Source: Azoarcus indigens (GTDB taxonomy: Bacteria > Pseudomonadota > Gammaproteobacteria > Burkholderiales > Rhodocyclaceae). Taken from it: a stretch of 54,887 bases of DNA. The DNA lies in NCBI RefSeq assembly GCF_004361735.1, contig NZ_SNVV01000028.1, positions 1-54,887 of the forward strand, read 5' to 3'. Position 1 is the stretch's first letter. Every line of letters begins with the position of its first letter. Positions 1-54,887 of this stretch are shown here, piece by piece. The notes beneath the pieces were generated by a model. That model saw nothing but the letters and a program-made list of their open reading frames with translations, was not told the origin of the DNA and did no database searches. The translations under genes were made by a program, and so were the position numbers.

Positions 1-94
1 CCGCGGCCCCCACCCCGATCACCGCGGAGAGTTGATTAACCCAGGGGGTCAATTCCAGATGTCGTCAGGGGGTTAAATCCTCGTGTCGCTTGAC
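1..94. mobile_element. Probable terminus of an IS21-family element
   Basis: Two adjacent 24-bp imperfect direct repeats are visible at 42-65 and 66-89. Both begin CAGGGGGT and end in GTCG plus one or two bases, and they are followed by a terminal TTGACA at 89-94. Read from the other strand the end begins TGTCAAGCGACA. Tandem terminal repeats beginning with TG are a known trait of IS21-family ends. No transposase is in the window, so the body of the element would lie to the left. The family assignment rests on recollection of the end structure, not on a search. Confidence 0.45.
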
Positions 95-158
95 AACAGC
101 CCAGCTTTTTTTCATGGAATGATGAATGGTGGCAAAAGCTGTGATGCTGGCAGCAGCT

Positions 159-178
159 CGCCGCGACAGTTCGCGGCG
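159..178 (-). terminator. GC-rich hairpin downstream of the receptor-linked genes
   Basis: An 8-bp perfect stem (CGCCGCGA / TCGCGGCG) with a 4-base loop lies about 40 bases past the stop of the last minus-strand gene (218-622). There is no clear T-run, so intrinsic termination is only a possibility. Confidence 0.3.
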
Positions 179-217
179 GCAGAGTTTCATGGGAGGATCA
201 GACGCCAGCGTAGGGCG

Positions 218-622
218 TCAACGGGACGGGTTCCCGTCCTTCGAGAGCAGTTCTCTTGCCATCTCTATCGCTTGCTCACGCGAATTGGCAAGAAGTAGAG
301 GGTAGCCCCAGAACTTGGCAAAAAGGACTGCAAATGCCTTGTAACCCATGCGTTTTGCCTGGTTGGGTTCGATCTGAATCATTGCCAGGACCAGCTTTCG
401 CAACTCCGCCTTGTGCTTTTTCATCCAGAGCGCGAGGCGTTTCTTCTCTTCCGGCGAGTGCTCGTGTTCTTCTGCAGGTGGTGCGGTGTCGTTCAAGATT
501 ACGAAGGGTTCGCCGCGCCGCAAGTTGGCCTCGAATTCGTCGAAGTCCTTCTGGGGATCATGCCCGGGTTCCTGCGTGAGATTCATCCAGACCAAAGGGA
601 AGTCAGAGCTATTCATCGACAT
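218..622 (-). CDS. Uncharacterised 134-aa protein
   Basis: Function not recognised. The start is placed at the ATG at 620-622 (MSMNSSDF), which overlaps the end of the upstream membrane-protein gene by 14 bases and implies translational coupling. A longer frame runs to 712 but would overlap that gene by over 100 bases. The protein is soluble, with no signal peptide or membrane segment. It has a short acidic N-terminal part, a charged helix (SPEEKKRLALWMKKHKAELR), and a C-terminal part with YPLLLANSREQAIEMARELL. The pattern of a charged helix followed by a 'pressed' strand and an A-x-x-x-A helix recalls small STAS/SpoIIAA-like proteins, but this is only an impression. It is the last gene of a three-gene minus-strand set headed by a TonB-dependent receptor, so a link to iron uptake is inferred from context. 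Confidence 0.6.
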   Translation of the reverse strand: MSMNSSDFPLVWMNLTQEPGHDPQKDFDEFEANLRRGEPFVILNDTAPPAEEHEHSPEEKKRLALWMKKHKAELRKLVLAMIQIEPNQAKRMGYKAFAVLFAKFWGYPLLLANSREQAIEMARELLSKDGNPSR

Positions 623-1064
623 GGCCGTTTCCTTTGCTTTTGATGCGACGCCAGGTCGTTGCAATAGCGAGCACGCTGGGCAATGTAATGAAGAAGACTG
701 CTGAGAAGGCAATGTGCCAACCGTCGCGCAGCCCGTCGGCGATTCCCCCGAGGGTATTCAGGACGACAAGCAGGCTGCCGAGGATCAGCGCAACCCACTC
801 GGCCTTACGGGTTCCGATCAGCGCGAAAAGCACCGTGACGATCCAGCAGCCATAGAACGCGGAAAACATCCACAGTACGTCGGGATCAAACGTAATCGCC
901 GGTGTCGCTCCTTGCGCTCTCACGAAGTCGTTTACGTAAAAGAACAACTGGAAGGTGACGAAAAGCACGACACCAGCGGCTGTCGTCAACCAGAACAAGG
1001 CGACCTTGTTGGGGTTGTTCATGGCCAGGTCTTGTGCGGGGCGTAGGGGGGGCTGAAGGGGCAT
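609..1064 (-). CDS. Small integral membrane protein, unknown function
   Basis: About 151 aa with four hydrophobic segments: VALFWLTTAAGVVLFVTFQLF, VLWMFSAFYGCWIVTVLFALI, WVALILGSLLVVLNTLGG and IAFSAVFFITLPSVLAIA. The C-terminus is basic, then ends HVDE. The start is set at the ATG at 1062-1064 because GGAGAAAG lies a suitable distance upstream; a second candidate is the ATG at 1020-1022, closer to the first membrane helix. It lies 73 bases downstream of the TonB receptor gene and its end overlaps the following gene by 14 bases. The family is not recognised. Small polytopic membrane proteins next to TonB receptors are common, but no specific role can be assigned from sequence. Confidence 0.6.
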   Translation of the reverse strand: MPLQPPLRPAQDLAMNNPNKVALFWLTTAAGVVLFVTFQLFFYVNDFVRAQGATPAITFDPDVLWMFSAFYGCWIVTVLFALIGTRKAEWVALILGSLLVVLNTLGGIADGLRDGWHIAFSAVFFITLPSVLAIATTWRRIKSKGNGHVDE

Positions 1065-1136
1065 GGGAGCTTTCTCCATGATCAATGGCCATATGGCCGG
1101 GATTTCCAACTGTTGAAGCGTTCGCCCGAGAGCAAA

Positions 1137-3452
1137 TCAATACCCATAGCTCAGCGTCGCCATCACATTGCGTGGTGCGCCATAACCCACGGTGTCGAAA
1201 TCGCCCTTCTGTAGCGCGTACTTCTTGTCAAAAACGTTGTTGACGTTGACGGCTACGTTGGTCTGCTTGGTGATGGAGTAGCGCCCCATCAGTGATACCA
1301 GCGCATAAGAACCTTGTTCCCCGCCCAACGAACTGGTGCCAGTATTGGGCGCTTGGTAGAAGCGGCTTTGCCATTTGACGCCTCCGCCTAGCGTCAATTT
1401 GCTCCAATCCCCGGGCAACTGGTAGGTGGTGAAAAGCTGAGCGGTGGTGCGCGGGATTTGCGAGTTCAGGCGGATGCCATCGCCATCTTTCGCCCTGAAG
1501 TGGGCGATACCTGCATAGATGTTCCAGCCACGCGCCAGTTCGCCCTGCAAGTCCAGCTCGATGCCGCGCGACTTCGTCCCGTCGGCGCCTTTGTAGGCTT
1601 GGGCGCCGCCCGGCGTATAGGTGCCGGCGACGATCTGCGCGGCGTTGTCCAGCTCAGTTTCGAACACGGCGACCGACGCGTTCAGACGCTTGTCGAGATA
1701 CTCGCCTTTAAGGCCGATTTCCTTGGTTTTCCCCTTGGCCGGCGTGAGTACGTTGCCGTTGCTGTCCCGATAGTCGGTTTGCGGATTGAATATCCCCGTG
1801 TAGCTCACATAGGCCGAATAGGTCGTGTCGATGTCGTAAATCAAGCCAGCATACGGGGTGAACTCGCTGCTCTTCTTGTAGTGCAACGACGAACTGCCGA
1901 CGGCGTCGTCGATCTCGTAGCTGCTGAAGCGGCCGCCGACAATGAGTTTCAGAGGGTCGGCCAGCGAAAACCGGGCTGCGCTGTAGACACCGCTCTGCTT
2001 GATTCGGGTGCGGGTCGGTATCCACGCCATGGCGCCGAAGTCAGGGCGGGGATAGGCTGGGCGTAGGTCGTAGACATTAACCGGGAGAAAGCCGGCATAG
2101 AACGGCGCGATATCCTGCTGGCTGGCTGTGCGGCGCGAACGCGTTGCCCCCACCACCAGCTCATGTTGGCGGCCCAGCCATTCGAAGGGGCCGCTTGCCA
2201 TCACGTCGAAGGTGTTTTGACGGCTGTGCCCTTGGGACGCTAGTGCTACCGGATAAGCCCCGTGGGGATAAGTGCCCAGTCCCGTGATCCGATCGGGACG
2301 GCCGACCACGCCGAGCAGTTCGGCATCAAATTCGGTGCGGTACTGGTTAAAGACGCCCCGGACCTTCCAGCCGTTGTCGAAGCGGTGTTCGATCTCGGCA
2401 AACGCGGTCTTGAGGGTATTGTCCCAATAGCTCCAGTCCTGCGCATAGTTCTTGGAGCGCGAATACTCCGCCTGCGTGCCGTCGCTGAACCAGAGCGGCA
2501 AACCGCCCCAGGTCGAGCCCTTGGGCGTGATGTCCTGGTAGTCATAGCCCAGGCTCACCGTCGTGTCCGGGGTCAAATCTGCCTCGATGATGCCGTAGAA
2601 CGACTTCCTCTCCGGTTTGTAGCCATCGAGGTACGAGTGCCCATCCTGGTACGTCCCTACGAGGCGCGCGCGGATGCGGCCGTCCTCGGTCAACGGCGTC
2701 GAGATGTCGCCCATGCCCCGGTAGGTGTCCCAACTCCCAGCACCAAGCGAGGCGGCAGCCGAGAAGTCACGGGTCGCTCGCTTGCGCACCAAATTGATGG
2801 CGGCTGACGGGTTGCCGGTCCCGGTCAGCAAGCCGGACCCGCCGCGCACGACCTCGACACGATCATAGAACGCGGTATCGATGGAACCGATGCCGCTCCC
2901 ATTGACAATGTTGCCGACGACGGTGGGGATGCCATCGTACTGAACGTTGTTGATCAGGAAACCGCGCGAATAGAAACTCGTTCGTTCGCTGTCGGACTGG
3001 TACGACGCGACGCCCGTGGTGTTTTCCAGCACGCTCTGAACCGAATTCAACTGCTGGTCGTCCATGCGCTGGCGCGTGATCACCGTCACCGCCTGTGGTG
3101 TTTCCTTCAGCGACAGCGGCAGGCGCGTGGCAGCCGCCGTCTCGCCCGTGGTGTAGGAGCCAGTACCTTCGGTGGTCGCCGTATCCATGCGGCCCGTTAC
3201 GGTGATGGCCGGCAAGGCTATCGACTCTTGAGACGGCCCCTCCGCCTTGTTTTGGATCGGCGCGGGCTGGGCGGCGAATGCACCCTGCGCGCTGATGAGA
3301 ACCGCGGCCGCAACGGCCGAGCCCAGCACGGTACGGGGCGCGCTCGCGATGGCGCCCTTGTACTGCCCATCCAGATGGAGATGGACGGCGGCGGGCCCTG
3401 TATGCATATCGATTGGCCCGCGAGATTTCCCAGCAGATGTGAGGACAGACAT
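1137..3452 (-). CDS. TonB-dependent siderophore receptor
   Basis: Outer-membrane gated porin that imports ferric siderophores using TonB energy. About 771 aa, usual for FhuE/FoxA/FpvA-type receptors without an N-terminal signalling domain. The N-terminal signal region (VAAAVLISAQGAFA) is followed by a TonB-box-like stretch (ALPAITVTGR) and a plug domain with ETPQAVTVITRQRMDDQ, GVASYQSD, SRGF, RVEVVRGGSGLLTGTGNPSAA and NLVRKR. The rest is a 22-strand-type beta barrel ending in an aromatic residue (SYGY). The start is uncertain: the ATG at 3450-3452 is chosen, neither it nor the in-frame ATG at 3405-3407 has a good ribosome site, and two TTG codons lie just upstream. It has no FecR/sigma partner beside it, and the divergent RND operon and downstream SIP reductase suggest a shared siderophore role. 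The substrate cannot be read from sequence. Confidence 0.93.
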   Translation of the reverse strand: MSVLTSAGKSRGPIDMHTGPAAVHLHLDGQYKGAIASAPRTVLGSAVAAAVLISAQGAFAAQPAPIQNKAEGPSQESIALPAITVTGRMDTATTEGTGSYTTGETAAATRLPLSLKETPQAVTVITRQRMDDQQLNSVQSVLENTTGVASYQSDSERTSFYSRGFLINNVQYDGIPTVVGNIVNGSGIGSIDTAFYDRVEVVRGGSGLLTGTGNPSAAINLVRKRATRDFSAAASLGAGSWDTYRGMGDISTPLTEDGRIRARLVGTYQDGHSYLDGYKPERKSFYGIIEADLTPDTTVSLGYDYQDITPKGSTWGGLPLWFSDGTQAEYSRSKNYAQDWSYWDNTLKTAFAEIEHRFDNGWKVRGVFNQYRTEFDAELLGVVGRPDRITGLGTYPHGAYPVALASQGHSRQNTFDVMASGPFEWLGRQHELVVGATRSRRTASQQDIAPFYAGFLPVNVYDLRPAYPRPDFGAMAWIPTRTRIKQSGVYSAARFSLADPLKLIVGGRFSSYEIDDAVGSSSLHYKKSSEFTPYAGLIYDIDTTYSAYVSYTGIFNPQTDYRDSNGNVLTPAKGKTKEIGLKGEYLDKRLNASVAVFETELDNAAQIVAGTYTPGGAQAYKGADGTKSRGIELDLQGELARGWNIYAGIAHFRAKDGDGIRLNSQIPRTTAQLFTTYQLPGDWSKLTLGGGVKWQSRFYQAPNTGTSSLGGEQGSYALVSLMGRYSITKQTNVAVNVNNVFDKKYALQKGDFDTVGYGAPRNVMATLSYGY

Positions 3453-3799
3453 CAACAATACTCATTCGCATTTAGATGCCGTATTTAACAATAGGGACAT
3501 GAGGACTGATGGCGAAATCAGGCCAGGTTGTTATTCAGTTAGGCCAGTCGCGGCGCTTTCAGCGAAATGTCCGTAATGAAAAACACTCTGACCTAGTTTT
3601 GCAATGCTGCATTTTTCTGCGTGGGTACGCTGCGCTTGATCGTGGTTAGCCATGCCCCAGCCCAGCGTGCCTGGCCGGCCGAACAAGCACTTTGTTCTTA
3701 CCGAGGAAATCCTGTTATGTCCCCACTTTGCCTTCGTATGGCGACCATGCGCAGTCGGCCAAGTACCCCCTCAACACCGGCAGCCGTCGAGAGGAGCGC
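3453..3799. promoter_or_regulatory. Divergent promoter region of receptor and efflux operon
   Basis: 347 bases without a gene between the minus-strand receptor and the plus-strand efflux operon. It is more AT-rich than the flanks (3451-3620). A Fur-box-like stretch sits at about 3454-3474 (AATGAGTATTGTT on the minus strand), but it matches the 19-base consensus poorly, by my count at about 10 of 19 positions. The plus-strand gene has a strong ribosome site (GAGAGGAG at 3789-3796). No other clear signal was seen. Confidence 0.4.
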
Positions 3800-4939
3800 A
3801 TGAGTACCGCCACCTTCCGTGTAAAACCCATTGCCATAAGCGTCGTCGGCCTCGTCGTGGTCTTCGGCCTGCTCTATGCATGGCGCACCGCCCGCAGCAG
3901 TGGCGCTGAATACCACGCTATGCCGCCGCTGCCGGTTTCGACGATTCGCGCGCAACCTCGCAGTGTGACCGAGGAGTTGCAGGCCGTTGGCAACTTGCAA
4001 GCCGTGCGCGAAGTGCTGTTGGCTCCCGACACGTCGGGTCGCGTGACGGCCATTCATTTCGAGGCTGGCCAGTCCGTGAAGGAGGGCGTGGCGCTCGTGC
4101 AGCTCTATGACGCCCCTGAACAAGCGGATCGTGCTGCTGCTGTGGCCAAGGCCGATTTCGCCCAGCTGCAATTACGGCGCTCACAGGAACTGGCTCCCAC
4201 TGGCGCCGAGCCGCGTGAACTGCTCGAGCAACGCAAGGCAGAAGCCGCCCAGGCCGCGGCAGCAGTCCGACAGTTGGATGCACGGATTCAGCAGAAGAGC
4301 ATACGTGCGCCATTCTCTGGTCAGATCGGCATCCGGCGTATCAATCCGGGGCAGTACCTCAACGCCGGCGATGTGATCGCGACGCTGACGCAACTCGACC
4401 CGATCTACGTGAATTTCACGCTACCCCAGCAGGACTTGCCCAAGCTCGCGCCGGGCATGCAGGTGCGGGTCACCGTGGACGCCGCGCCAGACAAGGTGCT
4501 CACCGGCAGGATCAGCAGCATCGAACCCCGCATCGATGGCGAAACTCGCAATGTGGTCGTGCAGGCACTCTTGCCCAATTCCGACCGATTCCTCAAGTCC
4601 GGGATGTACGCGACCGCTTGGCTGGCGTTGCCCGCTACGACCGACAGCATCGTGTTGCCGCTGACGGCGATCCAGACATCCGCCTCCGGTGACAGCGCGA
4701 TCCTCGTGCAGGATGCTGACGCGCAGGGAATTGGCAAGGCAGTCGCCGTGCCGGTCGTCACCGGTCGTCGGCTCGGCGAAGAAGTCGTCGTGACCCAGGG
4801 CGTGAAGGCCGGCGACATCGTGGTGATGGCCGGCCAGAATCGGCTCCCGCCCGGTGCGATGGTGAAGATCAATGCAGCGGCGGCTGCCGCAGCGCCGCCT
4901 GCCGCTCCGGCGGTCGCCTCCGCCGCTGGTACACGGTAG
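3800..4939 (+). CDS. RND efflux periplasmic adaptor (membrane fusion protein)
   Basis: Links the inner-membrane RND pump to the outer-membrane channel. 379 aa, normal for the HlyD/AcrA family. The start ATG at 3800 has GAGAGGAG four bases upstream; a longer frame from 3692 lacks such a site. An N-terminal membrane anchor (about 11-27, VGLVVVFGLLYAW) is followed by the first half of a lipoyl domain (SGRVTAIHFEAGQSVKEG). Next comes a short alpha-helical hairpin rich in A, Q and E, the second lipoyl half (IRAPFSGQIGIRRINPGQYL), and beta-barrel and membrane-proximal domains. The C-terminus is a low-complexity Ala/Pro tail. It is the first gene of a three-gene operon and lies 11 bases before the RND gene. 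Confidence 0.93.
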   Translation: MSTATFRVKPIAISVVGLVVVFGLLYAWRTARSSGAEYHAMPPLPVSTIRAQPRSVTEELQAVGNLQAVREVLLAPDTSGRVTAIHFEAGQSVKEGVALVQLYDAPEQADRAAAVAKADFAQLQLRRSQELAPTGAEPRELLEQRKAEAAQAAAAVRQLDARIQQKSIRAPFSGQIGIRRINPGQYLNAGDVIATLTQLDPIYVNFTLPQQDLPKLAPGMQVRVTVDAAPDKVLTGRISSIEPRIDGETRNVVVQALLPNSDRFLKSGMYATAWLALPATTDSIVLPLTAIQTSASGDSAILVQDADAQGIGKAVAVPVVTGRRLGEEVVVTQGVKAGDIVVMAGQNRLPPGAMVKINAAAAAAAPPAAPAVASAAGTR

Positions 4940-4950
4940 AGGACGGCGCC

Positions 4951-7900
4951 ATGCATTTCACCGACATCTTCATCCGCCGCCCCATCCTTGCGCTGGTGGT
5001 CAGCCTATTGATTCTGCTGATGGGTGCCAGCGCGATGTTCCTGCTGCCCGTACGGCAGTATCCCTATCTGGAAAACGCCACCATCACGGTCAGCACCTCG
5101 CTCCCAGGTGCGACCCAGGAGGTGATGCAGGGCTTTGTCACCACGCCGATCGCGCAGTCCATCGCCACGGCCAGCGGCATTGAATACCTCATTTCGACCA
5201 CCAAGCCGGGCAAGAGCGAGATCAAGGCGCGTCTGCTGCTCAATGCCAACGCCGACCGGACGATGACGGAGGTCCTCGCCAAGGTGCAGCAGGTCAAGTA
5301 CCAGTTGCCGGCAGGTGTCACCGATCCGGTCATCAGCAAGTCCACCGAAGGCGGCACGGCGGTGCAGTACATCGCCTTCTACAGCAAGACCCTTTCGATC
5401 CCGCAGGTGACGGACTTCGTGTCCCGGGTGGCACAACCGCTGTTCACCAGCATTCGTGGCGTGGCCTCGGCCGACGTCTATGGCGGCCAGGCACTGGCCA
5501 TGCGCATCTGGATCGATCCGGTACGCTTGGCGGCGCATGGGTTGTCGGCCGGCGAGATCTCGGCCGTGCTGCGCGCCAACAACGTGCAGGCCGCGCCGGG
5601 CCAGCTCAAGAGTTCGTTGACCGTCACCAACATCAGCGCGGCCACGGACCTGCGCGGTGTCGAGGACTTTCGCCAGATGGTCGTCAAGTCCAGCCCCAGC
5701 GGCGGCGTGGTGCGGCTGTCGGATGTCGCCACGATGGAAGTCGGCGGCCAGAACTACGACAACCTGTCGTTCGCGACAGGCATCCCTGCGATCTTCGTGG
5801 CCCTCCAACCCACGCCCGATGGCAATCCCCTGGAGATCGTCAAGCAGGCCAACGAACTGCTGCCCAAGATCCGTGCGATGGCGCCGGCGGGCCTGACCGT
5901 TGCCCCCAACTACGACGTGGCGCGTTTCGTCAATGCGTCCATCGAAGAAGTGAAGCACACGCTGATCGAGGCCATCGCCATCGTGATCGTGGTGATCTTT
6001 CTGTTCCTCGGCACCTTCCGCGCGGTCATCATCCCGGTGGTCACCATCCCGCTGTCTCTGGTCGGCACGGCCGCACTGATGCTGGCCTGCGGCTTCTCGA
6101 TCAACCTGCTGACACTGCTGGCCATGGTGCTGGCAATCGGCTTGGTGGTGGACGATGCCATCGTGGTGGTGGAGAACATCCATCGCCACATCGAGGAAGG
6201 ATTGACCCCCGTGCGCGCGGCCTTGCTCGGCGCACGCGAAATCGTCGGGCCGGTGATCGCGATGACCATCACGCTGGCGGCGGTCTACGCGCCCATCGGC
6301 ATGATGGGCGGGCTGACCGGCGCGCTGTTCAAGGAGTTTGCTTTCACGCTGGCCGGCTCGGTGATCGTTTCCGGCGTCGTCGCGCTGACGCTCTCGCCGG
6401 TGATGAGTTCGATGCTGCTCAGTTCCAAGCAAAGCGAGGGACGGCTGGCGAAGCGGGTCGAACACACCATGGAAGGGCTGACGGCATTCTATGCACGCAT
6501 GCTGGCCCACACCCTGGCTGCTCGCGGCGCGGTTCTGCTGGTGGGCGCGGTCGTGCTGGCCGCCATCGTGGTGCTGTTCATGGGTACACGTCATGAACTG
6601 GCGCCGACGGAAGACCAGGGCGCCATCATCGTCGTCACCAAGGCACCGCAATATGCCGGTGCGGGCTACACCGGCCGCTATGCCGAACAGATCGAGAAGC
6701 TGTTCGGGTCGATCCCGGAGTTCGACAGCAGCTTCATGAACATCGGCGACGCCGCCGGCGGTCAGAACATGATGATCGGTGGCGCCATTCTGAAAGATTG
6801 GTCGCAACGCAAGCGATCGGCCACCGAAATCCAAGGCCAGATTCAGGCCGCCGGCGGCGCGATCGACGGCGAGACGCTGACCGCCGTGCAATTGCCCCCG
6901 CTGCCAGGCTCCAGCGGCGGCCTGCCGGTGCAGATGGTGCTGCGCTCGCCCGACGACTTCAAGACGCTGTACGAGACCGGTGAGAAGATCAAGACCGCGG
7001 CCTATGCCAGCGGCCTGTTCCTCTACGTACAGAACAACCTGTCCTACGACAGCCCGCAGGCGCACATCACGATCGACCATGCGAAGGCCAGCGAAATGGG
7101 CGTGACCATGCAGGCGATCGCCGATACCTTGGCCGTGCTGGTTGGCGAAAACTACGTCAATCGCTTCAACTTCCACGACCGCTCTTACGACGTCATCCCG
7201 CAGGTGCGCGGCAACGAACGTATGACGCCGGACGACCTCGGGCGCTTCTACGTCAAGGCAGCCTCCGGCGCGTTGGTGCCGCTGTCGACCGTGACCCGCA
7301 TCGAGATGCGTCCGCAGGCCAACCAGCTCACCCAGTTCGGCCAGATGAACTCGGCCACGCTGGAAATGCTGCCGGCGCCGGGCGTGACCATGGGCGAAGC
7401 GGTCGCATTCCTGCAATCGCAGCCGCTGCCGCCCGGCACCAGCGTGGACTGGCTCAGCGACAGCCGCCAGTTCGTGCAGGAAGGCAATCGCCTGCTGGTG
7501 TCGTTCTGCTTTGCTCTGGTGGTCATCTTCCTGGTGCTGGCGGCGCAGTTCGAAAGCCTGCGTGATCCGCTGGTGATCCTGGTGACGGTGCCGCTGGCGG
7601 TCTGCGGCGCGCTGGTTCCGCTGTGGCTGGGCTATGCGACGCTCAACATCTACACCCAGATCGGATTGGTCACGCTGATCGGGCTGATTTCCAAGCACGG
7701 CATCCTGATGGTCACCTTCGCCAACCATATCCAACACCACGAAAACCTGAGCCGCATCGAGGCGATCGAGAAGGCGGCGGCGGTGCGCATGCGGCCGGTG
7801 CTGATGACGACCGCGGCGATGGTCGCGGGCCTGGTGCCCTTGCTGTTCGCAGACGGTGCGGGCTCGGCCAGCCGCTTCTCCATCGGCATCGTGGTGGTGA

Positions 7901-8043
7901 TGGGCATGATGGTCGGCACCTTCTTCACGCTATTCGTGCTGCCTACCATCTATAGCTTCATCGCAAAGGATCACCGTGCCGCAGCGGAAAGTCCCCGCGC
8001 GCGTGAACTCGCTACCGTGGAGGCACCTCATGTCACGCTCTGA
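4951..8043 (+). CDS. RND multidrug-type efflux pump, inner-membrane subunit
   Basis: Proton-driven exporter of the HAE1 (AcrB/MexB) family, 1030 aa. It begins MHFTDIFIRRPILALVVSLL, the standard TM1 start. TM4 carries the paired aspartates (VLAIGLVVDDAIVVVENI, near residue 400) used in proton relay. Two large periplasmic loops follow TM1 and TM7, and the second membrane half includes VLAAQFESLRDPLVILVTVPL, GLISKHGILMV and RMRPVLMTTAAMVAGLVPLL. The substrate cannot be inferred from sequence. Position between adaptor and channel genes, opposite a siderophore receptor and before a siderophore reductase, allows a role in exporting or recycling siderophore, but ordinary drug efflux is equally possible. 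Its 3' end overlaps the channel gene by 14 bases. Confidence 0.95.
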   Translation: MHFTDIFIRRPILALVVSLLILLMGASAMFLLPVRQYPYLENATITVSTSLPGATQEVMQGFVTTPIAQSIATASGIEYLISTTKPGKSEIKARLLLNANADRTMTEVLAKVQQVKYQLPAGVTDPVISKSTEGGTAVQYIAFYSKTLSIPQVTDFVSRVAQPLFTSIRGVASADVYGGQALAMRIWIDPVRLAAHGLSAGEISAVLRANNVQAAPGQLKSSLTVTNISAATDLRGVEDFRQMVVKSSPSGGVVRLSDVATMEVGGQNYDNLSFATGIPAIFVALQPTPDGNPLEIVKQANELLPKIRAMAPAGLTVAPNYDVARFVNASIEEVKHTLIEAIAIVIVVIFLFLGTFRAVIIPVVTIPLSLVGTAALMLACGFSINLLTLLAMVLAIGLVVDDAIVVVENIHRHIEEGLTPVRAALLGAREIVGPVIAMTITLAAVYAPIGMMGGLTGALFKEFAFTLAGSVIVSGVVALTLSPVMSSMLLSSKQSEGRLAKRVEHTMEGLTAFYARMLAHTLAARGAVLLVGAVVLAAIVVLFMGTRHELAPTEDQGAIIVVTKAPQYAGAGYTGRYAEQIEKLFGSIPEFDSSFMNIGDAAGGQNMMIGGAILKDWSQRKRSATEIQGQIQAAGGAIDGETLTAVQLPPLPGSSGGLPVQMVLRSPDDFKTLYETGEKIKTAAYASGLFLYVQNNLSYDSPQAHITIDHAKASEMGVTMQAIADTLAVLVGENYVNRFNFHDRSYDVIPQVRGNERMTPDDLGRFYVKAASGALVPLSTVTRIEMRPQANQLTQFGQMNSATLEMLPAPGVTMGEAVAFLQSQPLPPGTSVDWLSDSRQFVQEGNRLLVSFCFALVVIFLVLAAQFESLRDPLVILVTVPLAVCGALVPLWLGYATLNIYTQIGLVTLIGLISKHGILMVTFANHIQHHENLSRIEAIEKAAAVRMRPVLMTTAAMVAGLVPLLFADGAGSASRFSIGIVVVMGMMVGTFFTLFVLPTIYSFIAKDHRAAAESPRARELATVEAPHVTL

Positions 8044-9499
8044 ACCGATCCTTGCCATGCCTACTGCTTCGCGTGCCCCTACGTTTCTCCCTGGCCGGGC
8101 GGCCTTGATGGTGGTCGTCGCCACTCTCGTCAACGTAGGCTGCGCCAGTGGCCCTGACTATCACCCTCCGGCCACGCCGCAGGCCGCGGCAGGCGCCTTC
8201 GTCAGCCGGCCGGCCGATACGGAGCCCGCCGTATCGCTGCCGCCGGACTGGTGGAAGCTGTACAACGATCCTGCGCTCGACGATCTGGTGCAGGAAGCCC
8301 TGTCGGCCAATACCAATCTGCGCGTGACGCTGGCCAACCTCGACAGGGCACGGGCCATCTACAGCGAAGCGCGTGGTGGCTTGTTCCCCTCGACCAACCT
8401 GTCCGCGGGTGCTGGCTATGGTCGCGACCAAACCACGTGGGCGGGTGCCGGCAGGGCACCCACGCAGTGGAGCTACAGCGGCGGGCTCGACATCTCTTAC
8501 GAAGTCGACCTGTTCGGCCGGGTCAGGCGCGACATCGAGGCTGCCAGCGACGATGCCGATGCGGTCGCCGCCGCCCATGATTCGGCGAAGGTCGTCGTCG
8601 TGGCCGAGACGACAAGGGCCTATGTGGACGCCTGCACTTATGCCGAATCCATCGACGTCGCGCGCTCGTCCGTTGAACTGGCTCAACGCAGCGTGGATCT
8701 GATCAGCCGCCAAGAACACGCGGGGTCGGCGTCGCATCTTGATGTGGAGCGGGCTGGCGTTACGCTTGCCCAGGCACAGGCCACCTTGCCGCCGTTGCAG
8801 GCTCAGCGGGATGCCGCGTTGTTCGAATTGGCCGCGCTGATGGGGCGGACGCCTTCGCAAGTGCCCGATTCCGCGCGCGCCTGCACCAAGGCACCGGAGA
8901 TTGCAGGTACGCTGCCCATCGGTGACGGCACCTCGCTGCTGCGTCGCCGCCCGGACTTGCGTCAGGCTGAGCGCCAACTGGCCGCCGACACCGCGCGTAT
9001 TGGGGTGGCTGTGGCCGACCTCTATCCTCGCGTCACCTTGGGCGCTTCGGGGAACTACCTGCGCAACGACTATCTGAAGGGCAATCGCACCTGGTCGTTC
9101 TCAATGGGGCCGCTGATCTCGTGGAGCTTCCCCAACACGGTGATCGCGCGTAGCCGTGTCGCACAGGCCAGGGCGCAAACCGCTGCGTCGTTGGCCGCCT
9201 TCGATGGCGCAGTGCTGAATGCGCTGAAGGAGTCCGAGCAATCCTTGAGTGCCTACGGTGCCGCCATGCAGCAACGTCAGGCGCTGATCGAAGCTCGTGA
9301 CCGGGCCGAAAGCGCCTTCCAGCTGGCCGAGCAGCGTTACCGCGCCGGTTCCATCAGCTACCTCGATGTGATCGTGGCGCAGACCAGCTTGATCGATGCG
9401 AAGTCGCAGCTGGCTGCGGCTGAGCAGCGAGTAGGTTCCGCACGAATCAGCGTGTTCAAGGCGCTGGGCGGAGGATGGGAGCAGGCCAGTGCGCGGTAA
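8030..9499 (+). CDS. RND efflux outer-membrane channel (OprM/NodT family)
   Basis: TolC-like outer-membrane factor completing the tripartite pump. 489 aa from the ATG at 8030, which has GGAGG six bases upstream and overlaps the pump gene by 14 bases. A signal peptide ends in a lipoprotein-type Cys (VVATLVNVGCASGPDY), although the -3 residue (N) is not the usual one. Typical family motifs follow: PDYHPP, WWKLYNDPALDDLVQEAL, ANTNLRVTLANLDRARA, SYEVDLFGRVRRDIEAA, the RRPDLRQAERQL signature, and the second repeat ending SYLDVIVAQTSL. Two OEP repeats are visible. Confidence 0.94.
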   Translation: MSRSEPILAMPTASRAPTFLPGRAALMVVVATLVNVGCASGPDYHPPATPQAAAGAFVSRPADTEPAVSLPPDWWKLYNDPALDDLVQEALSANTNLRVTLANLDRARAIYSEARGGLFPSTNLSAGAGYGRDQTTWAGAGRAPTQWSYSGGLDISYEVDLFGRVRRDIEAASDDADAVAAAHDSAKVVVVAETTRAYVDACTYAESIDVARSSVELAQRSVDLISRQEHAGSASHLDVERAGVTLAQAQATLPPLQAQRDAALFELAALMGRTPSQVPDSARACTKAPEIAGTLPIGDGTSLLRRRPDLRQAERQLAADTARIGVAVADLYPRVTLGASGNYLRNDYLKGNRTWSFSMGPLISWSFPNTVIARSRVAQARAQTAASLAAFDGAVLNALKESEQSLSAYGAAMQQRQALIEARDRAESAFQLAEQRYRAGSISYLDVIVAQTSLIDAKSQLAAAEQRVGSARISVFKALGGGWEQASAR

Positions 9500-9541
9500 C
9501 GCCTGGGGTGCTGGCGCAATGGCGGTCTCGCCCATCGTGCA

Positions 9542-9670
9542 ATGCCTGCGACTCCCTTGGGCCAGCTGGCGAAGTTAATCAACGACACCACATACCTGGA
9601 GGGCATCAATTCGTTATACCAAATGATCCAACCCGCTCGCCTGAATAAATACCTGGAACTCGTGCAATGA
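9542..9670 (+). CDS. Possible 42-aa ORF coupled to the SIP gene
   Basis: A 42-codon frame beginning MPATPLGQLAKLIND and ending KYLELVQ stops at the TGA at 9668-9670, which overlaps the ATG of the reductase gene as ATGA. The frame is also in phase with the upstream channel gene, whose stop is 14 codons earlier. It has no obvious ribosome site. The peptide has a plausible amphipathic composition but matches nothing I recognise. It could be a coupled leader, or the tail of a degraded gene. Confidence 0.3.
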   Translation: MPATPLGQLAKLINDTTYLEGINSLYQMIQPARLNKYLELVQ

Positions 9671-10404
9671 ACGAAACCACCATGAGGAAACGTGCCAGCC
9701 TGCTCGAATCGGCGGTGCTCAAATTGTTCACGCGCAACGCGAACGTGCTGAGCGTCGAGGATATCGGCAGAAATTTCCGTCTCATCACCCTCGGCGGTGA
9801 CGCGCTGAAGAACGTGCAGTGGACACCCGGCGACAAGCTCCAGATTCAACTGGGCGGCTGGGTGCAGCGCACCTACACGCCGATGGAATGGGACGCCGAA
9901 AATGGGCTCACGCGCATCCTCGCCTACAGGCATGGCGATGGGCCGGGCGCGAACTGGTCGCGCGCGTTGCGCACGGGGGAGGGCTGCATTGTGTTCGGCC
10001 CGCGCAAGTCAATTGACCTGACCCGGCTCCGCTTTTCCGATGCGGTGCTGTTCGGTGATGAGACTTCGTTCGGTCTGGCTGTGGCGCGGGTCAATGCAAC
10101 GCCACCGGAAAAAACGCATCTGTTCTTCGAAGTCTCTTCGATGGCCGAATCGAAAGCGGTACTGGCGAGGCTTGGCCTTGGTGAATCCAACATCCACGAA
10201 CGCGCCGACAACGACGCGCAGCAGCTTGCGCTGGCAGAAAAGATGAAGGCCGTGTTGCAGGCGAAGCCGGATGCAAGTGTCGTGCTGTCGGGCAAGGCCA
10301 GTTCGATCCAGCACATGCGCCAACTGCTCAAACGATTGAGCATTGGCTCGAACCGCTTCCAGTCAAAAGCGTATTGGGCACCCGGAAAAAAGGGGCTGGA
10401 ATAA
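9667..10404 (+). CDS. Siderophore-interacting protein (flavin reductase)
   Basis: Cytoplasmic FAD- and NAD(P)H-dependent ferric-siderophore reductase of the SIP/ViuB family; reduction to Fe(II) releases iron. 245 aa, within family range. A ferredoxin-reductase-like beta barrel carries the FAD motif RTYTPM (R near residue 68) after GDKLQIQLGGW. A GxG-type stretch follows (GPGANWSRALRTGEG, then FGPRKS). The NAD(P)H domain has FGDETSFGLA, the usual FGDETA position, and the C-terminus contains the family-typical KAYWAPGKKG. Its ATG overlaps a small upstream ORF. It lies downstream of the RND operon and on the same strand. Together with the receptor at 1137-3452 it supplies uptake and intracellular release. 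Confidence 0.92.
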   Translation: MNETTMRKRASLLESAVLKLFTRNANVLSVEDIGRNFRLITLGGDALKNVQWTPGDKLQIQLGGWVQRTYTPMEWDAENGLTRILAYRHGDGPGANWSRALRTGEGCIVFGPRKSIDLTRLRFSDAVLFGDETSFGLAVARVNATPPEKTHLFFEVSSMAESKAVLARLGLGESNIHERADNDAQQLALAEKMKAVLQAKPDASVVLSGKASSIQHMRQLLKRLSIGSNRFQSKAYWAPGKKGLE

Positions 10405-10448
10405 CTCCCTACTCAAGCCGTCTCGGTGCAGCAGCAGTCGGCTAAGAA

Positions 10449-10512
10449 GCTGTCGGGCTTTGGGATGCGGCTCGCGCCGGGGCGACTCGGGGGCCTCCCA
10501 AAGCCCGACAGC
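10449..10512. terminator. 17-bp perfect inverted repeat between convergent genes
   Basis: GCTGTCGGGCTTTGGGA at 10449-10465 is matched exactly by its reverse complement at 10496-10512, with a 30-base GC-rich loop. It lies between the stop of the reductase gene (10404) and the stop of the AraC gene (10516). It probably acts as a two-way terminator or is a REP-like element. There is no T-run. Confidence 0.55.
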
Positions 10513-10515
10513 CTC

Positions 10516-11367
10516 CTACATCAGTCCCTGATCGGAAAGCATGATGCCCGGTATCGAGGTGGGCTCCCGGGCGGCCACCCGTTCAGAGAGGTATCGTGCA
10601 GGCGGCTTGCCTACGGCCTTGCGGAACATGGTGACGAAGCCACTGGCATTTTCGTAGCCCAGTTCCAATGCCACCGTTTGCACGCTTTCGCCTTTGGTCA
10701 AGCGTTGTAGCGCGAGGATGACATGCAGTTGCCGGCGCCACTGTCCGAAGTTCATGCCAATTTCTTGCAGCAGGAGCCGACTCATGCTCCGTTCGCTTAT
10801 GCCGATTCGGATAGCCCAATCGCCCTTCGAGGTCTTGTCAGTCGGGTCGGCCAGCATCATTTCCACGAGGCGGCGCAATCGCGGGTCGCGTGGCATGGGC
10901 AGATGCAGGTCTTCCACCGGAGCCTCCACCAACTCGTCGAGCAATGCGGCAATCAGTCGATCTTCCCGACCTCCCAGTGCGTACAAAGCAGGAAAGCTGG
11001 CGACCTTGAGGAGCAGTTCGCGTAGCAGTGGCGATACCGAAATTGTGCAGCACGTTTTCGGAAGATCCGGCGCGGCGTCAGGCTCGACGAATAGGCAATA
11101 GCATTCCGTTTCACCTGACCCCCGTGCCGCGTGGGGCAAGTCTCCAGGTATCCATACGGCGCACTGTGGCGGCACGATCCAGACGCCGTCTTCAATTTCA
11201 CAGTTGAGGATGCCGCGAACGGAGTAGATCAGCTGTGCCTTGCGGTGCTGATGCTTCGCGTTCTCCCAGTCCCTTGCTACGGATGTGGCGCTCAGGGCGA
11301 CGACGGGGCGAGGAACGCTGTCGACGTCCTTGGGCACCGCTATATCAGTGATGGCAACGCTGGGCAT
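10516..11367 (-). CDS. AraC-family transcriptional regulator with cupin domain
   Basis: 283 aa from the ATG at 11365-11367 (MPSVAITDIAV). An ATG at 11419-11421 is an alternative, and the open frame beyond that has no family character. The N-terminal sensor is cupin-like (HRKAQLIYSVRGILNCEIEDGVWIVPPQCAVWIPGDLPH). The C-terminal AraC DNA-binding domain has two helix-turn-helix units, including ISERSMSRLLLQEIGMNFGQWRRQ and the signature VQTVALELGYENASGFVTMFRK followed by GKPPARYL. The architecture resembles NimR-type regulators that control adjacent exporter genes. It is convergent with the reductase gene. Control of the efflux or uptake genes is inferred from proximity only. Confidence 0.88.
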   Translation of the reverse strand: MPSVAITDIAVPKDVDSVPRPVVALSATSVARDWENAKHQHRKAQLIYSVRGILNCEIEDGVWIVPPQCAVWIPGDLPHAARGSGETECYCLFVEPDAAPDLPKTCCTISVSPLLRELLLKVASFPALYALGGREDRLIAALLDELVEAPVEDLHLPMPRDPRLRRLVEMMLADPTDKTSKGDWAIRIGISERSMSRLLLQEIGMNFGQWRRQLHVILALQRLTKGESVQTVALELGYENASGFVTMFRKAVGKPPARYLSERVAAREPTSIPGIMLSDQGLM

Positions 11368-11962
11368 GGTGAGTGTTACGACTTGTATTGAAGATGAGAT
11401 GATGTCCTGTTTGAAAAGCATTGGGGGAAAATTTCGCAATCTCATCCCCGGTCGGCAAGTAGCAACCAGACGATGATGATCGCAATGCCCGATGAACGGG
11501 TCGAATGCCTGGCCACTGTGTTGGCCTGGCAGCAGCCCCGTGGAGGGGCTATGTGCCGGCGGAAGACCTGCTGCGGATGGCACGGGTGGCGATGCAGGCC
11601 AACGGGGCGAAGAGATGGCTTGGAGGAGACCGCTTTGCTGGTCTGCGCTATCCTGGAGCGCGATTGACGACGGAGTTGCCGGAGCCGTCGCCCCCTCAAA
11701 TCCTTTCATCTTCCGCACCAGACAAAGCTCTTGGCTCCGTCGATCATCACAGATCCCCGAAAGTACGCGGGCTTGCGAGAGCTGTGAATGATCGAGTGGT
11801 GGTAATCGCCCAGGGTCGGCTGCTGCCCCCGTGACGTGGCCAAGGATAGGGAAGGATGCCGACCAGGTGTATCTGGCCGGCATCCTCATTTTCAGGTCGC
11901 CCCGGGAAGGGCGGCATGCTTGCTTGCGATAGCCGTTCTCTCACCAGTAGCTTGCTCAAGCC
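11368..11962 (+). pseudogene. Intergenic stretch with a frame-disrupted small-protein remnant
   Basis: 595 bases between divergent genes with no convincing intact gene. At 11473-11540 one frame reads MMIAMPDERVECLATVLAW. At about 11555-11670 the next frame reads RGYVPAEDLLRMARVAMQ, then ANGAKRWL and GDRFAGLRYPG. The two pieces would join into one coherent small protein if a single-base shift near 11540-11560 is assumed. The pattern (W-x-GYVPAED, then AKRWL-x-D-R) recalls STAS-like small proteins. This reading is by eye and tentative. The rest (11670-11962) shows nothing identifiable. Confidence 0.25.
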
Positions 11963-12964
11963 ATGCAAGAACAGCTCTTTCCCGCCGATGCCGAGCAGCC
12001 CTTGGAACTGGTGGAGGCTGCGGCTTTCGACCCCGCACTCGGGGCGCTGGCCGCCTCCTTGCCGACGCGGTTGCGCTTCGGTACCTCGTCCTGGCATTAC
12101 CCGGGCTGGAGCGGGCTGGTATGGAGGCGGGATTACCCTCGTGAGACCTTATCCCGGCACGGGCTTGCGGCTTACGCACGCCATCCCTTGCTCCGTACAG
12201 TGGGTGTGGACCGGACCTTCTACCGGCCCTTGAGCGCGGCCCAGTTCGCTGCGATGGCCGAACAGGTGCCGGACGATTTCCGCTTCGTCGTCAAGGCGCC
12301 CAACCGGGTCACCGATGCCTTGCTGCGGGACGACGTCGGCCGGGGGCGTCAGCCGAATCCCGACTTTCTCTCCGCTGATTGCGCCTTGCGGGATTTCGTC
12401 GAGCCGGCGCTGGCAGGGCTGGGTAGCAAGCTGGGCGCACTGGTGTTCCAGATCAGTCCGCTGCCGGCGCAGTGGCTGGCGCGGACAGAGGCGTTGGTGG
12501 GGCGTCTGCATTCGATGCTGGCGGCCCTTCCGGATCCGCGCCCGGATGCCCCGGACGGTGTGCTGGCGGTAGAGGTACGCGACCCCCAGTGGTTGACGCC
12601 AGGCTTCATCCGGGCGCTGAAGGACGGCGGCGCGACCTACTGCATGGGCGTGCACGCGAAGATGCCGCCCCTCGTCGAGCAGCTTCCCATCCTGCGGGCC
12701 TTGTGGCCGGGCCCGCTGGTGTGCCGCTGGAACTTCAATCCGCGGCACGGCGCTTTCGGTTACGAGGAAGCACGGCGCCTTTATCTGCCATATGACAGGC
12801 TGGTGGATGAAGATCTGGCTACGCGCAGTGCGCTTGCAAGGGTGATCGCCGGAACGGTGGGCGCTGGGCAGAATGCCTTCGTCACCTTGAGCAACAAATC
12901 CGAAGGCTGTGCGCCGCTATCGGTAGCGGCCTTGGCGCGCGCGGTGGTGGAACTGCGCCGCTGA
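11963..12964 (+). CDS. DUF72 (YecE-like) protein
   Basis: 333 aa. Family hallmarks are all present: RFGTSSWHYPGWSGLVW near the N-terminus, then LRTVGVDRTFYRPLSAAQF, DFRFVVKAPNRVTD, FQISPLP, a conserved acidic strand LAVEVRDPQW, CRWNFNP, and LSNKSEG near the C-terminus (usually NNxxEG). The fold is known to be a TIM-barrel. The biochemical role of the family is not settled. The reading starts with a short family-atypical N-terminal extension (MQEQLFPADAEQPLELVE). It is a single gene with no clear operon partner, and its stop is 15 bases from the convergent LysE gene. Confidence 0.9.
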   Translation: MQEQLFPADAEQPLELVEAAAFDPALGALAASLPTRLRFGTSSWHYPGWSGLVWRRDYPRETLSRHGLAAYARHPLLRTVGVDRTFYRPLSAAQFAAMAEQVPDDFRFVVKAPNRVTDALLRDDVGRGRQPNPDFLSADCALRDFVEPALAGLGSKLGALVFQISPLPAQWLARTEALVGRLHSMLAALPDPRPDAPDGVLAVEVRDPQWLTPGFIRALKDGGATYCMGVHAKMPPLVEQLPILRALWPGPLVCRWNFNPRHGAFGYEEARRLYLPYDRLVDEDLATRSALARVIAGTVGAGQNAFVTLSNKSEGCAPLSVAALARAVVELRR

Positions 12965-12979
12965 ACAGGCTGCAGCGGT

Positions 12980-13621
12980 TCAAGAGAACACCAGCATGCC
13001 GATCACGCCCAGAGCGAGCAGGATCAGGACCGCGCCGGTTGTGCGCTCCAGCCAGGGCAGCGATTCTGCAAAGTGCCGCAGCACTGCGCGATTGCCTATC
13101 GCTCCTGCTACCAGCAGGTCCCACAGCAAGACGATGCTGAACATCCAGCTGCCGTATGCGGCCTTCCATGCCGGGCTGTTGTGCGGCCCGCCAGCCAGCA
13201 TGGCAGCGAGGCTGGCATAGAACAGCGCGTTCTTCGGGTTAAGGATGCCGCACAGGAAGCCGCTGCCCAGGGCCTGGCGCCAGCTGGAGAGTTTGCCCTT
13301 GCCCGCGGCCGGCGCCGCGTCGGCAGTGGGCGGCAGAACCTGCTTGCCGGCATGGCGAAGGAATAGCTGGCCAAGGTAGAGCAGGTACAGCGCCCCGACG
13401 AACTGCAGGCCGAGGAAGAGTGGGCTGCCGGCCTGGAGTACGGCGAAGCCGGCAAAGGCGGCGACGATGAATACGCCATTCGCCAGGGCGATGCCGAGGC
13501 AGGTGCCGCTGGCGATGCGCCAGCTGGCGGCGAGCGCGCTGCGGGCGATCAGGAAGAAGTCGGGGCCAGGGGAGAGCAGTGCCAGGAAATGGGCTGCGGC
13601 GACGATGAGGAACTGCTGCAT
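12980..13621 (-). CDS. LysE/RhtB-family amino-acid exporter
   Basis: Inner-membrane efflux permease, 213 aa from the ATG at 13619-13621 (MQQFLIVAAAHFLALL). The frame continues upstream without family character. The N-terminal motif SPGPDFFLIARSAL is the family signature. It is followed by GIALANGVFIVAAFAGFAVL, LQFVGALYLLYLGQLFLRH, a polar loop, and GFLCGILNPKNALFYASLAAM (the conserved NPK segment), then further hydrophobic helices to the end. About six membrane helices are visible. It sits 100 bases downstream of an AraC regulator on the same strand, a common exporter/regulator pair. The exported amino acid cannot be read from sequence. Confidence 0.9.
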   Translation of the reverse strand: MQQFLIVAAAHFLALLSPGPDFFLIARSALAASWRIASGTCLGIALANGVFIVAAFAGFAVLQAGSPLFLGLQFVGALYLLYLGQLFLRHAGKQVLPPTADAAPAAGKGKLSSWRQALGSGFLCGILNPKNALFYASLAAMLAGGPHNSPAWKAAYGSWMFSIVLLWDLLVAGAIGNRAVLRHFAESLPWLERTTGAVLILLALGVIGMLVFS

Positions 13622-13721
13622 GCTGCGGCTTCGAGGAGTGGGCTGGGCGCCGAAGTCTGGGGCCCGGCAGCCGCGTTGTATTGAACGAAATTGCAGCCCG
13701 GGAACGCCGGCAGGGCTGGCG

Positions 13722-14534
13722 TCAACCGCGGTAGCTGCCGGGAGTGACGCCGGTGTGGGCCTTGAACATGCGCTGGAAGTGGCTCTGGTCGGCAAAGCCG
13801 AGGCGGTGGGCGATGTCGGCCAGGGCGTCGCCGGCGCGCAGGCGGTCCCGTGCCTGGTTGATGCGTTCGTTCAACTGCCAGGCGTGCGGCGTGAGTCCGC
13901 TGGCTGCGCGGAAGCTGCGGATGAGCTGGTAGCGGCTCATGCCGGCGAGCGCGGCCAGTTCGCCCAGCGACAGCGCATCCACCGCTTCCTCCTTCAGGGC
14001 GCTGAAGACCGGCTGCAGCCGCCTGCGCTCTGGCGCCCCTGATACAGGCTCGACGACGCGGTCGTCCTGCTCCTGCACGTAGTCACCGATCAGCTCCACC
14101 AGTGCAGCTTCCTTGGCATGGGGGCCGGCGTCGGAGAAGAGCAGGGTGTTCAGCTGACAGAAGCGAGTGTAGGAGGCGGCAGACGTGCGCAGCCGTACCG
14201 GCTCCTCACCGGGAGGGAGGAGTTCCTGCGAGCCTGCCTCCTGGCGTACTGCCTGCCACCACCGGGCATCCACGTGCAGCATCTGGTAGCTCCATGCCGC
14301 GTCCACCGGGTTGCAGGCATGCACCCGGCCGGGCGGCACAAACACCAGCGTGCCGGCGCGAAGCTCCACCGGGCCTTCAGCGGTACCGGTAAAGAGGCTG
14401 CGGCCTTCATCCACCGCGCCTATGGAGAAACTCGGGTGGCTGTGGGCGCGGTAGCAGGCGCGGCTGTGGCAGGCCCGCCGGCTTTCCACCTGGGGCAGCG
14501 CGGGGTCACGCCAGAATTCGGTTTTCTCGTCCAT
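13722..14534 (-). CDS. AraC-family regulator (AraC_binding cupin)
   Basis: 270 aa. The N-terminal cupin has RAHSHPSFSIGAVDEGRSLF, GTLVFVPPGRVHACNP and YQMLHVDARWW. The C-terminal AraC domain has LSLGELAALAGMSRYQLIRSFRAASGLTPHAWQLNERINQARDRL, then DALADIAHRLGFADQSHFQRMFKAHTGVTPGSYR (both helix-turn-helix units complete). This architecture is typical of regulators paired with LysE exporters, which matches the downstream gene. A 29-codon reading frame ends 21 bases before its start. Confidence 0.9.
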   Translation of the reverse strand: MDEKTEFWRDPALPQVESRRACHSRACYRAHSHPSFSIGAVDEGRSLFTGTAEGPVELRAGTLVFVPPGRVHACNPVDAAWSYQMLHVDARWWQAVRQEAGSQELLPPGEEPVRLRTSAASYTRFCQLNTLLFSDAGPHAKEAALVELIGDYVQEQDDRVVEPVSGAPERRRLQPVFSALKEEAVDALSLGELAALAGMSRYQLIRSFRAASGLTPHAWQLNERINQARDRLRAGDALADIAHRLGFADQSHFQRMFKAHTGVTPGSYRG

Positions 14535-14555
14535 TGGGAGAAGGCGGATGGTTGG

Positions 14556-14645
14556 TCATACGGCGGGCAGGAGAGGAGGGAAAAGCCGTGGGGCCGCAAC
14601 TTGCTGAGGGCCCGGCAAAAGCCGGATGGTGGCCCGCTTTTTCAT
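14556..14645 (-). CDS. Possible 29-aa leader ORF upstream of AraC gene
   Basis: A short frame beginning MKKRATIRLLPGPQQ has a good ribosome site (AAGGAAA about six bases before its ATG). It ends 21 bases before the AraC start, and its sequence can form a short CCGGC/GCCGG hairpin. It may be a leader peptide, or chance. No family match is recognised. Confidence 0.3.
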   Translation of the reverse strand: MKKRATIRLLPGPQQVAAPRLFPPLLPAV

Positions 14646-14773
14646 CGGAATTTCCTTGCCATTCTTGCGGCTGCCATGGGGGCGTGAACCCGGGCGCCTA
14701 ATGAGTGGGCGAGGGGACGGCGAAAGGGCGGGTGCCGTGCCCCGTGTTCTGCGGGAAGGTCGCAAGTATAAGA

Positions 14774-14792
14774 TTTACAAAGGTTTTGTAAA
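14774..14792. promoter_or_regulatory. AT-rich palindrome, likely operator
   Basis: TTTACAAA-GGT-TTTGTAAA is a perfect 8-bp inverted repeat with a 3-base spacer. It is followed at once by another partial copy (ATACAAAATG), in a locally AT-rich stretch between the AraC gene and the stressosome operon. The base composition and symmetry suggest a regulator-binding site or promoter core; which gene it serves is unclear. Confidence 0.45.
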
Positions 14793-14889
14793 AAATACAA
14801 AATGCGAAGACCCCCCATGTTTTCGTACCCGCGCGAGGAAGTCGCCGTGTACCATTGCCCCGCCCTGTTGCCTCAGAGGCAGATTGGTG

Positions 14890-14920
14890 ATGCCACCGGC
14901 CTTCGCTGGTGGCATTTCTC
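14890..14920 (+). terminator. Hairpin in the leader of the stressosome operon
   Basis: ATGCCACC at 14890 pairs with GGTGGCAT ending at 14915 around a GGCCTTCGCT loop region, followed by TTCTC. It sits about 80 bases upstream of the RsbR start and could be a weak terminator or attenuator. It matches no riboswitch class that I recognise. Confidence 0.35.
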
Positions 14921-14996
14921 TACCCAGGTGCATTGCACATCCGCCCGTTTGTCTGTTGTGGTCCAACCTGCGTTGCAGGTCTGTTCTGGAGACTAT

Positions 14997-15863
14997 ATGG
15001 ATACCCCGAAAGGCGCAGCCCTGATTGAAATCCTTTCGCGCCATCGCGATGCCTTACTGACGGAGTGGCTGGACCAGCATCTTTCCATTGCGCTGCGCCG
15101 CGGCCTGACGACGGAGGCCGAGATGCGGGAACAGTTCCGCAGCTTCCTCAATGTGTTCACCGATGCGCTGCAACGCAGCGACATCCTGGATGCGAACCGC
15201 CCTGAATGGGAGCCAGTGCGCGCATTTCTGGCCGAAATGTCCGCTCATCGCGCCCGCCAGGGTTACACCCCGGTGGAAACTGCCACCTTCGTGTTCTCGC
15301 TGAAGCAGCCCCTGTATGTGCGCCTGCGTACCGAACTCGATGACGATCCCGCAGCGCTCTCCGAGGTCAGCTGGAATGTAAACCTGCTGCTGGATTCGCT
15401 CGGCCTCTTTACCACCGAAGTGTTCCAGCGCAGCCGGGAATCCATCATCGCCCGTCAGCAGGAAGAACTGCTGGAACTCTCGACTCCGGTGGTGCAACTG
15501 TGGGAGGGCATCCTGGCCCTGCCGCTCATCGGCACACTGGATTCCGCCCGTACCCAGGTGGTCATGGAAAGCCTGCTGCAGAAGATCGTGGAAACCGGTG
15601 CCGGTATTGCCATCATCGACATCACCGGCGTGCCTACGGTGGATACGCTGGTGGCCCAGCATCTGTTGAAGACGGTGGCCGCGGCCCGGCTGATGGGCGC
15701 TGACTGCATCATCAGCGGCATCCGTCCGCAGATCGCGCAGACCATCGTCCATCTGGGCGTCGATCTCACCAATGTCACAACCAAGTCCACGCTGGCAGAC
15801 GCCTTCACCGTCGCGCTTCAGCGTACCGGCTCCAGCGTCCTGACGCCCTCTGCCACGGCCTAG
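14997..15863 (+). CDS. rsbR: RsbR-type stressosome scaffold protein
   Basis: Sensor/scaffold subunit of a stressosome, 288 aa. The start is the ATG at 14997 with GGAG eight bases upstream. Residues up to about 150 are an all-helical RsbRD-type sensory domain (IEILSRHRDALLTEWLDQHL, FLAEMSAHRARQGYTPVETA). The C-terminal half is a STAS domain: STPVVQLWEGILALPLIGTL, IIDITGVPTVDTLVAQHLLK, ISGIRPQIAQTIVHLGVDL, NVTTKSTLADAF. The two threonines that correspond to the RsbT-phosphorylated sites in Bacillus RsbR (in VDTLVA and TTKST) are both kept. It is followed six bases later by rsbS. The sensed signal is unknown: the N-domain is not a globin-like haem domain in any obvious way. Confidence 0.92.
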   Translation: MDTPKGAALIEILSRHRDALLTEWLDQHLSIALRRGLTTEAEMREQFRSFLNVFTDALQRSDILDANRPEWEPVRAFLAEMSAHRARQGYTPVETATFVFSLKQPLYVRLRTELDDDPAALSEVSWNVNLLLDSLGLFTTEVFQRSRESIIARQQEELLELSTPVVQLWEGILALPLIGTLDSARTQVVMESLLQKIVETGAGIAIIDITGVPTVDTLVAQHLLKTVAAARLMGADCIISGIRPQIAQTIVHLGVDLTNVTTKSTLADAFTVALQRTGSSVLTPSATA

Positions 15864-15869
15864 GGGGAC

Positions 15870-16229
15870 GTGATGGAGCGGATTCCAATACTGAGAATGG
15901 GCAATTGCCTGATCGTCGCCATCCAGGTGGACATGCACGACAGGCTGGCGATCGCGTTGCAGGACGACCTCACCGAACGCATCGTCAAGGACAAGGCCAA
16001 GGGCGTGCTGATCGACATCTCCGCGCTGGACGTGGTCGATTCCTTCATTGGCCGCATGATCAGCAACACCGCGGCCATGGCCACCGTGCTGGATGCGGAA
16101 ACGGTGGTGGTCGGAATGCAGCCTTCGGTGGCGATCACCCTGGTGGAGCTGGGTTTGACGCTGAGCGGCGTCAGCACGGCGCTCAATGTCGAAAAAGGCA
16201 TGGCGTTGCTGCAACAGCGCCGGCGCTGA
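15870..16229 (+). CDS. rsbS: RsbS stressosome STAS protein
   Basis: Single-domain STAS protein that forms the stressosome core with RsbR. 119 aa from GTG at 15870 or 118 from the adjacent ATG at 15873; GGGGG lies just upstream. IPILRMGNCLIVAIQVDMHD starts the STAS fold. LIDISALDVVDSFIGRMISNTA contains the serine (in VDSF) phosphorylated by RsbT in Bacillus. VVGMQPSVAITLVELGLTL completes the domain. It lies six bases after rsbR and 20 bases before rsbT. Confidence 0.94.
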   Translation: MMERIPILRMGNCLIVAIQVDMHDRLAIALQDDLTERIVKDKAKGVLIDISALDVVDSFIGRMISNTAAMATVLDAETVVVGMQPSVAITLVELGLTLSGVSTALNVEKGMALLQQRRR

Positions 16230-16249
16230 CCGCTGGAAGGTACCCATCC

Positions 16250-16678
16250 ATGATGCACGTTGGCGATGTGACAGAGACATTGGCGGCCGAAGTCGGCCTG
16301 CGTTCGGACGAGGAGATCGTCCGGCTGCGCCAGATCGTGCGCGATCACGCCATTGCGCAAGGCTTCTCGCTGGTGGACCAGACGAAGTTCGTTACCGCCG
16401 CGAGCGAACTGGCACGCAACACGCTGCAGTACGGCGGTGGGGGCGATGCCCGCCTGAGCAAGCTCACCAATGGGGTGCGGGTTGGCCTGCGGCTGCGCTT
16501 CGTGGACCGGGGGCCGGGCATTGCCGATATCGAGCGCGCCCTGCGCGATGGTTTCACCAGTGGCGGCGGCTTGGGGCTGGGGCTGGGCGGGGCCAGGCGC
16601 CTGTGCGACGAGTTCGAGATCCAGTCCGAGCCGGGCAAGGGCACGGTGGTCTCCATCACCAAGTGGAAGCTGCGCTGA
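16250..16678 (+). CDS. rsbT: RsbT serine/threonine kinase (switch kinase)
   Basis: GHKL-fold kinase that phosphorylates RsbR/RsbS and, once released, activates a downstream partner. 142 aa. The start ATG at 16250 is preceded by GGAAGG. ATP-site motifs are SELARNTLQYGGGG (N box), FVDRGPGI (G1) and FTSGGGLGLGLGGARRLCDEF (G2). QGFSLVDQTKFVTAASEL matches the RsbT N-terminal helix. The gene overlaps neither neighbour. In Bacillus the partner is the RsbU phosphatase; here the likely partner is the phosphatase or kinase encoded next. Confidence 0.93.
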   Translation: MMHVGDVTETLAAEVGLRSDEEIVRLRQIVRDHAIAQGFSLVDQTKFVTAASELARNTLQYGGGGDARLSKLTNGVRVGLRLRFVDRGPGIADIERALRDGFTSGGGLGLGLGGARRLCDEFEIQSEPGKGTVVSITKWKLR

Positions 16679-16689
16679 GGGGCGTTGAA

Positions 16690-17808
16690 TTGAGCGGTTT
16701 GCGCAGTACCCATCTTTCCTTCGAAATCGCCGATGCCAGCAGCGTGGCCTTCGCCCGCCGGGGCGCGGGCGAGGCCGCGCAGTCCATAGGCTTTTCCGAA
16801 ACCGACGCCGGCCGGCTGGCACTAGTGGTCACGGAGGCCTCTACCAACATCCTGAAGCACGCCGGGCATGGCGAACTGCTGGTCCGGGTGGATGCCGATG
16901 GCCCGGCCTCCGGCGTGGAGATCACCGCGCTGGATTCCGGCCCTGGCATCGAGGACCTGCGCCGGGCTTTCGACGATGGCAGCTCCACCGCCGGCACCGC
17001 CGGTACCGGCCTGGGGGCGATCAAGCGCCTGTCCGACGAGCTGGCCGTCTATAGCCAGCCGCGGCTGGGTACCGTACTGCGCGCGGTGGTGCGCAGCAAG
17101 GGGCAGGGCGGCAGCCGGGCGATGCCGGCCTATGGCATGGACATCGGCGGCATCTGTACGCCGCTGCGCGGCGAAGTGGTCAGCGGCGATGCCTGGAGCG
17201 TGGAGAGCGATCAGGACGGTCTCACCATCACCGTCGCCGATGGACTGGGCCATGGCCCGGAGGCGCGGGAAGCGGCAGTCGCCGCGCTGGAGGTGGCCTA
17301 TCGCCGCGCCGGCCGTGCGCCGGCCACGCTGATGGAGCTGGCGCACGGCGCGCTGCGTTCCACCCGCGGCGCCGCGGTGGCCATCAGCAGGCTGGATCTC
17401 GTGCGCTCGGTGCTGTCTTTCTGCGGCACCGGAAACATCTCGGCGGTGGCCTTCGGCATCGGCAGGCCGCTGATGGCCGGAGAACGCCCGGCCGCCGTGC
17501 CCGAAGCGCGCGAGAGCTGGCAACTCTCCTCCCGCAACGGCATCGTCGGCCATGCGATGCGCGACGCCCAGCAGTTCGATGTCGCCTGGCCCCGAAACGC
17601 GCTGCTCGTGCTGCATTCGGACGGCGTCGCCACCCGGTGGTCGCTGTCCGCCTATCCCGGCCTGTATCTGCAGCCGGCGGCACTCATCGCCGCCGTCATC
17701 TACCGGGATTTTTCCCGCCGCCGCGACGACGCCACGGTGGTGGTGGTCAAAGCTGCGCCGGGAGTAGAGTTCGCCCATGAGCACACAGATATTCAGGCTC
17801 AGACTTGA
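16690..17808 (+). CDS. ATP-binding SpoIIE/RsbX-like serine phosphatase
   Basis: 372 aa from the TTG at 16690, which follows GAGGGG; no ATG fits, and upstream codons lie inside rsbT. The N-terminal half is an RsbT/RsbW-like ATPase: VVTEASTNILKHAGHGELLV, ALDSGPGIEDL, GTAGTGLGAIKRLSDEL. The C-terminal half is a PP2C/SpoIIE phosphatase: SGDAWSVES, ITVADGLGHGPEAREAA, LLVLHSDGVATRW, RDDATVVVVK. This matches RsbX-type phosphatases that reset the stressosome by dephosphorylating RsbR/RsbS, here with an added ATPase module. Its 3' end overlaps the next gene by 32 bases. Confidence 0.9.
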   Translation: MSGLRSTHLSFEIADASSVAFARRGAGEAAQSIGFSETDAGRLALVVTEASTNILKHAGHGELLVRVDADGPASGVEITALDSGPGIEDLRRAFDDGSSTAGTAGTGLGAIKRLSDELAVYSQPRLGTVLRAVVRSKGQGGSRAMPAYGMDIGGICTPLRGEVVSGDAWSVESDQDGLTITVADGLGHGPEAREAAVAALEVAYRRAGRAPATLMELAHGALRSTRGAAVAISRLDLVRSVLSFCGTGNISAVAFGIGRPLMAGERPAAVPEARESWQLSSRNGIVGHAMRDAQQFDVAWPRNALLVLHSDGVATRWSLSAYPGLYLQPAALIAAVIYRDFSRRRDDATVVVVKAAPGVEFAHEHTDIQAQT

Positions 17809-19165
17809 GCGCGAGAAGGATGTAGTGGCCGCGCGTCGTACTGCGCGCGACATCGCCGCAGGGCTGGGTTTCTCCGCCCTGGACCAGACGCGCATCGCCA
17901 GCGCGGTGTCCGAAATCGCCCGCAACGCCTTCATGTATGCCGACGGTGGCGAAGTGGTGTTCGCCTTCGACGGCGCCAGCAGGCCGCAGGCCCTGCTGAT
18001 CGATGTCAGCGACCGCGGCCCCGGCATCCGCGATCTGCAGGAGGTGCTGGACGGCAGCTACCGCTCTTCCAGCGGCATGGGGCGCGGCATCGCCGGCACC
18101 CGCCGGCTGATGGACCGCTGCCTCATCGAGTCCGCGCCGCAGCGGGGCACCCGGGTGTCCATGGCGCGCTTCCTGCCCCCGGATGCCTCCCGGCTGTCGA
18201 TTGCCGAACTCGACCGCCTCGCCCGCAGCCTGGGACAGCAGGCGGTGGAAGCGGCCGTGGCCGACGAGATGCAGCAGCAAAGCCGCGAACTGCTCTCCAC
18301 GCTGGCGGAACTGCGCGACCGGCAGGACGAGCTGGCCCGGCTCACCCATGAACTCGAAGCCACCAACCGCGGCGTGGTCGCGTTGTATGCCGAACTGGAC
18401 GAGCGCGCCGACGAGTTGCGCCGCGCGGACATGATGAAGACACGCTTCCTGTCCAACATGAGCCACGAGCTGCGTACGCCGCTCAGCTCCATACGCGCGC
18501 TCTCCAACCTGCTGCTCAACCGCCTGGATGGCGACCTGAGCGCCGAGCAGGAGCGCCAGGTGGTACTGATCCGCCAAGCGGCGGAGAACCTCTCGGACAT
18601 CGTCAACGATCTGCTGGACCTGGCCAAGATCGAAGCCGGCAAGACCGAGGTCTATCCTGCCCGCTTCGAGGTTCCGGCGCTGTTCGCCGCCCTGCGCGCG
18701 ATGCTGACCCCGCTGCTGACCGACCCCGCGGTGAGCCTGCACTTCAATGATGCCGCCGGGCTGCCGGCCCTGCATTCGGATGAAGCCAAACTCACCCAGA
18801 TCCTGCGCAACTTCGTCTCCAACGCGCTGAAATTCACCGAGCGGGGCGAAATCCGCGTCGGCGCCCGGGTGGAGCCGGACGGCGAGAACATCACCTTCTT
18901 CGTCGCCGACACCGGAATCGGTATCGCCGCCGAGCACCAGCAGGTCATCTTCGAAGAGTTCGGCCAGGTGCAGAACCGCCTGCAGCAAAGGGTGAAGGGC
19001 ACCGGCCTCGGCCTGCCGCTGTGCCGCAAGCTGGCTGCGCTGCTGGGGGGTTATGTGGGCGTCAACAGCGAGCCGGGCCTGGGCTCCACCTTTTATGTCA
19101 CCTTGCCCATCCAGTTGCCGGTCGATGGCGCCAGCGAGACGGAGATGCCGGGAGCGCTTCAATGA
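17777..19165 (+). CDS. Histidine kinase with N-terminal RsbT-like ATPase domain
   Basis: 462 aa. Residues about 10-135 form an RsbT-like GHKL domain (SAVSEIARNAFMYADGG, VSDRGPGIRDL, SSGMGRGIAGTRRLMD). A Gln/Glu-rich coiled coil follows (about 155-225). The HisKA dimerisation domain has the phospho-acceptor His230 (FLSNMSHELRTPLSSI), and the catalytic ATPase has NFVSNALKFT, FVADTGIGIA and GTGLGLPLCRKLAALLGG. There is no membrane segment or receiver domain. The unusual fusion suggests it listens to the stressosome through its RsbT-like end and passes phosphate onwards. It overlaps the phosphatase gene by 32 bases and the next gene by ATGA, which supports one co-translated unit. Confidence 0.93.
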   Translation: MSTQIFRLRLEREKDVVAARRTARDIAAGLGFSALDQTRIASAVSEIARNAFMYADGGEVVFAFDGASRPQALLIDVSDRGPGIRDLQEVLDGSYRSSSGMGRGIAGTRRLMDRCLIESAPQRGTRVSMARFLPPDASRLSIAELDRLARSLGQQAVEAAVADEMQQQSRELLSTLAELRDRQDELARLTHELEATNRGVVALYAELDERADELRRADMMKTRFLSNMSHELRTPLSSIRALSNLLLNRLDGDLSAEQERQVVLIRQAAENLSDIVNDLLDLAKIEAGKTEVYPARFEVPALFAALRAMLTPLLTDPAVSLHFNDAAGLPALHSDEAKLTQILRNFVSNALKFTERGEIRVGARVEPDGENITFFVADTGIGIAAEHQQVIFEEFGQVQNRLQQRVKGTGLGLPLCRKLAALLGGYVGVNSEPGLGSTFYVTLPIQLPVDGASETEMPGALQ

Positions 19166-20724
19166 ACTCTCCCGGCCAGCCCAGCCCGCTCATCCTCAAC
19201 GTCGATGACAACGAAGGCGCCCGCTATGCCAAGACGCGCGTGCTGAAGCATGCCGGCTTCTCGGTGATAGAGGCGGCCACCGGCTATGGCGCGCTCGACC
19301 AGCTCCGCGAGCACGCGCCGGCGCTGGTGCTGCTGGATGTGAAGCTGCCCGACATCAGCGGCATCGAAGTGTGCGAGAAGATCAAGGGTGATCCGGCCAC
19401 GGTTTCCACCCTGGTGCTGCAGACCTCCGCCGCCGCGGTGCAGACGCTGGACAAGGTGCGCGCCCTGGATGGCGGCGCCGACAGCTACCTCACCGAGCCG
19501 ATAGAGCCGGCCGAACTGATTGCCAACGTGCGCGCGCTGCTGCGCTTGCGCCAGGCGGAGGAGGCGCTGCGCGAGGCCGACCGCCGCAAGGATCAGTTCC
19601 TCGCCACGCTGGCCCATGAGTTGCGCAACCCGCTGGCGCCGATACGCAACGCGGTGGAGCTGATGGACCCGCGCTATCGCGCCGACGACAAGGTGCTGGC
19701 CGAGGCGAGGATGATCGTCGGCCGGCAGGTCGCCCACCTCAGCCGCCTGGTCGACGATCTGCTGGACGTCTCCCGCATCACCCACGGCAAGATCGTGCTG
19801 AGGATGGAGGACGTGGACGTCGGCACCGCCATCGCCAATGCGGTCGAGGCCAGCCGGCCGCTCATCGACAAGAAACACCACCTGCTGCACGTCAGTGCCC
19901 CGCAGGCGGACTGCAAGGTGCGCGGCGACAGCGTGCGGGTGGCGCAGATCATAGGCAACCTGCTGTCCAACGCTGCCAAGTACACCCCAGAGGGCGGCTA
20001 CCTGGAACTGAGCGCCGCGCTGGAGGGCGACGAGGTTGTGTTGCGGGTGCGCGACAACGGCATCGGCATCGCACCGGCGGAACTCAACGAGGTGTTCAAC
20101 CTCTTCATGCAGTCCAACGGCGCCATGCCGCACTCGGAGGAAGGCCTGGGCATCGGCCTTTCCCTGGTCAAGACACTCACCGAGCTGCATGGCGGCACGG
20201 TGGAGGCCCGTTCGGAGGGCCTGGGCAAGGGCGCCGAATTCTCCGTGCGTCTCAGGGCGGTGCGGAAAACCGGCGGCGAGGCCCCGGGGCCGGTGGCGAA
20301 AGAGGGCGCCGGCAGCATGCGCCGGGTGCTGATCGCGGACGACAGTGTGGACGGTGCCGAATCCATGTCCATCCTGCTCGAAACGCGAGGTCATGAAGTC
20401 TGCGTCACCTTCGACGGCCTGTCTGCCATAGAGGCCGCGCGCAGCTTCCATCCGGACGTCGCCATCCTGGACCTCGGCCTGCCGGGTGCGGACGGCTACC
20501 AGGTGGCCCGCAGCCTGCGCGCCAACCCGGATACCGAGGGCGCCCTGCTGATCGCGCTGACCGGGTACGGCCAGGAAAGCGACCGCGCCCGCACCCGCGA
20601 TGCCGGCTTCGACGGCCACTTCGTCAAGCCGGCGCTGTTCGAGGACGTGATGCGCGCCATCGATGCCGAAGGCGCGCCGGGCCGGCCGCGCAACCGCGGT
20701 GCAGGAGTAGCGGCGGCGGGCTGA
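19162..20724 (+). CDS. Hybrid histidine kinase, REC-HisKA-HATPase-REC
   Basis: 520 aa from the ATG at 19162, overlapping the previous stop as ATGA. The first receiver domain has ILNVDDNEGARY and phospho-acceptor Asp59 (VLLDVKLPD). HisKA has His152 (FLATLAHELRNPLAPI). The ATPase has NLLSNAAKYTPEGG, RDNGIGI and GLGIGLSLVKTLTELHGG. The second receiver has VLIADDSVDGAESM, Asp437 (AILDLGLPGADGY) and the conserved Lys in HFVKPALF. There is no DNA-binding or GGDEF output. A soluble protein with a receiver at each end can take phosphate from the upstream kinase and hand it on, so it is probably the last relay of the stressosome pathway encoded here. The final target is not in the window. Confidence 0.93.
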   Translation: MNSPGQPSPLILNVDDNEGARYAKTRVLKHAGFSVIEAATGYGALDQLREHAPALVLLDVKLPDISGIEVCEKIKGDPATVSTLVLQTSAAAVQTLDKVRALDGGADSYLTEPIEPAELIANVRALLRLRQAEEALREADRRKDQFLATLAHELRNPLAPIRNAVELMDPRYRADDKVLAEARMIVGRQVAHLSRLVDDLLDVSRITHGKIVLRMEDVDVGTAIANAVEASRPLIDKKHHLLHVSAPQADCKVRGDSVRVAQIIGNLLSNAAKYTPEGGYLELSAALEGDEVVLRVRDNGIGIAPAELNEVFNLFMQSNGAMPHSEEGLGIGLSLVKTLTELHGGTVEARSEGLGKGAEFSVRLRAVRKTGGEAPGPVAKEGAGSMRRVLIADDSVDGAESMSILLETRGHEVCVTFDGLSAIEAARSFHPDVAILDLGLPGADGYQVARSLRANPDTEGALLIALTGYGQESDRARTRDAGFDGHFVKPALFEDVMRAIDAEGAPGRPRNRGAGVAAAG

Positions 20725-20910
20725 TTCGCGGCTGACGCCGCTACTCCGCTGGCATTGCCGCGGCAGACTGCCGACCCCCTTCCCGGCCGCGCTTCATTCA
20801 ATCGCCAGGAGCGCGCTCCGTCGCCGCCCTGGCACCCCGCGTTTTCCCGGGCAGCAATGCGGAGGCAGCCAGTGCCGCCGGGGCCCGCGCAGGGGGGCGG
20901 GGCGTCCCGG

Positions 20911-21867
20911 TCAGCCTGCCGGCGTTTGCCCCCGCACGCCACGCCGCACCCCCTGCGGGGTGATACCGAAGCCCCGCATGAACGCCTCCCGCATGTGGCG
21001 GCGGTCGCGGAAGCCGGTTTCGCGGGCGACCACCTCCAGCGGGTGGCTGCTCTGTTCGATCATCAGGCGCGCCGCTTCCAGGCGCAGGCTCTCCACCGCC
21101 TTGGCCGGCGACTGGCCGGTTTCCCGGGCGAAGACGCGGCTGAACTGGCGGGGGCTCAGGTGGGCGGCCTGGGCCAGTTCCTCCACGCTCAGCGGCCGGT
21201 GCAGGTTGCCGCGCGCATATTCCAGCGCGCTCTGGATGCGGTCGGATTTCGGCGCCAGCGCGAGCAGTTCCGAATGCTGCGACTGGCCGCCGGAGCGGTG
21301 CTGCTGCATCACCAGCTTGTGCGCCACGCTGCGGGCGATCTCATCGCCCAGGTCTTTCTCCACCATGGCCAGCGCGAGGTCCATGCCGGCGGTCATGCCG
21401 GCGGAAGTCCAGATCGGGCCGTCGACGATGTAGATGCGGTCGTCCTCCACCTGCACGTCGGGATACAGGCCTTGCATGTCGCGGGCGTAAGCCCAGTGCG
21501 TGGTGGCGCGGCGGCCGGCCAGCAGGCCGGCTTCAGCGAGCACGAAGCTGCCGGTGCAGATGGCGGCCATGCGCCTGGCGCGCGGCCCCTGCCTGCGGAT
21601 GAAGGCCAGCAGTTCGGGAGGGCTGGGCCGCTGCAGGGGCTGGATGGCGCCGCTGACGATCCAGGTATCCGCCTGGCTGCGCGGCCCCAGCGCGCGGGTG
21701 CCCACCGTCAGCCCCATGGAGGCGCGCACCTCGCCGCCGGCCACCGAATAGTTGTCGATGGCATAGAAGGGTTCGCGCGTCACCATGTTGGCGAACTCGA
21801 ACACCGATTGGGTGGCGATGGTCATCAACTGGAAGCCATCCGCCAACAGATAGCCGATGCGATGCAT
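20911..21867 (-). CDS. GlxA-family regulator (DJ-1/PfpI domain + AraC HTH)
   Basis: 318 aa from the ATG at 21865-21867 (MHRIGYLLADGF), which has AAGGA nine bases upstream; an ATG at 21889-21891 is the alternative. The N-terminal DJ-1/PfpI-like domain has LLADGFQLMTIATQSVFEFAN and the GlxA signature AAICTGSFVLAEAGLLAGRRATTHWAY. The C-terminal AraC domain has LSVEELAQAAHLSPRQFSRVFARETG and PLEVVARETGFRDRRHMREAFMRGFGITPQG. The nucleophile position of the PfpI domain is Cys within AICTGS. It is divergent from an SDR/AKR/MFS gene set, which it probably controls. Confidence 0.93.
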   Translation of the reverse strand: MHRIGYLLADGFQLMTIATQSVFEFANMVTREPFYAIDNYSVAGGEVRASMGLTVGTRALGPRSQADTWIVSGAIQPLQRPSPPELLAFIRRQGPRARRMAAICTGSFVLAEAGLLAGRRATTHWAYARDMQGLYPDVQVEDDRIYIVDGPIWTSAGMTAGMDLALAMVEKDLGDEIARSVAHKLVMQQHRSGGQSQHSELLALAPKSDRIQSALEYARGNLHRPLSVEELAQAAHLSPRQFSRVFARETGQSPAKAVESLRLEAARLMIEQSSHPLEVVARETGFRDRRHMREAFMRGFGITPQGVRRGVRGQTPAG

Positions 21868-21900
21868 GTCGGGCGTCCTTTTTCGTGCCATGTCTGAAAA

Positions 21901-21915
21901 ACGTACTTTATACGT
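21901..21915. promoter_or_regulatory. Short palindrome in the GlxA/SDR divergent promoter
   Basis: ACGTA-CTTTA-TACGT is a perfect 5-bp inverted repeat in an AT-rich patch of the 111-base divergent region. It is a candidate operator or promoter element. Confidence 0.3.
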
Positions 21916-21978
21916 CATTTGAGACAATGGCGACACGCCCTACGATGCCTCCACGTCTTCATCGAATGGAGTGACATC

Positions 21979-22779
21979 ATGACGCAGCAGCATCCGGGTA
22001 CCGCCCTCGTCACCGGCGCCTCTTCCGGCATCGGCGCGCTCTACGCCCAGCGCCTGGCCCGCCGCGGCTACGACCTCATCCTGGTGGCGCGCAACCGCGG
22101 CCGCCTCAACGCCCTGGCGGAGCGCATCACCACCGAAACGCGCCGCAGCGTCGAAGTGCTGGAGGCCGACCTCGGCGATCCGGCGCAGCTGGCGCGGGTC
22201 GAGGCCAAGCTGCGCGAGGACGCCAGCATCACCCTGCTGGTGAACAATGCCGGCATCGGTACCCACACCCCCTTGCTGGACAGCGACGTGGGGCGGATGA
22301 CGCAGATGGTGGCGCTCAACGTCACCGCGCCGATGCGCCTGAGCTACGCGGCGGCGCCCGGCTTCGTGGCGCGCGGGCGGGGCGGTTTGATCAACATCTC
22401 CTCCATCGTCGCCATCGCGCCGGAGATCCTCAACGGCGTCTATGGCGGCAGCAAGGCCTTCGTGCTGGCCTTCAGCCAGTCGCTGCACCATGAACTGGCG
22501 GGCAAGGGTGTGCGCGTGCAGGCGGTGCTGCCCGGCGCCACCGCCACCGACTTCTGGGCGAGCGGCGGCCTGGCGGTGGAGCACCTGCCGCAGGACATCG
22601 TGATGCGTGCGGAAGACCTGGTGGACGCCGCACTGGCGGGCTTCGACCGTGGCGAACTGGTGACCATCCCGTCGCTGCACGAACTGGAGGAATGGCAGAT
22701 GTACGAGGCCGCCCGCCAGGCGATGTCCGCGCATCTCTCCCGCAACGTTCCGGCCCCGCGCTACGCGGTGCCGGGTTGA
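21979..22779 (+). CDS. Short-chain dehydrogenase/reductase
   Basis: NAD(P)-dependent oxidoreductase of the classical SDR family, 266 aa from the ATG at 21979 (MTQQHPGTALV). Rossmann motif TGASSGIG lies near residue 14, followed by VARNRGRL (the R suggests NADP preference). NNAGIGTHT, ISSIVA with the catalytic Ser, and YGGSKAF with the catalytic Tyr and Lys complete the site. The substrate is unknown. First gene of a likely operon; the next gene starts 11 bases after its stop. Confidence 0.93.
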   Translation: MTQQHPGTALVTGASSGIGALYAQRLARRGYDLILVARNRGRLNALAERITTETRRSVEVLEADLGDPAQLARVEAKLREDASITLLVNNAGIGTHTPLLDSDVGRMTQMVALNVTAPMRLSYAAAPGFVARGRGGLINISSIVAIAPEILNGVYGGSKAFVLAFSQSLHHELAGKGVRVQAVLPGATATDFWASGGLAVEHLPQDIVMRAEDLVDAALAGFDRGELVTIPSLHELEEWQMYEAARQAMSAHLSRNVPAPRYAVPG

Positions 22780-22790
22780 AGGAGGCCGCG

Positions 22791-23807
22791 ATGAAATACC
22801 GGATATTCGGACGTACCGGCGTGCGGCTGGCGCAGATCGCGCTGGGCACCGCCAACTTCGGCCAGCGCTGGGGGCATGGCGCCGATGAGGCGGACAGCGC
22901 GGCCATCTTCGATGCGTATGCCGAGGCGGGCGGCAATTTCATCGATACCGCCGACATCTACCAGTTCGGCCAATCGGAAGAGATCCTCGGCGGCCTGCTG
23001 GCGGGCCGGCGGGAAGCCTTCTTCCTCGCCAGCAAGTTCAGCAACGGCGCGCAGCCTGGCGCCGGCCGCCTGCTGACCGGCAACAGCCGCCAGGCGATGG
23101 TGGCCTCGGTAGAGGCGAGCCTGCGGCGGCTGAACACGGACCGCATCGATCTCTACTGGGTGCATCACCCGGACGGACTCACCCCGGCGGAGGAAATCCT
23201 GCGCGGGCTGGACGACCTGGCCCGCGCCGGCAAGATCCTCTATGCCGGCCTCTCCAACTTCCCCGCCTGGCGGCTGGCGCGGGCGGCGACGCTGGCCGAG
23301 CTGGGCCGCAGCCTGCCGATCGCCGCCGCGCAGTTCGAGTACAGCCTGGTGCGGCGCGAGCCTGAAGCCGATCTGATACCGGCCTCGCAGGCGCTGGGGC
23401 TGGCGCAGGTCACTTGGTCGCCACTGGGCGGCGGCATGCTCACCGGCAAGTACCGGCGCGGCGAGCGGGGCAGGGCGGAGGGGCTGGGCGGCAAGGTCTT
23501 CCAGGCGGAGGATTCGCCGCAGCGGGTGGCGGTGCTGGACACGGTACTGGCCATCGCCGGCGAGCTGCAGGCCACGCCGGACCAGGTGGCCATCGCCTGG
23601 GTGGGCAGCCGCGGCGTGTTTCCGCTCATCGGCCCGCGGTCACAGGCGCAGCTGGCTTCCAACCTGGGCGCTGCCGGTCTCAAACTCTCCGCCGCGCAAC
23701 TGGCCCGCCTCGATGCCGCCAGCGCGCCCGCTGGCGCCGCCGGCACCGCGCCGGCGGTGGGGCTGGCGCTGAGCGCAACCGAGATTCCTCTCACTCCGGT
23801 TGCCTGA
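22791..23807 (+). CDS. Aldo/keto reductase
   Basis: NADPH-dependent (beta/alpha)8-barrel oxidoreductase, 338 aa. The ATG at 22791 has GAAGGAGG six bases upstream. It starts MKYRIFGRTGVRLAQIALGTANFG. The catalytic tetrad is visible: Asp and Tyr in FIDTADIYQFGQSEEILGG, Lys in FLASKFSNG, and His in DLYWVHHPDG. Further family features are GLSNFPAW, a strand ending QFEYSLVRR, WSPLGGGMLTGKY, and the NADP-binding PLIGPRSQAQLASNLGA. The tail is Ala-rich. Second gene of the GlxA-linked set. Confidence 0.94.
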   Translation: MKYRIFGRTGVRLAQIALGTANFGQRWGHGADEADSAAIFDAYAEAGGNFIDTADIYQFGQSEEILGGLLAGRREAFFLASKFSNGAQPGAGRLLTGNSRQAMVASVEASLRRLNTDRIDLYWVHHPDGLTPAEEILRGLDDLARAGKILYAGLSNFPAWRLARAATLAELGRSLPIAAAQFEYSLVRREPEADLIPASQALGLAQVTWSPLGGGMLTGKYRRGERGRAEGLGGKVFQAEDSPQRVAVLDTVLAIAGELQATPDQVAIAWVGSRGVFPLIGPRSQAQLASNLGAAGLKLSAAQLARLDAASAPAGAAGTAPAVGLALSATEIPLTPVA

Positions 23808-24023
23808 GGCCGCCCCGTGCTCGGCCGGCAACCGGGAGCGGGTGCCGGCCGAGCGCTTCCGGGCGGGGCAGGACCACGGCCCCGTGCCGCCGGGCTGATA
23901 GGCCGCTGCACCAGGGGGCGTCCTCTACGGGAGGCGCTCCGGGCCGGGGTTCCGCCGCAGGGCTTCTTCACCGCATCACGGCCGCTCCTGTGGCCGGCTT
24001 CCCCATTCATGCAGGAAAAAAAC

Positions 24024-25238
24024 ATGCAGAGCGACATTCCCGCGCCCACCGTGCGCGCACTTCGTATCCTGAGCCTGGCCTACTTCGTCCAGGCCACCGG
24101 CGCCCTGTCCCTGGTCGGGGCGCTGGACGCGGTCTCCCGCGAATGGGGGCTGACGGATGCCGGCAGCGCCTACCTGATTTCGGTATTCGGCATCGTCTTC
24201 GCCCTGGCCGCGCCGTTGTTGCAGGTCTTTCTCGGCCACCTGAGGCGCCGGCGGCAGCTGCTGCTGGGGCTGGGCGTGTTCAGCGCCGCGGCGCTGCTGT
24301 TCGCCGCCGCGCCGGACTATCCGACGCTGCTGCTGGCGCGGGTGCTGATGGGGCTGGGGGCCGCCTTCGTCGGGCCGGTGCTGGGGGCGCTGGGCTCCAG
24401 CCTGGTCGCGCGGGAGCAGCAGGGGCCGGCGATCGCCACCGTGCTGCTCGGACTCTCCTTCGCCGGCCTTGTCGGCATGCCGGCCGCCGCCTGGGTGGCG
24501 CATGCGTTCGGGGTACGCCTGCTGTTCGTGCTGCTGGGGGCGGCCGGCCTGCTGTGCGCCTGCTTGATCCTGCGCGCGGTGCCGGACGCCGGACCGGGGG
24601 AGCGCATCCGGCTGGCCACCGTCGGCCGCCTGCTGCGCAACCCGCAATCCCTGAGCGGCTTCCTCGTCGCCTTCTTCATCGCTGCCGGCGTGTATGCCAC
24701 CTATGGCTTCCTGGCGCCCATCATCCGCGATGTCTACCTGGCCGGGCCGGAGACGGTTTCCCTCGCGCTGGCGGTGCTGGGCGTGGCCGGGGTGCTGGGC
24801 AATCTGTTCGTCACCCGCATGGCAAGGCGCTACTCGGCCGAGGCCATGCTCCACGCCGGCATCGCGGTGCTGGCGCTAAGCCTGGGCCTGATGCGCCTGG
24901 CGCCGCCGGTACTGGCGATGTTGTTCGCCATGCTGGCGGTGTTCGCCTTCGCCACCGACATGCTGTGGCCCAGCCAGCAGCGCCGCATCATCGAGCGCCA
25001 CCCGGAACAGCGCGGAATCGCTCTGGCGCTGACCTCGTCCTTTGTCTTCTGCGGCATCGGCGCCGGCACCGCGGTCGGCGCCTGGGTCTATCCGCATGCC
25101 GGCCGTACCGGCGTGCTGCTGAGCTCCCTGGGCCTGCTTGCGCTGGCGGTTTTCTGCCTGCGTTTCTCCATGCGCCGCCGCAGCGCTGCCGGGCCGTGTC
25201 CGGGCCGGCTGATGCCGGGTTGCGGTTCCGCATCCTGA
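24024..25238 (+). CDS. MFS transporter, 12-TM
   Basis: 404 aa from the ATG at 24024, which has AGGA eight bases upstream; an in-frame ATG at 24009 is an alternative. Typical first helix LRILSLAYFVQATGALSLVGAL, then SVFGIVFALAAPLLQVFLGHLRRRRQLLLGLG, equivalent to the family's G-x-x-x-D-R-x-G-R/K-R/K loop but lacking the Asp. RVLMGLGAAFVGPVLGALGSSLV matches the fourth-helix motif. Twelve hydrophobic segments are visible. Resembles drug/sugar exporters of the DHA1 type. It lies 216 bases after the aldo/keto reductase gene and 17 bases before a second MFS gene. Confidence 0.9.
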   Translation: MQSDIPAPTVRALRILSLAYFVQATGALSLVGALDAVSREWGLTDAGSAYLISVFGIVFALAAPLLQVFLGHLRRRRQLLLGLGVFSAAALLFAAAPDYPTLLLARVLMGLGAAFVGPVLGALGSSLVAREQQGPAIATVLLGLSFAGLVGMPAAAWVAHAFGVRLLFVLLGAAGLLCACLILRAVPDAGPGERIRLATVGRLLRNPQSLSGFLVAFFIAAGVYATYGFLAPIIRDVYLAGPETVSLALAVLGVAGVLGNLFVTRMARRYSAEAMLHAGIAVLALSLGLMRLAPPVLAMLFAMLAVFAFATDMLWPSQQRRIIERHPEQRGIALALTSSFVFCGIGAGTAVGAWVYPHAGRTGVLLSSLGLLALAVFCLRFSMRRRSAAGPCPGRLMPGCGSAS

Positions 25239-25255
25239 GCAAGAGAGGCCTGGAA

Positions 25256-26689
25256 ATGAAGATGGAGCGTCCCGTTCCGTCTGCCGATGCCGCCTCCGGT
25301 GAAACCGGGGCGCCGCCTTGGCGGATATTCCTCATCGCCAGCGCGGCGGTGTTCCTGGTATCCATCGACAGCACCGTGCTGTTCGCCGCCTTCGCGGCGC
25401 TGCGCGAGGCTTTCCCCGCCAACTCGGCGGCCGGGCTGTCCTGGGTGCTCAACGCCTACACCGTGGTGTACGCGGCGATGCTGGTACCCGCCGGGCGCCT
25501 TGCCGACACGCATGGCCGCAAGCGCATGTTCATGACCGGCGTCGGCGTGTTCTCGCTGGCTTCGCTGGCCTGCGGGTTGGCGCCGGACGTGATGGCGCTG
25601 GTGGCGGCACGGGTGCTGCAAGCGGTGGGGGCGGCGCTGCTGATGCCGGCTTCGCTCGCCATCGTGCTGGGTGCTTTCCCGCTGCGCCAGCGGGCGGTGG
25701 CGGTGAGCATGTGGGGCGCGGTGGGTGGCCTGGCCGCGGCGGCCGGGCCCAGCGTGGGGGCCTGGCTGGTGGATGGCCTGGGCTGGCGCTGGGCCTTCTT
25801 CATCAACCTGCCGCCTGCCCTGTGGTCGCTCTGGCGTGCGCGCCGCCAGCTGCCTGCGGAAGGGGCGCCGGCGTCTGGCGGGCGCCGTTTCGATGCCGTC
25901 GGCGTGGCGCTGCTGGTTGCCGGGGTCGGTGCGCTCACCTGGGCGGTCGTGAGCTTCGAGGCCCATCCCTGGCGTTCGCCGCAGGTGGCCGGTGCCGCCT
26001 CGCTGGGCCTGCTGCTGATGGCGGGCTTCGTCGCCTGGGCGCGCGGCCGTGCGGATGCGGCGCTCGATCTGTCGTTGTTCTCCAGCCGGACCTATCGCGC
26101 GGTGAATCTCGCCACCCTGGTGTTCGGCGCCGCCTTCGCGATGATGTTCTTCGGCTTCTTTTTCTTCATGACCGGCATCTGGCACTACAGCCTGCCACTG
26201 GCCGGGCTGGCGATCACGCCGGGGCCGCTGATGGTGGTGCCGGTGGCCCTGCTCTGCGGCCGGCTTGCCGCCCGCACCGGCCACCGTCCGGTGCTGGTCG
26301 GCGGTTGCCTGCTGCTCGCCGCCGGCGGCATCTGGCAGAGCCTGGTGCCGGGAGTGCAGCCGCAGTACCTCACCCACTGGCTGCCCAGCCAGTTGATGAC
26401 AGGCATTGGCGTCGGCATGGCGATGCCCTCCCTGGCCGGCGCCGCGGTGGCCAGCCTGGGCAGCGCCCAGTATGGGGTCGGCAGCGCGGTGAACCAGGCC
26501 ATCCGCCAGTTCGGCACGGTGCTGGGCGTGGCCTGGACCATCGTCGTGCTGGGCCATGCGCAGATCGGGCTGGAGGATTTCCGCCTGCTCAGCCGGACCT
26601 ATGCCGCGCTCGCGCTGCTGAGCGCGGTGCTGTGCCTGGCGGTGCATACTCGTCCGCCGGGCAGCCCGGCGGGGCGCAAGCCTGCATGA
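25256..26689 (+). CDS. MFS transporter, DHA2-type (14-TM drug exporter)
   Basis: 477 aa. The ATG at 25256 follows GAGAGG. Helix 1 carries VSIDSTVLFAAFAALREAF, the DHA2 D1-type motif. PAGRLADTHGRKRMFMTG is the canonical loop-2/3 motif, RVLQAVGAALLMPASLAIVLGAF matches helix 4, and WGAVGGLAAAAGPSVGAWLVDGLGWRWAFFINLP contains the antiporter motif C (G-x-x-x-G-P-x-x-G-G-like) and the family 'W-R-W-x-F-x-I-N-x-P' end. The segment count fits 14 helices. A long open frame continues upstream of the start but has no protein character. Last gene of the GlxA-linked operon, followed by a strong hairpin. Confidence 0.93.
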   Translation: MKMERPVPSADAASGETGAPPWRIFLIASAAVFLVSIDSTVLFAAFAALREAFPANSAAGLSWVLNAYTVVYAAMLVPAGRLADTHGRKRMFMTGVGVFSLASLACGLAPDVMALVAARVLQAVGAALLMPASLAIVLGAFPLRQRAVAVSMWGAVGGLAAAAGPSVGAWLVDGLGWRWAFFINLPPALWSLWRARRQLPAEGAPASGGRRFDAVGVALLVAGVGALTWAVVSFEAHPWRSPQVAGAASLGLLLMAGFVAWARGRADAALDLSLFSSRTYRAVNLATLVFGAAFAMMFFGFFFFMTGIWHYSLPLAGLAITPGPLMVVPVALLCGRLAARTGHRPVLVGGCLLLAAGGIWQSLVPGVQPQYLTHWLPSQLMTGIGVGMAMPSLAGAAVASLGSAQYGVGSAVNQAIRQFGTVLGVAWTIVVLGHAQIGLEDFRLLSRTYAALALLSAVLCLAVHTRPPGSPAGRKPA

Positions 26690-26749
26690 GGCGCCGCTCC
26701 GGCGTTGCGGGGGGAGCAGGACCGGATTTCCGCTGCCGGTGAACGCGAT

Positions 26750-26786
26750 GGGCCCGACCGCCGCAGTTCTGCGCACGGTCGGGCCC
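26750..26786. terminator. 11-bp perfect stem-loop between convergent genes
   Basis: GGGCCCGACCG (26750-26760) pairs with CGGTCGGGCCC (26776-26786) around a 15-base loop. It lies between the MFS stop and the cbiM stop, so it can serve both directions. It is not followed by a T-run. Confidence 0.6.
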
Positions 26787-26829
26787 CGCGGGCAGCCCGC
26801 AGGTGACTGCCCGTTTCATATCGCCTCGT

Positions 26830-27507
26830 TCAGGCGGGGTGATGCAGGCGGTAATGCACCAGCGGGCTGCCGCGCAGGCCCCGGCCGGCCTTGGCAGCCG
26901 CCAGCAGCGAGAGGTCGATCAGCGGTTCCACCAGCACCACGCTCAGGTAGGCGGCGCCGAAGCGGGCGACTTCGCCGAGGTTGGCCGCGCCCACGCCCTG
27001 GCCATAGATGGCCCAGAAGGCGACCCAGGCGACGATGCCTCCCTGGTAGGCCAGCGACAGCTGCAGCGCCTGCTTGTAGCCGATGTCCACATAGGCGGTG
27101 TCGGCCGGGATGATCTTTTTCGCCAGCGCGGCGGCGGCGAACAGCGGCACCAGCAGGGTAGTGACGTTGATGCCGTACTGCGGCAGGTCGAAGGGGGCGA
27201 AGAACAGGCCCTGCACCAGCAGGCCGCCGGCCAGGCCGATGGCGGCGGGGGCGAGGCCGAACAGCAGCAGCAAGGTGGTGCCGAGGATGAGGTGGACTTC
27301 GGAGACGCCCACCGGGTGGTGCGGCAGCACTTCGAAGAAGCAGAACACCAGCGCGGTGGCCAGCAGGCTGCGCAGGGCCAGCGCGGCGAGGCCGTCGCGC
27401 TTGAGCATGTACAGCGCGGCCTTGGCGGTGACGCCCAGCGCGGCGGTGGCGGTGGCGTAGCTCAGCGCCATCTTGGCGCCTTCGACGATTCCGGGTTCGA
27501 TGTGCAT
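26830..27507 (-). CDS. cbiM: CbiM-type energy-coupling-factor permease (cobalt)
   Basis: 225 aa. The N-terminus MHIEPGIVEGAKMALSYATA carries the His residue after Met that CbiM proteins use to bind Co(II) with the free N-terminus. The ATG is preceded by AAGGAGAAAACCCAG. Several membrane helices follow, including GTTLLLLFGLAPAAIGLAGGLLVQGLFF and the family motif DLPQYGINVTTLLVPLF. No CbiN, CbiQ or CbiO gene is adjacent, so it is either a stand-alone importer or served by components elsewhere. Last gene of the B12 cluster, 215 bases downstream of the chelatase gene. The intervening stretch has no evident gene. Confidence 0.88.
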   Translation of the reverse strand: MHIEPGIVEGAKMALSYATATAALGVTAKAALYMLKRDGLAALALRSLLATALVFCFFEVLPHHPVGVSEVHLILGTTLLLLFGLAPAAIGLAGGLLVQGLFFAPFDLPQYGINVTTLLVPLFAAAALAKKIIPADTAYVDIGYKQALQLSLAYQGGIVAWVAFWAIYGQGVGAANLGEVARFGAAYLSVVLVEPLIDLSLLAAAKAGRGLRGSPLVHYRLHHPA

Positions 27508-27722
27508 CTGGGTTTTCTCCTTGCTGTTGTTTGCGGTTGCGGGGTGGTGCGATCAATGGCCTGCGGGCGGTGGAGTGCGTCGCAGCCGGGAAATGGGGGC
27601 TGGGTGCGAAGCGGCTGGATGGGGCTGGCGACCAAGCGCTTTTCCTTGGCCCAGGCGAGGCCGGAGGTTTGGCGGAGCGGTGCTGCCCGCCTCGGCATGA
27701 CGAAGTGAAGCGCAGCGGCGCT

Positions 27723-29527
27723 TCATGCCGCGCTCCAGTCCGCCGCCCGCAGCAGCTCGGCCTGCCAGTCGGCGGCCAGCCTGGCGGCGCGTTCGAGCCG
27801 CGGCCTGCCGTCGTCGAAGTCCACCACGGTGCAGCGGTCGGCATGGCGCGGGCGCGGCGGCAGCGGGTCGAAGCGGGCGTCGGTGAGCAGGCTGAGGGCG
27901 ATGGGCTGGGCGGCGCAGGTTTTGCGATAGCGGCGCAGCACCTCCTCCGCCAGTTGCAGCGCGGCCTGCACCGGGCTGCCGCCGCCGCCGGCCAGCGGCG
28001 CGATCCAGCGTTCGTTGTGCGCCTGGGCCTTGCGCGGCGCTTGCAGCAGGCGGGCGCCGTGGCCATCGAAGGCGATCACCGCCAGGGCCTCGCGCTTGCG
28101 GTAGCTGGCCGCGCTCCAGTCCAGCAGCAGGCCCTTGGCGAGCGCCAGCCGCTGGCCGCGCAACATGGAGGCGGAGCAGTCCAGCAGGATGCAGTGCAGG
28201 CCGGCGCTGCCTTCGGTGCGGCGACGCCGGCGCAGGTGTTCGCGCGCCAGCGGCTGGCGGCCCTTGGCGGCGAGGGTGCGCGGCCAGTCGATGCGGCTGG
28301 CGGGCAGGGCATTGCGGCGCTTGCGGCGGGAGTTGGCTGCGCGTCCGGCGGGCTCCCTGCCGGGAGCGCTGCGCCCGGCCGGACGCGTCAGGCTTTTTTT
28401 TTTGCATTGGGGTATCCCGGCGCGGCTGGCGGCTTGAGGGGTTTTAGCGCCGCGATGGCGACAGGCTGTGGCGGCAGGGCGCCCCAGTCGCCATCGTTTT
28501 CTCCGCTGTTGCCCGTGTTCCAGGCGGTGGTCTGGCCCACGGCACCGGAGGCGTTGGAGCCCCGGTTCTGTGCGGACCTCGTGTTCGCAGCGGGCGGGGC
28601 GAGGTTGTCCTGCGCATCGCCGCTGGCGGCCTTCGCCTGCGGCGGCTCGGCTGCCTCCGGCGGCACGCTGCGCCGGTGCGCCAGCACCAGTTCGGCGACG
28701 GCGGAGATGTCGGCGGCGGCGATCTCGCGGCGTCCCTGCAAGGCCGCATGGGCGCGCGCCGCGCGCAGCATCACCAGGTCGGCGCGCACGCCTTCCACCG
28801 CGGCGGCGTGGCAGCGCTCGGCGACTTCGGCGTGGGTGGCGTCGGTGTAGGGAAGGGCGGGCAGTGCGGCGCGGGCGGCGGCGATGCGGGCGGCGAGGGC
28901 GTGTTCGGCGGCCTGGTGGCGCTGGTGGAAGGCGGCGGGATCGGCGTCGAAGGCGAGGCGGGCGCGGACGATGGCCTGGCGTTCGGCCGGCGGCAGCTGC
29001 GCTTCCAGCCGCAGGAAGAGGCCGAAGCGGTCCAGCAGCTGGGGGCGCAGCTCGCCTTCCTCCGGGTTCATGGTGCCGACCAGGGCGATGCGCGCCGGAT
29101 GGGCGTGGGAGACGCCGTCGCGCTCCACCCGGTTGATGCCGCTGGCGCAGACGTCCAGCAGCAGGTCCACCAGCCCGTCCGGCAGCAGGTTCACTTCGTC
29201 GATGTAGAGCACGCCTTGGTGTGCCTGGGCGAGCAGGCCGGGGCGGAAGCGCACCTGGCCGTCCTGCAGCGCGGCTTCCAGGTCCAGGCTGCCGGCGAGT
29301 TGTTCTTCGCTGGCGCCCAGCGGAAGGTTGATGAAGCGCCCGCCGGGCAGCAGCGCCGCCAGGGCGCGGGCGCTGGTCGATTTGGCGGTGCCGCGCGGGC
29401 CTTCGATCAGCACGCCGCCGATCAGCGGGTCGATGGCGGCGAGCAGCAGCGCGGTCTGCAGCCTGTCCTGGCCATGCAGGGCGGTGAAGGGGAAGGCGGG
29501 GGGCAGCGGGGTGCTCGCAGTGTTCAT
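27723..29527 (-). CDS. chlD: ChlD-like chelatase subunit, made by -1 frameshift/slippage
   Basis: Predicted fusion of the ATPase frame (29527 to the A-run) with the frame that runs on to 27723, about 601 aa, the usual ChlD/BchD length. Order: AAA+ ATPase (1-300), Pro/Asn-rich linker (300-378), then a basic stretch and a von Willebrand A domain with the MIDAS motif D450-C-S452-A-S454 ([12 protein letters not shown]). The only ATG in the VWA frame (28164-28166) lies after the MIDAS Asp and cannot start a working domain, and the frame has no ATG/GTG/TTG between the A-run and that point. The A-run, stop codon and stem-loop form the expected switch. Its role would be to tether the ATPase ring to CobN during cobalt insertion. 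The site itself is listed separately. Confidence 0.75.
28340..28403 (-). promoter_or_regulatory. Frameshift/slippage signal: A10 run, stop, 10-bp stem-loop
   Basis: On the minus strand a run of ten A (plus-strand T at 28394-28403) is followed by GCC TGA (stop 28388-28390). Right after comes CGCGTCCGGC, which pairs perfectly with GCCGGACGCG (plus-strand 28378-28387 with 28340-28349; 28-base loop). In the 0 frame the codons read AAA AAA AAA GCC stop; one step back, or one extra A in the transcript, gives AAA AAA AAA AGC CTG and enters the VWA frame. Confidence 0.8.
28388..29527 (-). CDS. chlI: ChlI-like chelatase ATPase (0-frame product)
   Basis: Product of unshifted translation, 379 aa ending NAKKKA. 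AAA+ ATPase of the Mg/Co-chelatase type: Walker [10 protein letters not shown] at 43-51, [20 protein letters not shown], Walker [32 protein letters not shown] (sensor region), then the helical lid ([37 protein letters not shown]). It extends into an Asn/Gly/Pro-rich linker. In aerobic B12 synthesis CobN requires ATPase partners (CobS/CobT); ChlI/ChlD-like proteins fill this role in genomes lacking those. It lies 349 bases downstream of cobN. Confidence 0.9.
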
Positions 29528-29876
29528 GGGCGGTGGCCCGCTGGAGTGTGGCGGGCGAGGAAAGTGGGCATGCGGCAGGGCCGGGACGGGCGTGCGGCCG
29601 GGCCTCGCGGGGCGCTGCGCAGCGGGTGGATGTTGCTCGGTCGGCGGGGACGATCCGCCGGCACTTGGGGAGATGAAAACCGTTGCACGTGTGTGCCCTT
29701 CGACAGGCTCAGGGCGAACGGCGCGGGTGCAGGGATTTGCATTGGGTGCTGGGTTGCCGCAGGCGACGGTGTCGCGCGGACCCTATGGTCTCTGCAGCCC
29801 TGAAGCTCGCCGCACCCGGGGCCGGCGGAGGCCATGCAGCCCAAGTGGCGCGCAGCCAGACGAAACGCCTGCAGGC
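29528..29876. other. Gap between chlI and cobN with an interspersed repeat motif
   Basis: 349 bases without a convincing gene. It contains at 29696-29720 the 25-base motif CCCTTCGACAGGCTCAGGGCG plus AACG, a palindromic sequence (CGACAGGCTCAGGGCG core) that I recall as common in intergenic DNA of many GC-rich proteobacteria. No promoter or terminator can be named. Transcription from cobN to chlI probably continues through it. Confidence 0.5.
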
Positions 29877-32800
29877 TCATGCTTCCTCCAGCTTGCGTTC
29901 CGCCGCGAGCAGGTGGCGTTCCACGCGCTCGCGGTAGTCGCCCGGCGCCTGCCACAGGCCGCGCTGCATGGCTTCCAGCAGGCGTTCGCAGATTTCGCGC
30001 AGGGCGTCGGGGTTGTGCTGCTGCAGGAAGGCGCGGGTGTCGGCGTCTTCCAGGCAGGCGTCGGCGACGCGGGCGTACTGGTCGTCGCGCACGACGCGGG
30101 CGGTGGCGTCATAGGCGTAGAGGTAGTCCACCGTGGCGGCGATCTCGAAGGCGCCCTTGTAGCCGTGGCGCTTCACGCCGGCCAGCCACTTGGGGTTGGT
30201 GACGCGGGCGCGCACCACCCGGCTGATCTCTTCCTCCAGCGTGCGCACCGCCGGCGCCTGCGGGTTGCTGTGGTCGCCGAACAGCACCGTGGGCTGGCGG
30301 CCGGCGAGGTGGCGCACGGCGGCGGTCATGCCGCCCTGGAACTGGTAGTAGTCGTCGGAATCCAGCAGGTCGTGCTCGCGGTTGTCCTGGTTGTGCATCA
30401 CCAGCTCGATGCCGGCGAGGCGGCGGGCGAAGGTGTCGCGCGCCTCGCTGCCGTGGTCCTCGGCGCCGTAGGCGTAGCCGCCCCAGTTGAGGTAGGCGGC
30501 GGCGAGGTCGGCGTCGCCCTCCCAGTTGCCGCTGTCGATGAGGCCCTGCAGGCCGGCGCCGTAGGCGCCCGGCTTGGCGCCGAACACCCGGTGGCCGGCG
30601 CGGCGGCGGGCCTGCCCGGCGGGCAGCCCTTCGGCCTGCAGCGCGGCGGCTTCGGCGGCGATGCGGGCGCGGATGGGATTCACCTCCGCATCCTCGTCCA
30701 GTTCCGCCACTGCCAGCACCGCGGCGTCGAACAGGCGGATGACGTTGGCGAAGGCGTCGCGGAAGAAGCCGGAGACGCGCAGGGTGACGTCGATGCGCGG
30801 ACGGTCCAGCAGCGACATCGGCAGGATCTCGAAGTCCGCCACCCGGTGGCTGCCGTCCGCCCACTTGGGGCGCACGCCGATGAGGGCGAAGGCCTGGGCG
30901 ATGTCGTCGCCGCCGGTGCGCATGGTGGAGGTGCCCCACACCGACAGGCCGATGGCGCGCGGGTAGTCGCCGTGCTCCTGCAGGTAGCGTTCGATCATGC
31001 GTTCGGCCGAGCGCAGGCCCAGCGTCCAACTGGTCTGGGTGGGGATGGCGCGGGTATCGACCGAGTAGAAGTTGCGGCCGGTGGGCAGCACGTCCGGCCG
31101 GCCGCGGGAGGGCGCGCCGCTGGGCCCCGGCGGCACGAAGCGGCCGGCGAGGCCGCGCAGCAGTTGCTGCAGTTCCTGTGGGCCGCAGGCGTCCAGGCGG
31201 GGGCGCAGGTCGCCGTTGATGCGGGCGAGTACGGCGGTGCTGCGGGGCCAGGGGGGCGCGGTGCTTTCGCCGGTCGCGCGACTGTCCAGCCGGCCGCTTG
31301 CGTCCTCGTCCGGGCTCCCCTCTCCCCTCGCGGGAGAGGGGCTGGGGGAGAGGGGGAGGGCGGCTGCGGCGCCCTTGCGGGCGTCGCCCTCTCCCCGGCC
31401 CTCCCCTGCGAGGGGGGAGGGAGAGAATCCGGCGGGCTGCATCCGGGTTCCTGCTTCCATGCCGCTGGCAGGCAGACCCGGTTCCAGTGCGAGCTTGTCG
31501 GCAGGCAAACCCTGCTCTGGCACAGGGCCGTCGGCAGGCAGGCCGTGTTCCAGCACCTGCAGCGCCAGCAGTTCGAGGCGCTCGCGGGTGTCGCCGATGT
31601 TGCGCCATGGCCCTTCGCCTAGCGCGGCGAGCAGCGCTGGGCGCGGGCCCTGCCACGGCTGGCTCCAGTCCGCGTCCAGCGGGTCGAAACCGTCGCCCAG
31701 GCCGAGATCGGCGGCGAGCGCGCGGGTCAACCCGTCGTTGCCGCCGTGGCCGTTGCCCACCGGGTGGCGGACGAGGGCGAGCAGGGTGTCGCGGTGCAGG
31801 CGGCCTGCGGGCGAGCGGCCGAAGATGTGCAAGCCGTCGCGGATCTGGCTTTCCTTCAGCTCGCACAGGTAGGCGTCGGTGCGGTTGAGCAGGCGCTGTT
31901 CTTCCTCGGCGCTGCGCGGCGCTTCCAGGCCGAGGTCGCGGTGCAGGTCGTGGCGCAGGATGTGGGCGAGGATGCTGCGGCGCAGTTCCTCGGCGCGGCG
32001 GCCGTCCAGCATCAGCGCCTCGTAGTACTCGTCCACCTGGCGTTCGAGGTCGCGGGTGGGGCCGTAGCTTTCGGCGCGGGTCAGCGGCGGCATCAGGTGG
32101 TCGATGATGACCGCCTGAGCGCGGCGCTTGGCCTGGGTACCCTCGCCGGGGTCGTTGACGATAAAGGGGTAGAGGTGGGGCAGCGGGCCGAGGGCGATGT
32201 CCGGCCAGCATTCGCCGGACAGGGCGACGCTCTTGCCCGGCAGCCATTCCAGGTTGCCATGCTTGCCGACGTGCACCAGGGCGTCGCAGCGCCAGACTTC
32301 GCGCAGCCAGCAGTAGAACGCCAGGTAGTGGTGTGGCGGCACCAGGTCGGGGTCGTGGTAGTTGGCCAGCGGGTCCAGTTCGTAGCCGCGCGCCGGCTGG
32401 ATGCCGATGAAGACCTTGCCGCAGCGCAGGCCGGCGAGCATGAAGCGGCCCTGGCGCAGCATGGGGTCGGCCTCCGGCGCGCCCCAGCGGGCGAGGACGG
32501 CGTCGCGGCTGGCGGCCGGCAGGCGCTGGAAGAAGGCGAGGTAATCCGCCATCGCCAGGCTCTGCCGCGCCGGGCGCAGCGCCCATTGTTCCGGGTCGTT
32601 GGTGATGCCTTCCTTCAGCTGCGCCATCAGCGCGTCGCCGTCGGCCGGCAGCTCGCCCAGCGCATAGCCTTCGTCGCGCAGGGCTTCGAGGATGGCGATG
32701 ACCGAGGCCGGCGTGTCCAGGCCGACGCCGTTGCCCAGCCGGCCTTCGCGGGTGGGGTAGTTGGCCAGCACCAGGGCGAGGCGCTTGTCCGCGTTCGGCA

Positions 32801-33986
32801 GGGCGCGCAGCCGGCACCAGCGCTGCGCCAGCTCGGCGACGAAGGCGACCCGCTCCGGGTGGGCGCGGTACTGCACCACGTCGCTCTGGGTCAGCGGGTT
32901 GTGGTGGTCCAGCCCCTTGAAGCTGATGGCGCGGCTGATGATGCGGCCGTCCACTTCCGGCAGGGCGACGTGCATGGCGATGTCGCGTGGCGCCAGGCCC
33001 TGCGGGTCTTCCTGCCAGCCGGCTTGGTTGCCGCCGGAGAGGATGAGCTGCAGCACCGGCACGTCGCCGGCCAGCCCGGCGGCCGCGGCGGCCAGTTCCG
33101 CCTGCCAGCCGCCGCTGCCGGCGGCGCCGTCCGGCGTGGCCTGGGAGAAGGCGGTGGTGTTGAGGATGAGCGCCGCCTGGTGTTCGGCGCACAGGCGGCG
33201 CACGGTGGCGACGCCCACCGCGTCCTTCAGCGACAGCAGCGCCAGCGGCAGCGGGTTCATGCCGCGCGCCTGCAGCGCTTCGCACAGGTGGGCGAACACC
33301 GCGGTGTTCCCCGCCTGCAGGTGGGCGCGGTAGAACAGCAGCGGCACGCAGGGCGCGCCCGGTTGCCAGTCGGCCTGCCAGTTCTCCACGGTGGCGACTT
33401 CATGGCGCGGGTGGAACAGGGCCACCGTGGGCAGCGGCCGCGGCGGCTCCACCTGCAGCGGCTGGCCGAAGAAGGCGGCGGCGAGGTAGCGGTGGAAGTT
33501 GCGCGCGTTGGCGCCGCCGCCTTCGCGCAGGTAGCGCCACAGGGTGCGCGCGACTTCGGCGTCCACCGTGCCTTTCTGCAGCAGGTTGCGGTCTTCGCTG
33601 GTGTCGCCGGAGAACATCGCCAGGGCGATGCCGCGCGCCCGGCACAGCTCGCCGATGCGCTCGGTGCCGTAGGGCCAGTAACTCTCGCCGCCGAGGTGGT
33701 CGATGACGATGACGCGGGCGTGCTGCAGCACGTCGTCCAGGTAGAGATCCACCGAGGCCGGCTGGCGCAGGTGCAGCAGGTTGGCCAGACGCAGGGTGGG
33801 CAGGCCGAGCGTGTCTGCGTCTGTGCCGGCCTCCGCCGCCAGCTGCGACCAGGCGGCGGCGAGCAGGGCCAGCGTGGTGTCGGCCGCGCTGAGGATGACG
33901 ATGTCGGCCGGCTGCTGCGCGATGCGGGTGATCACGCCGGCGTCATCGACGAATCCGCCCGGCTGGGCGGCGAGCAGGTGCATCAC
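29877..33986 (-). CDS. cobN: CobN-like cobaltochelatase large subunit
   Basis: Porphyrinoid-binding catalytic subunit that inserts cobalt into hydrogenobyrinic acid diamide (aerobic route). 1369 aa, slightly long for the family (about 1250-1300). Characteristic stretches: [107 protein letters not shown] and [24 protein letters not shown]. The excess length is a linker at about residues 810-900 with three 11-aa units around GLPAD and an in-frame REP-like insert ([14 protein letters not shown]). Its start overlaps the end of cobW by four bases. Confidence 0.96.
   Translation of the reverse strand: [1369 protein letters not shown]
31317..31428. repeat. REP-like palindrome pair inserted in cobN
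   Basis: The first hairpin is CCCCTCTCCC (31317-31326) with GGGAGAGGGG (31332-31341). About 65 bases on is a second, CCCTCCCC/GGGGAGGG around GCG-A. The pair reads in frame through the CobN linker as [14 protein letters not shown] ... [13 protein letters not shown], the usual translation of this kind of interspersed repeat. It therefore adds about 38 residues without breaking the gene. Confidence 0.75.
31464..31562. repeat. 33-bp tandem repeat (3 copies) in cobN linker
   Basis: Units start at 31464, 31497 and 31530, each beginning G(C/T)(T/C)GGCAGGCA. Spacing is exactly 33 bases. They encode 11-residue units containing GLPA(D/S), next to the REP-like insert, and mark this linker as a tolerant, fast-changing site. 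Confidence 0.7.
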
Positions 33987-35077
33987 CCGGCCTGGGCGGG
34001 AGAGAGGGCGGCGCTTTCCAGCGCGCTGCGCAGGGTGTCGGCATCCAGTTCCTGGCCGATCAGCACCAGGTAGGTGGCCGGGGTTTCGTCGGCGCGCCAG
34101 CGGCGGTCGAAGTAGCTGTCGAAGCGGCGGCCCACGCCATGCACCACCAGCCGCATCGGCTTGTCGGCGAGGGCGACGAAGCCCTTCACCCGGAAGATGG
34201 TGTGCTGCTGCACCAGCGCCTGCAGGGTGGCGAGCAGGCGTTCGCGGTCCACCCGCGGCAGCTTGACGACGACCGAGTCGAACTCGTCATGGTCATGGTC
34301 GTGCGCCTCGCCTTCCTCGTGGTCGTGGTGGCTTTCGCGCAGGTGGATGCTGTCTTCCGAGGCGGCGCCCAGGCCCAGCAGCAAATCCAGCTCCACCTTG
34401 CCGTGCTCGCTGCTCACCAGCTTCACCTCCGGCGGCAGCTCCTCGCGCACCAGGGCTTCCACCGCGGCCAGGGCGACGGCGTCGGCGAGGTCGGTCTTGG
34501 ACAGCACCACCAGGTCGGCGGCCAGCAGCTGGTCTTCGAACAGCTCGTGCAGCGGCGATTCATGGTCCAGGTTGGGGTCGGTGCGGCGCTGGGCGTCCAC
34601 CGCTTCCGGGTTGGGGGCGAACTGGCCGGTGGCGGTGGCGGGCACGTCCACCACGGTGACCACCGCATCCACCGTGCAGGCGTTCTTGATCTCCGGCCAG
34701 TTGAAGGCTTGCACCAGCGGCTTGGGCAGGGCGAGGCCGGAGGTTTCGATGAGGATGTGGTCGATCTCGTCGCGGCGGGCGATCAGCTCGCGCATCACCG
34801 GGTAGAACTCCTCCTGCACGGTGCAGCACAGGCAGCCGTTGGCGAGCTCATAGAGCTGGCCGTTGCGCTCCTGGCCGCCCTCAACGCCATCTTCATCGCA
34901 GCCGATGCCGCAGCCGCGCAGGATTTCGCCGTCTATGCCCAGCTCGCCGAACTCGTTGACGATGACGGCGATGCGCCGGCCGCCGGCGTTGGCGAGGATG
35001 TGGCGCAGCAGCGTGGTTTTGCCGCTGCCGAGGAAGCCGGTGACGATGGTGGCGGGAATCTTGGCTTGGGTGGACAT
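33983..35077 (-). CDS. cobW: CobW-type G3E GTPase metallochaperone
   Basis: GTP-dependent metal chaperone, in this context delivering cobalt to CobN. 364 aa. Walker A GFLGSGKTT at 14-22, VNEFGELGIDG, the metal-site motif GCLCC (Cys82, Cys84, Cys85), ETSGLALPKPLVQAF, LSKTDLAD (G4-type), a His/Asp-rich loop (SHHDHEEGEAHDHDHDE, around residue 250), and a CobW C-terminal domain (IFRVKGFVALADKP, VGRRFDSYFDRRW). The gene overlaps cobN by four bases, so translation is coupled. Confidence 0.96.
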   Translation of the reverse strand: MSTQAKIPATIVTGFLGSGKTTLLRHILANAGGRRIAVIVNEFGELGIDGEILRGCGIGCDEDGVEGGQERNGQLYELANGCLCCTVQEEFYPVMRELIARRDEIDHILIETSGLALPKPLVQAFNWPEIKNACTVDAVVTVVDVPATATGQFAPNPEAVDAQRRTDPNLDHESPLHELFEDQLLAADLVVLSKTDLADAVALAAVEALVREELPPEVKLVSSEHGKVELDLLLGLGAASEDSIHLRESHHDHEEGEAHDHDHDEFDSVVVKLPRVDRERLLATLQALVQQHTIFRVKGFVALADKPMRLVVHGVGRRFDSYFDRRWRADETPATYLVLIGQELDADTLRSALESAALSPAQAG

Positions 35078-35105
35078 CGGGATCTCCGGAAAAAGGGGAA
35101 GGCGC

Positions 35106-35510
35106 TCAGCCCTCGTCGGGCGGCGGCGTGCGGGCGATGAAGCGGCCCTTGATGCCTTCCGGCCATTGCTTGTAGGGAACGACGCCGTCGGCGCTGGCCT
35201 GGTGGCCGGCGGCGAAGGCGATCAGGGTGTCGGCGGCCTGGCGGTCGGCGCTGGAGCCGCCGGCCGGGTCGGCGGCAAGGTCGCCGATCACATAGGCGTA
35301 CTTGCCCGGCGCCCGGACCAGCGCGGCGCAGCCACGCTTGCAGGCCATCAGGCAGTTGGTGCGGCGCAGGCGGAGCTGCCGCGCCGCGTCGCCGCGCTCG
35401 GCCAGGGCCTGCTCGACCGCTGCGGCGAAGCGGCTGCCACGCCGTGGCGCGTCGGGCGCCTGCGCGTCGTAGCCGCAGGTGGCGCAGACGGTGATGGTGG
35501 TGGGGCTCAT
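35106..35510 (-). CDS. DUF1636 metal-binding protein (2Fe-2S ferredoxin-like)
   Basis: 134 aa. A small cytoplasmic protein with Cys motifs CATCGYD near the N-terminus and NCLMACKRGCAAL in the middle (five cysteines), plus YAYVIGDL, the usual layout of DUF1636, a thioredoxin-like ferredoxin family often placed beside cobW/cobN. The C-terminal part ends YKQWPEGIKGRFIAR. The start ATG overlaps the btuD stop (ATGA). The function is not established; metal handling or electron supply in corrin synthesis is inferred from context. Confidence 0.85.
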   Translation of the reverse strand: MSPTTITVCATCGYDAQAPDAPRRGSRFAAAVEQALAERGDAARQLRLRRTNCLMACKRGCAALVRAPGKYAYVIGDLAADPAGGSSADRQAADTLIAFAAGHQASADGVVPYKQWPEGIKGRFIARTPPPDEG

Positions 35511-36373
35511 GCGCTGTGCTCGGATTCGGTGGTTTGCTGCAGCCGGGCGCTGCTGTCCTGGTCGGCGGACACCGTGCTTTCGCCCACCGGCCGGCAGCGC
35601 CAGGGCAGCACATAGGGCTGCTGCTCGTGCTCGCCGTGCATCGCCTGGACCTGGTAGACGCGCTGCAGATTGGCCGGCGTGAGCACCTTGCGCGGCTCGC
35701 CGCAGGCTACCGCGCCGCCGTGCTGCATCAGCAGCACGCGGTCGCAGAAGCGGCTGGCGAGGGTGAGGTCGTGCAGCACCAGCACGATGCTGCGGCCGAG
35801 GTCGCATTCGGCGCGCAGCAGTTCCATCACGCTCAGCTGGTGGTAGGGGTCCAGGCTGGCGACCGGCTCGTCGGCCAGCAGCAGCGGTGCATCCACCGCC
35901 AGCGCGCGGGCGAGGCGGGCGCGGGCGCGCTCGCCGCCGGAAAGCTGGCCCAGCCGGCGCTGCTGCAGCGGCCCCAGGCCCATGTGGGCGATGGCGGCGG
36001 CGACGGCGGCTGCGCCCGCTTCGTCGTGGTGGCGCGACAAGCGCGGCCAGCGCGGGCGGTGGGGCAGGCGGCCGAGGGCGACGAAGTCGCGCACCGTCAG
36101 CGGCCAGGCGGCATGGTCGCCCTGGGCGAGGTAGGCCAGCCGGGTGGCGCGCCGGGCGGGCGTGAGCGCGGCCAGCGACTGGCCATCGACCCGGGCCTCG
36201 CCGCGGTGCGGCAGCAGTTGCGCCACCGCCCGCAGCAGGCTGCTCTTGCCGGCGCCGTTGGGGCCGATGAGTCCGAACAGCTCGCCGCCGGCGACGCTGA
36301 GGGAGACGTCGTCCACCAGCGTGGCGCCGCCCTGGACGACGCTGAGCGCGCGGATTTCCAGGCGGGCGCTCAT
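35507..36373 (-). CDS. btuD: Cobalamin ABC transporter ATPase
   Basis: 288 aa ABC ATPase of the iron/B12 (FecE/BtuD) type. Walker A GLIGPNGAGKSS (37-45), Q-loop YLAQGDHAAWPLTVRDFVALGR, signature LSGGERARARLARALA, Walker B LLLADEPVASLD, H-loop LVLHDLTLASRFCDRV. The C-terminal tail (about 40 residues) is family-atypical and polar. The start ATG overlaps the end of btuC (ATGA), and its own end overlaps the DUF1636 start. It powers the BtuC permease with the BtuF-like binding protein. Confidence 0.94.
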   Translation of the reverse strand: MSARLEIRALSVVQGGATLVDDVSLSVAGGELFGLIGPNGAGKSSLLRAVAQLLPHRGEARVDGQSLAALTPARRATRLAYLAQGDHAAWPLTVRDFVALGRLPHRPRWPRLSRHHDEAGAAAVAAAIAHMGLGPLQQRRLGQLSGGERARARLARALAVDAPLLLADEPVASLDPYHQLSVMELLRAECDLGRSIVLVLHDLTLASRFCDRVLLMQHGGAVACGEPRKVLTPANLQRVYQVQAMHGEHEQQPYVLPWRCRPVGESTVSADQDSSARLQQTTESEHSA

Positions 36374-37440
36374 GCCGGCCGCCCCCGTTCGCGCCACACC
36401 AGCAGGAAGAAGAAGGGCGCGCCTATCAGCGCGGTGACCACGCCCAGCATCAGCTCGTAGCCGCCGCTCACCAGCCGCAGCACCACGTCCGCCGCCAGCA
36501 GCAGCACCGCCCCGCCCAGCGCGCTGCTGGCGAGCAGGCGGGCGGGGTGGAAGCCGACCGCCCGCCGCAGCATGTGCGGCACCACCAGGCCGACGAAGCC
36601 GATGGCGCCGGTGACCGCCACGCTGGCGCCGACGCACAGTGCGCTGCCGACGATGATCTGCGCCCGCAGCCGGCGCAGGTTCACGCCCAGGCTGGCGGCT
36701 TCCTCCTCGCCCAGGGTGAGGGCGTCCAGCTCGCGGCCGCAGGCCAGCAGCAGCGCCATGCCGGCGGCGATGAAGGGCAGGCACAGGCGGATGTCGGCGA
36801 AGCTGCGGTCGGCCAGCGAGCCCATCAGCCACAGCACGATGTCCTGCACGTCGGTGGGGTTGGGGGCGAGGTTGATCGCCAGCGAGGTGAGGGCGCCGGC
36901 CAGCGCCGACAGGGCGACGCCGGCCAGGATCAGGGTGAGGTTGCCCGCCGCCCGCCGCGCCACCAGGTAGAGCGCCAGCGTGGCCAGCGCGGCGCAGCCC
37001 ATGGCGGCGGCCGGCAGCAGCCATTCGTTGATTTGCGCCAGGCCGAAATAGAGGCAGAGCACCGCGCCCAGGCTGGCGCTGGAACTGACGCCCAGCAGGC
37101 CGGGCTCGGCCAGCGGATTGCGCAGCAGGCCCTGCAGCGCCGCGCCGGACAGCCCCAGCGAGGCACCGACCAGCAGCGCCAGCAGCACCCGCGGCAGGCG
37201 GATCTCGGTGACGATGGCATGCTGGCGGGCGAGCAGCTCGCTGCCGGTAGCGTCGGTGGGCAGCAGGGCGCCGGCGATCTCGCCCAGCGAGAGCGGCACC
37301 GGGCCGATGGCGAGGGAGAGCAGGGCCAGCGCGAGCAGCGCCAGCAGCAGGCCGGCGTTGAGCGTGGTGGCGCCCAGCGGCTGCGTGCGCCCGCGGGCTG
37401 CGCCGCGGCTGGAGAGGGCGGGGTTGGCGGTGAGGCTCAT
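36370..37440 (-). CDS. btuC: Cobalamin ABC transporter permease (FecCD family)
   Basis: 356 aa inner-membrane permease of the FecCD/BtuC family, about ten helices. Motifs: LPRVLLALLVGASLGLSGAALQGLLRNPLAEPGLLGVSSSASLGA (family signature), VLILAGVALSALAGALTSLAI-type helix (LTLILAGVALSAL), DIVLWLMGSLADRSF, LTLGEEEAASLGVNLRRLR, and TGAIGFVGLVVPHMLRRAVG near the C-terminus (cytoplasmic coupling helix). The ATG overlaps a 59-codon ORF that separates it from btuF. Confidence 0.95.
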   Translation of the reverse strand: MSLTANPALSSRGAARGRTQPLGATTLNAGLLLALLALALLSLAIGPVPLSLGEIAGALLPTDATGSELLARQHAIVTEIRLPRVLLALLVGASLGLSGAALQGLLRNPLAEPGLLGVSSSASLGAVLCLYFGLAQINEWLLPAAAMGCAALATLALYLVARRAAGNLTLILAGVALSALAGALTSLAINLAPNPTDVQDIVLWLMGSLADRSFADIRLCLPFIAAGMALLLACGRELDALTLGEEEAASLGVNLRRLRAQIIVGSALCVGASVAVTGAIGFVGLVVPHMLRRAVGFHPARLLASSALGGAVLLLAADVVLRLVSGGYELMLGVVTALIGAPFFFLLVWRERGRPA

Positions 37441-37616
37441 CGCGGCCTCCGTCGTGTCAGGAATGAGCGGATGACGGCGCCTTGCGGCTGGGCGCGGACC
37501 CGCTTGCGGCGGCGGCTTGCATCCGTCGCCAGCGCTGAGTCGTACATGGCGGTCGCCGCCGCTGCGAAGCGCACGGCCAGGCTCTGGGAAAGGGTTCGAA
37601 GCTTGCTCTGGCTCAT
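37437..37616 (-). CDS. 59-aa coupled small ORF between btuF and btuC
   Basis: A 59-codon frame (MSQSKLRTLSQSL ... FLTRRRPR) fills the gap between btuF and btuC exactly. Its ATG overlaps the btuF stop as ATGA (37613-37616), and its stop overlaps the btuC ATG as ATGA (37437-37440). The product is strongly basic (many Arg in the C-terminal half) with a mildly hydrophobic N-terminal part (LAVRFAAAATAM) and no clear membrane span. No family is recognised. Perfect overlap on both sides argues for a real or at least translated frame, perhaps to couple translation. Confidence 0.6.
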   Translation of the reverse strand: MSQSKLRTLSQSLAVRFAAAATAMYDSALATDASRRRKRVRAQPQGAVIRSFLTRRRPR

Positions 37617-38536
37617 TTCGCAGCCTGCTCCAGCCGGCGCAGCCTGGCGGCGATCTCCTCCACCGCTTCCACCAGCTGCCAGTTGCTGCAGCCCCAGTCG
37701 TTGTTCTCCAGGCGGATCACCGGGCGGGCGGCGAGCAGGGCCTGCATCTGTGGATGGCGGGCGAAGCCGCCGCGGGCATAGGCGCCGTCGTTCACCAGAT
37801 TGCTGGTGATGAAGAGCTGCGGCGGATTGGCGACCACCTCTTCCAGCGCCACCCGGCCCCAGCCCTTGCGGCCGCTGTCGCTGGCATGGTTGCGCACGCC
37901 GGCGGCCTGGAATACCGCGTCCACATAGGTGCCGGCGCCGGCGGTGCCGCCGTTGGGGCGCAGGTAGAGCGCGCTGGGGCGGGCGCTGGCGGCCTGCATG
38001 CGGGCGATGCGCGCCTGCACGTCGGCGACCCGGGCCTGGGCGGCTTCGCGGCGGCCGATCTCGCCGCCTATCTTCAGCGTGCTGGTGTAGATGCCCTGCC
38101 AGTCGGTAGGGAAGGGCACGGTCACCACCCGGATGCCGTAGCGCTCGAACAGCGCCGCCTGGTGGCGGGCCTGCCAGCGGCGGGAGGCGAGCACCACGTC
38201 CGGCCGGGCGGCGATCACTTCTTCCGCGCTGCCGTCGTTGGCGGGGAAGCGGCGGGCGAGCGCGGCCTGGGAGGAGCGCCCGGTGTCCTGGCTCTTGCGC
38301 GACACCGAGACGATCTGCGCCGGATCGGCGAGGCTGAGCAGCAGGGCGTCGGCGCAGAGGTTGGTGGACATCACCCGCGGCAGCGGGGCGCCGGCGGTGG
38401 CCGCCTGGGTGAGCGGGCAGGCCGGCAGCAGCGCGAGCATCGCCGCCAGCCGCAGCCGGCCTGCGCCAGCGGCGCGCGGGTGGGCGCGGGCCGTCGCCAC
38501 GGCGGCGGAGCGGGCAGGGCGGCGTGGCCGCGTCAT
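37613..38536 (-). CDS. btuF: Periplasmic cobalamin-binding protein
   Basis: 307 aa. An Arg-rich N-terminus is followed by a hydrophobic signal segment (LAAMLALLPACPLTQAATAG), then a BtuF/FhuD-type binding fold: RVMSTNLCADALLLSLADPAQIVSVSR, IAARPDVVLASRRW, VVTVPFPTDWQGIY, LIHL-like helix replaced by LEEVVANPPQLFI, and RPVIRLENNDWGCSNWQ. The start ATG overlaps the cobO stop by one base. It delivers ligand to BtuCD. The conserved TNLCAD and WGC(S/N) stretches fit cobalamin-type rather than ferric-siderophore binding proteins, but ligand identity is inferred from the riboswitch and operon. Confidence 0.88.
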   Translation of the reverse strand: MTRPRRPARSAAVATARAHPRAAGAGRLRLAAMLALLPACPLTQAATAGAPLPRVMSTNLCADALLLSLADPAQIVSVSRKSQDTGRSSQAALARRFPANDGSAEEVIAARPDVVLASRRWQARHQAALFERYGIRVVTVPFPTDWQGIYTSTLKIGGEIGRREAAQARVADVQARIARMQAASARPSALYLRPNGGTAGAGTYVDAVFQAAGVRNHASDSGRKGWGRVALEEVVANPPQLFITSNLVNDGAYARGGFARHPQMQALLAARPVIRLENNDWGCSNWQLVEAVEEIAARLRRLEQAAK

Positions 38537-39150
38537 CAGAAGTCGATGCCGGCCTGGGCTTTCACGCCGGCCTTGAAGGCGTGCTTGCGGTCGGCGATCT
38601 CGCTGACGGTGTCGGCCAGCTCGACCAGTTCCGGCCTGGCCGCGCGGCCGGTGATGATCACCGTCTGCAGCGCCGGGCGCTGGCGGATGGCGTCGACCAC
38701 CGTGGCGGTGTCCAGGTAGTTGTACTTGAGCATGTAGGTCAGCTCATCCAGCACCACCAGGTTCACCTTCGGGTCTTGCAGCAGGCGGGTGGCGTGGGCC
38801 CAGGCTGCGTCGGCGGCACGCTTGTCGGCGTCCCAGTCCTGCGTGTTCCAGGTGAAGCCGGTGGCCATGGCGTGGTATTCCACCGCGGCGGCGGCGCTGG
38901 CCTGCTGCTGCAGGAAGATGACCTCGCCGGTGGCCTGGGTGCCCTTGATGAACTGCACCACGCCGGCGCGCTGGCCGTGGCCCAGCGCGCGGTACAGGGT
39001 GCCGAAGGCGGAGGTGGTCTTGCCCTTGCCGTTGCCGGTGATGAGCACGACGATGCCGCGCTCTTCCTGCGCGCGCTCGATGGCGGCATCCACCACCGCC
39101 TTCTTGCGCAGCATTCGCTCGTTATGGTTCTGCTTCTTTTCCTCGTCCAT
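38536..39150 (-). CDS. cobO: Cob(I)yrinic acid a,c-diamide adenosyltransferase
   Basis: Adds the adenosyl group to the corrin cobalt. 204 aa from the ATG at 39148-39150 (MDEEKKQNHNERM); GGAG lies nine bases upstream. The frame continues further upstream but without family similarity. P-loop GNGKGKTT at 39-46, VVQFIKG, TWNTQDW, VLDELTYMLKYNYLD, VIITGRAARPELVELADTVSEI: the CobA/CobO signature set. First gene after the B12 riboswitch. Confidence 0.97.
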   Translation of the reverse strand: MDEEKKQNHNERMLRKKAVVDAAIERAQEERGIVVLITGNGKGKTTSAFGTLYRALGHGQRAGVVQFIKGTQATGEVIFLQQQASAAAAVEYHAMATGFTWNTQDWDADKRAADAAWAHATRLLQDPKVNLVVLDELTYMLKYNYLDTATVVDAIRQRPALQTVIITGRAARPELVELADTVSEIADRKHAFKAGVKAQAGIDF

Positions 39151-39330
39151 CGCTCGCGGCTCCATGCGCCCCTGGGGGCGCCAGCGCGGAGTGCGGGTGG
39201 ACTGCGCATGGCCGGCGCGCAGGCGCGCAGACGAACCACGGCTGGAAACGGGAGGGCGCCCGAGGGCGCACGTAGACCGGACCAGACAGCGACAACCCAC
39301 ACCCCGGGGTAATGATCTGTAGTCGAGTCG

Positions 39331-39520
39331 GGCCGGTCTTCTGGCTCGCCTTCATCCGGAATCCGCCTGCCTTCCCGGGCGAGGCCCAGTGGCACATGTG
39401 ACTGGCGTTTCCGTCAGGCTTACAGCAGCGGGGGCTGCGCCGGACTCGCGGATGGTCTCCGCTGCACCGGACTTCCCGTTTCATCCCCGGCGCGGCAGCG
39501 CCCGGGACACCCTGATCGAA
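39331..39520 (-). ncRNA. Cobalamin (AdoCbl) riboswitch
   Basis: Read on the minus strand, the conserved parts appear in order: GATGAAACGGGAAGTCCGGTG, a GC-rich arm, GCAGCCCCCGCTGCTGTAA, GTGCCACTGGGC, CGGGAAGGCAGGCGG, and the B12 box GAGCCAGAAGACCGGCC (39331-39347). It ends about 180 bases before cobO and should repress the cobO-cbiM cluster when adenosylcobalamin is plentiful. Confidence 0.96.
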
Positions 39521-39603
39521 CCGGCGAAGGATAGGCGAAAGCCGCAAGGGCTGGCAAACGTCGCCGCGCGGCCGCGGGGGCGGAAAAGGTGGGAGCGGGG
39601 GGT

Positions 39604-40881
39604 TCAGGCCAGTTGCCGCAGCCAGTCCACCCCCTGCGTCAGCAGGTACAGCCCGAGGCCGATGCTGCCGCCCACCAGCGTGCCGTTGATGCGGATGTAT
39701 TGCAGGTCCTTGCCGATGTTGAGCTCGATCTGGTGCGACATCTCGCGCACGTCCCAGCCCTTCACCGTGTCGCTGATGTGGCGGGTGAGGAAGTCGGCGA
39801 AGTCCGGCGCCATGCGCGTGGCGGCTTCCTCCAGGTGGTCGTTGAGCGAGGCGCGCAGCGCCGGGTCCTGCGCCAGCGCTTTGCCCAGCCATTCGCCGGC
39901 CGCCACCACTCTGGCGTGGAGGGCGGAATCCTCCCGCGCCAGGTCGTCCCGCAGCCAGTCGCGCAGGCTGCCCCACAGCTCGGCGACGTAGCCGTTGAAG
40001 GCGGCGTCGTTCTTCAGGTAGTCCTTGATCGCTTCCGCCCGCCGCGCCATCTCCGGGTCTCGCTGCAGGCGGGCGATGAAGCGCATCACCAGGCGGTCGA
40101 AGTGCTCGCGCAGCGCATGGGTGTCGTTGCCGGCCATCTCGTCCAGCACGCTGCCGACGGCGTTGGCGATCAGCTCGGCGCCGTGCTCGCCCAGCCACTC
40201 GGTGGGCAGCATCTTCTCCTTCAGCGGATGCTCCCGCTTCAGCCACTGCACGATTTGCTGGCTGATGAAGGCGCGGGTATCCGGATGCGCCAGCAGCGCC
40301 ATGAGGCGGGCGATGCCCTGGTCCAGCAGCGCCTGGTGGCGCCGGCCCTGCGTCAGCCCGTCGAGTATGGCCGCCACTGACTGGCCGAGATCCACCTTGT
40401 CCAGCAGCGCATGCACCGCGCGCTTGATGAAGCGCTGGATGCGGCTGTCGTCGACCAGCGAGAGCAGCCCGCGCGCCACCGCCAGTAGCTGCCGGCCCAG
40501 GGTCTCCGCGTTCTCCGGCGCCATCAGCCACAGCGCCAGCCGGCCGGCGGGATCGTGGCGGCGGATGAGGGCGACGATGGAGCCGGTATCGAGGAACTTC
40601 TCCCGCACGAAATCCGCCAGGTTGTCGCCGATGCGGTCCTTGTTGCGCGGGATGATGTCGGTGTGGCGGCCCACCACCGGCAGCGGGATGCGGCGGAACA
40701 GCGCCGACACCGCGAACCAGTCGGCCAGGCCGCCGACCATCGCCGCTTCCGCCATGGCTTTCAGCGCGTCGCGCCAGGGGCTGGGCGGGGCCAGCAGCGC
40801 GCCGGCGAAAAGCGCCGCGGCGGCGAGCAGCCAGCCGCGCGCGCGGCGCTTGGCGGTGCGGAGTTCGGTCTGCCTGTCCAT
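39604..40881 (-). CDS. DUF445 membrane protein (YjiN-like)
   Basis: 425 aa from the ATG at 40879-40881, preceded by AGGA; an upstream GTG at 40909-40911 is an alternative. An N-terminal hydrophobic helix ([16 protein letters not shown]) is followed by [54 protein letters not shown], the DUF445 signature. Then comes a long helical region, and a C-terminal membrane stretch ([22 protein letters not shown]). The family function is not established. It lies upstream of the riboswitch on the same strand but is not part of the B12 unit. Confidence 0.9.
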
Positions 40882-41052
40882 CTGCGTCCTGGCTTTGCGG
40901 GAAAGCCACACTTTAACGATGGCCGAGAGGTCCTACACACTCGCGGCTGGTTCGCCGCGCGTAGACTGCTGCCCACTGGCCGGTACGAACGGCCTCCTGG
41001 TGTCGGACCCGGAACGGACTACAGCGTCTTTCCCCAGGTATGAAAAACAGAA

Positions 41053-42327
41053 ATGCAAGCACGTCTCCCCAACTTCATCGATCTGTTGCTGGATGCGGTT
41101 TTCGTCGTAGACGAGCAAGGGCGCGTCGCCTTCGTCAGCGCCGCATGCGAGCGCATCCTCGGCTATACCCCGCAGGAGCTCCTGGGCCAGTCCCTGCTCG
41201 ACCTGATACTGCCGGAGGACAGGGCGCGGACGGTGGCCGAGATGGCGCGGGTGAGCTCGGGGGAGGCGCGCATCGGCTTCGAGAACCGCTACCGCCACCG
41301 CGACGGCCGCACGGTGCATCTCACCTGGTCCGCACGCTGGGTGGAGGGCGAGCGCCTGCGCATCGGCGTCGCCCGCGACGTGACCGAGCTGAAGCGGGCG
41401 GAAGCGCTGCAGGCAGCGGTCTACGCGGTGTCGGAGGCCGCGCAGAACGCCTCCGGGCTGGACGGGCTGCTGCCGGAGCTGCATCGCATCGTCGCCGCGC
41501 TGGTGCCGGTGGCGGCGATGGCGGTGGCCACCTGCGACGAGGCCGGCGGTGCGCTGGATTTCGTCTATCGGCAAGGCTGGCAGGCGGGTGAAGGGGCCGG
41601 GTTCCCGGTGGGGCGCGAGCACTGCCTGCGCGCCATGCGGGACGCTCAGCCGCTGCTGCTGGAGGGGGACGCGCCGGGTGCCGGCTGCGCGCTGCTGATG
41701 CCGTTGGCCACGCGTAACGGGCCAGTCGGCCTGGCGGTGCTGCGCAGCCCGGCGGGCCTCGGCTACGAAGAGAAGGCGCGCGAGCTGCTGGCCTTCGTCG
41801 CCGGCCAGGTGGCCATCGCCATCGAGCGCGCCCGGCTCAAGGCGGACCTGCTGCAGGCGGCGATGTACGACGAGCTGACCCGCCTGCCCAACCGCCGCCT
41901 GCTCTACGACCGCTGCCGCCAGGCACTCGCCCGCTGCCGCCGCCACCAGGCGCGGCTGGCGCTGCTGTACGTGGACGTGGATGACTTCAAGCAGGTCAAC
42001 GACAGCTTCGGCCACGCCAGCGGTGACTTGCTGCTGCGCGAGTTCGCCGGCCGCCTGGCCGGGGCGGTGCGCGCCAGCGATACCGTGGCGAGGCTGGCGG
42101 GCGACGAATTCGTGGTGCTGATGGAGGACGTCGGCGGGGAAAGCGACGCCGCGGCGGTGGTGTTGAAGATCCGCGAGGCCCTGGCGCCGGCGGTGCTGGT
42201 GGAAGGCGGCAGCGTTCATATCAGCGCCAGCATTGGCATCGCGCTCTACCCGGAGCATGGCGACGACGTCGAGCCCCTGCTGCGCCACGCCGACCGCGCG
42301 ATGTACGGGGCGAAGAAGGCCGGCTGA
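41053..42327 (+). CDS. PAS-GAF-GGDEF diguanylate cyclase
   Basis: 424 aa soluble c-di-GMP synthase candidate. PAS domain about 5-115 (DLLLDAVFVVDEQGRVAFVSAACERILGYTPQELLGQSLLDLI, RIGVARDVTELKRAE), GAF domain about 125-265, GGDEF domain about 275-424 (YDELTRLPNRRLLYDR, LYVDVDDFKQVNDSFGH). The active loop reads AGDEF at 349-353, an accepted variant of GGDEF, so it should be active. ISASIGIALYPEHG and ADRAMYGAKKAG close the domain. There is no EAL domain and no membrane segment. No partner gene is adjacent; the upstream gene is divergent. Confidence 0.93.
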   Translation: MQARLPNFIDLLLDAVFVVDEQGRVAFVSAACERILGYTPQELLGQSLLDLILPEDRARTVAEMARVSSGEARIGFENRYRHRDGRTVHLTWSARWVEGERLRIGVARDVTELKRAEALQAAVYAVSEAAQNASGLDGLLPELHRIVAALVPVAAMAVATCDEAGGALDFVYRQGWQAGEGAGFPVGREHCLRAMRDAQPLLLEGDAPGAGCALLMPLATRNGPVGLAVLRSPAGLGYEEKARELLAFVAGQVAIAIERARLKADLLQAAMYDELTRLPNRRLLYDRCRQALARCRRHQARLALLYVDVDDFKQVNDSFGHASGDLLLREFAGRLAGAVRASDTVARLAGDEFVVLMEDVGGESDAAAVVLKIREALAPAVLVEGGSVHISASIGIALYPEHGDDVEPLLRHADRAMYGAKKAG

Positions 42328-42355
42328 GCCTCGCCGGCCGCCGCCGGGTGCCCGG

Positions 42356-43129
42356 CTAGATTGCGAAACGGCCGATCAGCACCGCACCGCTCACCACCAG
42401 CAGCCCGTTCAGGAGCATGAAGAGTTGCGCGCGGCTGATGCGCAGGTCGATGTGATGGCCGGCATGGACGCCCAGCGCCATCGCCGGCACGAAAAGCAGC
42501 GCCGTCTTCAGCAGCGCGAGGTCCACCAGGCCGACCGACAGGCACAGCAGGATGCGCCAGGCGGTGGAGAGGGCGATGAGCAGCGCCTGGGTGGCGCGGA
42601 AGGCATCGCGGCTTTCCAGCCGGCGTTCCAGGTAGGCGGCGTAGATGAAGCCGCCGCTGCCGAACAGGCCGCCGAGCACGCCGCCCAGCAGACCCTTGCC
42701 GAGCGCCGCGTACGGCCGCTCCGGCTGCCCGGCCGGCGGGCTGCTGCGCGCCAGCAGGCCCCTGGCGCCCTGCCAGATCACGAACAGCCCCAGTGCCAGC
42801 GCCATCCAGGTCAGCGGCAGGCGGGCGAGGAAGAGCACGCCGACGACCTGCCCCAGCAGCATGCCGGGAAAGAGGCGGCCGAATTCCCGCCAGGCCACCG
42901 CCTTGCGCACCCGCCAGCCGCGCAGCGAGGAGCCGGCGCAGTCCAGCATGGCCAGCATCGGGATGACCTTGGCCACTGGCATCACCATCGCCAGCGGCGC
43001 GCTCGCCATCAGCGCGGAGCCGAAGCCGACCAGGGTGAGCACCGCGTAGGCGAGCACGACGGCGGCGAAGGCGAGCAGGAGCAGCGCCGGGTGGTCGGTG
43101 AAAGCGGAAAACACAGTCGTATCGGTCAT
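42356..43129 (-). CDS. TauE/SafE (TSUP) family permease
   Basis: 257 aa, about eight hydrophobic segments. LTLVGFGSALMASAPLAMVMPVAKVIPMLAMLD is the first conserved block, and GLLGGVLGGLFGSGGFIYAAYL the second (family G-x-G-G-x-x-G repeats). This family exports or imports sulfur-containing organic anions. Divergent from a LysR gene with 94 bases between them, a usual regulator/permease pair. Confidence 0.88.
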   Translation of the reverse strand: MTDTTVFSAFTDHPALLLLAFAAVVLAYAVLTLVGFGSALMASAPLAMVMPVAKVIPMLAMLDCAGSSLRGWRVRKAVAWREFGRLFPGMLLGQVVGVLFLARLPLTWMALALGLFVIWQGARGLLARSSPPAGQPERPYAALGKGLLGGVLGGLFGSGGFIYAAYLERRLESRDAFRATQALLIALSTAWRILLCLSVGLVDLALLKTALLFVPAMALGVHAGHHIDLRISRAQLFMLLNGLLVVSGAVLIGRFAI

Positions 43130-43223
43130 GGAACGAAGTCCAGCGGTACAGGGGCTTCCATTCTCGGAAGTGGCTGGATATAAGACAAATACCGATTTTT
43201 CTCGCTATCCATGCCGAAACGGA

Positions 43224-44114
43224 ATGCCTAGCCTCAAGCAGATACGCTATTTCCTCGCCGTGGCCGACCTGGGCGGTTTCACCCAGGCAGCGGCCGCGCT
43301 CTTCGTCGCCCAGCCCGCCTTGAGCCGGCAGATCGCCCAGCTGGAAGAAGAGCTGGGCTTCCAGCTTTTCGAGCGCGAACCGCGGGGCGTGCGGCTCACG
43401 CCGGCGGGCGCGGTGTACCGGAGCAGGGTGGGTTCGGTGCACAACCTGCTGGCCGCGGCGGCGGAAGAGGGCGGGCAACTGGCGCGTGGGGAGGCGGGCG
43501 TGCTGCGCCTGCTGCACTCCAGTTCGGTGCCGGCGCGCAGCCTGATGCCGGCGCTGGACCGTTTCCTGCAGCGCTGCCCCGGCGCCCGCATCGACCTGGA
43601 CCGCATCGCTTCCGAGACCCAGATCGGCGAGGTGGCCGGCGGCCGGGCGGACCTCGGCATCATCCGCCTGCCGGTGCTCAGGCGCGATCCGGCGGTGCGC
43701 TTCCTGGAACTGCCGGCCGAGCGGCTGTGGGTGGCGCTGCCGGAGGCGCATGCGCTGGCGGAGCGGGAGGCGCTGGCCGTCGCCGACCTGCGCGAGCAGC
43801 CCTTCGTCACCGCCGTCCACCTGGAGCGCGGCGGCCTCGCCCGGTTGGTGACCGACCTCTGCCTCAGCCGCGGCTTCGTGCCGGCCACCGCCCGCATCAT
43901 CTCGCGCAAGACGTCCATGCTGGACCTGGTGGCCGCCGGCTATGGCATCGCGGTGGTGCCGGAGCGGATGACCACGCTGCATCCCAAGGGCATCCGCTAC
44001 CTGCCGCTGCGCGACAGGGAGGCCCGCGGCCTCAGCGCGCTGGTGCTGCCGCAGCAGGCGACGCCGCTGGCGCAGGCCTTCGCGGACATCGTGCTGGGAA
44101 TGGCAGCCGGCTGA
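43224..44114 (+). CDS. LysR-family regulator (TSUP-linked)
   Basis: 296 aa from the ATG at 43224 (MPSLKQIRYFLAVADLGGF). The N-terminal winged HTH reads FTQAAAALFVAQPALSRQIAQLEEELGFQLFEREPRGVRLTPAG, followed by the periplasmic-binding-like effector domain (GVLRLLHSSSVPARSLMPALDRFL, GGRADLGIIRLPVL, LVAAGYGIAVVPERMT). It is divergent from the permease gene, which it probably controls, and its stop is four bases from the stop of another LysR gene. Confidence 0.93.
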   Translation: MPSLKQIRYFLAVADLGGFTQAAAALFVAQPALSRQIAQLEEELGFQLFEREPRGVRLTPAGAVYRSRVGSVHNLLAAAAEEGGQLARGEAGVLRLLHSSSVPARSLMPALDRFLQRCPGARIDLDRIASETQIGEVAGGRADLGIIRLPVLRRDPAVRFLELPAERLWVALPEAHALAEREALAVADLREQPFVTAVHLERGGLARLVTDLCLSRGFVPATARIISRKTSMLDLVAAGYGIAVVPERMTTLHPKGIRYLPLRDREARGLSALVLPQQATPLAQAFADIVLGMAAG

Positions 44115-44118
44115 GCGC

Positions 44119-45051
44119 TCAGTCCACCGCCGGATAGCGGCTCATGATCTGGAAGATCACCCCGCGCAGCCAGCGGTGCGCCGGATCGTTCTGCCAGCGC
44201 GGATGCCACAGGGAATGGAGGGTGTAGGGCACCGCCGGCTCTGGCAGCGGGAACTGCTTCAGCGGCGAGCCGGGCGTGGCGACGATCTCCGCCAGTTTGG
44301 TCGGCACGGTGGCGATCAGGTCGGAGGATTCCAGCAGCCAGGGCACCGAGAGATAGCCGCCCACCGTGGTCGAGATCCGCCGCCGTATGCCCTTGGGCAG
44401 CAGGGTCATCGTCTCCAGGTAATGGTCGGTGCCGGTCAGCACCGCGACATGCTGCTCGCTCTGGTAGTCGTGCCAGCTCAGGCTCTTCTTCTTCGCCAGC
44501 CGGGGGTGCTGGACCCAGGCCAGCACCCGGTAATCGTGCTGGAACAGGTTCTGGCGATAGAGGTAGGCCGGAATGTCGGAGACGGTGCCCAGGGCCAGTT
44601 CGGCAGTGCCGGTTTCCAGCGCATTCACCATCGCCTCATTGCCCACCCGGTGGCTCTGCAGCGTGCAGCGCGGCGCGTGGGTCTTGAGATAGCGCATCAG
44701 CGGCGGCAGGAAGACGATTTCCGCCATGTCTATCATCGCCAGCGAGAAACTGCGCTGCGCCGCGGCCTGGTCGAAACGGGTGCTGGGCAGCACCTCTCCC
44801 TCCAGCCGGCGCAGCATTTCGTCTATGGGGTCGAAGATGCCCATGGCCTTGGTGGTGGGCAGCATGCTGCTGCCGGCGCGCACGAACAACTCGTCACCGA
44901 AGGTCTCCCGCAGCTTGCGCAGCGAATGGCTGACCGCCGACTGGGTGATGCCCAACTGCCGCCCGGCCGCGCCCACGCTACGCTCCACGTAAATCCAGTA
45001 GAAGACCCGCAGCAGGTTCAGGTCGAGCTGGGATGTATGAGTATTAGTCAT
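44119..45051 (-). CDS. LysR-family regulator of the Rieske oxygenase locus
   Basis: 310 aa from the ATG at 45049-45051 (MTNTHTSQLDLNLLRVFYWIYVERS). HTH: SVGAAGRQLGITQSAVSHSLRKLRETFGDELFVRAGSSMLPT, of the NahR/NodD-type subgroup (DLNLLRVF start). The effector domain includes FSLAMIDMAEIVFLPPLMRYLKTHAP and ETGTAELALGTVSDIP. The long frame upstream is not protein-like. It is divergent from the Rieske oxygenase gene and likely controls it with an aromatic inducer. Confidence 0.92.
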   Translation of the reverse strand: MTNTHTSQLDLNLLRVFYWIYVERSVGAAGRQLGITQSAVSHSLRKLRETFGDELFVRAGSSMLPTTKAMGIFDPIDEMLRRLEGEVLPSTRFDQAAAQRSFSLAMIDMAEIVFLPPLMRYLKTHAPRCTLQSHRVGNEAMVNALETGTAELALGTVSDIPAYLYRQNLFQHDYRVLAWVQHPRLAKKKSLSWHDYQSEQHVAVLTGTDHYLETMTLLPKGIRRRISTTVGGYLSVPWLLESSDLIATVPTKLAEIVATPGSPLKQFPLPEPAVPYTLHSLWHPRWQNDPAHRWLRGVIFQIMSRYPAVD

Positions 45052-45156
45052 TTTGATCTTGATGTAGATTAATTTGAATAATACCCGTCCGGCTTCGAGA
45101 ATGTCCTCAAAGCAATGAAGACAGTGACAACTGTTCATGCCTGGAGGAGACAAGCG
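45052..45156. promoter_or_regulatory. Divergent LysR/oxygenase promoter
   Basis: 105 bases, AT-rich at 45055-45090 (TTGATCTTGATGTAGATTAA, then TTTGAATAATACC). The ATTAA...TTTGAAT/ATTAATTTGAAT stretch has the dyad style of LysR boxes. GGAGGAGA at 45142-45149 is the ribosome site of the oxygenase gene. Confidence 0.4.
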
Positions 45157-46206
45157 ATGTATGTGAAGAACTGCTGGTACGTGGCGGCGTGGGACAAGGA
45201 GGTGCCGGCCGAGGGTTTCCTGACGCGCACCGTCTGCGACATTCCGCTGGTGCTGTGGCGGGACGACAAGGGCGAAGTGGTGGTGATGGAGGACCGCTGC
45301 TGTCATCGCGGCGCGCCGCTGTCGCTTGGTCGCAAGGAGGGCGGCAACTGCGTGCGCTGCATGTACCACGGCCTGGTGTTCGACCGCAGCGGCCAGTGCG
45401 TTTCCGCGCCGGCGCAGAAAGCGATTCCGCCCAGCCTGAAGGTACGCAGCTTCGCCGCGGTGGAGTCGCACCGCTGGGTGTGGATCTGGATGGGCGCGGC
45501 GGAAGAGGCGGATGCCAGCCTGATACCGGACACCCATCTGCTGGACGATCCGGCGTGGAAGTCCCGCGACGGCTACATCCACTACGACGTCAATTACCTG
45601 CTGATCACCGACAACCTGCTGGACTTCTCCCACCTGCCTTTCCTGCATCCGACCACGCTGGGCGGCTCCACCGACTACGCGGCGGTGCTGCCCACGGTGG
45701 AGCGGCGCAGCCGCAGCCTGATGCTGAAGAAGGTGGTGCGCGACACCGAGGCGCCGGGCTATTCGCGCAAGTTCGGCGACTATCCGGCCGACACCAAGGT
45801 GGATCGCTGGATGTTCTATGAATTCCTGGTGCCCGGCGTGCTGCTGATGGACGCCGGCATGGTGCCGGCCGGCATGCCCTTCGACGACGGCCGGCGGGAG
45901 AAGGCCATCGAGTTCCGCGGCTTCCAGGCGCTGACGCCGGAGCGGGAGGGCTCCACCCACTACTTCTTCGCCCACGCCCACAACTTCCTCACCGACCAGC
46001 CGGAGGTGACCGACGCCATCCACCAGGGCGTCATCACCGCCTTCGAGGAGGACCGCGAGATGATCATGGGCCAGCACCGCAACCTGGCGCTGGACCCCGG
46101 CTTCAAGATGCAGCCGCTGACGGTGGATGCCGCGCTCGGCCAGTTCCGCTGGCTCATCGACAGCCTGATCCGCAAGGAAACGGCGAAGGCGCGCGACGCC
46201 GCCTGA
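45157..46206 (+). CDS. Rieske non-haem iron oxygenase, VanA-like
   Basis: Terminal oxygenase component, 349 aa, the size of single-component-alpha enzymes such as vanillate O-demethylase VanA. The start ATG at 45157 follows GGAGGAGACAAGCG. Rieske 2Fe-2S ligands: Cys48-x-His50 (DRCCHRG, where CPH is more usual) and Cys68-x-x-His71 (CMYHG). Mononuclear iron site: Asp156, His159, His164 in NLLDFSHLPFLHPTTLG, with the family's D(N)LLD-x-SH pattern. The C-terminus carries DREMIMGQHRN. Its electrons should come from the reductase encoded at 47538-48491. The substrate is not proven; O-demethylation or hydroxylation of an aromatic acid is inferred. Confidence 0.93.
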   Translation: MYVKNCWYVAAWDKEVPAEGFLTRTVCDIPLVLWRDDKGEVVVMEDRCCHRGAPLSLGRKEGGNCVRCMYHGLVFDRSGQCVSAPAQKAIPPSLKVRSFAAVESHRWVWIWMGAAEEADASLIPDTHLLDDPAWKSRDGYIHYDVNYLLITDNLLDFSHLPFLHPTTLGGSTDYAAVLPTVERRSRSLMLKKVVRDTEAPGYSRKFGDYPADTKVDRWMFYEFLVPGVLLMDAGMVPAGMPFDDGRREKAIEFRGFQALTPEREGSTHYFFAHAHNFLTDQPEVTDAIHQGVITAFEEDREMIMGQHRNLALDPGFKMQPLTVDAALGQFRWLIDSLIRKETAKARDAA

Positions 46207-46235
46207 AGGCGTGCCGGCTGCCTGCGCGCTTGCCT

Positions 46236-46263
46236 CGATGCGCCGCCATGCGGCGGCGCATCG
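46236..46263 (+). terminator. Strong stem-loop between oxygenase and binding-protein genes
   Basis: CGATGCGCCGCC pairs perfectly over 12 bp with GGCGGCGCATCG around the loop ATGC, followed by CTTTCCCC. It lies 30 bases past the oxygenase stop. It may reduce read-through or stabilise the upstream mRNA. Confidence 0.6.
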
Positions 46264-46356
46264 CTTTCCCCGCATCCGCAATCCAGTTGACCCAAGCAGA
46301 CGGAGGCCGCCATGCCGGCGGACTTCCGCGATTTCCTTCCCTACCAAGGAGACATC

Positions 46357-47514
46357 ATGAAGGCTCTCGCCTGTGCATTCCTCACCGCCGCCTCGGCGGC
46401 CCTGCTGCCGCTCGCGCCGGTGGCGGCGGCGGACATCACCGTCGGCATCACCACCTCGGCCACCGGCCCGGCTTCCGCCCTCGGCATTCCGCAGAAGAAC
46501 ACCGTGGCCTTGCTACCGCCGACGCTGGGCGGCTTGCCGGTGCGCTACGTGTTGCTGGACGACGCAACCGATCCCACCCAGGCTTCGAAGAACGCCCGCC
46601 GCTTCGTCGAGGAGAACAAGGTGGACGTGGTGCTCGGCTCCTCCACCGTATCCAACACGCTGGCGCTGGTGGACGTGATCGGCGAGCACAGGACGCCGCT
46701 GATCTCGCTGTCGCCGGTCGTGCTGCCCGCCGAGAAGGAGCGCTGGGTGTTCCGGGTACCGCAGCACAACGGCCTCATGGTGGGCGCGATCGCGGACGAC
46801 ATGAAGGCCGCCGGCGTCGCCAGCGTGGCGATGATCGGTTTTGCCGACCCCTTCGGCGAGGGCTTGATGGGCGAGATGCGCAAGGCGCTGGACGCGCAGG
46901 GCATCAAGGTGCTGCTGGCCGAGAAGTACAACCGCAACGACACCTCGGTGATGGGCCAGGTCATGAAGATCCTCGCCTCGCGGCCGGACGCGGTGCTGGT
47001 GGCCGCCTCCGGCACGCCCTCGGTGCTGCCGCACGTCACCTTGGTGGAGCGCGGCTACAAGGGGCGCATCTACCAGTCCCACGGCGCCATTGGCCGCGAC
47101 GTGCTGCGGGTGGGCGGCAAGGCCATCGAGGGCGGGCTGTATGTCACCGGCCCGGTCGTCGTCGGCAAGCAGCTGCCGGACTCCCATCCGATGAAGCCGG
47201 TGATCCTGGACTATGTGAAGCGCTACGAAGCCCGCTACGGCGCGGATTCCCTGAGCCCGCACGGCGGCCTGGTGTGGGATGCCCACCTGCTGCTGGACGC
47301 CGCCGCGCGGAAGGCGAAGGACAAGGCGGTGCCCGGCACCGCCGAATTCCGCCAGGCGCTGCGCGATGCGCTGGAAGGCACGCGCGACGTGGTCGGTGTG
47401 TACGGGGTTTACAACATGAGCCCCAGCGACCACTTCGGCCATGACGAGCGGGCGCGGGTGCTGGTGAGGGTGGAGAACGGCGCCTACCGGCTGGTCGACA
47501 GTCGCGCGCCCTGA
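46357..47514 (+). CDS. ABC transporter periplasmic binding protein (LivK-type)
   Basis: 385 aa. The ATG at 46357 has AAGGAGA seven bases upstream. Signal peptide MKALACAFLTAASAALLPLAPVAAA, then a type I periplasmic binding fold of the branched-chain amino-acid/aromatic-acid type: DITVGITTSATGPASALGIPQKN, ARRFVEENKVDVVLGSSTVSNT, APLISLSP-like TPLISLSP, RVPQHNGLMVGAIADDMK, GFADPFGEGLMGEM, PDAVLVAASGTPSVLPHV, GGLVWDAHLLLDAAARK. No permease or ATPase genes are adjacent, so it is an orphan component. Placement between oxygenase and reductase suggests it captures the oxygenase substrate. Confidence 0.93.
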   Translation: MKALACAFLTAASAALLPLAPVAAADITVGITTSATGPASALGIPQKNTVALLPPTLGGLPVRYVLLDDATDPTQASKNARRFVEENKVDVVLGSSTVSNTLALVDVIGEHRTPLISLSPVVLPAEKERWVFRVPQHNGLMVGAIADDMKAAGVASVAMIGFADPFGEGLMGEMRKALDAQGIKVLLAEKYNRNDTSVMGQVMKILASRPDAVLVAASGTPSVLPHVTLVERGYKGRIYQSHGAIGRDVLRVGGKAIEGGLYVTGPVVVGKQLPDSHPMKPVILDYVKRYEARYGADSLSPHGGLVWDAHLLLDAAARKAKDKAVPGTAEFRQALRDALEGTRDVVGVYGVYNMSPSDHFGHDERARVLVRVENGAYRLVDSRAP

Positions 47515-47537
47515 GCGTCGCTTGCCAGGGTACTTCG

Positions 47538-48491
47538 ATGCTCAGTGTGCAATTGCAGCGCAAGGAGAAGCTGGCGGACGGCATCGCCGGCTTCACCCTG
47601 GTCGATCCGGCGGGCGGCGAGCTGCCGGCCTTCGCCGCCGGTGCGCATGTCGACGTCCATCTACCCAGCGGGCGCATCCGCCAGTACTCGCTCTGCAATC
47701 CGCCGGCGGAGAGGCTGCACTACCTGCTTGGCGTGCAGCTGGAGGCGCAAGGGCGGGGCGGTTCGGCGGAGATGCACGCGCTGGCGGAGGGCGCGCTGCT
47801 GCAGCTCGGCGGGCCGCGCAATCTCTTCCCGCTGGTGACGCCGCCGGGCAGGACCAGCGTGCTGCTGGCCGGCGGCATCGGCATCACGCCGCTGCTCGCC
47901 ATGGCGCATGCGCTTGCCGCCGAGGGCGGGGATTTCGTGCTGCATTACTGCGCGCGCTCCGCCGGCCGGCAGGCCTTCCGCGAGGCCTTGCAGCAGGCGG
48001 ATTTCGCCGCGCGGGTGAGGCTGCATGCGGACGACGCGGCGGGGCCGGGTTTCGACCCGGTGGCCTTGTATGCCGGCTTGCCGGCGGAGAGCCATGTCTA
48101 CGTCTGCGGTCCCGCCGGCTTCATGGAGGCGATGCTGGCCGCGGCGCGGGCGGCCGGCGTCGCCAATGCCCGCTTGCACCGGGAGTACTTCAGCGCGCCG
48201 GCGGACGCGGTGGCGAAGGAGGGCGGGGCTTTCGTGGTCCGGCTGGCGCAAACCGGGCTGGAGGTGGAAGTGGGTGCGGAAGAATCGGTCGCCGCGGCGC
48301 TGGCGCGGGCTGGTGTGGAGTTGCCGCTGGCCTGCGGGCAGGGCGTCTGCGGCACCTGTCTCACCCCGGTGCTGGAAGGCCGGCCGGAGCACCGCGACAT
48401 CTTCATGAGCGCCGACGAACATGCGCTGAACCGCAGCTTCACGCCGTGCTGCTCGCGCTCCCATACGCCGCTGCTGGTGCTGGATCTCTAG
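47538..48491 (+). CDS. VanB-like ferredoxin/flavin reductase
   Basis: 317 aa class IA reductase for a Rieske oxygenase. FMN domain (HVDVHLPSGRIRQYSLCNPP with the R-x-Y-S flavin motif), NAD domain (LLAGGIGITPLLAMAHAL, HVYVCGPAGFMEAML), C-terminal plant-type 2Fe-2S domain with Cys266, Cys271, Cys274 and Cys304 (CGQGVCGTC ... PCC; spacing 4-2-29 as in the family). It passes NADH electrons to the oxygenase at 45157-46206. It starts 23 bases after the binding-protein gene. Confidence 0.95.
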   Translation: MLSVQLQRKEKLADGIAGFTLVDPAGGELPAFAAGAHVDVHLPSGRIRQYSLCNPPAERLHYLLGVQLEAQGRGGSAEMHALAEGALLQLGGPRNLFPLVTPPGRTSVLLAGGIGITPLLAMAHALAAEGGDFVLHYCARSAGRQAFREALQQADFAARVRLHADDAAGPGFDPVALYAGLPAESHVYVCGPAGFMEAMLAAARAAGVANARLHREYFSAPADAVAKEGGAFVVRLAQTGLEVEVGAEESVAAALARAGVELPLACGQGVCGTCLTPVLEGRPEHRDIFMSADEHALNRSFTPCCSRSHTPLLVLDL

Positions 48492-48561
48492 GCGGGCGGC
48501 AGCGGGTTGAGATGACTGTGGGAGAGGCGGCCGCCGGACAGGCTGCCACCCCAGACCACCC

Positions 48562-49419
48562 TCATCGATACAGCGCCTTGTTGAGCCGGGCGGTGACCGC
48601 TCCCGCTCCGAATTCACCCTCCACCTCGGACTGATGGTCCGCCGCCCAGGCTACCGCGCGTTCGGCGTTGGCGATGCGGCGGTCCAGCAGGTGGCCGTCG
48701 GAGGAGAGCAGTTCGGCGGCGTCGCCGAAGGCCTTGGCCATGTTGTTCAGGGTCTGCACGCCGGCCTCGCGGTTGTTGGCGAGGGCGCTGTCGAAGGCGG
48801 CTTCGTCGAAGGTGAGCTGGCCGTCGGGGGTGAAGGTGACGCCCATGTCGGTGAGGCCGAGGGCGTAGCCGCCGTGGCCGGCGCCGTGGAAGATGGAGCC
48901 GACTTCGCGGCGCAGCGAGAAGCGGGCGACTTCGCCGGCCTGGTTGTCGTCCAGCAGGGCACCGTCCTCGAAGTAGGGGTCAAACTCGCTGTCCCAGGCG
49001 TTGTAGCGGGTGATGAAGTCCTGCAGCGCGGCCTTGATGTCGCCGTCGCTGCTGCTGGCGTCCAGCTTGCCCAGGCCGTCGCTGGCCTCGCCCAGCTCGG
49101 CCATGCGGGCGCGCAGTTGGGTGAGCACCTCGGCTTCGTCGCCTATCGCCTCGACGCGGGCGTTGTAGCGTTTCATGAAGGCGCTGTTGCTGGCTTCCAG
49201 CTGGGAGAGCACCGAGTTGAGCTGGGAGGTGCTGTTTCCCAGCAGGCTGCCCATGCCGCTGGCCGCGCTGCTGGTGCCGGCGCCGGAGATCAGCGCGGTC
49301 TGGGCGTTGAGCAGCGTGGTCATGAAGTCGGTGGTGCTGCCGGAACTGCGGCCGCTGCTCGATCCGTTGGTGAGCGTGGCGAGCGCGTTGAGGCGGAAGG
49401 CGGCGAGGTCGAGGTCCAT
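48562..49419 (-). CDS. Orphan FliD-like (flagellar cap C-domain-like) protein
   Basis: 285 aa. The ATG at 49417-49419 has GGAG six bases upstream. The N-terminal part is low-complexity Ser/Gly/Thr (TNGSSSGRSSGSTTDFMTTLLNAQTALISG). The middle is helical (SQLNSVLSQLEASNSAFMKRYNARVEAIGDEAEVLTQLRARM). The C-terminal part resembles the FliD C-terminal domain: ALQDFITRYNAWDSEF, GGYALGLTDMGVTFTPDGQLTFDEAAFDSALANN, then LLSSDGHLLDRRIANAERAV. There is no signal peptide or flagellar genes nearby. The match is by eye, and the function is unknown. Confidence 0.65.
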   Translation of the reverse strand: MDLDLAAFRLNALATLTNGSSSGRSSGSTTDFMTTLLNAQTALISGAGTSSAASGMGSLLGNSTSQLNSVLSQLEASNSAFMKRYNARVEAIGDEAEVLTQLRARMAELGEASDGLGKLDASSSDGDIKAALQDFITRYNAWDSEFDPYFEDGALLDDNQAGEVARFSLRREVGSIFHGAGHGGYALGLTDMGVTFTPDGQLTFDEAAFDSALANNREAGVQTLNNMAKAFGDAAELLSSDGHLLDRRIANAERAVAWAADHQSEVEGEFGAGAVTARLNKALYR

Positions 49420-49523
49420 GGCGGGCTCCGGAAAAAGGCGAGACTTGCTTCAGTCTAGCAGCCGCCCGCCGGCATGGCCGTGGCAAAGGCCATGGCCACG
49501 CCCCGCGCCCCGTGCGCCGGGTT

Positions 49524-49895
49524 TCAGCGCGCCGCGCCGGCCAGTGTGTTCCGCGTTGCGGCGCTGGCCTTGCGCAGCCGCGCCTTGCACTTCTTCCACC
49601 AGATATAGACGCCGGTGACCGACAGCATGGCCACCACCAGGCCCATCGCCGAGATCAGGATGCGGCCCGGCAGGCCGAGGATGCGGCCGGAATGCAGCGG
49701 GAACTGCGCCTGCACGAAGAGGTCGGCGGCGGTGCCGGTCCAGGGCTCGCGGCTGCCGAGCAGGCTGCCATCCACGCCGTCGAAGTAGAGGCTGCGGTGG
49801 CCGACGCCGCCGGCGCCGTGGCCTTCCTCCGGGTGGAAGAAGGCGACGCCGTGGATGCCGAATTCCGGCGAGTAGAACATGCCGCCGGGCGGCAC
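49524..49895 (-). pseudogene. 3' remnant of a PepSY-type transmembrane protein gene
   Basis: About 124 codons at the C-terminal end of a PepSY_TM-like iron-uptake-associated protein: GIHGVAFFHPEEGHG, SLYFDGVDGSLLGSREPWTGTAADLF, QAQFPLHSGRILGLPGRILISAMGLVVAMLSVTGVYIWWKK, then a basic tail. Full proteins of this family are several times longer. An in-frame TGA lies just upstream (about 49911), and the receptor gene occupies the space where the rest should be. It is the truncated twin of the gene at 54577. Confidence 0.75.
49590..49833. repeat. 244-bp direct repeat, copy 1 (copy 2 at 54643-54886)
   Basis: By reading line by line, every base from 49590 to 49833 equals 54643 to 54886 (offset 5053). 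The flanking 5' sides (49524-49589 and 54577-54642) differ at several positions, so identity is confined to this core. The second copy runs into the window edge. Confidence 0.85.
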
Positions 49896-49956
49896 ATGTC
49901 TCAGCCCTCAGGCCCCGGCGCTGCCGCGACGCAGCCCTGCCGGGCGCAAGCGCCGC

Positions 49957-52449
49957 TCACCAGCGATAGCTCAGCGTGCCGGTGATCCTGCGTTCATCGC
50001 CCCAGTAGCAACTCGTGGTGGTCGACAAGCAGGTGCTGACGTAGCGCTTGTCGAACAGGTTGTTGATGTTGAGGGCGAGGCTGACGCCTTGCAGGCTGCT
50101 GTGGCGCTGGCCGAAGTCGTAGCGCAGCGCGAGATCGGCGATCGAGTAGCCCGGAATATCCGTGGTGTTGGCGTTGTTGCCCCAGGTCCGTCCGGTGTAG
50201 CGCACACCGCCGCCGACGCTGAAGCCGGTCAGTTCGGCGCCGAAGCGGTAGTCGGCCCACAACGCGGCCTGATGGCGCGGGACGAAGGCGAGTTGGTTGC
50301 CCTGGTTGCTGACACCGGCAGAGTTGGGATTGTCTTTGGTGATCTCACTGTCGGTATATGCGTAGGAGGCGATCAGCGCGAGTTGCTCGGAGAGCTCGAA
50401 TTTGCCTTCGGCTTCGAATCCGCGCACCCGGGCCTCGCCGGATTGGACGCGGAAGCTGGTATTCACCGGGTCGGGGGTGAGCACGTTCTCCTGTGCCAGC
50501 TGATAGGCGGCCAGGGTCAGCAGCGCGCGTATGTTCTTCGGCTGGATCTTCACCCCGATCTCGATCTGCTGGCCGGTGGTGGGGTCGAACGGGGTGCCGT
50601 TGCGGTCGGTTCCCCCCGCGGGCTGGAACGATGTCGAGATGCTGGCGTAGGGCGAAACGCCGTTATCGAAGCCATACACGGCTCCCAGGCGGCCGGTGAG
50701 TTCGCGGTCCTTCTGCTTCACCCGGGTGCTCGTGCCGGCGGTGACCATGCGCGTGAGCGTATCGGTGTCGGCCCGGTCGTAGCGCCCGCTGACGGTCAAC
50801 GCGAGCTTGCCGATCTGCATCTGGTCCTGAGCATAGAGGCCGGTCTGGGTGAGTCTCTGGTCGATCAGCATGGCCGGGCCGGGGCGGCTGACCGCGGTGC
50901 CGTAAGTGGGGTTGTAGGCATTGAACAGGGATGAGAGGAAGACCAGTTGGGACTCCTCGAAAGCGCTTTTTTCGCGGGAGTAGTCCACGCCCAGCAAGAC
51001 CGTGTGCTGGATGCCGCCGGCGTTGAAGTTCGCTACGGCCTGATTGTCTACAGTCAGGAGCTTCGAGGTCTCAGGGAACGCCCAGGCGTAGCGGAACAGG
51101 GCTGAGGGGTTGCATGTGGCGGAGCTGGCGCACGCGGCCTGGACCCGCTGGGTGTCGGTGTCGACCTCGGCGTAGCGCAGGTTCTGGCGCAGGCGCCAGT
51201 GGTTGGACAGGCGGTGTTCCAGTTCGTAGCCTATGGACCACTGCTCGTTGCTGAAATTGTCGTAGCCGGGTTCGCCGACGAAGGTGTTGCGCGCCAGGCG
51301 AGCGTAAGTACTGGTGTCCAAGGTGCCGTTGGAGGGCAGCGCGGGTGCGCCACCTCCACCCGGGGATTCGATCTTCTGGTATTCCGCCAGCAGCGTGAGC
51401 CGGGTGGTATCGCTGGCCTGGATGCTCAGCGACGGTGCGATATAGCGCTTGCGCTCCTCGACATGGTCGAACTGGGTGTCGCTGTCGCGAACCAGGCTGA
51501 CGACGCGGTAGGCCACGGTGCCTTGTTCGTCGACCGGGCCGCCGATGTCGAGGCCGACATGTCGTTGCTCATGGCTGCCGAGCTTGACCTGGATTTCGCG
51601 GGTCGCCTCTTCGGTGGGGCGTTTGCGCACCATATTGATGAGGCCGCCGGGAGCTGCCTGGCCGTACAGCACCGATGCCGGCCCCTTGAGCACTTCTACG
51701 CGCTCCAGTCCATAGGGTTCGATGCGCGGCTGAGCGTAGCCGCGCGCGCCGTATGGCAGACGCAGGCCGTCGAGGTAACGCGCCGGGGTGAAGCCACGCA
51801 CGGTCAGCCAGTCGTGGCGCAGGTCGTTGTCGCCGTACTGGCCGACCACGCCGGGTGTGTAGCCCAGCGCCGTGGTGATCGATTGCACGCCCTGGTCGGC
51901 CATCTGCTGCGCCGAGATGATGGAGATGCTCTGCGGGATGTCGGCGATCGCGCTGTCGGTCTTGCTGCCGCTGGCGCTGCGCCTGGCGATGTAACCCTGC
52001 ACAGCCCCCCAGGCGGACTCCTGCTGGGTGCCGGCGGTCACCGTCACCGGCGCCAGGGTCGTCTCCGCGTCGTGCGTTTTTGCCGGGGCGGGGCGCAGGC
52101 TCAGTGTGCCGCTGTCCGTCACCACCAGTTCCAGCCCGGTCCCGGCCAGGGCCCGGCGGGCGGCGTCGGCAGGGCTGAGTCTGCCGTGCACGGCAGCGGC
52201 GGTCTTGCCTGTGATGAGAGCGGGGTCAGCGGACAGGCGCTGGCCGCTGTCGCGGGCGATGCGGGCCAGGGTGTCGGCCAGCGGCGCGACGGGGAGGTCC
52301 CAGGTACGGGCGACCGCGGCTTCGACCGTGCTGGCGGTCGGGAGAGTGTCTTGGGCGCCGGCAGTGAGGCTGGCGAAGGCGAGGGACACGGCGATGGCGC
52401 AACGCAGCGGCCGGGTGCGGCAGGCGTCGGGGCGGGGTTGGGGGCTCAT
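49957..52449 (-). CDS. TonB-dependent siderophore transducer with STN domain
   Basis: 830 aa from the ATG at 52447-52449, preceded by GAGGAAA. Signal peptide (LRCAIAVSLAFASLTAGAQ), then an N-terminal secretin/TonB (STN) signalling domain (WDLPVAPLADTLARIARDSGQRLSADPALITGKTAAAVHGRLSPADAARRALAGTGLELV), TonB-box region (ETTLAPVTVTAG), plug (ADIPQSISIISAQQM, LTVRGF, RVEVLKGPASVLYGQAAPGGLINMVRKRP) and beta barrel ending SYRW. Transducer receptors of the FpvA/FoxA type signal through FecR to an ECF sigma, and both partners are encoded just upstream. The siderophore cannot be told from sequence. Confidence 0.95.
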   Translation of the reverse strand: MSPQPRPDACRTRPLRCAIAVSLAFASLTAGAQDTLPTASTVEAAVARTWDLPVAPLADTLARIARDSGQRLSADPALITGKTAAAVHGRLSPADAARRALAGTGLELVVTDSGTLSLRPAPAKTHDAETTLAPVTVTAGTQQESAWGAVQGYIARRSASGSKTDSAIADIPQSISIISAQQMADQGVQSITTALGYTPGVVGQYGDNDLRHDWLTVRGFTPARYLDGLRLPYGARGYAQPRIEPYGLERVEVLKGPASVLYGQAAPGGLINMVRKRPTEEATREIQVKLGSHEQRHVGLDIGGPVDEQGTVAYRVVSLVRDSDTQFDHVEERKRYIAPSLSIQASDTTRLTLLAEYQKIESPGGGGAPALPSNGTLDTSTYARLARNTFVGEPGYDNFSNEQWSIGYELEHRLSNHWRLRQNLRYAEVDTDTQRVQAACASSATCNPSALFRYAWAFPETSKLLTVDNQAVANFNAGGIQHTVLLGVDYSREKSAFEESQLVFLSSLFNAYNPTYGTAVSRPGPAMLIDQRLTQTGLYAQDQMQIGKLALTVSGRYDRADTDTLTRMVTAGTSTRVKQKDRELTGRLGAVYGFDNGVSPYASISTSFQPAGGTDRNGTPFDPTTGQQIEIGVKIQPKNIRALLTLAAYQLAQENVLTPDPVNTSFRVQSGEARVRGFEAEGKFELSEQLALIASYAYTDSEITKDNPNSAGVSNQGNQLAFVPRHQAALWADYRFGAELTGFSVGGGVRYTGRTWGNNANTTDIPGYSIADLALRYDFGQRHSSLQGVSLALNINNLFDKRYVSTCLSTTTSCYWGDERRITGTLSYRW

Positions 52450-52543
52450 GGAGTTTCCTCGGCGGGGTTGAACAAGCGCTGAACGTGTGGGTTCAGCAGT
52501 CATGTCCAACGAGGTCGGCAAAACCCCTCAGGCAGCGGAAAAA

Positions 52544-53521
52544 TTATCGGATTTCGTTCTGATGCTCGACCACGGTCAGCCATGGGCCGTAACGGCGGAT
52601 GGCGATGGGCTGGGTTTCGGCCAGCGCGTGCAGGGTGGCATCCGGATCGTCGAGCGGAAACACGCCGAATACGCGCAGGACGGCGGCTTGCGGCGAGACT
52701 TGCAGGTAGCCGCGCTTGTAGGGGCGCAAGGCGGCAATGAGCTCGGCCAGCGGGCGGTCGCGTACGTCGAGCTGGCCGTCGGCCCAGGCAGCCAGCGGCG
52801 CGGCGGATTCGGCCATGGGGTGGATGCCGCTGGCGTCGTAGCGGGCGGCGCTGCCGGCGGCGAAGGTTTGCTCGCTACCGTCAGCGGTGGTGAGGCGGAC
52901 GCTGTGTTCGAGCACCGCGAGTTCGCTGTGATTGTCCTGTAACTGCACGGCGAAGCGGGTGCCGAGGGCGCGGGCTTCGCCGTGCTCGGTAGCGACGATC
53001 AACGGGCGCTGGCGGTCGGCCGCCGTGTGGATGAGAAGGGTGCCGCGGCGCAAGCGCAGCAGCCGGGTCTGCGCGCTGAATTCGATGTCCACCGCGCTGC
53101 GCGCGTTGAGGATCAGCGTGCTGCCGTCGGCCAGTTGCACCTGGCGGCGTTCGCCGGTGGCAGTGTGCACGTCGGCGCTGAGGCCGAGCAGTGGCTGCTG
53201 GCGGTTCAGCGCATAACTGCCGAGGCCGAGCAGCAAGAGCATGGCGGTGCCGCGGCGCAGCGCCTTGCGGCGGGCCGGCGCGGTCAGCGCCCGGTGTGCG
53301 GCATGGCGCTGCCCGGGCAGTCTGGTGTCGGCGTCTTTGATCGCGGCGAGGGGCTGATCGAGCAGGCCGGAAATCGTCCGCCAGACGGCTTCGTGACGCG
53401 GGTCCGCATGCAGCCAGCGGGCGAAGGCGGCGTGGTCGTCGGCGCCGGCGGTGCCGGAATCGAGCCGGACCAGCCAGTCGATGGCGGCTTCGGCGATAGG
53501 GTCGAGCTGGCGCGCATTCAT
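52544..53521 (-). CDS. fecR: FecR-like anti-sigma/sigma regulator
   Basis: 325 aa. The N-terminal DUF4880 (AAIDWLVRLDSGTAGADDHAAFARWLHADPRHEAVW) interacts with the sigma factor. A single membrane helix (GTAMLLLLGLGSYAL, near 90-105) is followed by the periplasmic FecR domain (TATGERRQVQLADGSTLILNARSAVDIEF, RGTLLIHTAA, GTRFAVQL) and a C-terminal STN-like segment (FPLDDPDATLHALAETQPI) that contacts the receptor. The start overlaps the sigma gene stop by four bases. The stop is about 95 bases before the receptor gene. Confidence 0.95.
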   Translation of the reverse strand: MNARQLDPIAEAAIDWLVRLDSGTAGADDHAAFARWLHADPRHEAVWRTISGLLDQPLAAIKDADTRLPGQRHAAHRALTAPARRKALRRGTAMLLLLGLGSYALNRQQPLLGLSADVHTATGERRQVQLADGSTLILNARSAVDIEFSAQTRLLRLRRGTLLIHTAADRQRPLIVATEHGEARALGTRFAVQLQDNHSELAVLEHSVRLTTADGSEQTFAAGSAARYDASGIHPMAESAAPLAAWADGQLDVRDRPLAELIAALRPYKRGYLQVSPQAAVLRVFGVFPLDDPDATLHALAETQPIAIRRYGPWLTVVEHQNEIR

Positions 53522-54042
53522 GAGCGTGCTTGCGGGGTGGCCGCCGCGGCGCCAAGGCCGGCCATGTAGCAGTGGGTGAGGGCCAGCTTCATGTCGCGCT
53601 CGACGGTGGCGAGGGAGACGCCGATGGCCTTGGCGATCTCGGTGTGGGTCATTTCCTCCAGCCGGTTCATCAGCAAGACCTTGCGCGCGCGCAGGGGCAG
53701 GCCGTCGAGCAGGCGGTCGAGGGTTTCGATGGCCTCACGCACCAGGGCGTAGTCCTCGGCCGAGGGGGCGTAGCTTTCCGGTTGCGCGGCGAGGGCGTCG
53801 AGCCAGGCATTCTCCAGGTCGCGGCGGCGCCAGAAGCTGTAAAGCACGCGCTGGGCCAGGGTCAGCAGGTAGGCGCGGGGCTCGTTGAGGTGGCCGATGT
53901 CGCGGGCGCCCAGCACACGGACGAAGGTGTCCTGGGTGAGGTCGGCAGCCAGGTGGGTGCAGCCGAGTTTGCGTCGCAGCCAGGCATGCAGCCAACGATG
54001 GTGATCGACGTACAGTTTGGCGACGGAAGGGGCTGCGGGCAC
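53518..54042 (-). CDS. fecI: FecI-like ECF sigma factor
   Basis: 174 aa. Region 2: LYVDHHRWLHAWLRRKLGCTHLAADLTQDTFVRVLGAR with LNEPRAYLLTLAQRVLYSFWRRRDLE. Region 4: LPLRARKVLLMNRLEEMTHTEIAKAIGVSLATVERDMKLALTHCY. Standard iron-starvation sigma that directs transcription of the adjacent receptor gene. A good Fur box lies 64-82 bases upstream of its ATG, so iron should repress it. Confidence 0.96.
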   Translation of the reverse strand: MPAAPSVAKLYVDHHRWLHAWLRRKLGCTHLAADLTQDTFVRVLGARDIGHLNEPRAYLLTLAQRVLYSFWRRRDLENAWLDALAAQPESYAPSAEDYALVREAIETLDRLLDGLPLRARKVLLMNRLEEMTHTEIAKAIGVSLATVERDMKLALTHCYMAGLGAAAATPQARS

Positions 54043-54105
54043 GGCAAGCTCCGGGGAGGACAGGACGCGTTGGCTTGCTGCCCGCGAACAGGCTAGCTTG
54101 CTATC

Positions 54106-54124
54106 GAGAATGGTTCTTATTTTC
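54106..54124 (-). promoter_or_regulatory. Fur box upstream of fecI
   Basis: The minus-strand 19-mer GAAAATAAGAACCATTCTC matches the consensus GATAATGATAATCATTATC at 14 of 19 positions by my count. It lies 64-82 bases before the sigma-factor ATG. Confidence 0.6.
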
Positions 54125-54202
54125 CGCTGCTGTAAGGCGCGCCGTCAATCTCCGGAAGTCCGCCGGCACCCTGGCCGTTCAGGGCTGGCAGGCACTAAAC
54201 GG

Positions 54203-54570
54203 ATGCCTTCGTTCTATTCGATGGATCCTCTCTCCGAGCTTCTCGGTCGCCTCAAACCCGTCGCAAGCGTGTCCGCTGGTTTGGAAGCGTGGCGAGTGGC
54301 CCCTGCGGTTCCCGCGACAGCAAGCTTGGATCGAGTGCTACGTTGTCCTGCAAGGTGCGGGCTGGATGGCCGTCGACGGGATTGACGGGGCCCATCAGGT
54401 TTGCACTGGGCGATGCCTTCGTGCTGCCGGGCGGACGCGATTTCCTGATAGGCAGCGATTTGGCGTTGCCAGCCGTGGCTTCCGACACGCTCTTTCCTCC
54501 GGCACGGTCATGGACGGTATACGAGCTTGGGGCGGCTGCGGCGATGTCACGCACGGCCTTTGCAGTGCGG
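54203..54570 (+). pseudogene. Broken AraC-family (Cupin_6) regulator gene
   Basis: Three frames in turn spell one protein. 54203-54294 reads MDPLSELLGRLKPVASVSAGLEA; the next frame reads GEWPLRFPRQQAWIECYVVLQGAGWMAVDGI; the third (from about 54388) reads PIRFALGDAFVLPGGRDFLIGSD, then GAAAAMSRTAFAVRL, which looks like the start of the HTH part after an internal deletion. At least two frameshifts and one deletion, with the end cut at the PepSY gene. Confidence 0.7.
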
Positions 54571-54576
54571 CTGCCC

Positions 54577-54887
54577 TCAGCGCGCCGCGCCGGCCAGCGT
54601 GCTCCGCGCTGTGGCAGCGGCCTTCTTCAGCCGCGCCTTGCGCTTCTTCCACCAGATATAGACGCCGGTGACCGACAGCATGGCCACCACCAGGCCCATC
54701 GCCGAGATCAGGATGCGGCCCGGCAGGCCGAGGATGCGGCCGGAATGCAGCGGGAACTGCGCCTGCACGAAGAGGTCGGCGGCGGTGCCGGTCCAGGGCT
54801 CGCGGCTGCCGAGCAGGCTGCCATCCACGCCGTCGAAGTAGAGGCTGCGGTGGCCGACGCCGCCGGCGCCGTGGCCTTCCTCCGGGC
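54577..54887 (-). CDS. PepSY-type transmembrane protein, 3' part (runs off window)
   Basis: C-terminal 103 codons visible: YFDGVDGSLLGSREPWTGTAADLFVQAQFPLHSGRILGLPGRILISAMGLVVAMLSVTGVYIWWKKRKARLKK, ending AARSTLAGAAR-like. It contains the last membrane helix and a basic tail. The gene continues past 54887, so whether it is complete is unknown. Proteins of this family often accompany TonB receptors and help iron release or reduction at the inner membrane; the gene probably belongs to another receptor unit to the right. Confidence 0.8.
   Translation of the reverse strand, partial: PEEGHGAGGVGHRSLYFDGVDGSLLGSREPWTGTAADLFVQAQFPLHSGRILGLPGRILISAMGLVVAMLSVTGVYIWWKKRKARLKKAAATARSTLAGAAR
54643..54886. 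repeat. 244-bp direct repeat, copy 2
   Basis: Same sequence as 49590-49833, in the same orientation. The last window base (C at 54887) differs from copy 1 (T at 49834), so the identical tract may end here. Confidence 0.85.

Follow-up and report, generated by a model that had tools for sequence, protein, structure and literature searches.

We propose that a gene on the minus strand of the window, at 29527-27723, is an fs-chlD gene, in which programmed −1 frameshifting lets one gene supply both of two chelatase subunits, and we give this reading a probability of about 93%. (The window is the whole stretch of DNA analysed, 54,887 nucleotides of Azoarcus indigens.) The gene lies downstream of cobW and then cobN. 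An earlier note, made from the letters of the DNA, had put forward the same reading, and it is supported by the conserved slip site, stop codon and stem and by the gene neighbourhood. This kind of gene has already been published and tested in E. coli; what is specific here is a slip site within a run of ten A (A10).

According to the proposed mechanism, ribosomes that stay in frame would terminate one codon past the A run, releasing a 379-aa ChlI-like motor subunit, and a share of the ribosomes, paused by a stem 6 nt downstream, would slip back by one base on A_AAA_AAA and continue into a 601-aa ATPase-linker-VWA protein, the ChlD-like subunit. Both subunits would join the neighbouring CobN, to which CobW supplies the metal, in a type I cobalt chelatase. 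That shifting takes place in Azoarcus indigens, its rate, the joining of both proteins with CobN and the substrate are all matters that we infer.

Gene layout and the two reading frames

The following features, all on the minus strand, make up the gene and its putative frameshift signal.

28388..29527, minus strand: 0-frame open reading frame for a 379-aa ChlI-like AAA+ ATPase (small subunit), from the ATG at 29527 to the TGA at 28388
28394..28403, minus strand: A10 run, exactly ten A, with the last in-frame slip heptamer A_AAA_AAA at 28400..28394
28388..28390, minus strand: 0-frame stop codon TGA, one codon past the slip site
28340..28387, minus strand: stem-loop with a 10-bp outer stem (28387..28378 with 28349..28340) and an inner stem, from folding and comparison
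27723..28402, minus strand: −1 frame part, linker and VWA/MIDAS domain

Frame analysis bore out the claims that the ATPase frame ends in the ten-A run and that the −1 frame encodes the VWA domain. The 3' end of the 0 frame reads GCA AAA AAA AAA GCC TGA, and its product therefore terminates in N A K K K A. This open reading frame matched two Pfam models above their cut-offs (AAA_lid_2, 50.7 bits; Mg_chelatase, 45.9 bits) and two NCBIfam models below theirs (TIGR02442, 2.1e-119; BchI-ChlI, 5e-93). The −1 frame carries the MIDAS motif DCSAS, closes at 27723 and matched VWA_2 with 40.9 bits (cut-off 27). Joining the two frames at the A run yields an ATPase-linker-VWA protein of 601 aa that resembles the medium subunit ChlD, and the sizes given in the earlier note for shifted and normal reading (601 and 379 aa) were both confirmed. 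TIGR02442, a model for a putative cobaltochelatase, spans both parts: its N-terminal portion matches the ATPase part with 399.8 bits and its C-terminal portion (positions 430-582) matches the VWA part with 66.4 bits (1.8e-18), and its cut-off of 779.45 is above either score and above their sum.

Between the run and its first ATG, at 28166, the −1 frame holds no ATG, GTG or TTG, only CTG and ATC, and this ATG falls just past the MIDAS motif, as had been claimed. The −1 frame is open from 29708 across the entire ATPase gene; this openness is no argument, because it may be expected at 68% G+C. The +1 frame is likewise open across the run to 27553 (27553-28443, minus strand), with an ATG at 28407 just ahead of the run. 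This open frame shows no VWA motif and is probably a product of the high G+C content, and a +1 shift was rejected as the source of the long product.

Chelatase partners and the question of the substrate

The gene sits within a cluster of cobalt and cobalamin genes, listed here from its downstream neighbour to the cluster head.

26830..27507, minus strand: CbiM-like cobalt uptake protein, downstream (PF01891, 52.7 bits, cut-off 23.1)
29877..33986, minus strand: cobN, large chelatase subunit, the next gene upstream (TIGR02257, 1604.5 bits, cut-off 822.05)
33983..35077, minus strand: cobW, GTPase and cobalt chaperone (TIGR02475, 509.6 bits, cut-off 332.1)
38536..39300, minus strand: cob(I)yrinic acid a,c-diamide adenosyltransferase (TIGR00708, 207.6 bits, cut-off 167.75)
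39314..39529, minus strand: cobalamin riboswitch, cluster head (RF00174, 101.9 bits, gathering 31.5)

The cluster head also contains a FecCD-type ABC transporter with a binding protein and an ATPase; the best match of the permease is BtuC, below cut-off, and the transporter may carry corrinoids. Elsewhere, cobalamin riboswitches occur near fs-chlD at three of the eight loci searched (L028, L035 and L054).

The earlier note had proposed checking that cobS, cobT and another chlI are absent, and this is what the genome search returned. CobS and CobT were each not found in the genome (for each, one of 14 controls was over the cut-off), nor was a second close ChlI: ten other matches showed 30-35% identity with E 4.7e-7 or weaker, the best of them 31% identity at E 4.7e-7. 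A search with the MoxR model gave matches at three places, fs-chlD among them. CobN is present in one copy, the one adjoining fs-chlD. Finding one CobN but no CobS, CobT or second close ChlI fits a single gene that supplies both partners.

What this chelatase acts on is a separate question. CbiC/CobH (precorrin-8X methylmutase) was not found in the genome, which is 99.99% complete and in 76 contigs, and seven of 14 controls were positive in the same search. The sole notable match to CobG (L111) was below cut-off and scored better as a nitrite/sulfite reductase, also below the cut-offs, and no CobZ was over the cut-off in the genome. The Pfam CbiC model works in this group of bacteria, because with it a CbiC gene was found in Thauera sp. 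28 (L030), two genes past the CbiM-like gene that follows fs-chlD. Thauera belongs to the Azoarcus-Pseudothauera-Denitromonas group, in the family Rhodocyclaceae/Zoogloeaceae. Since CbiC/CobH was not found and neither CobG nor CobZ was over cut-off, this organism may not produce the expected substrate. Either it has lost ring synthesis and retained the chelatase in some other role, or the ring genes have been missed.

The first of these options leads to a tentative reading, which we consider possible but doubtful: the chelatase has ceased to take part in making B12 de novo and instead inserts cobalt into a different tetrapyrrole, either a metal-free corrinoid that is imported or some other one. 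In addition to the search results for CbiC/CobH, CobG and CobZ and the CbiC gene detectable near fs-chlD in Thauera, the FecCD-type transporter and the B12 riboswitch at the cluster head are consistent with it, as are cobalt chelatase annotations in bacteria without most ring genes, as given in the part of PMC6461909 drawn on here. However, only three marker families were searched, in an assembly of 76 contigs, and the CobZ search was without a positive control (none of the 14 controls was over cut-off). A CbiX-type gene is also present in the genome, where its role could be in early cobalt insertion or in siroheme, and CobNST is described, in the portion of the literature consulted, as cobalt-specific and acting on hydrogenobyrinic acid a,c-diamide.

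Sequences examined

Altogether 97 sequences were examined, the window plus 96 loci, with relatives picked by the similarity of their ATPase and not by the slip site. Sixteen loci (L012-L027) came from a family search of 297 genomes, of which 16, the organism's own included, matched at E 1e-60; the other 80 (L028-L107) came from a contig scan and are the best 80 of 569 confirmed relatives. Three loci taken as duplicates because their contigs are equally long were left out (L016, L017 and L023), and nine that could not be assessed as split genes were set aside: L092 and L101, which are fused; L025, L026 and L027, three loci from two genomes that are of another, BchI/BchD-like type; L019, L021 and L058, which are cut by the contig end, L019 still retaining the slip site and stem arms; and L048. 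In the last of these (L048:6050-6260, Cupriavidus basilensis OR16) the slip site and both stem arms are retained, but the gene is interrupted beyond the site and no VWA domain was found there. This left 85 distinct split genes, that of the window included, among the matches listed. As these genes are related, their count does not represent 85 independent events.

Conservation of the proposed frameshift signal

Aligning the site across related genomes had been suggested in the earlier note, and the alignment revealed that run, stop and stem are conserved in the 85 distinct genes, the full stem in 73. Among the matches listed, every one of the 85 genes has its VWA domain in the −1 frame and carries an in-frame heptamer, which reads A_AAA_AAG in 54 genes and A_AAA_AAA in 31. 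The stop of the 0 frame comes one codon past this heptamer in 84 genes and immediately behind it in one. The run comprises 6 A in 53 of these genes, 7 A in 30, 8 A in one and 10 A in the window alone. With the stop codon placed so exactly and the stem beginning right behind it, the stop position may be part of the frameshift signal.

As a general argument for the shift, the lack of any start codon ahead of the MIDAS motif does not hold; it is true of the window but is not a family trait: only four of the 85 genes, the window's among them, lack ATG, GTG and TTG there, making this weak evidence by itself.

The downstream stem-loop

The perfect 10-bp stem claimed in the earlier note was recovered, but it does not follow the run at once, since a spacer of 6 nt separates the two. 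The 64 nt past the run fold with −39.4 kcal/mol (z −3.30), and none of 200 dinucleotide shuffles was as good. The hairpin is the minimum-energy fold when 55-90 nt past the run are folded; with 100 or 120 nt, another structure has the minimum energy and the hairpin is absent. The case for the hairpin rests on the comparison of relatives more than on energy.

In that comparison, an 8-nt arm starting at +6 from the heptamer is fully paired, with G-U allowed, in 73 of the 85 genes, 48 of which do so without any G-U; composition-preserving shuffles (200 rounds) gave a full 8-bp stem in a mean of 3.1 and a maximum of 9 of 85. The 12 genes without the full arm form 7 pairs in 11 cases and 6 in L054. 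When the arm start was moved along the sequence, 44 genes had a full stem at +5 and 73 at +6, declining to 37 at +11, and at all other starts within 0 to 39 at most nine genes did. The kinship of the genes inflates the stem and site counts; the sliding control retains this kinship, and the peak persists.

The stem arms vary by clade, with pairs altered on both sides. Among the 73 genes, position 1 of the arm is G-C in 60 and C-G in 12, and position 4 occurs as five pair types. Within the window's own group of 13 sequences (two of them identical here), two-sided changes were found in six of 14 consensus pairs; in the same alignment the outer stem is nearly invariant and the covariation term is small (−1.21).

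The A10 run and its origin

By a first-order estimate, 0.0025 A10/T10 words are expected in the window. The 5.46-Mb genome has only two A10 runs, one of them the slip site, and both figures speak against a chance occurrence. The other (L108, G000:C3:43605-43614) begins in the fourth codon of a mechanically called 118-aa open reading frame on contig C3.

A search of four genomes of the genus found one other member with the gene (L012) and no match to it in two further genomes. This sister is 91% identical over the ATPase and has the slip site GCA AAA AAA GCC TGA; the window carries exactly one extra AAA codon with the register kept, and the 62 nt past the run, stem included, are identical in both. 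The A10 run is therefore probably derived and real, because an error that keeps the register would need a multiple of three bases.

Could RNA polymerase rather than the ribosome be the main route to two products, with transcripts of 11 A (or 8 A) encoding the fusion and those of 10 A the short protein? The run is the longest over the 85 genes among the matches listed, and its length is in the published range for transcriptional slippage (nine or more A, in the part of that work drawn on). We nevertheless regard this as unlikely. Of the 84 relatives, 83 carry no more than 6 or 7 A and the remaining one carries 8; even so, the heptamer and the stop are kept and the stem mostly so, which points to the ribosome; the 62 nt past the run have not changed from the sister's; and transcripts of 9 A would lead into the +1 frame and no VWA motif. 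As relatives with 6 or 7 A retain the ribosomal signal, the ribosome is likely the ancestral and main agent of slippage, and at A10 slippage by the polymerase may come on top of the ribosomal shift.

A sequencing or assembly error, or a decayed gene, is very improbable: homopolymers are error-prone, which counts in favour of it, as does the A7 of the sister, but A10 is A7 plus three with the conserved register kept, the remaining signal is intact and both domains are recognised. That the VWA protein comes from a separate gene with its own start is hardly credible, even though in 81 of the 85 genes the VWA frame offers an ATG, GTG or TTG past the run and ahead of the MIDAS aspartate (an ATG in 15), as such a codon is missing here and in three others and the conserved heptamer and stem would be left unexplained.

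Under programmed −1 frameshifting, then, the shift rate at A10 is expected to be high, because A10 falls between the published 9-A and 11-A E. coli cassettes. A wider, combined reading, which we hold to be improbable, is that one extra codon has lengthened a ribosomal slip site to A10, polymerase and ribosome together setting how much small subunit is made relative to medium subunit, and that the chelatase has been kept under a B12 riboswitch, beside a possible corrinoid importer, after the loss of the corrin-ring genes, with an imported corrinoid free of metal, or some other tetrapyrrole, as the acceptor of its cobalt.

Comparison with known systems

The statement in the earlier note that programmed frameshifting in chlD next to cobN had been published proved correct (PMC3711429, PMC9227772, PMC5009743, in the sections drawn on here). 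As reported there, cassettes of the fs-chlD/magnesium-chelatase family in E. coli gave 10% of the −1 product with 7 A, 40% with 9 A and 63% with 11 A (Antonov et al. 2013, PMC3711429); A_AAA_AAR is under purifying selection and has strong structure potential (review PMC5009743, section 18); and a two-subunit model has been put forward for fs-chlD (Kuznetsov et al. 2022, PMC9227772). The gene described here shares with these 'magnesium chelatase' frameshift genes, as described in those sections, the −1 shift, an A run with A_AAA_AAR, a stop just after it and a downstream stem, as well as the cobN context and the lack of a separate small-subunit gene (chlI/cobS). It differs in its A10, the tested cassettes having 7, 9 and 11 A, and in an organism in which CbiC/CobH was not found and CobG and CobZ were not over cut-off. 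The Azoarcus-Thauera group is not named in the portions of the published fs-chlD work consulted.

With the aerobic cobaltochelatase CobNST the system has in common the large subunit CobN, CobW, and AAA+ and VWA partners; unlike it, no CobS or CobT was found here, and the ChlI/ChlD-type partners come from one gene. The dnaX gene of Thermus thermophilus, in the accounts of it drawn on, uses transcriptional slippage at A9 and is similarly an A run able to yield a short and a long product, whereas here a conserved heptamer, stop and stem are present and polymerase slippage is only a possibility. Evidence against the shift as a universal need comes from the two related genes in which the same order of ATPase, linker and VWA domain is fused in a single open frame without a slip site (L092, Marinomonas gallaica, and L101, an alphaproteobacterial MAG).

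Implications

The gene is a well-supported further case for a known frameshift family, in which the pairing of the stem has been kept through two-sided changes between clades. Because a ring-building gene is apparently lacking, the role of an orphan cobalt chelatase becomes testable. With its A7 and A10 sites, the genus offers a natural experiment on the way run length and slippage by the polymerase set the subunit ratio.
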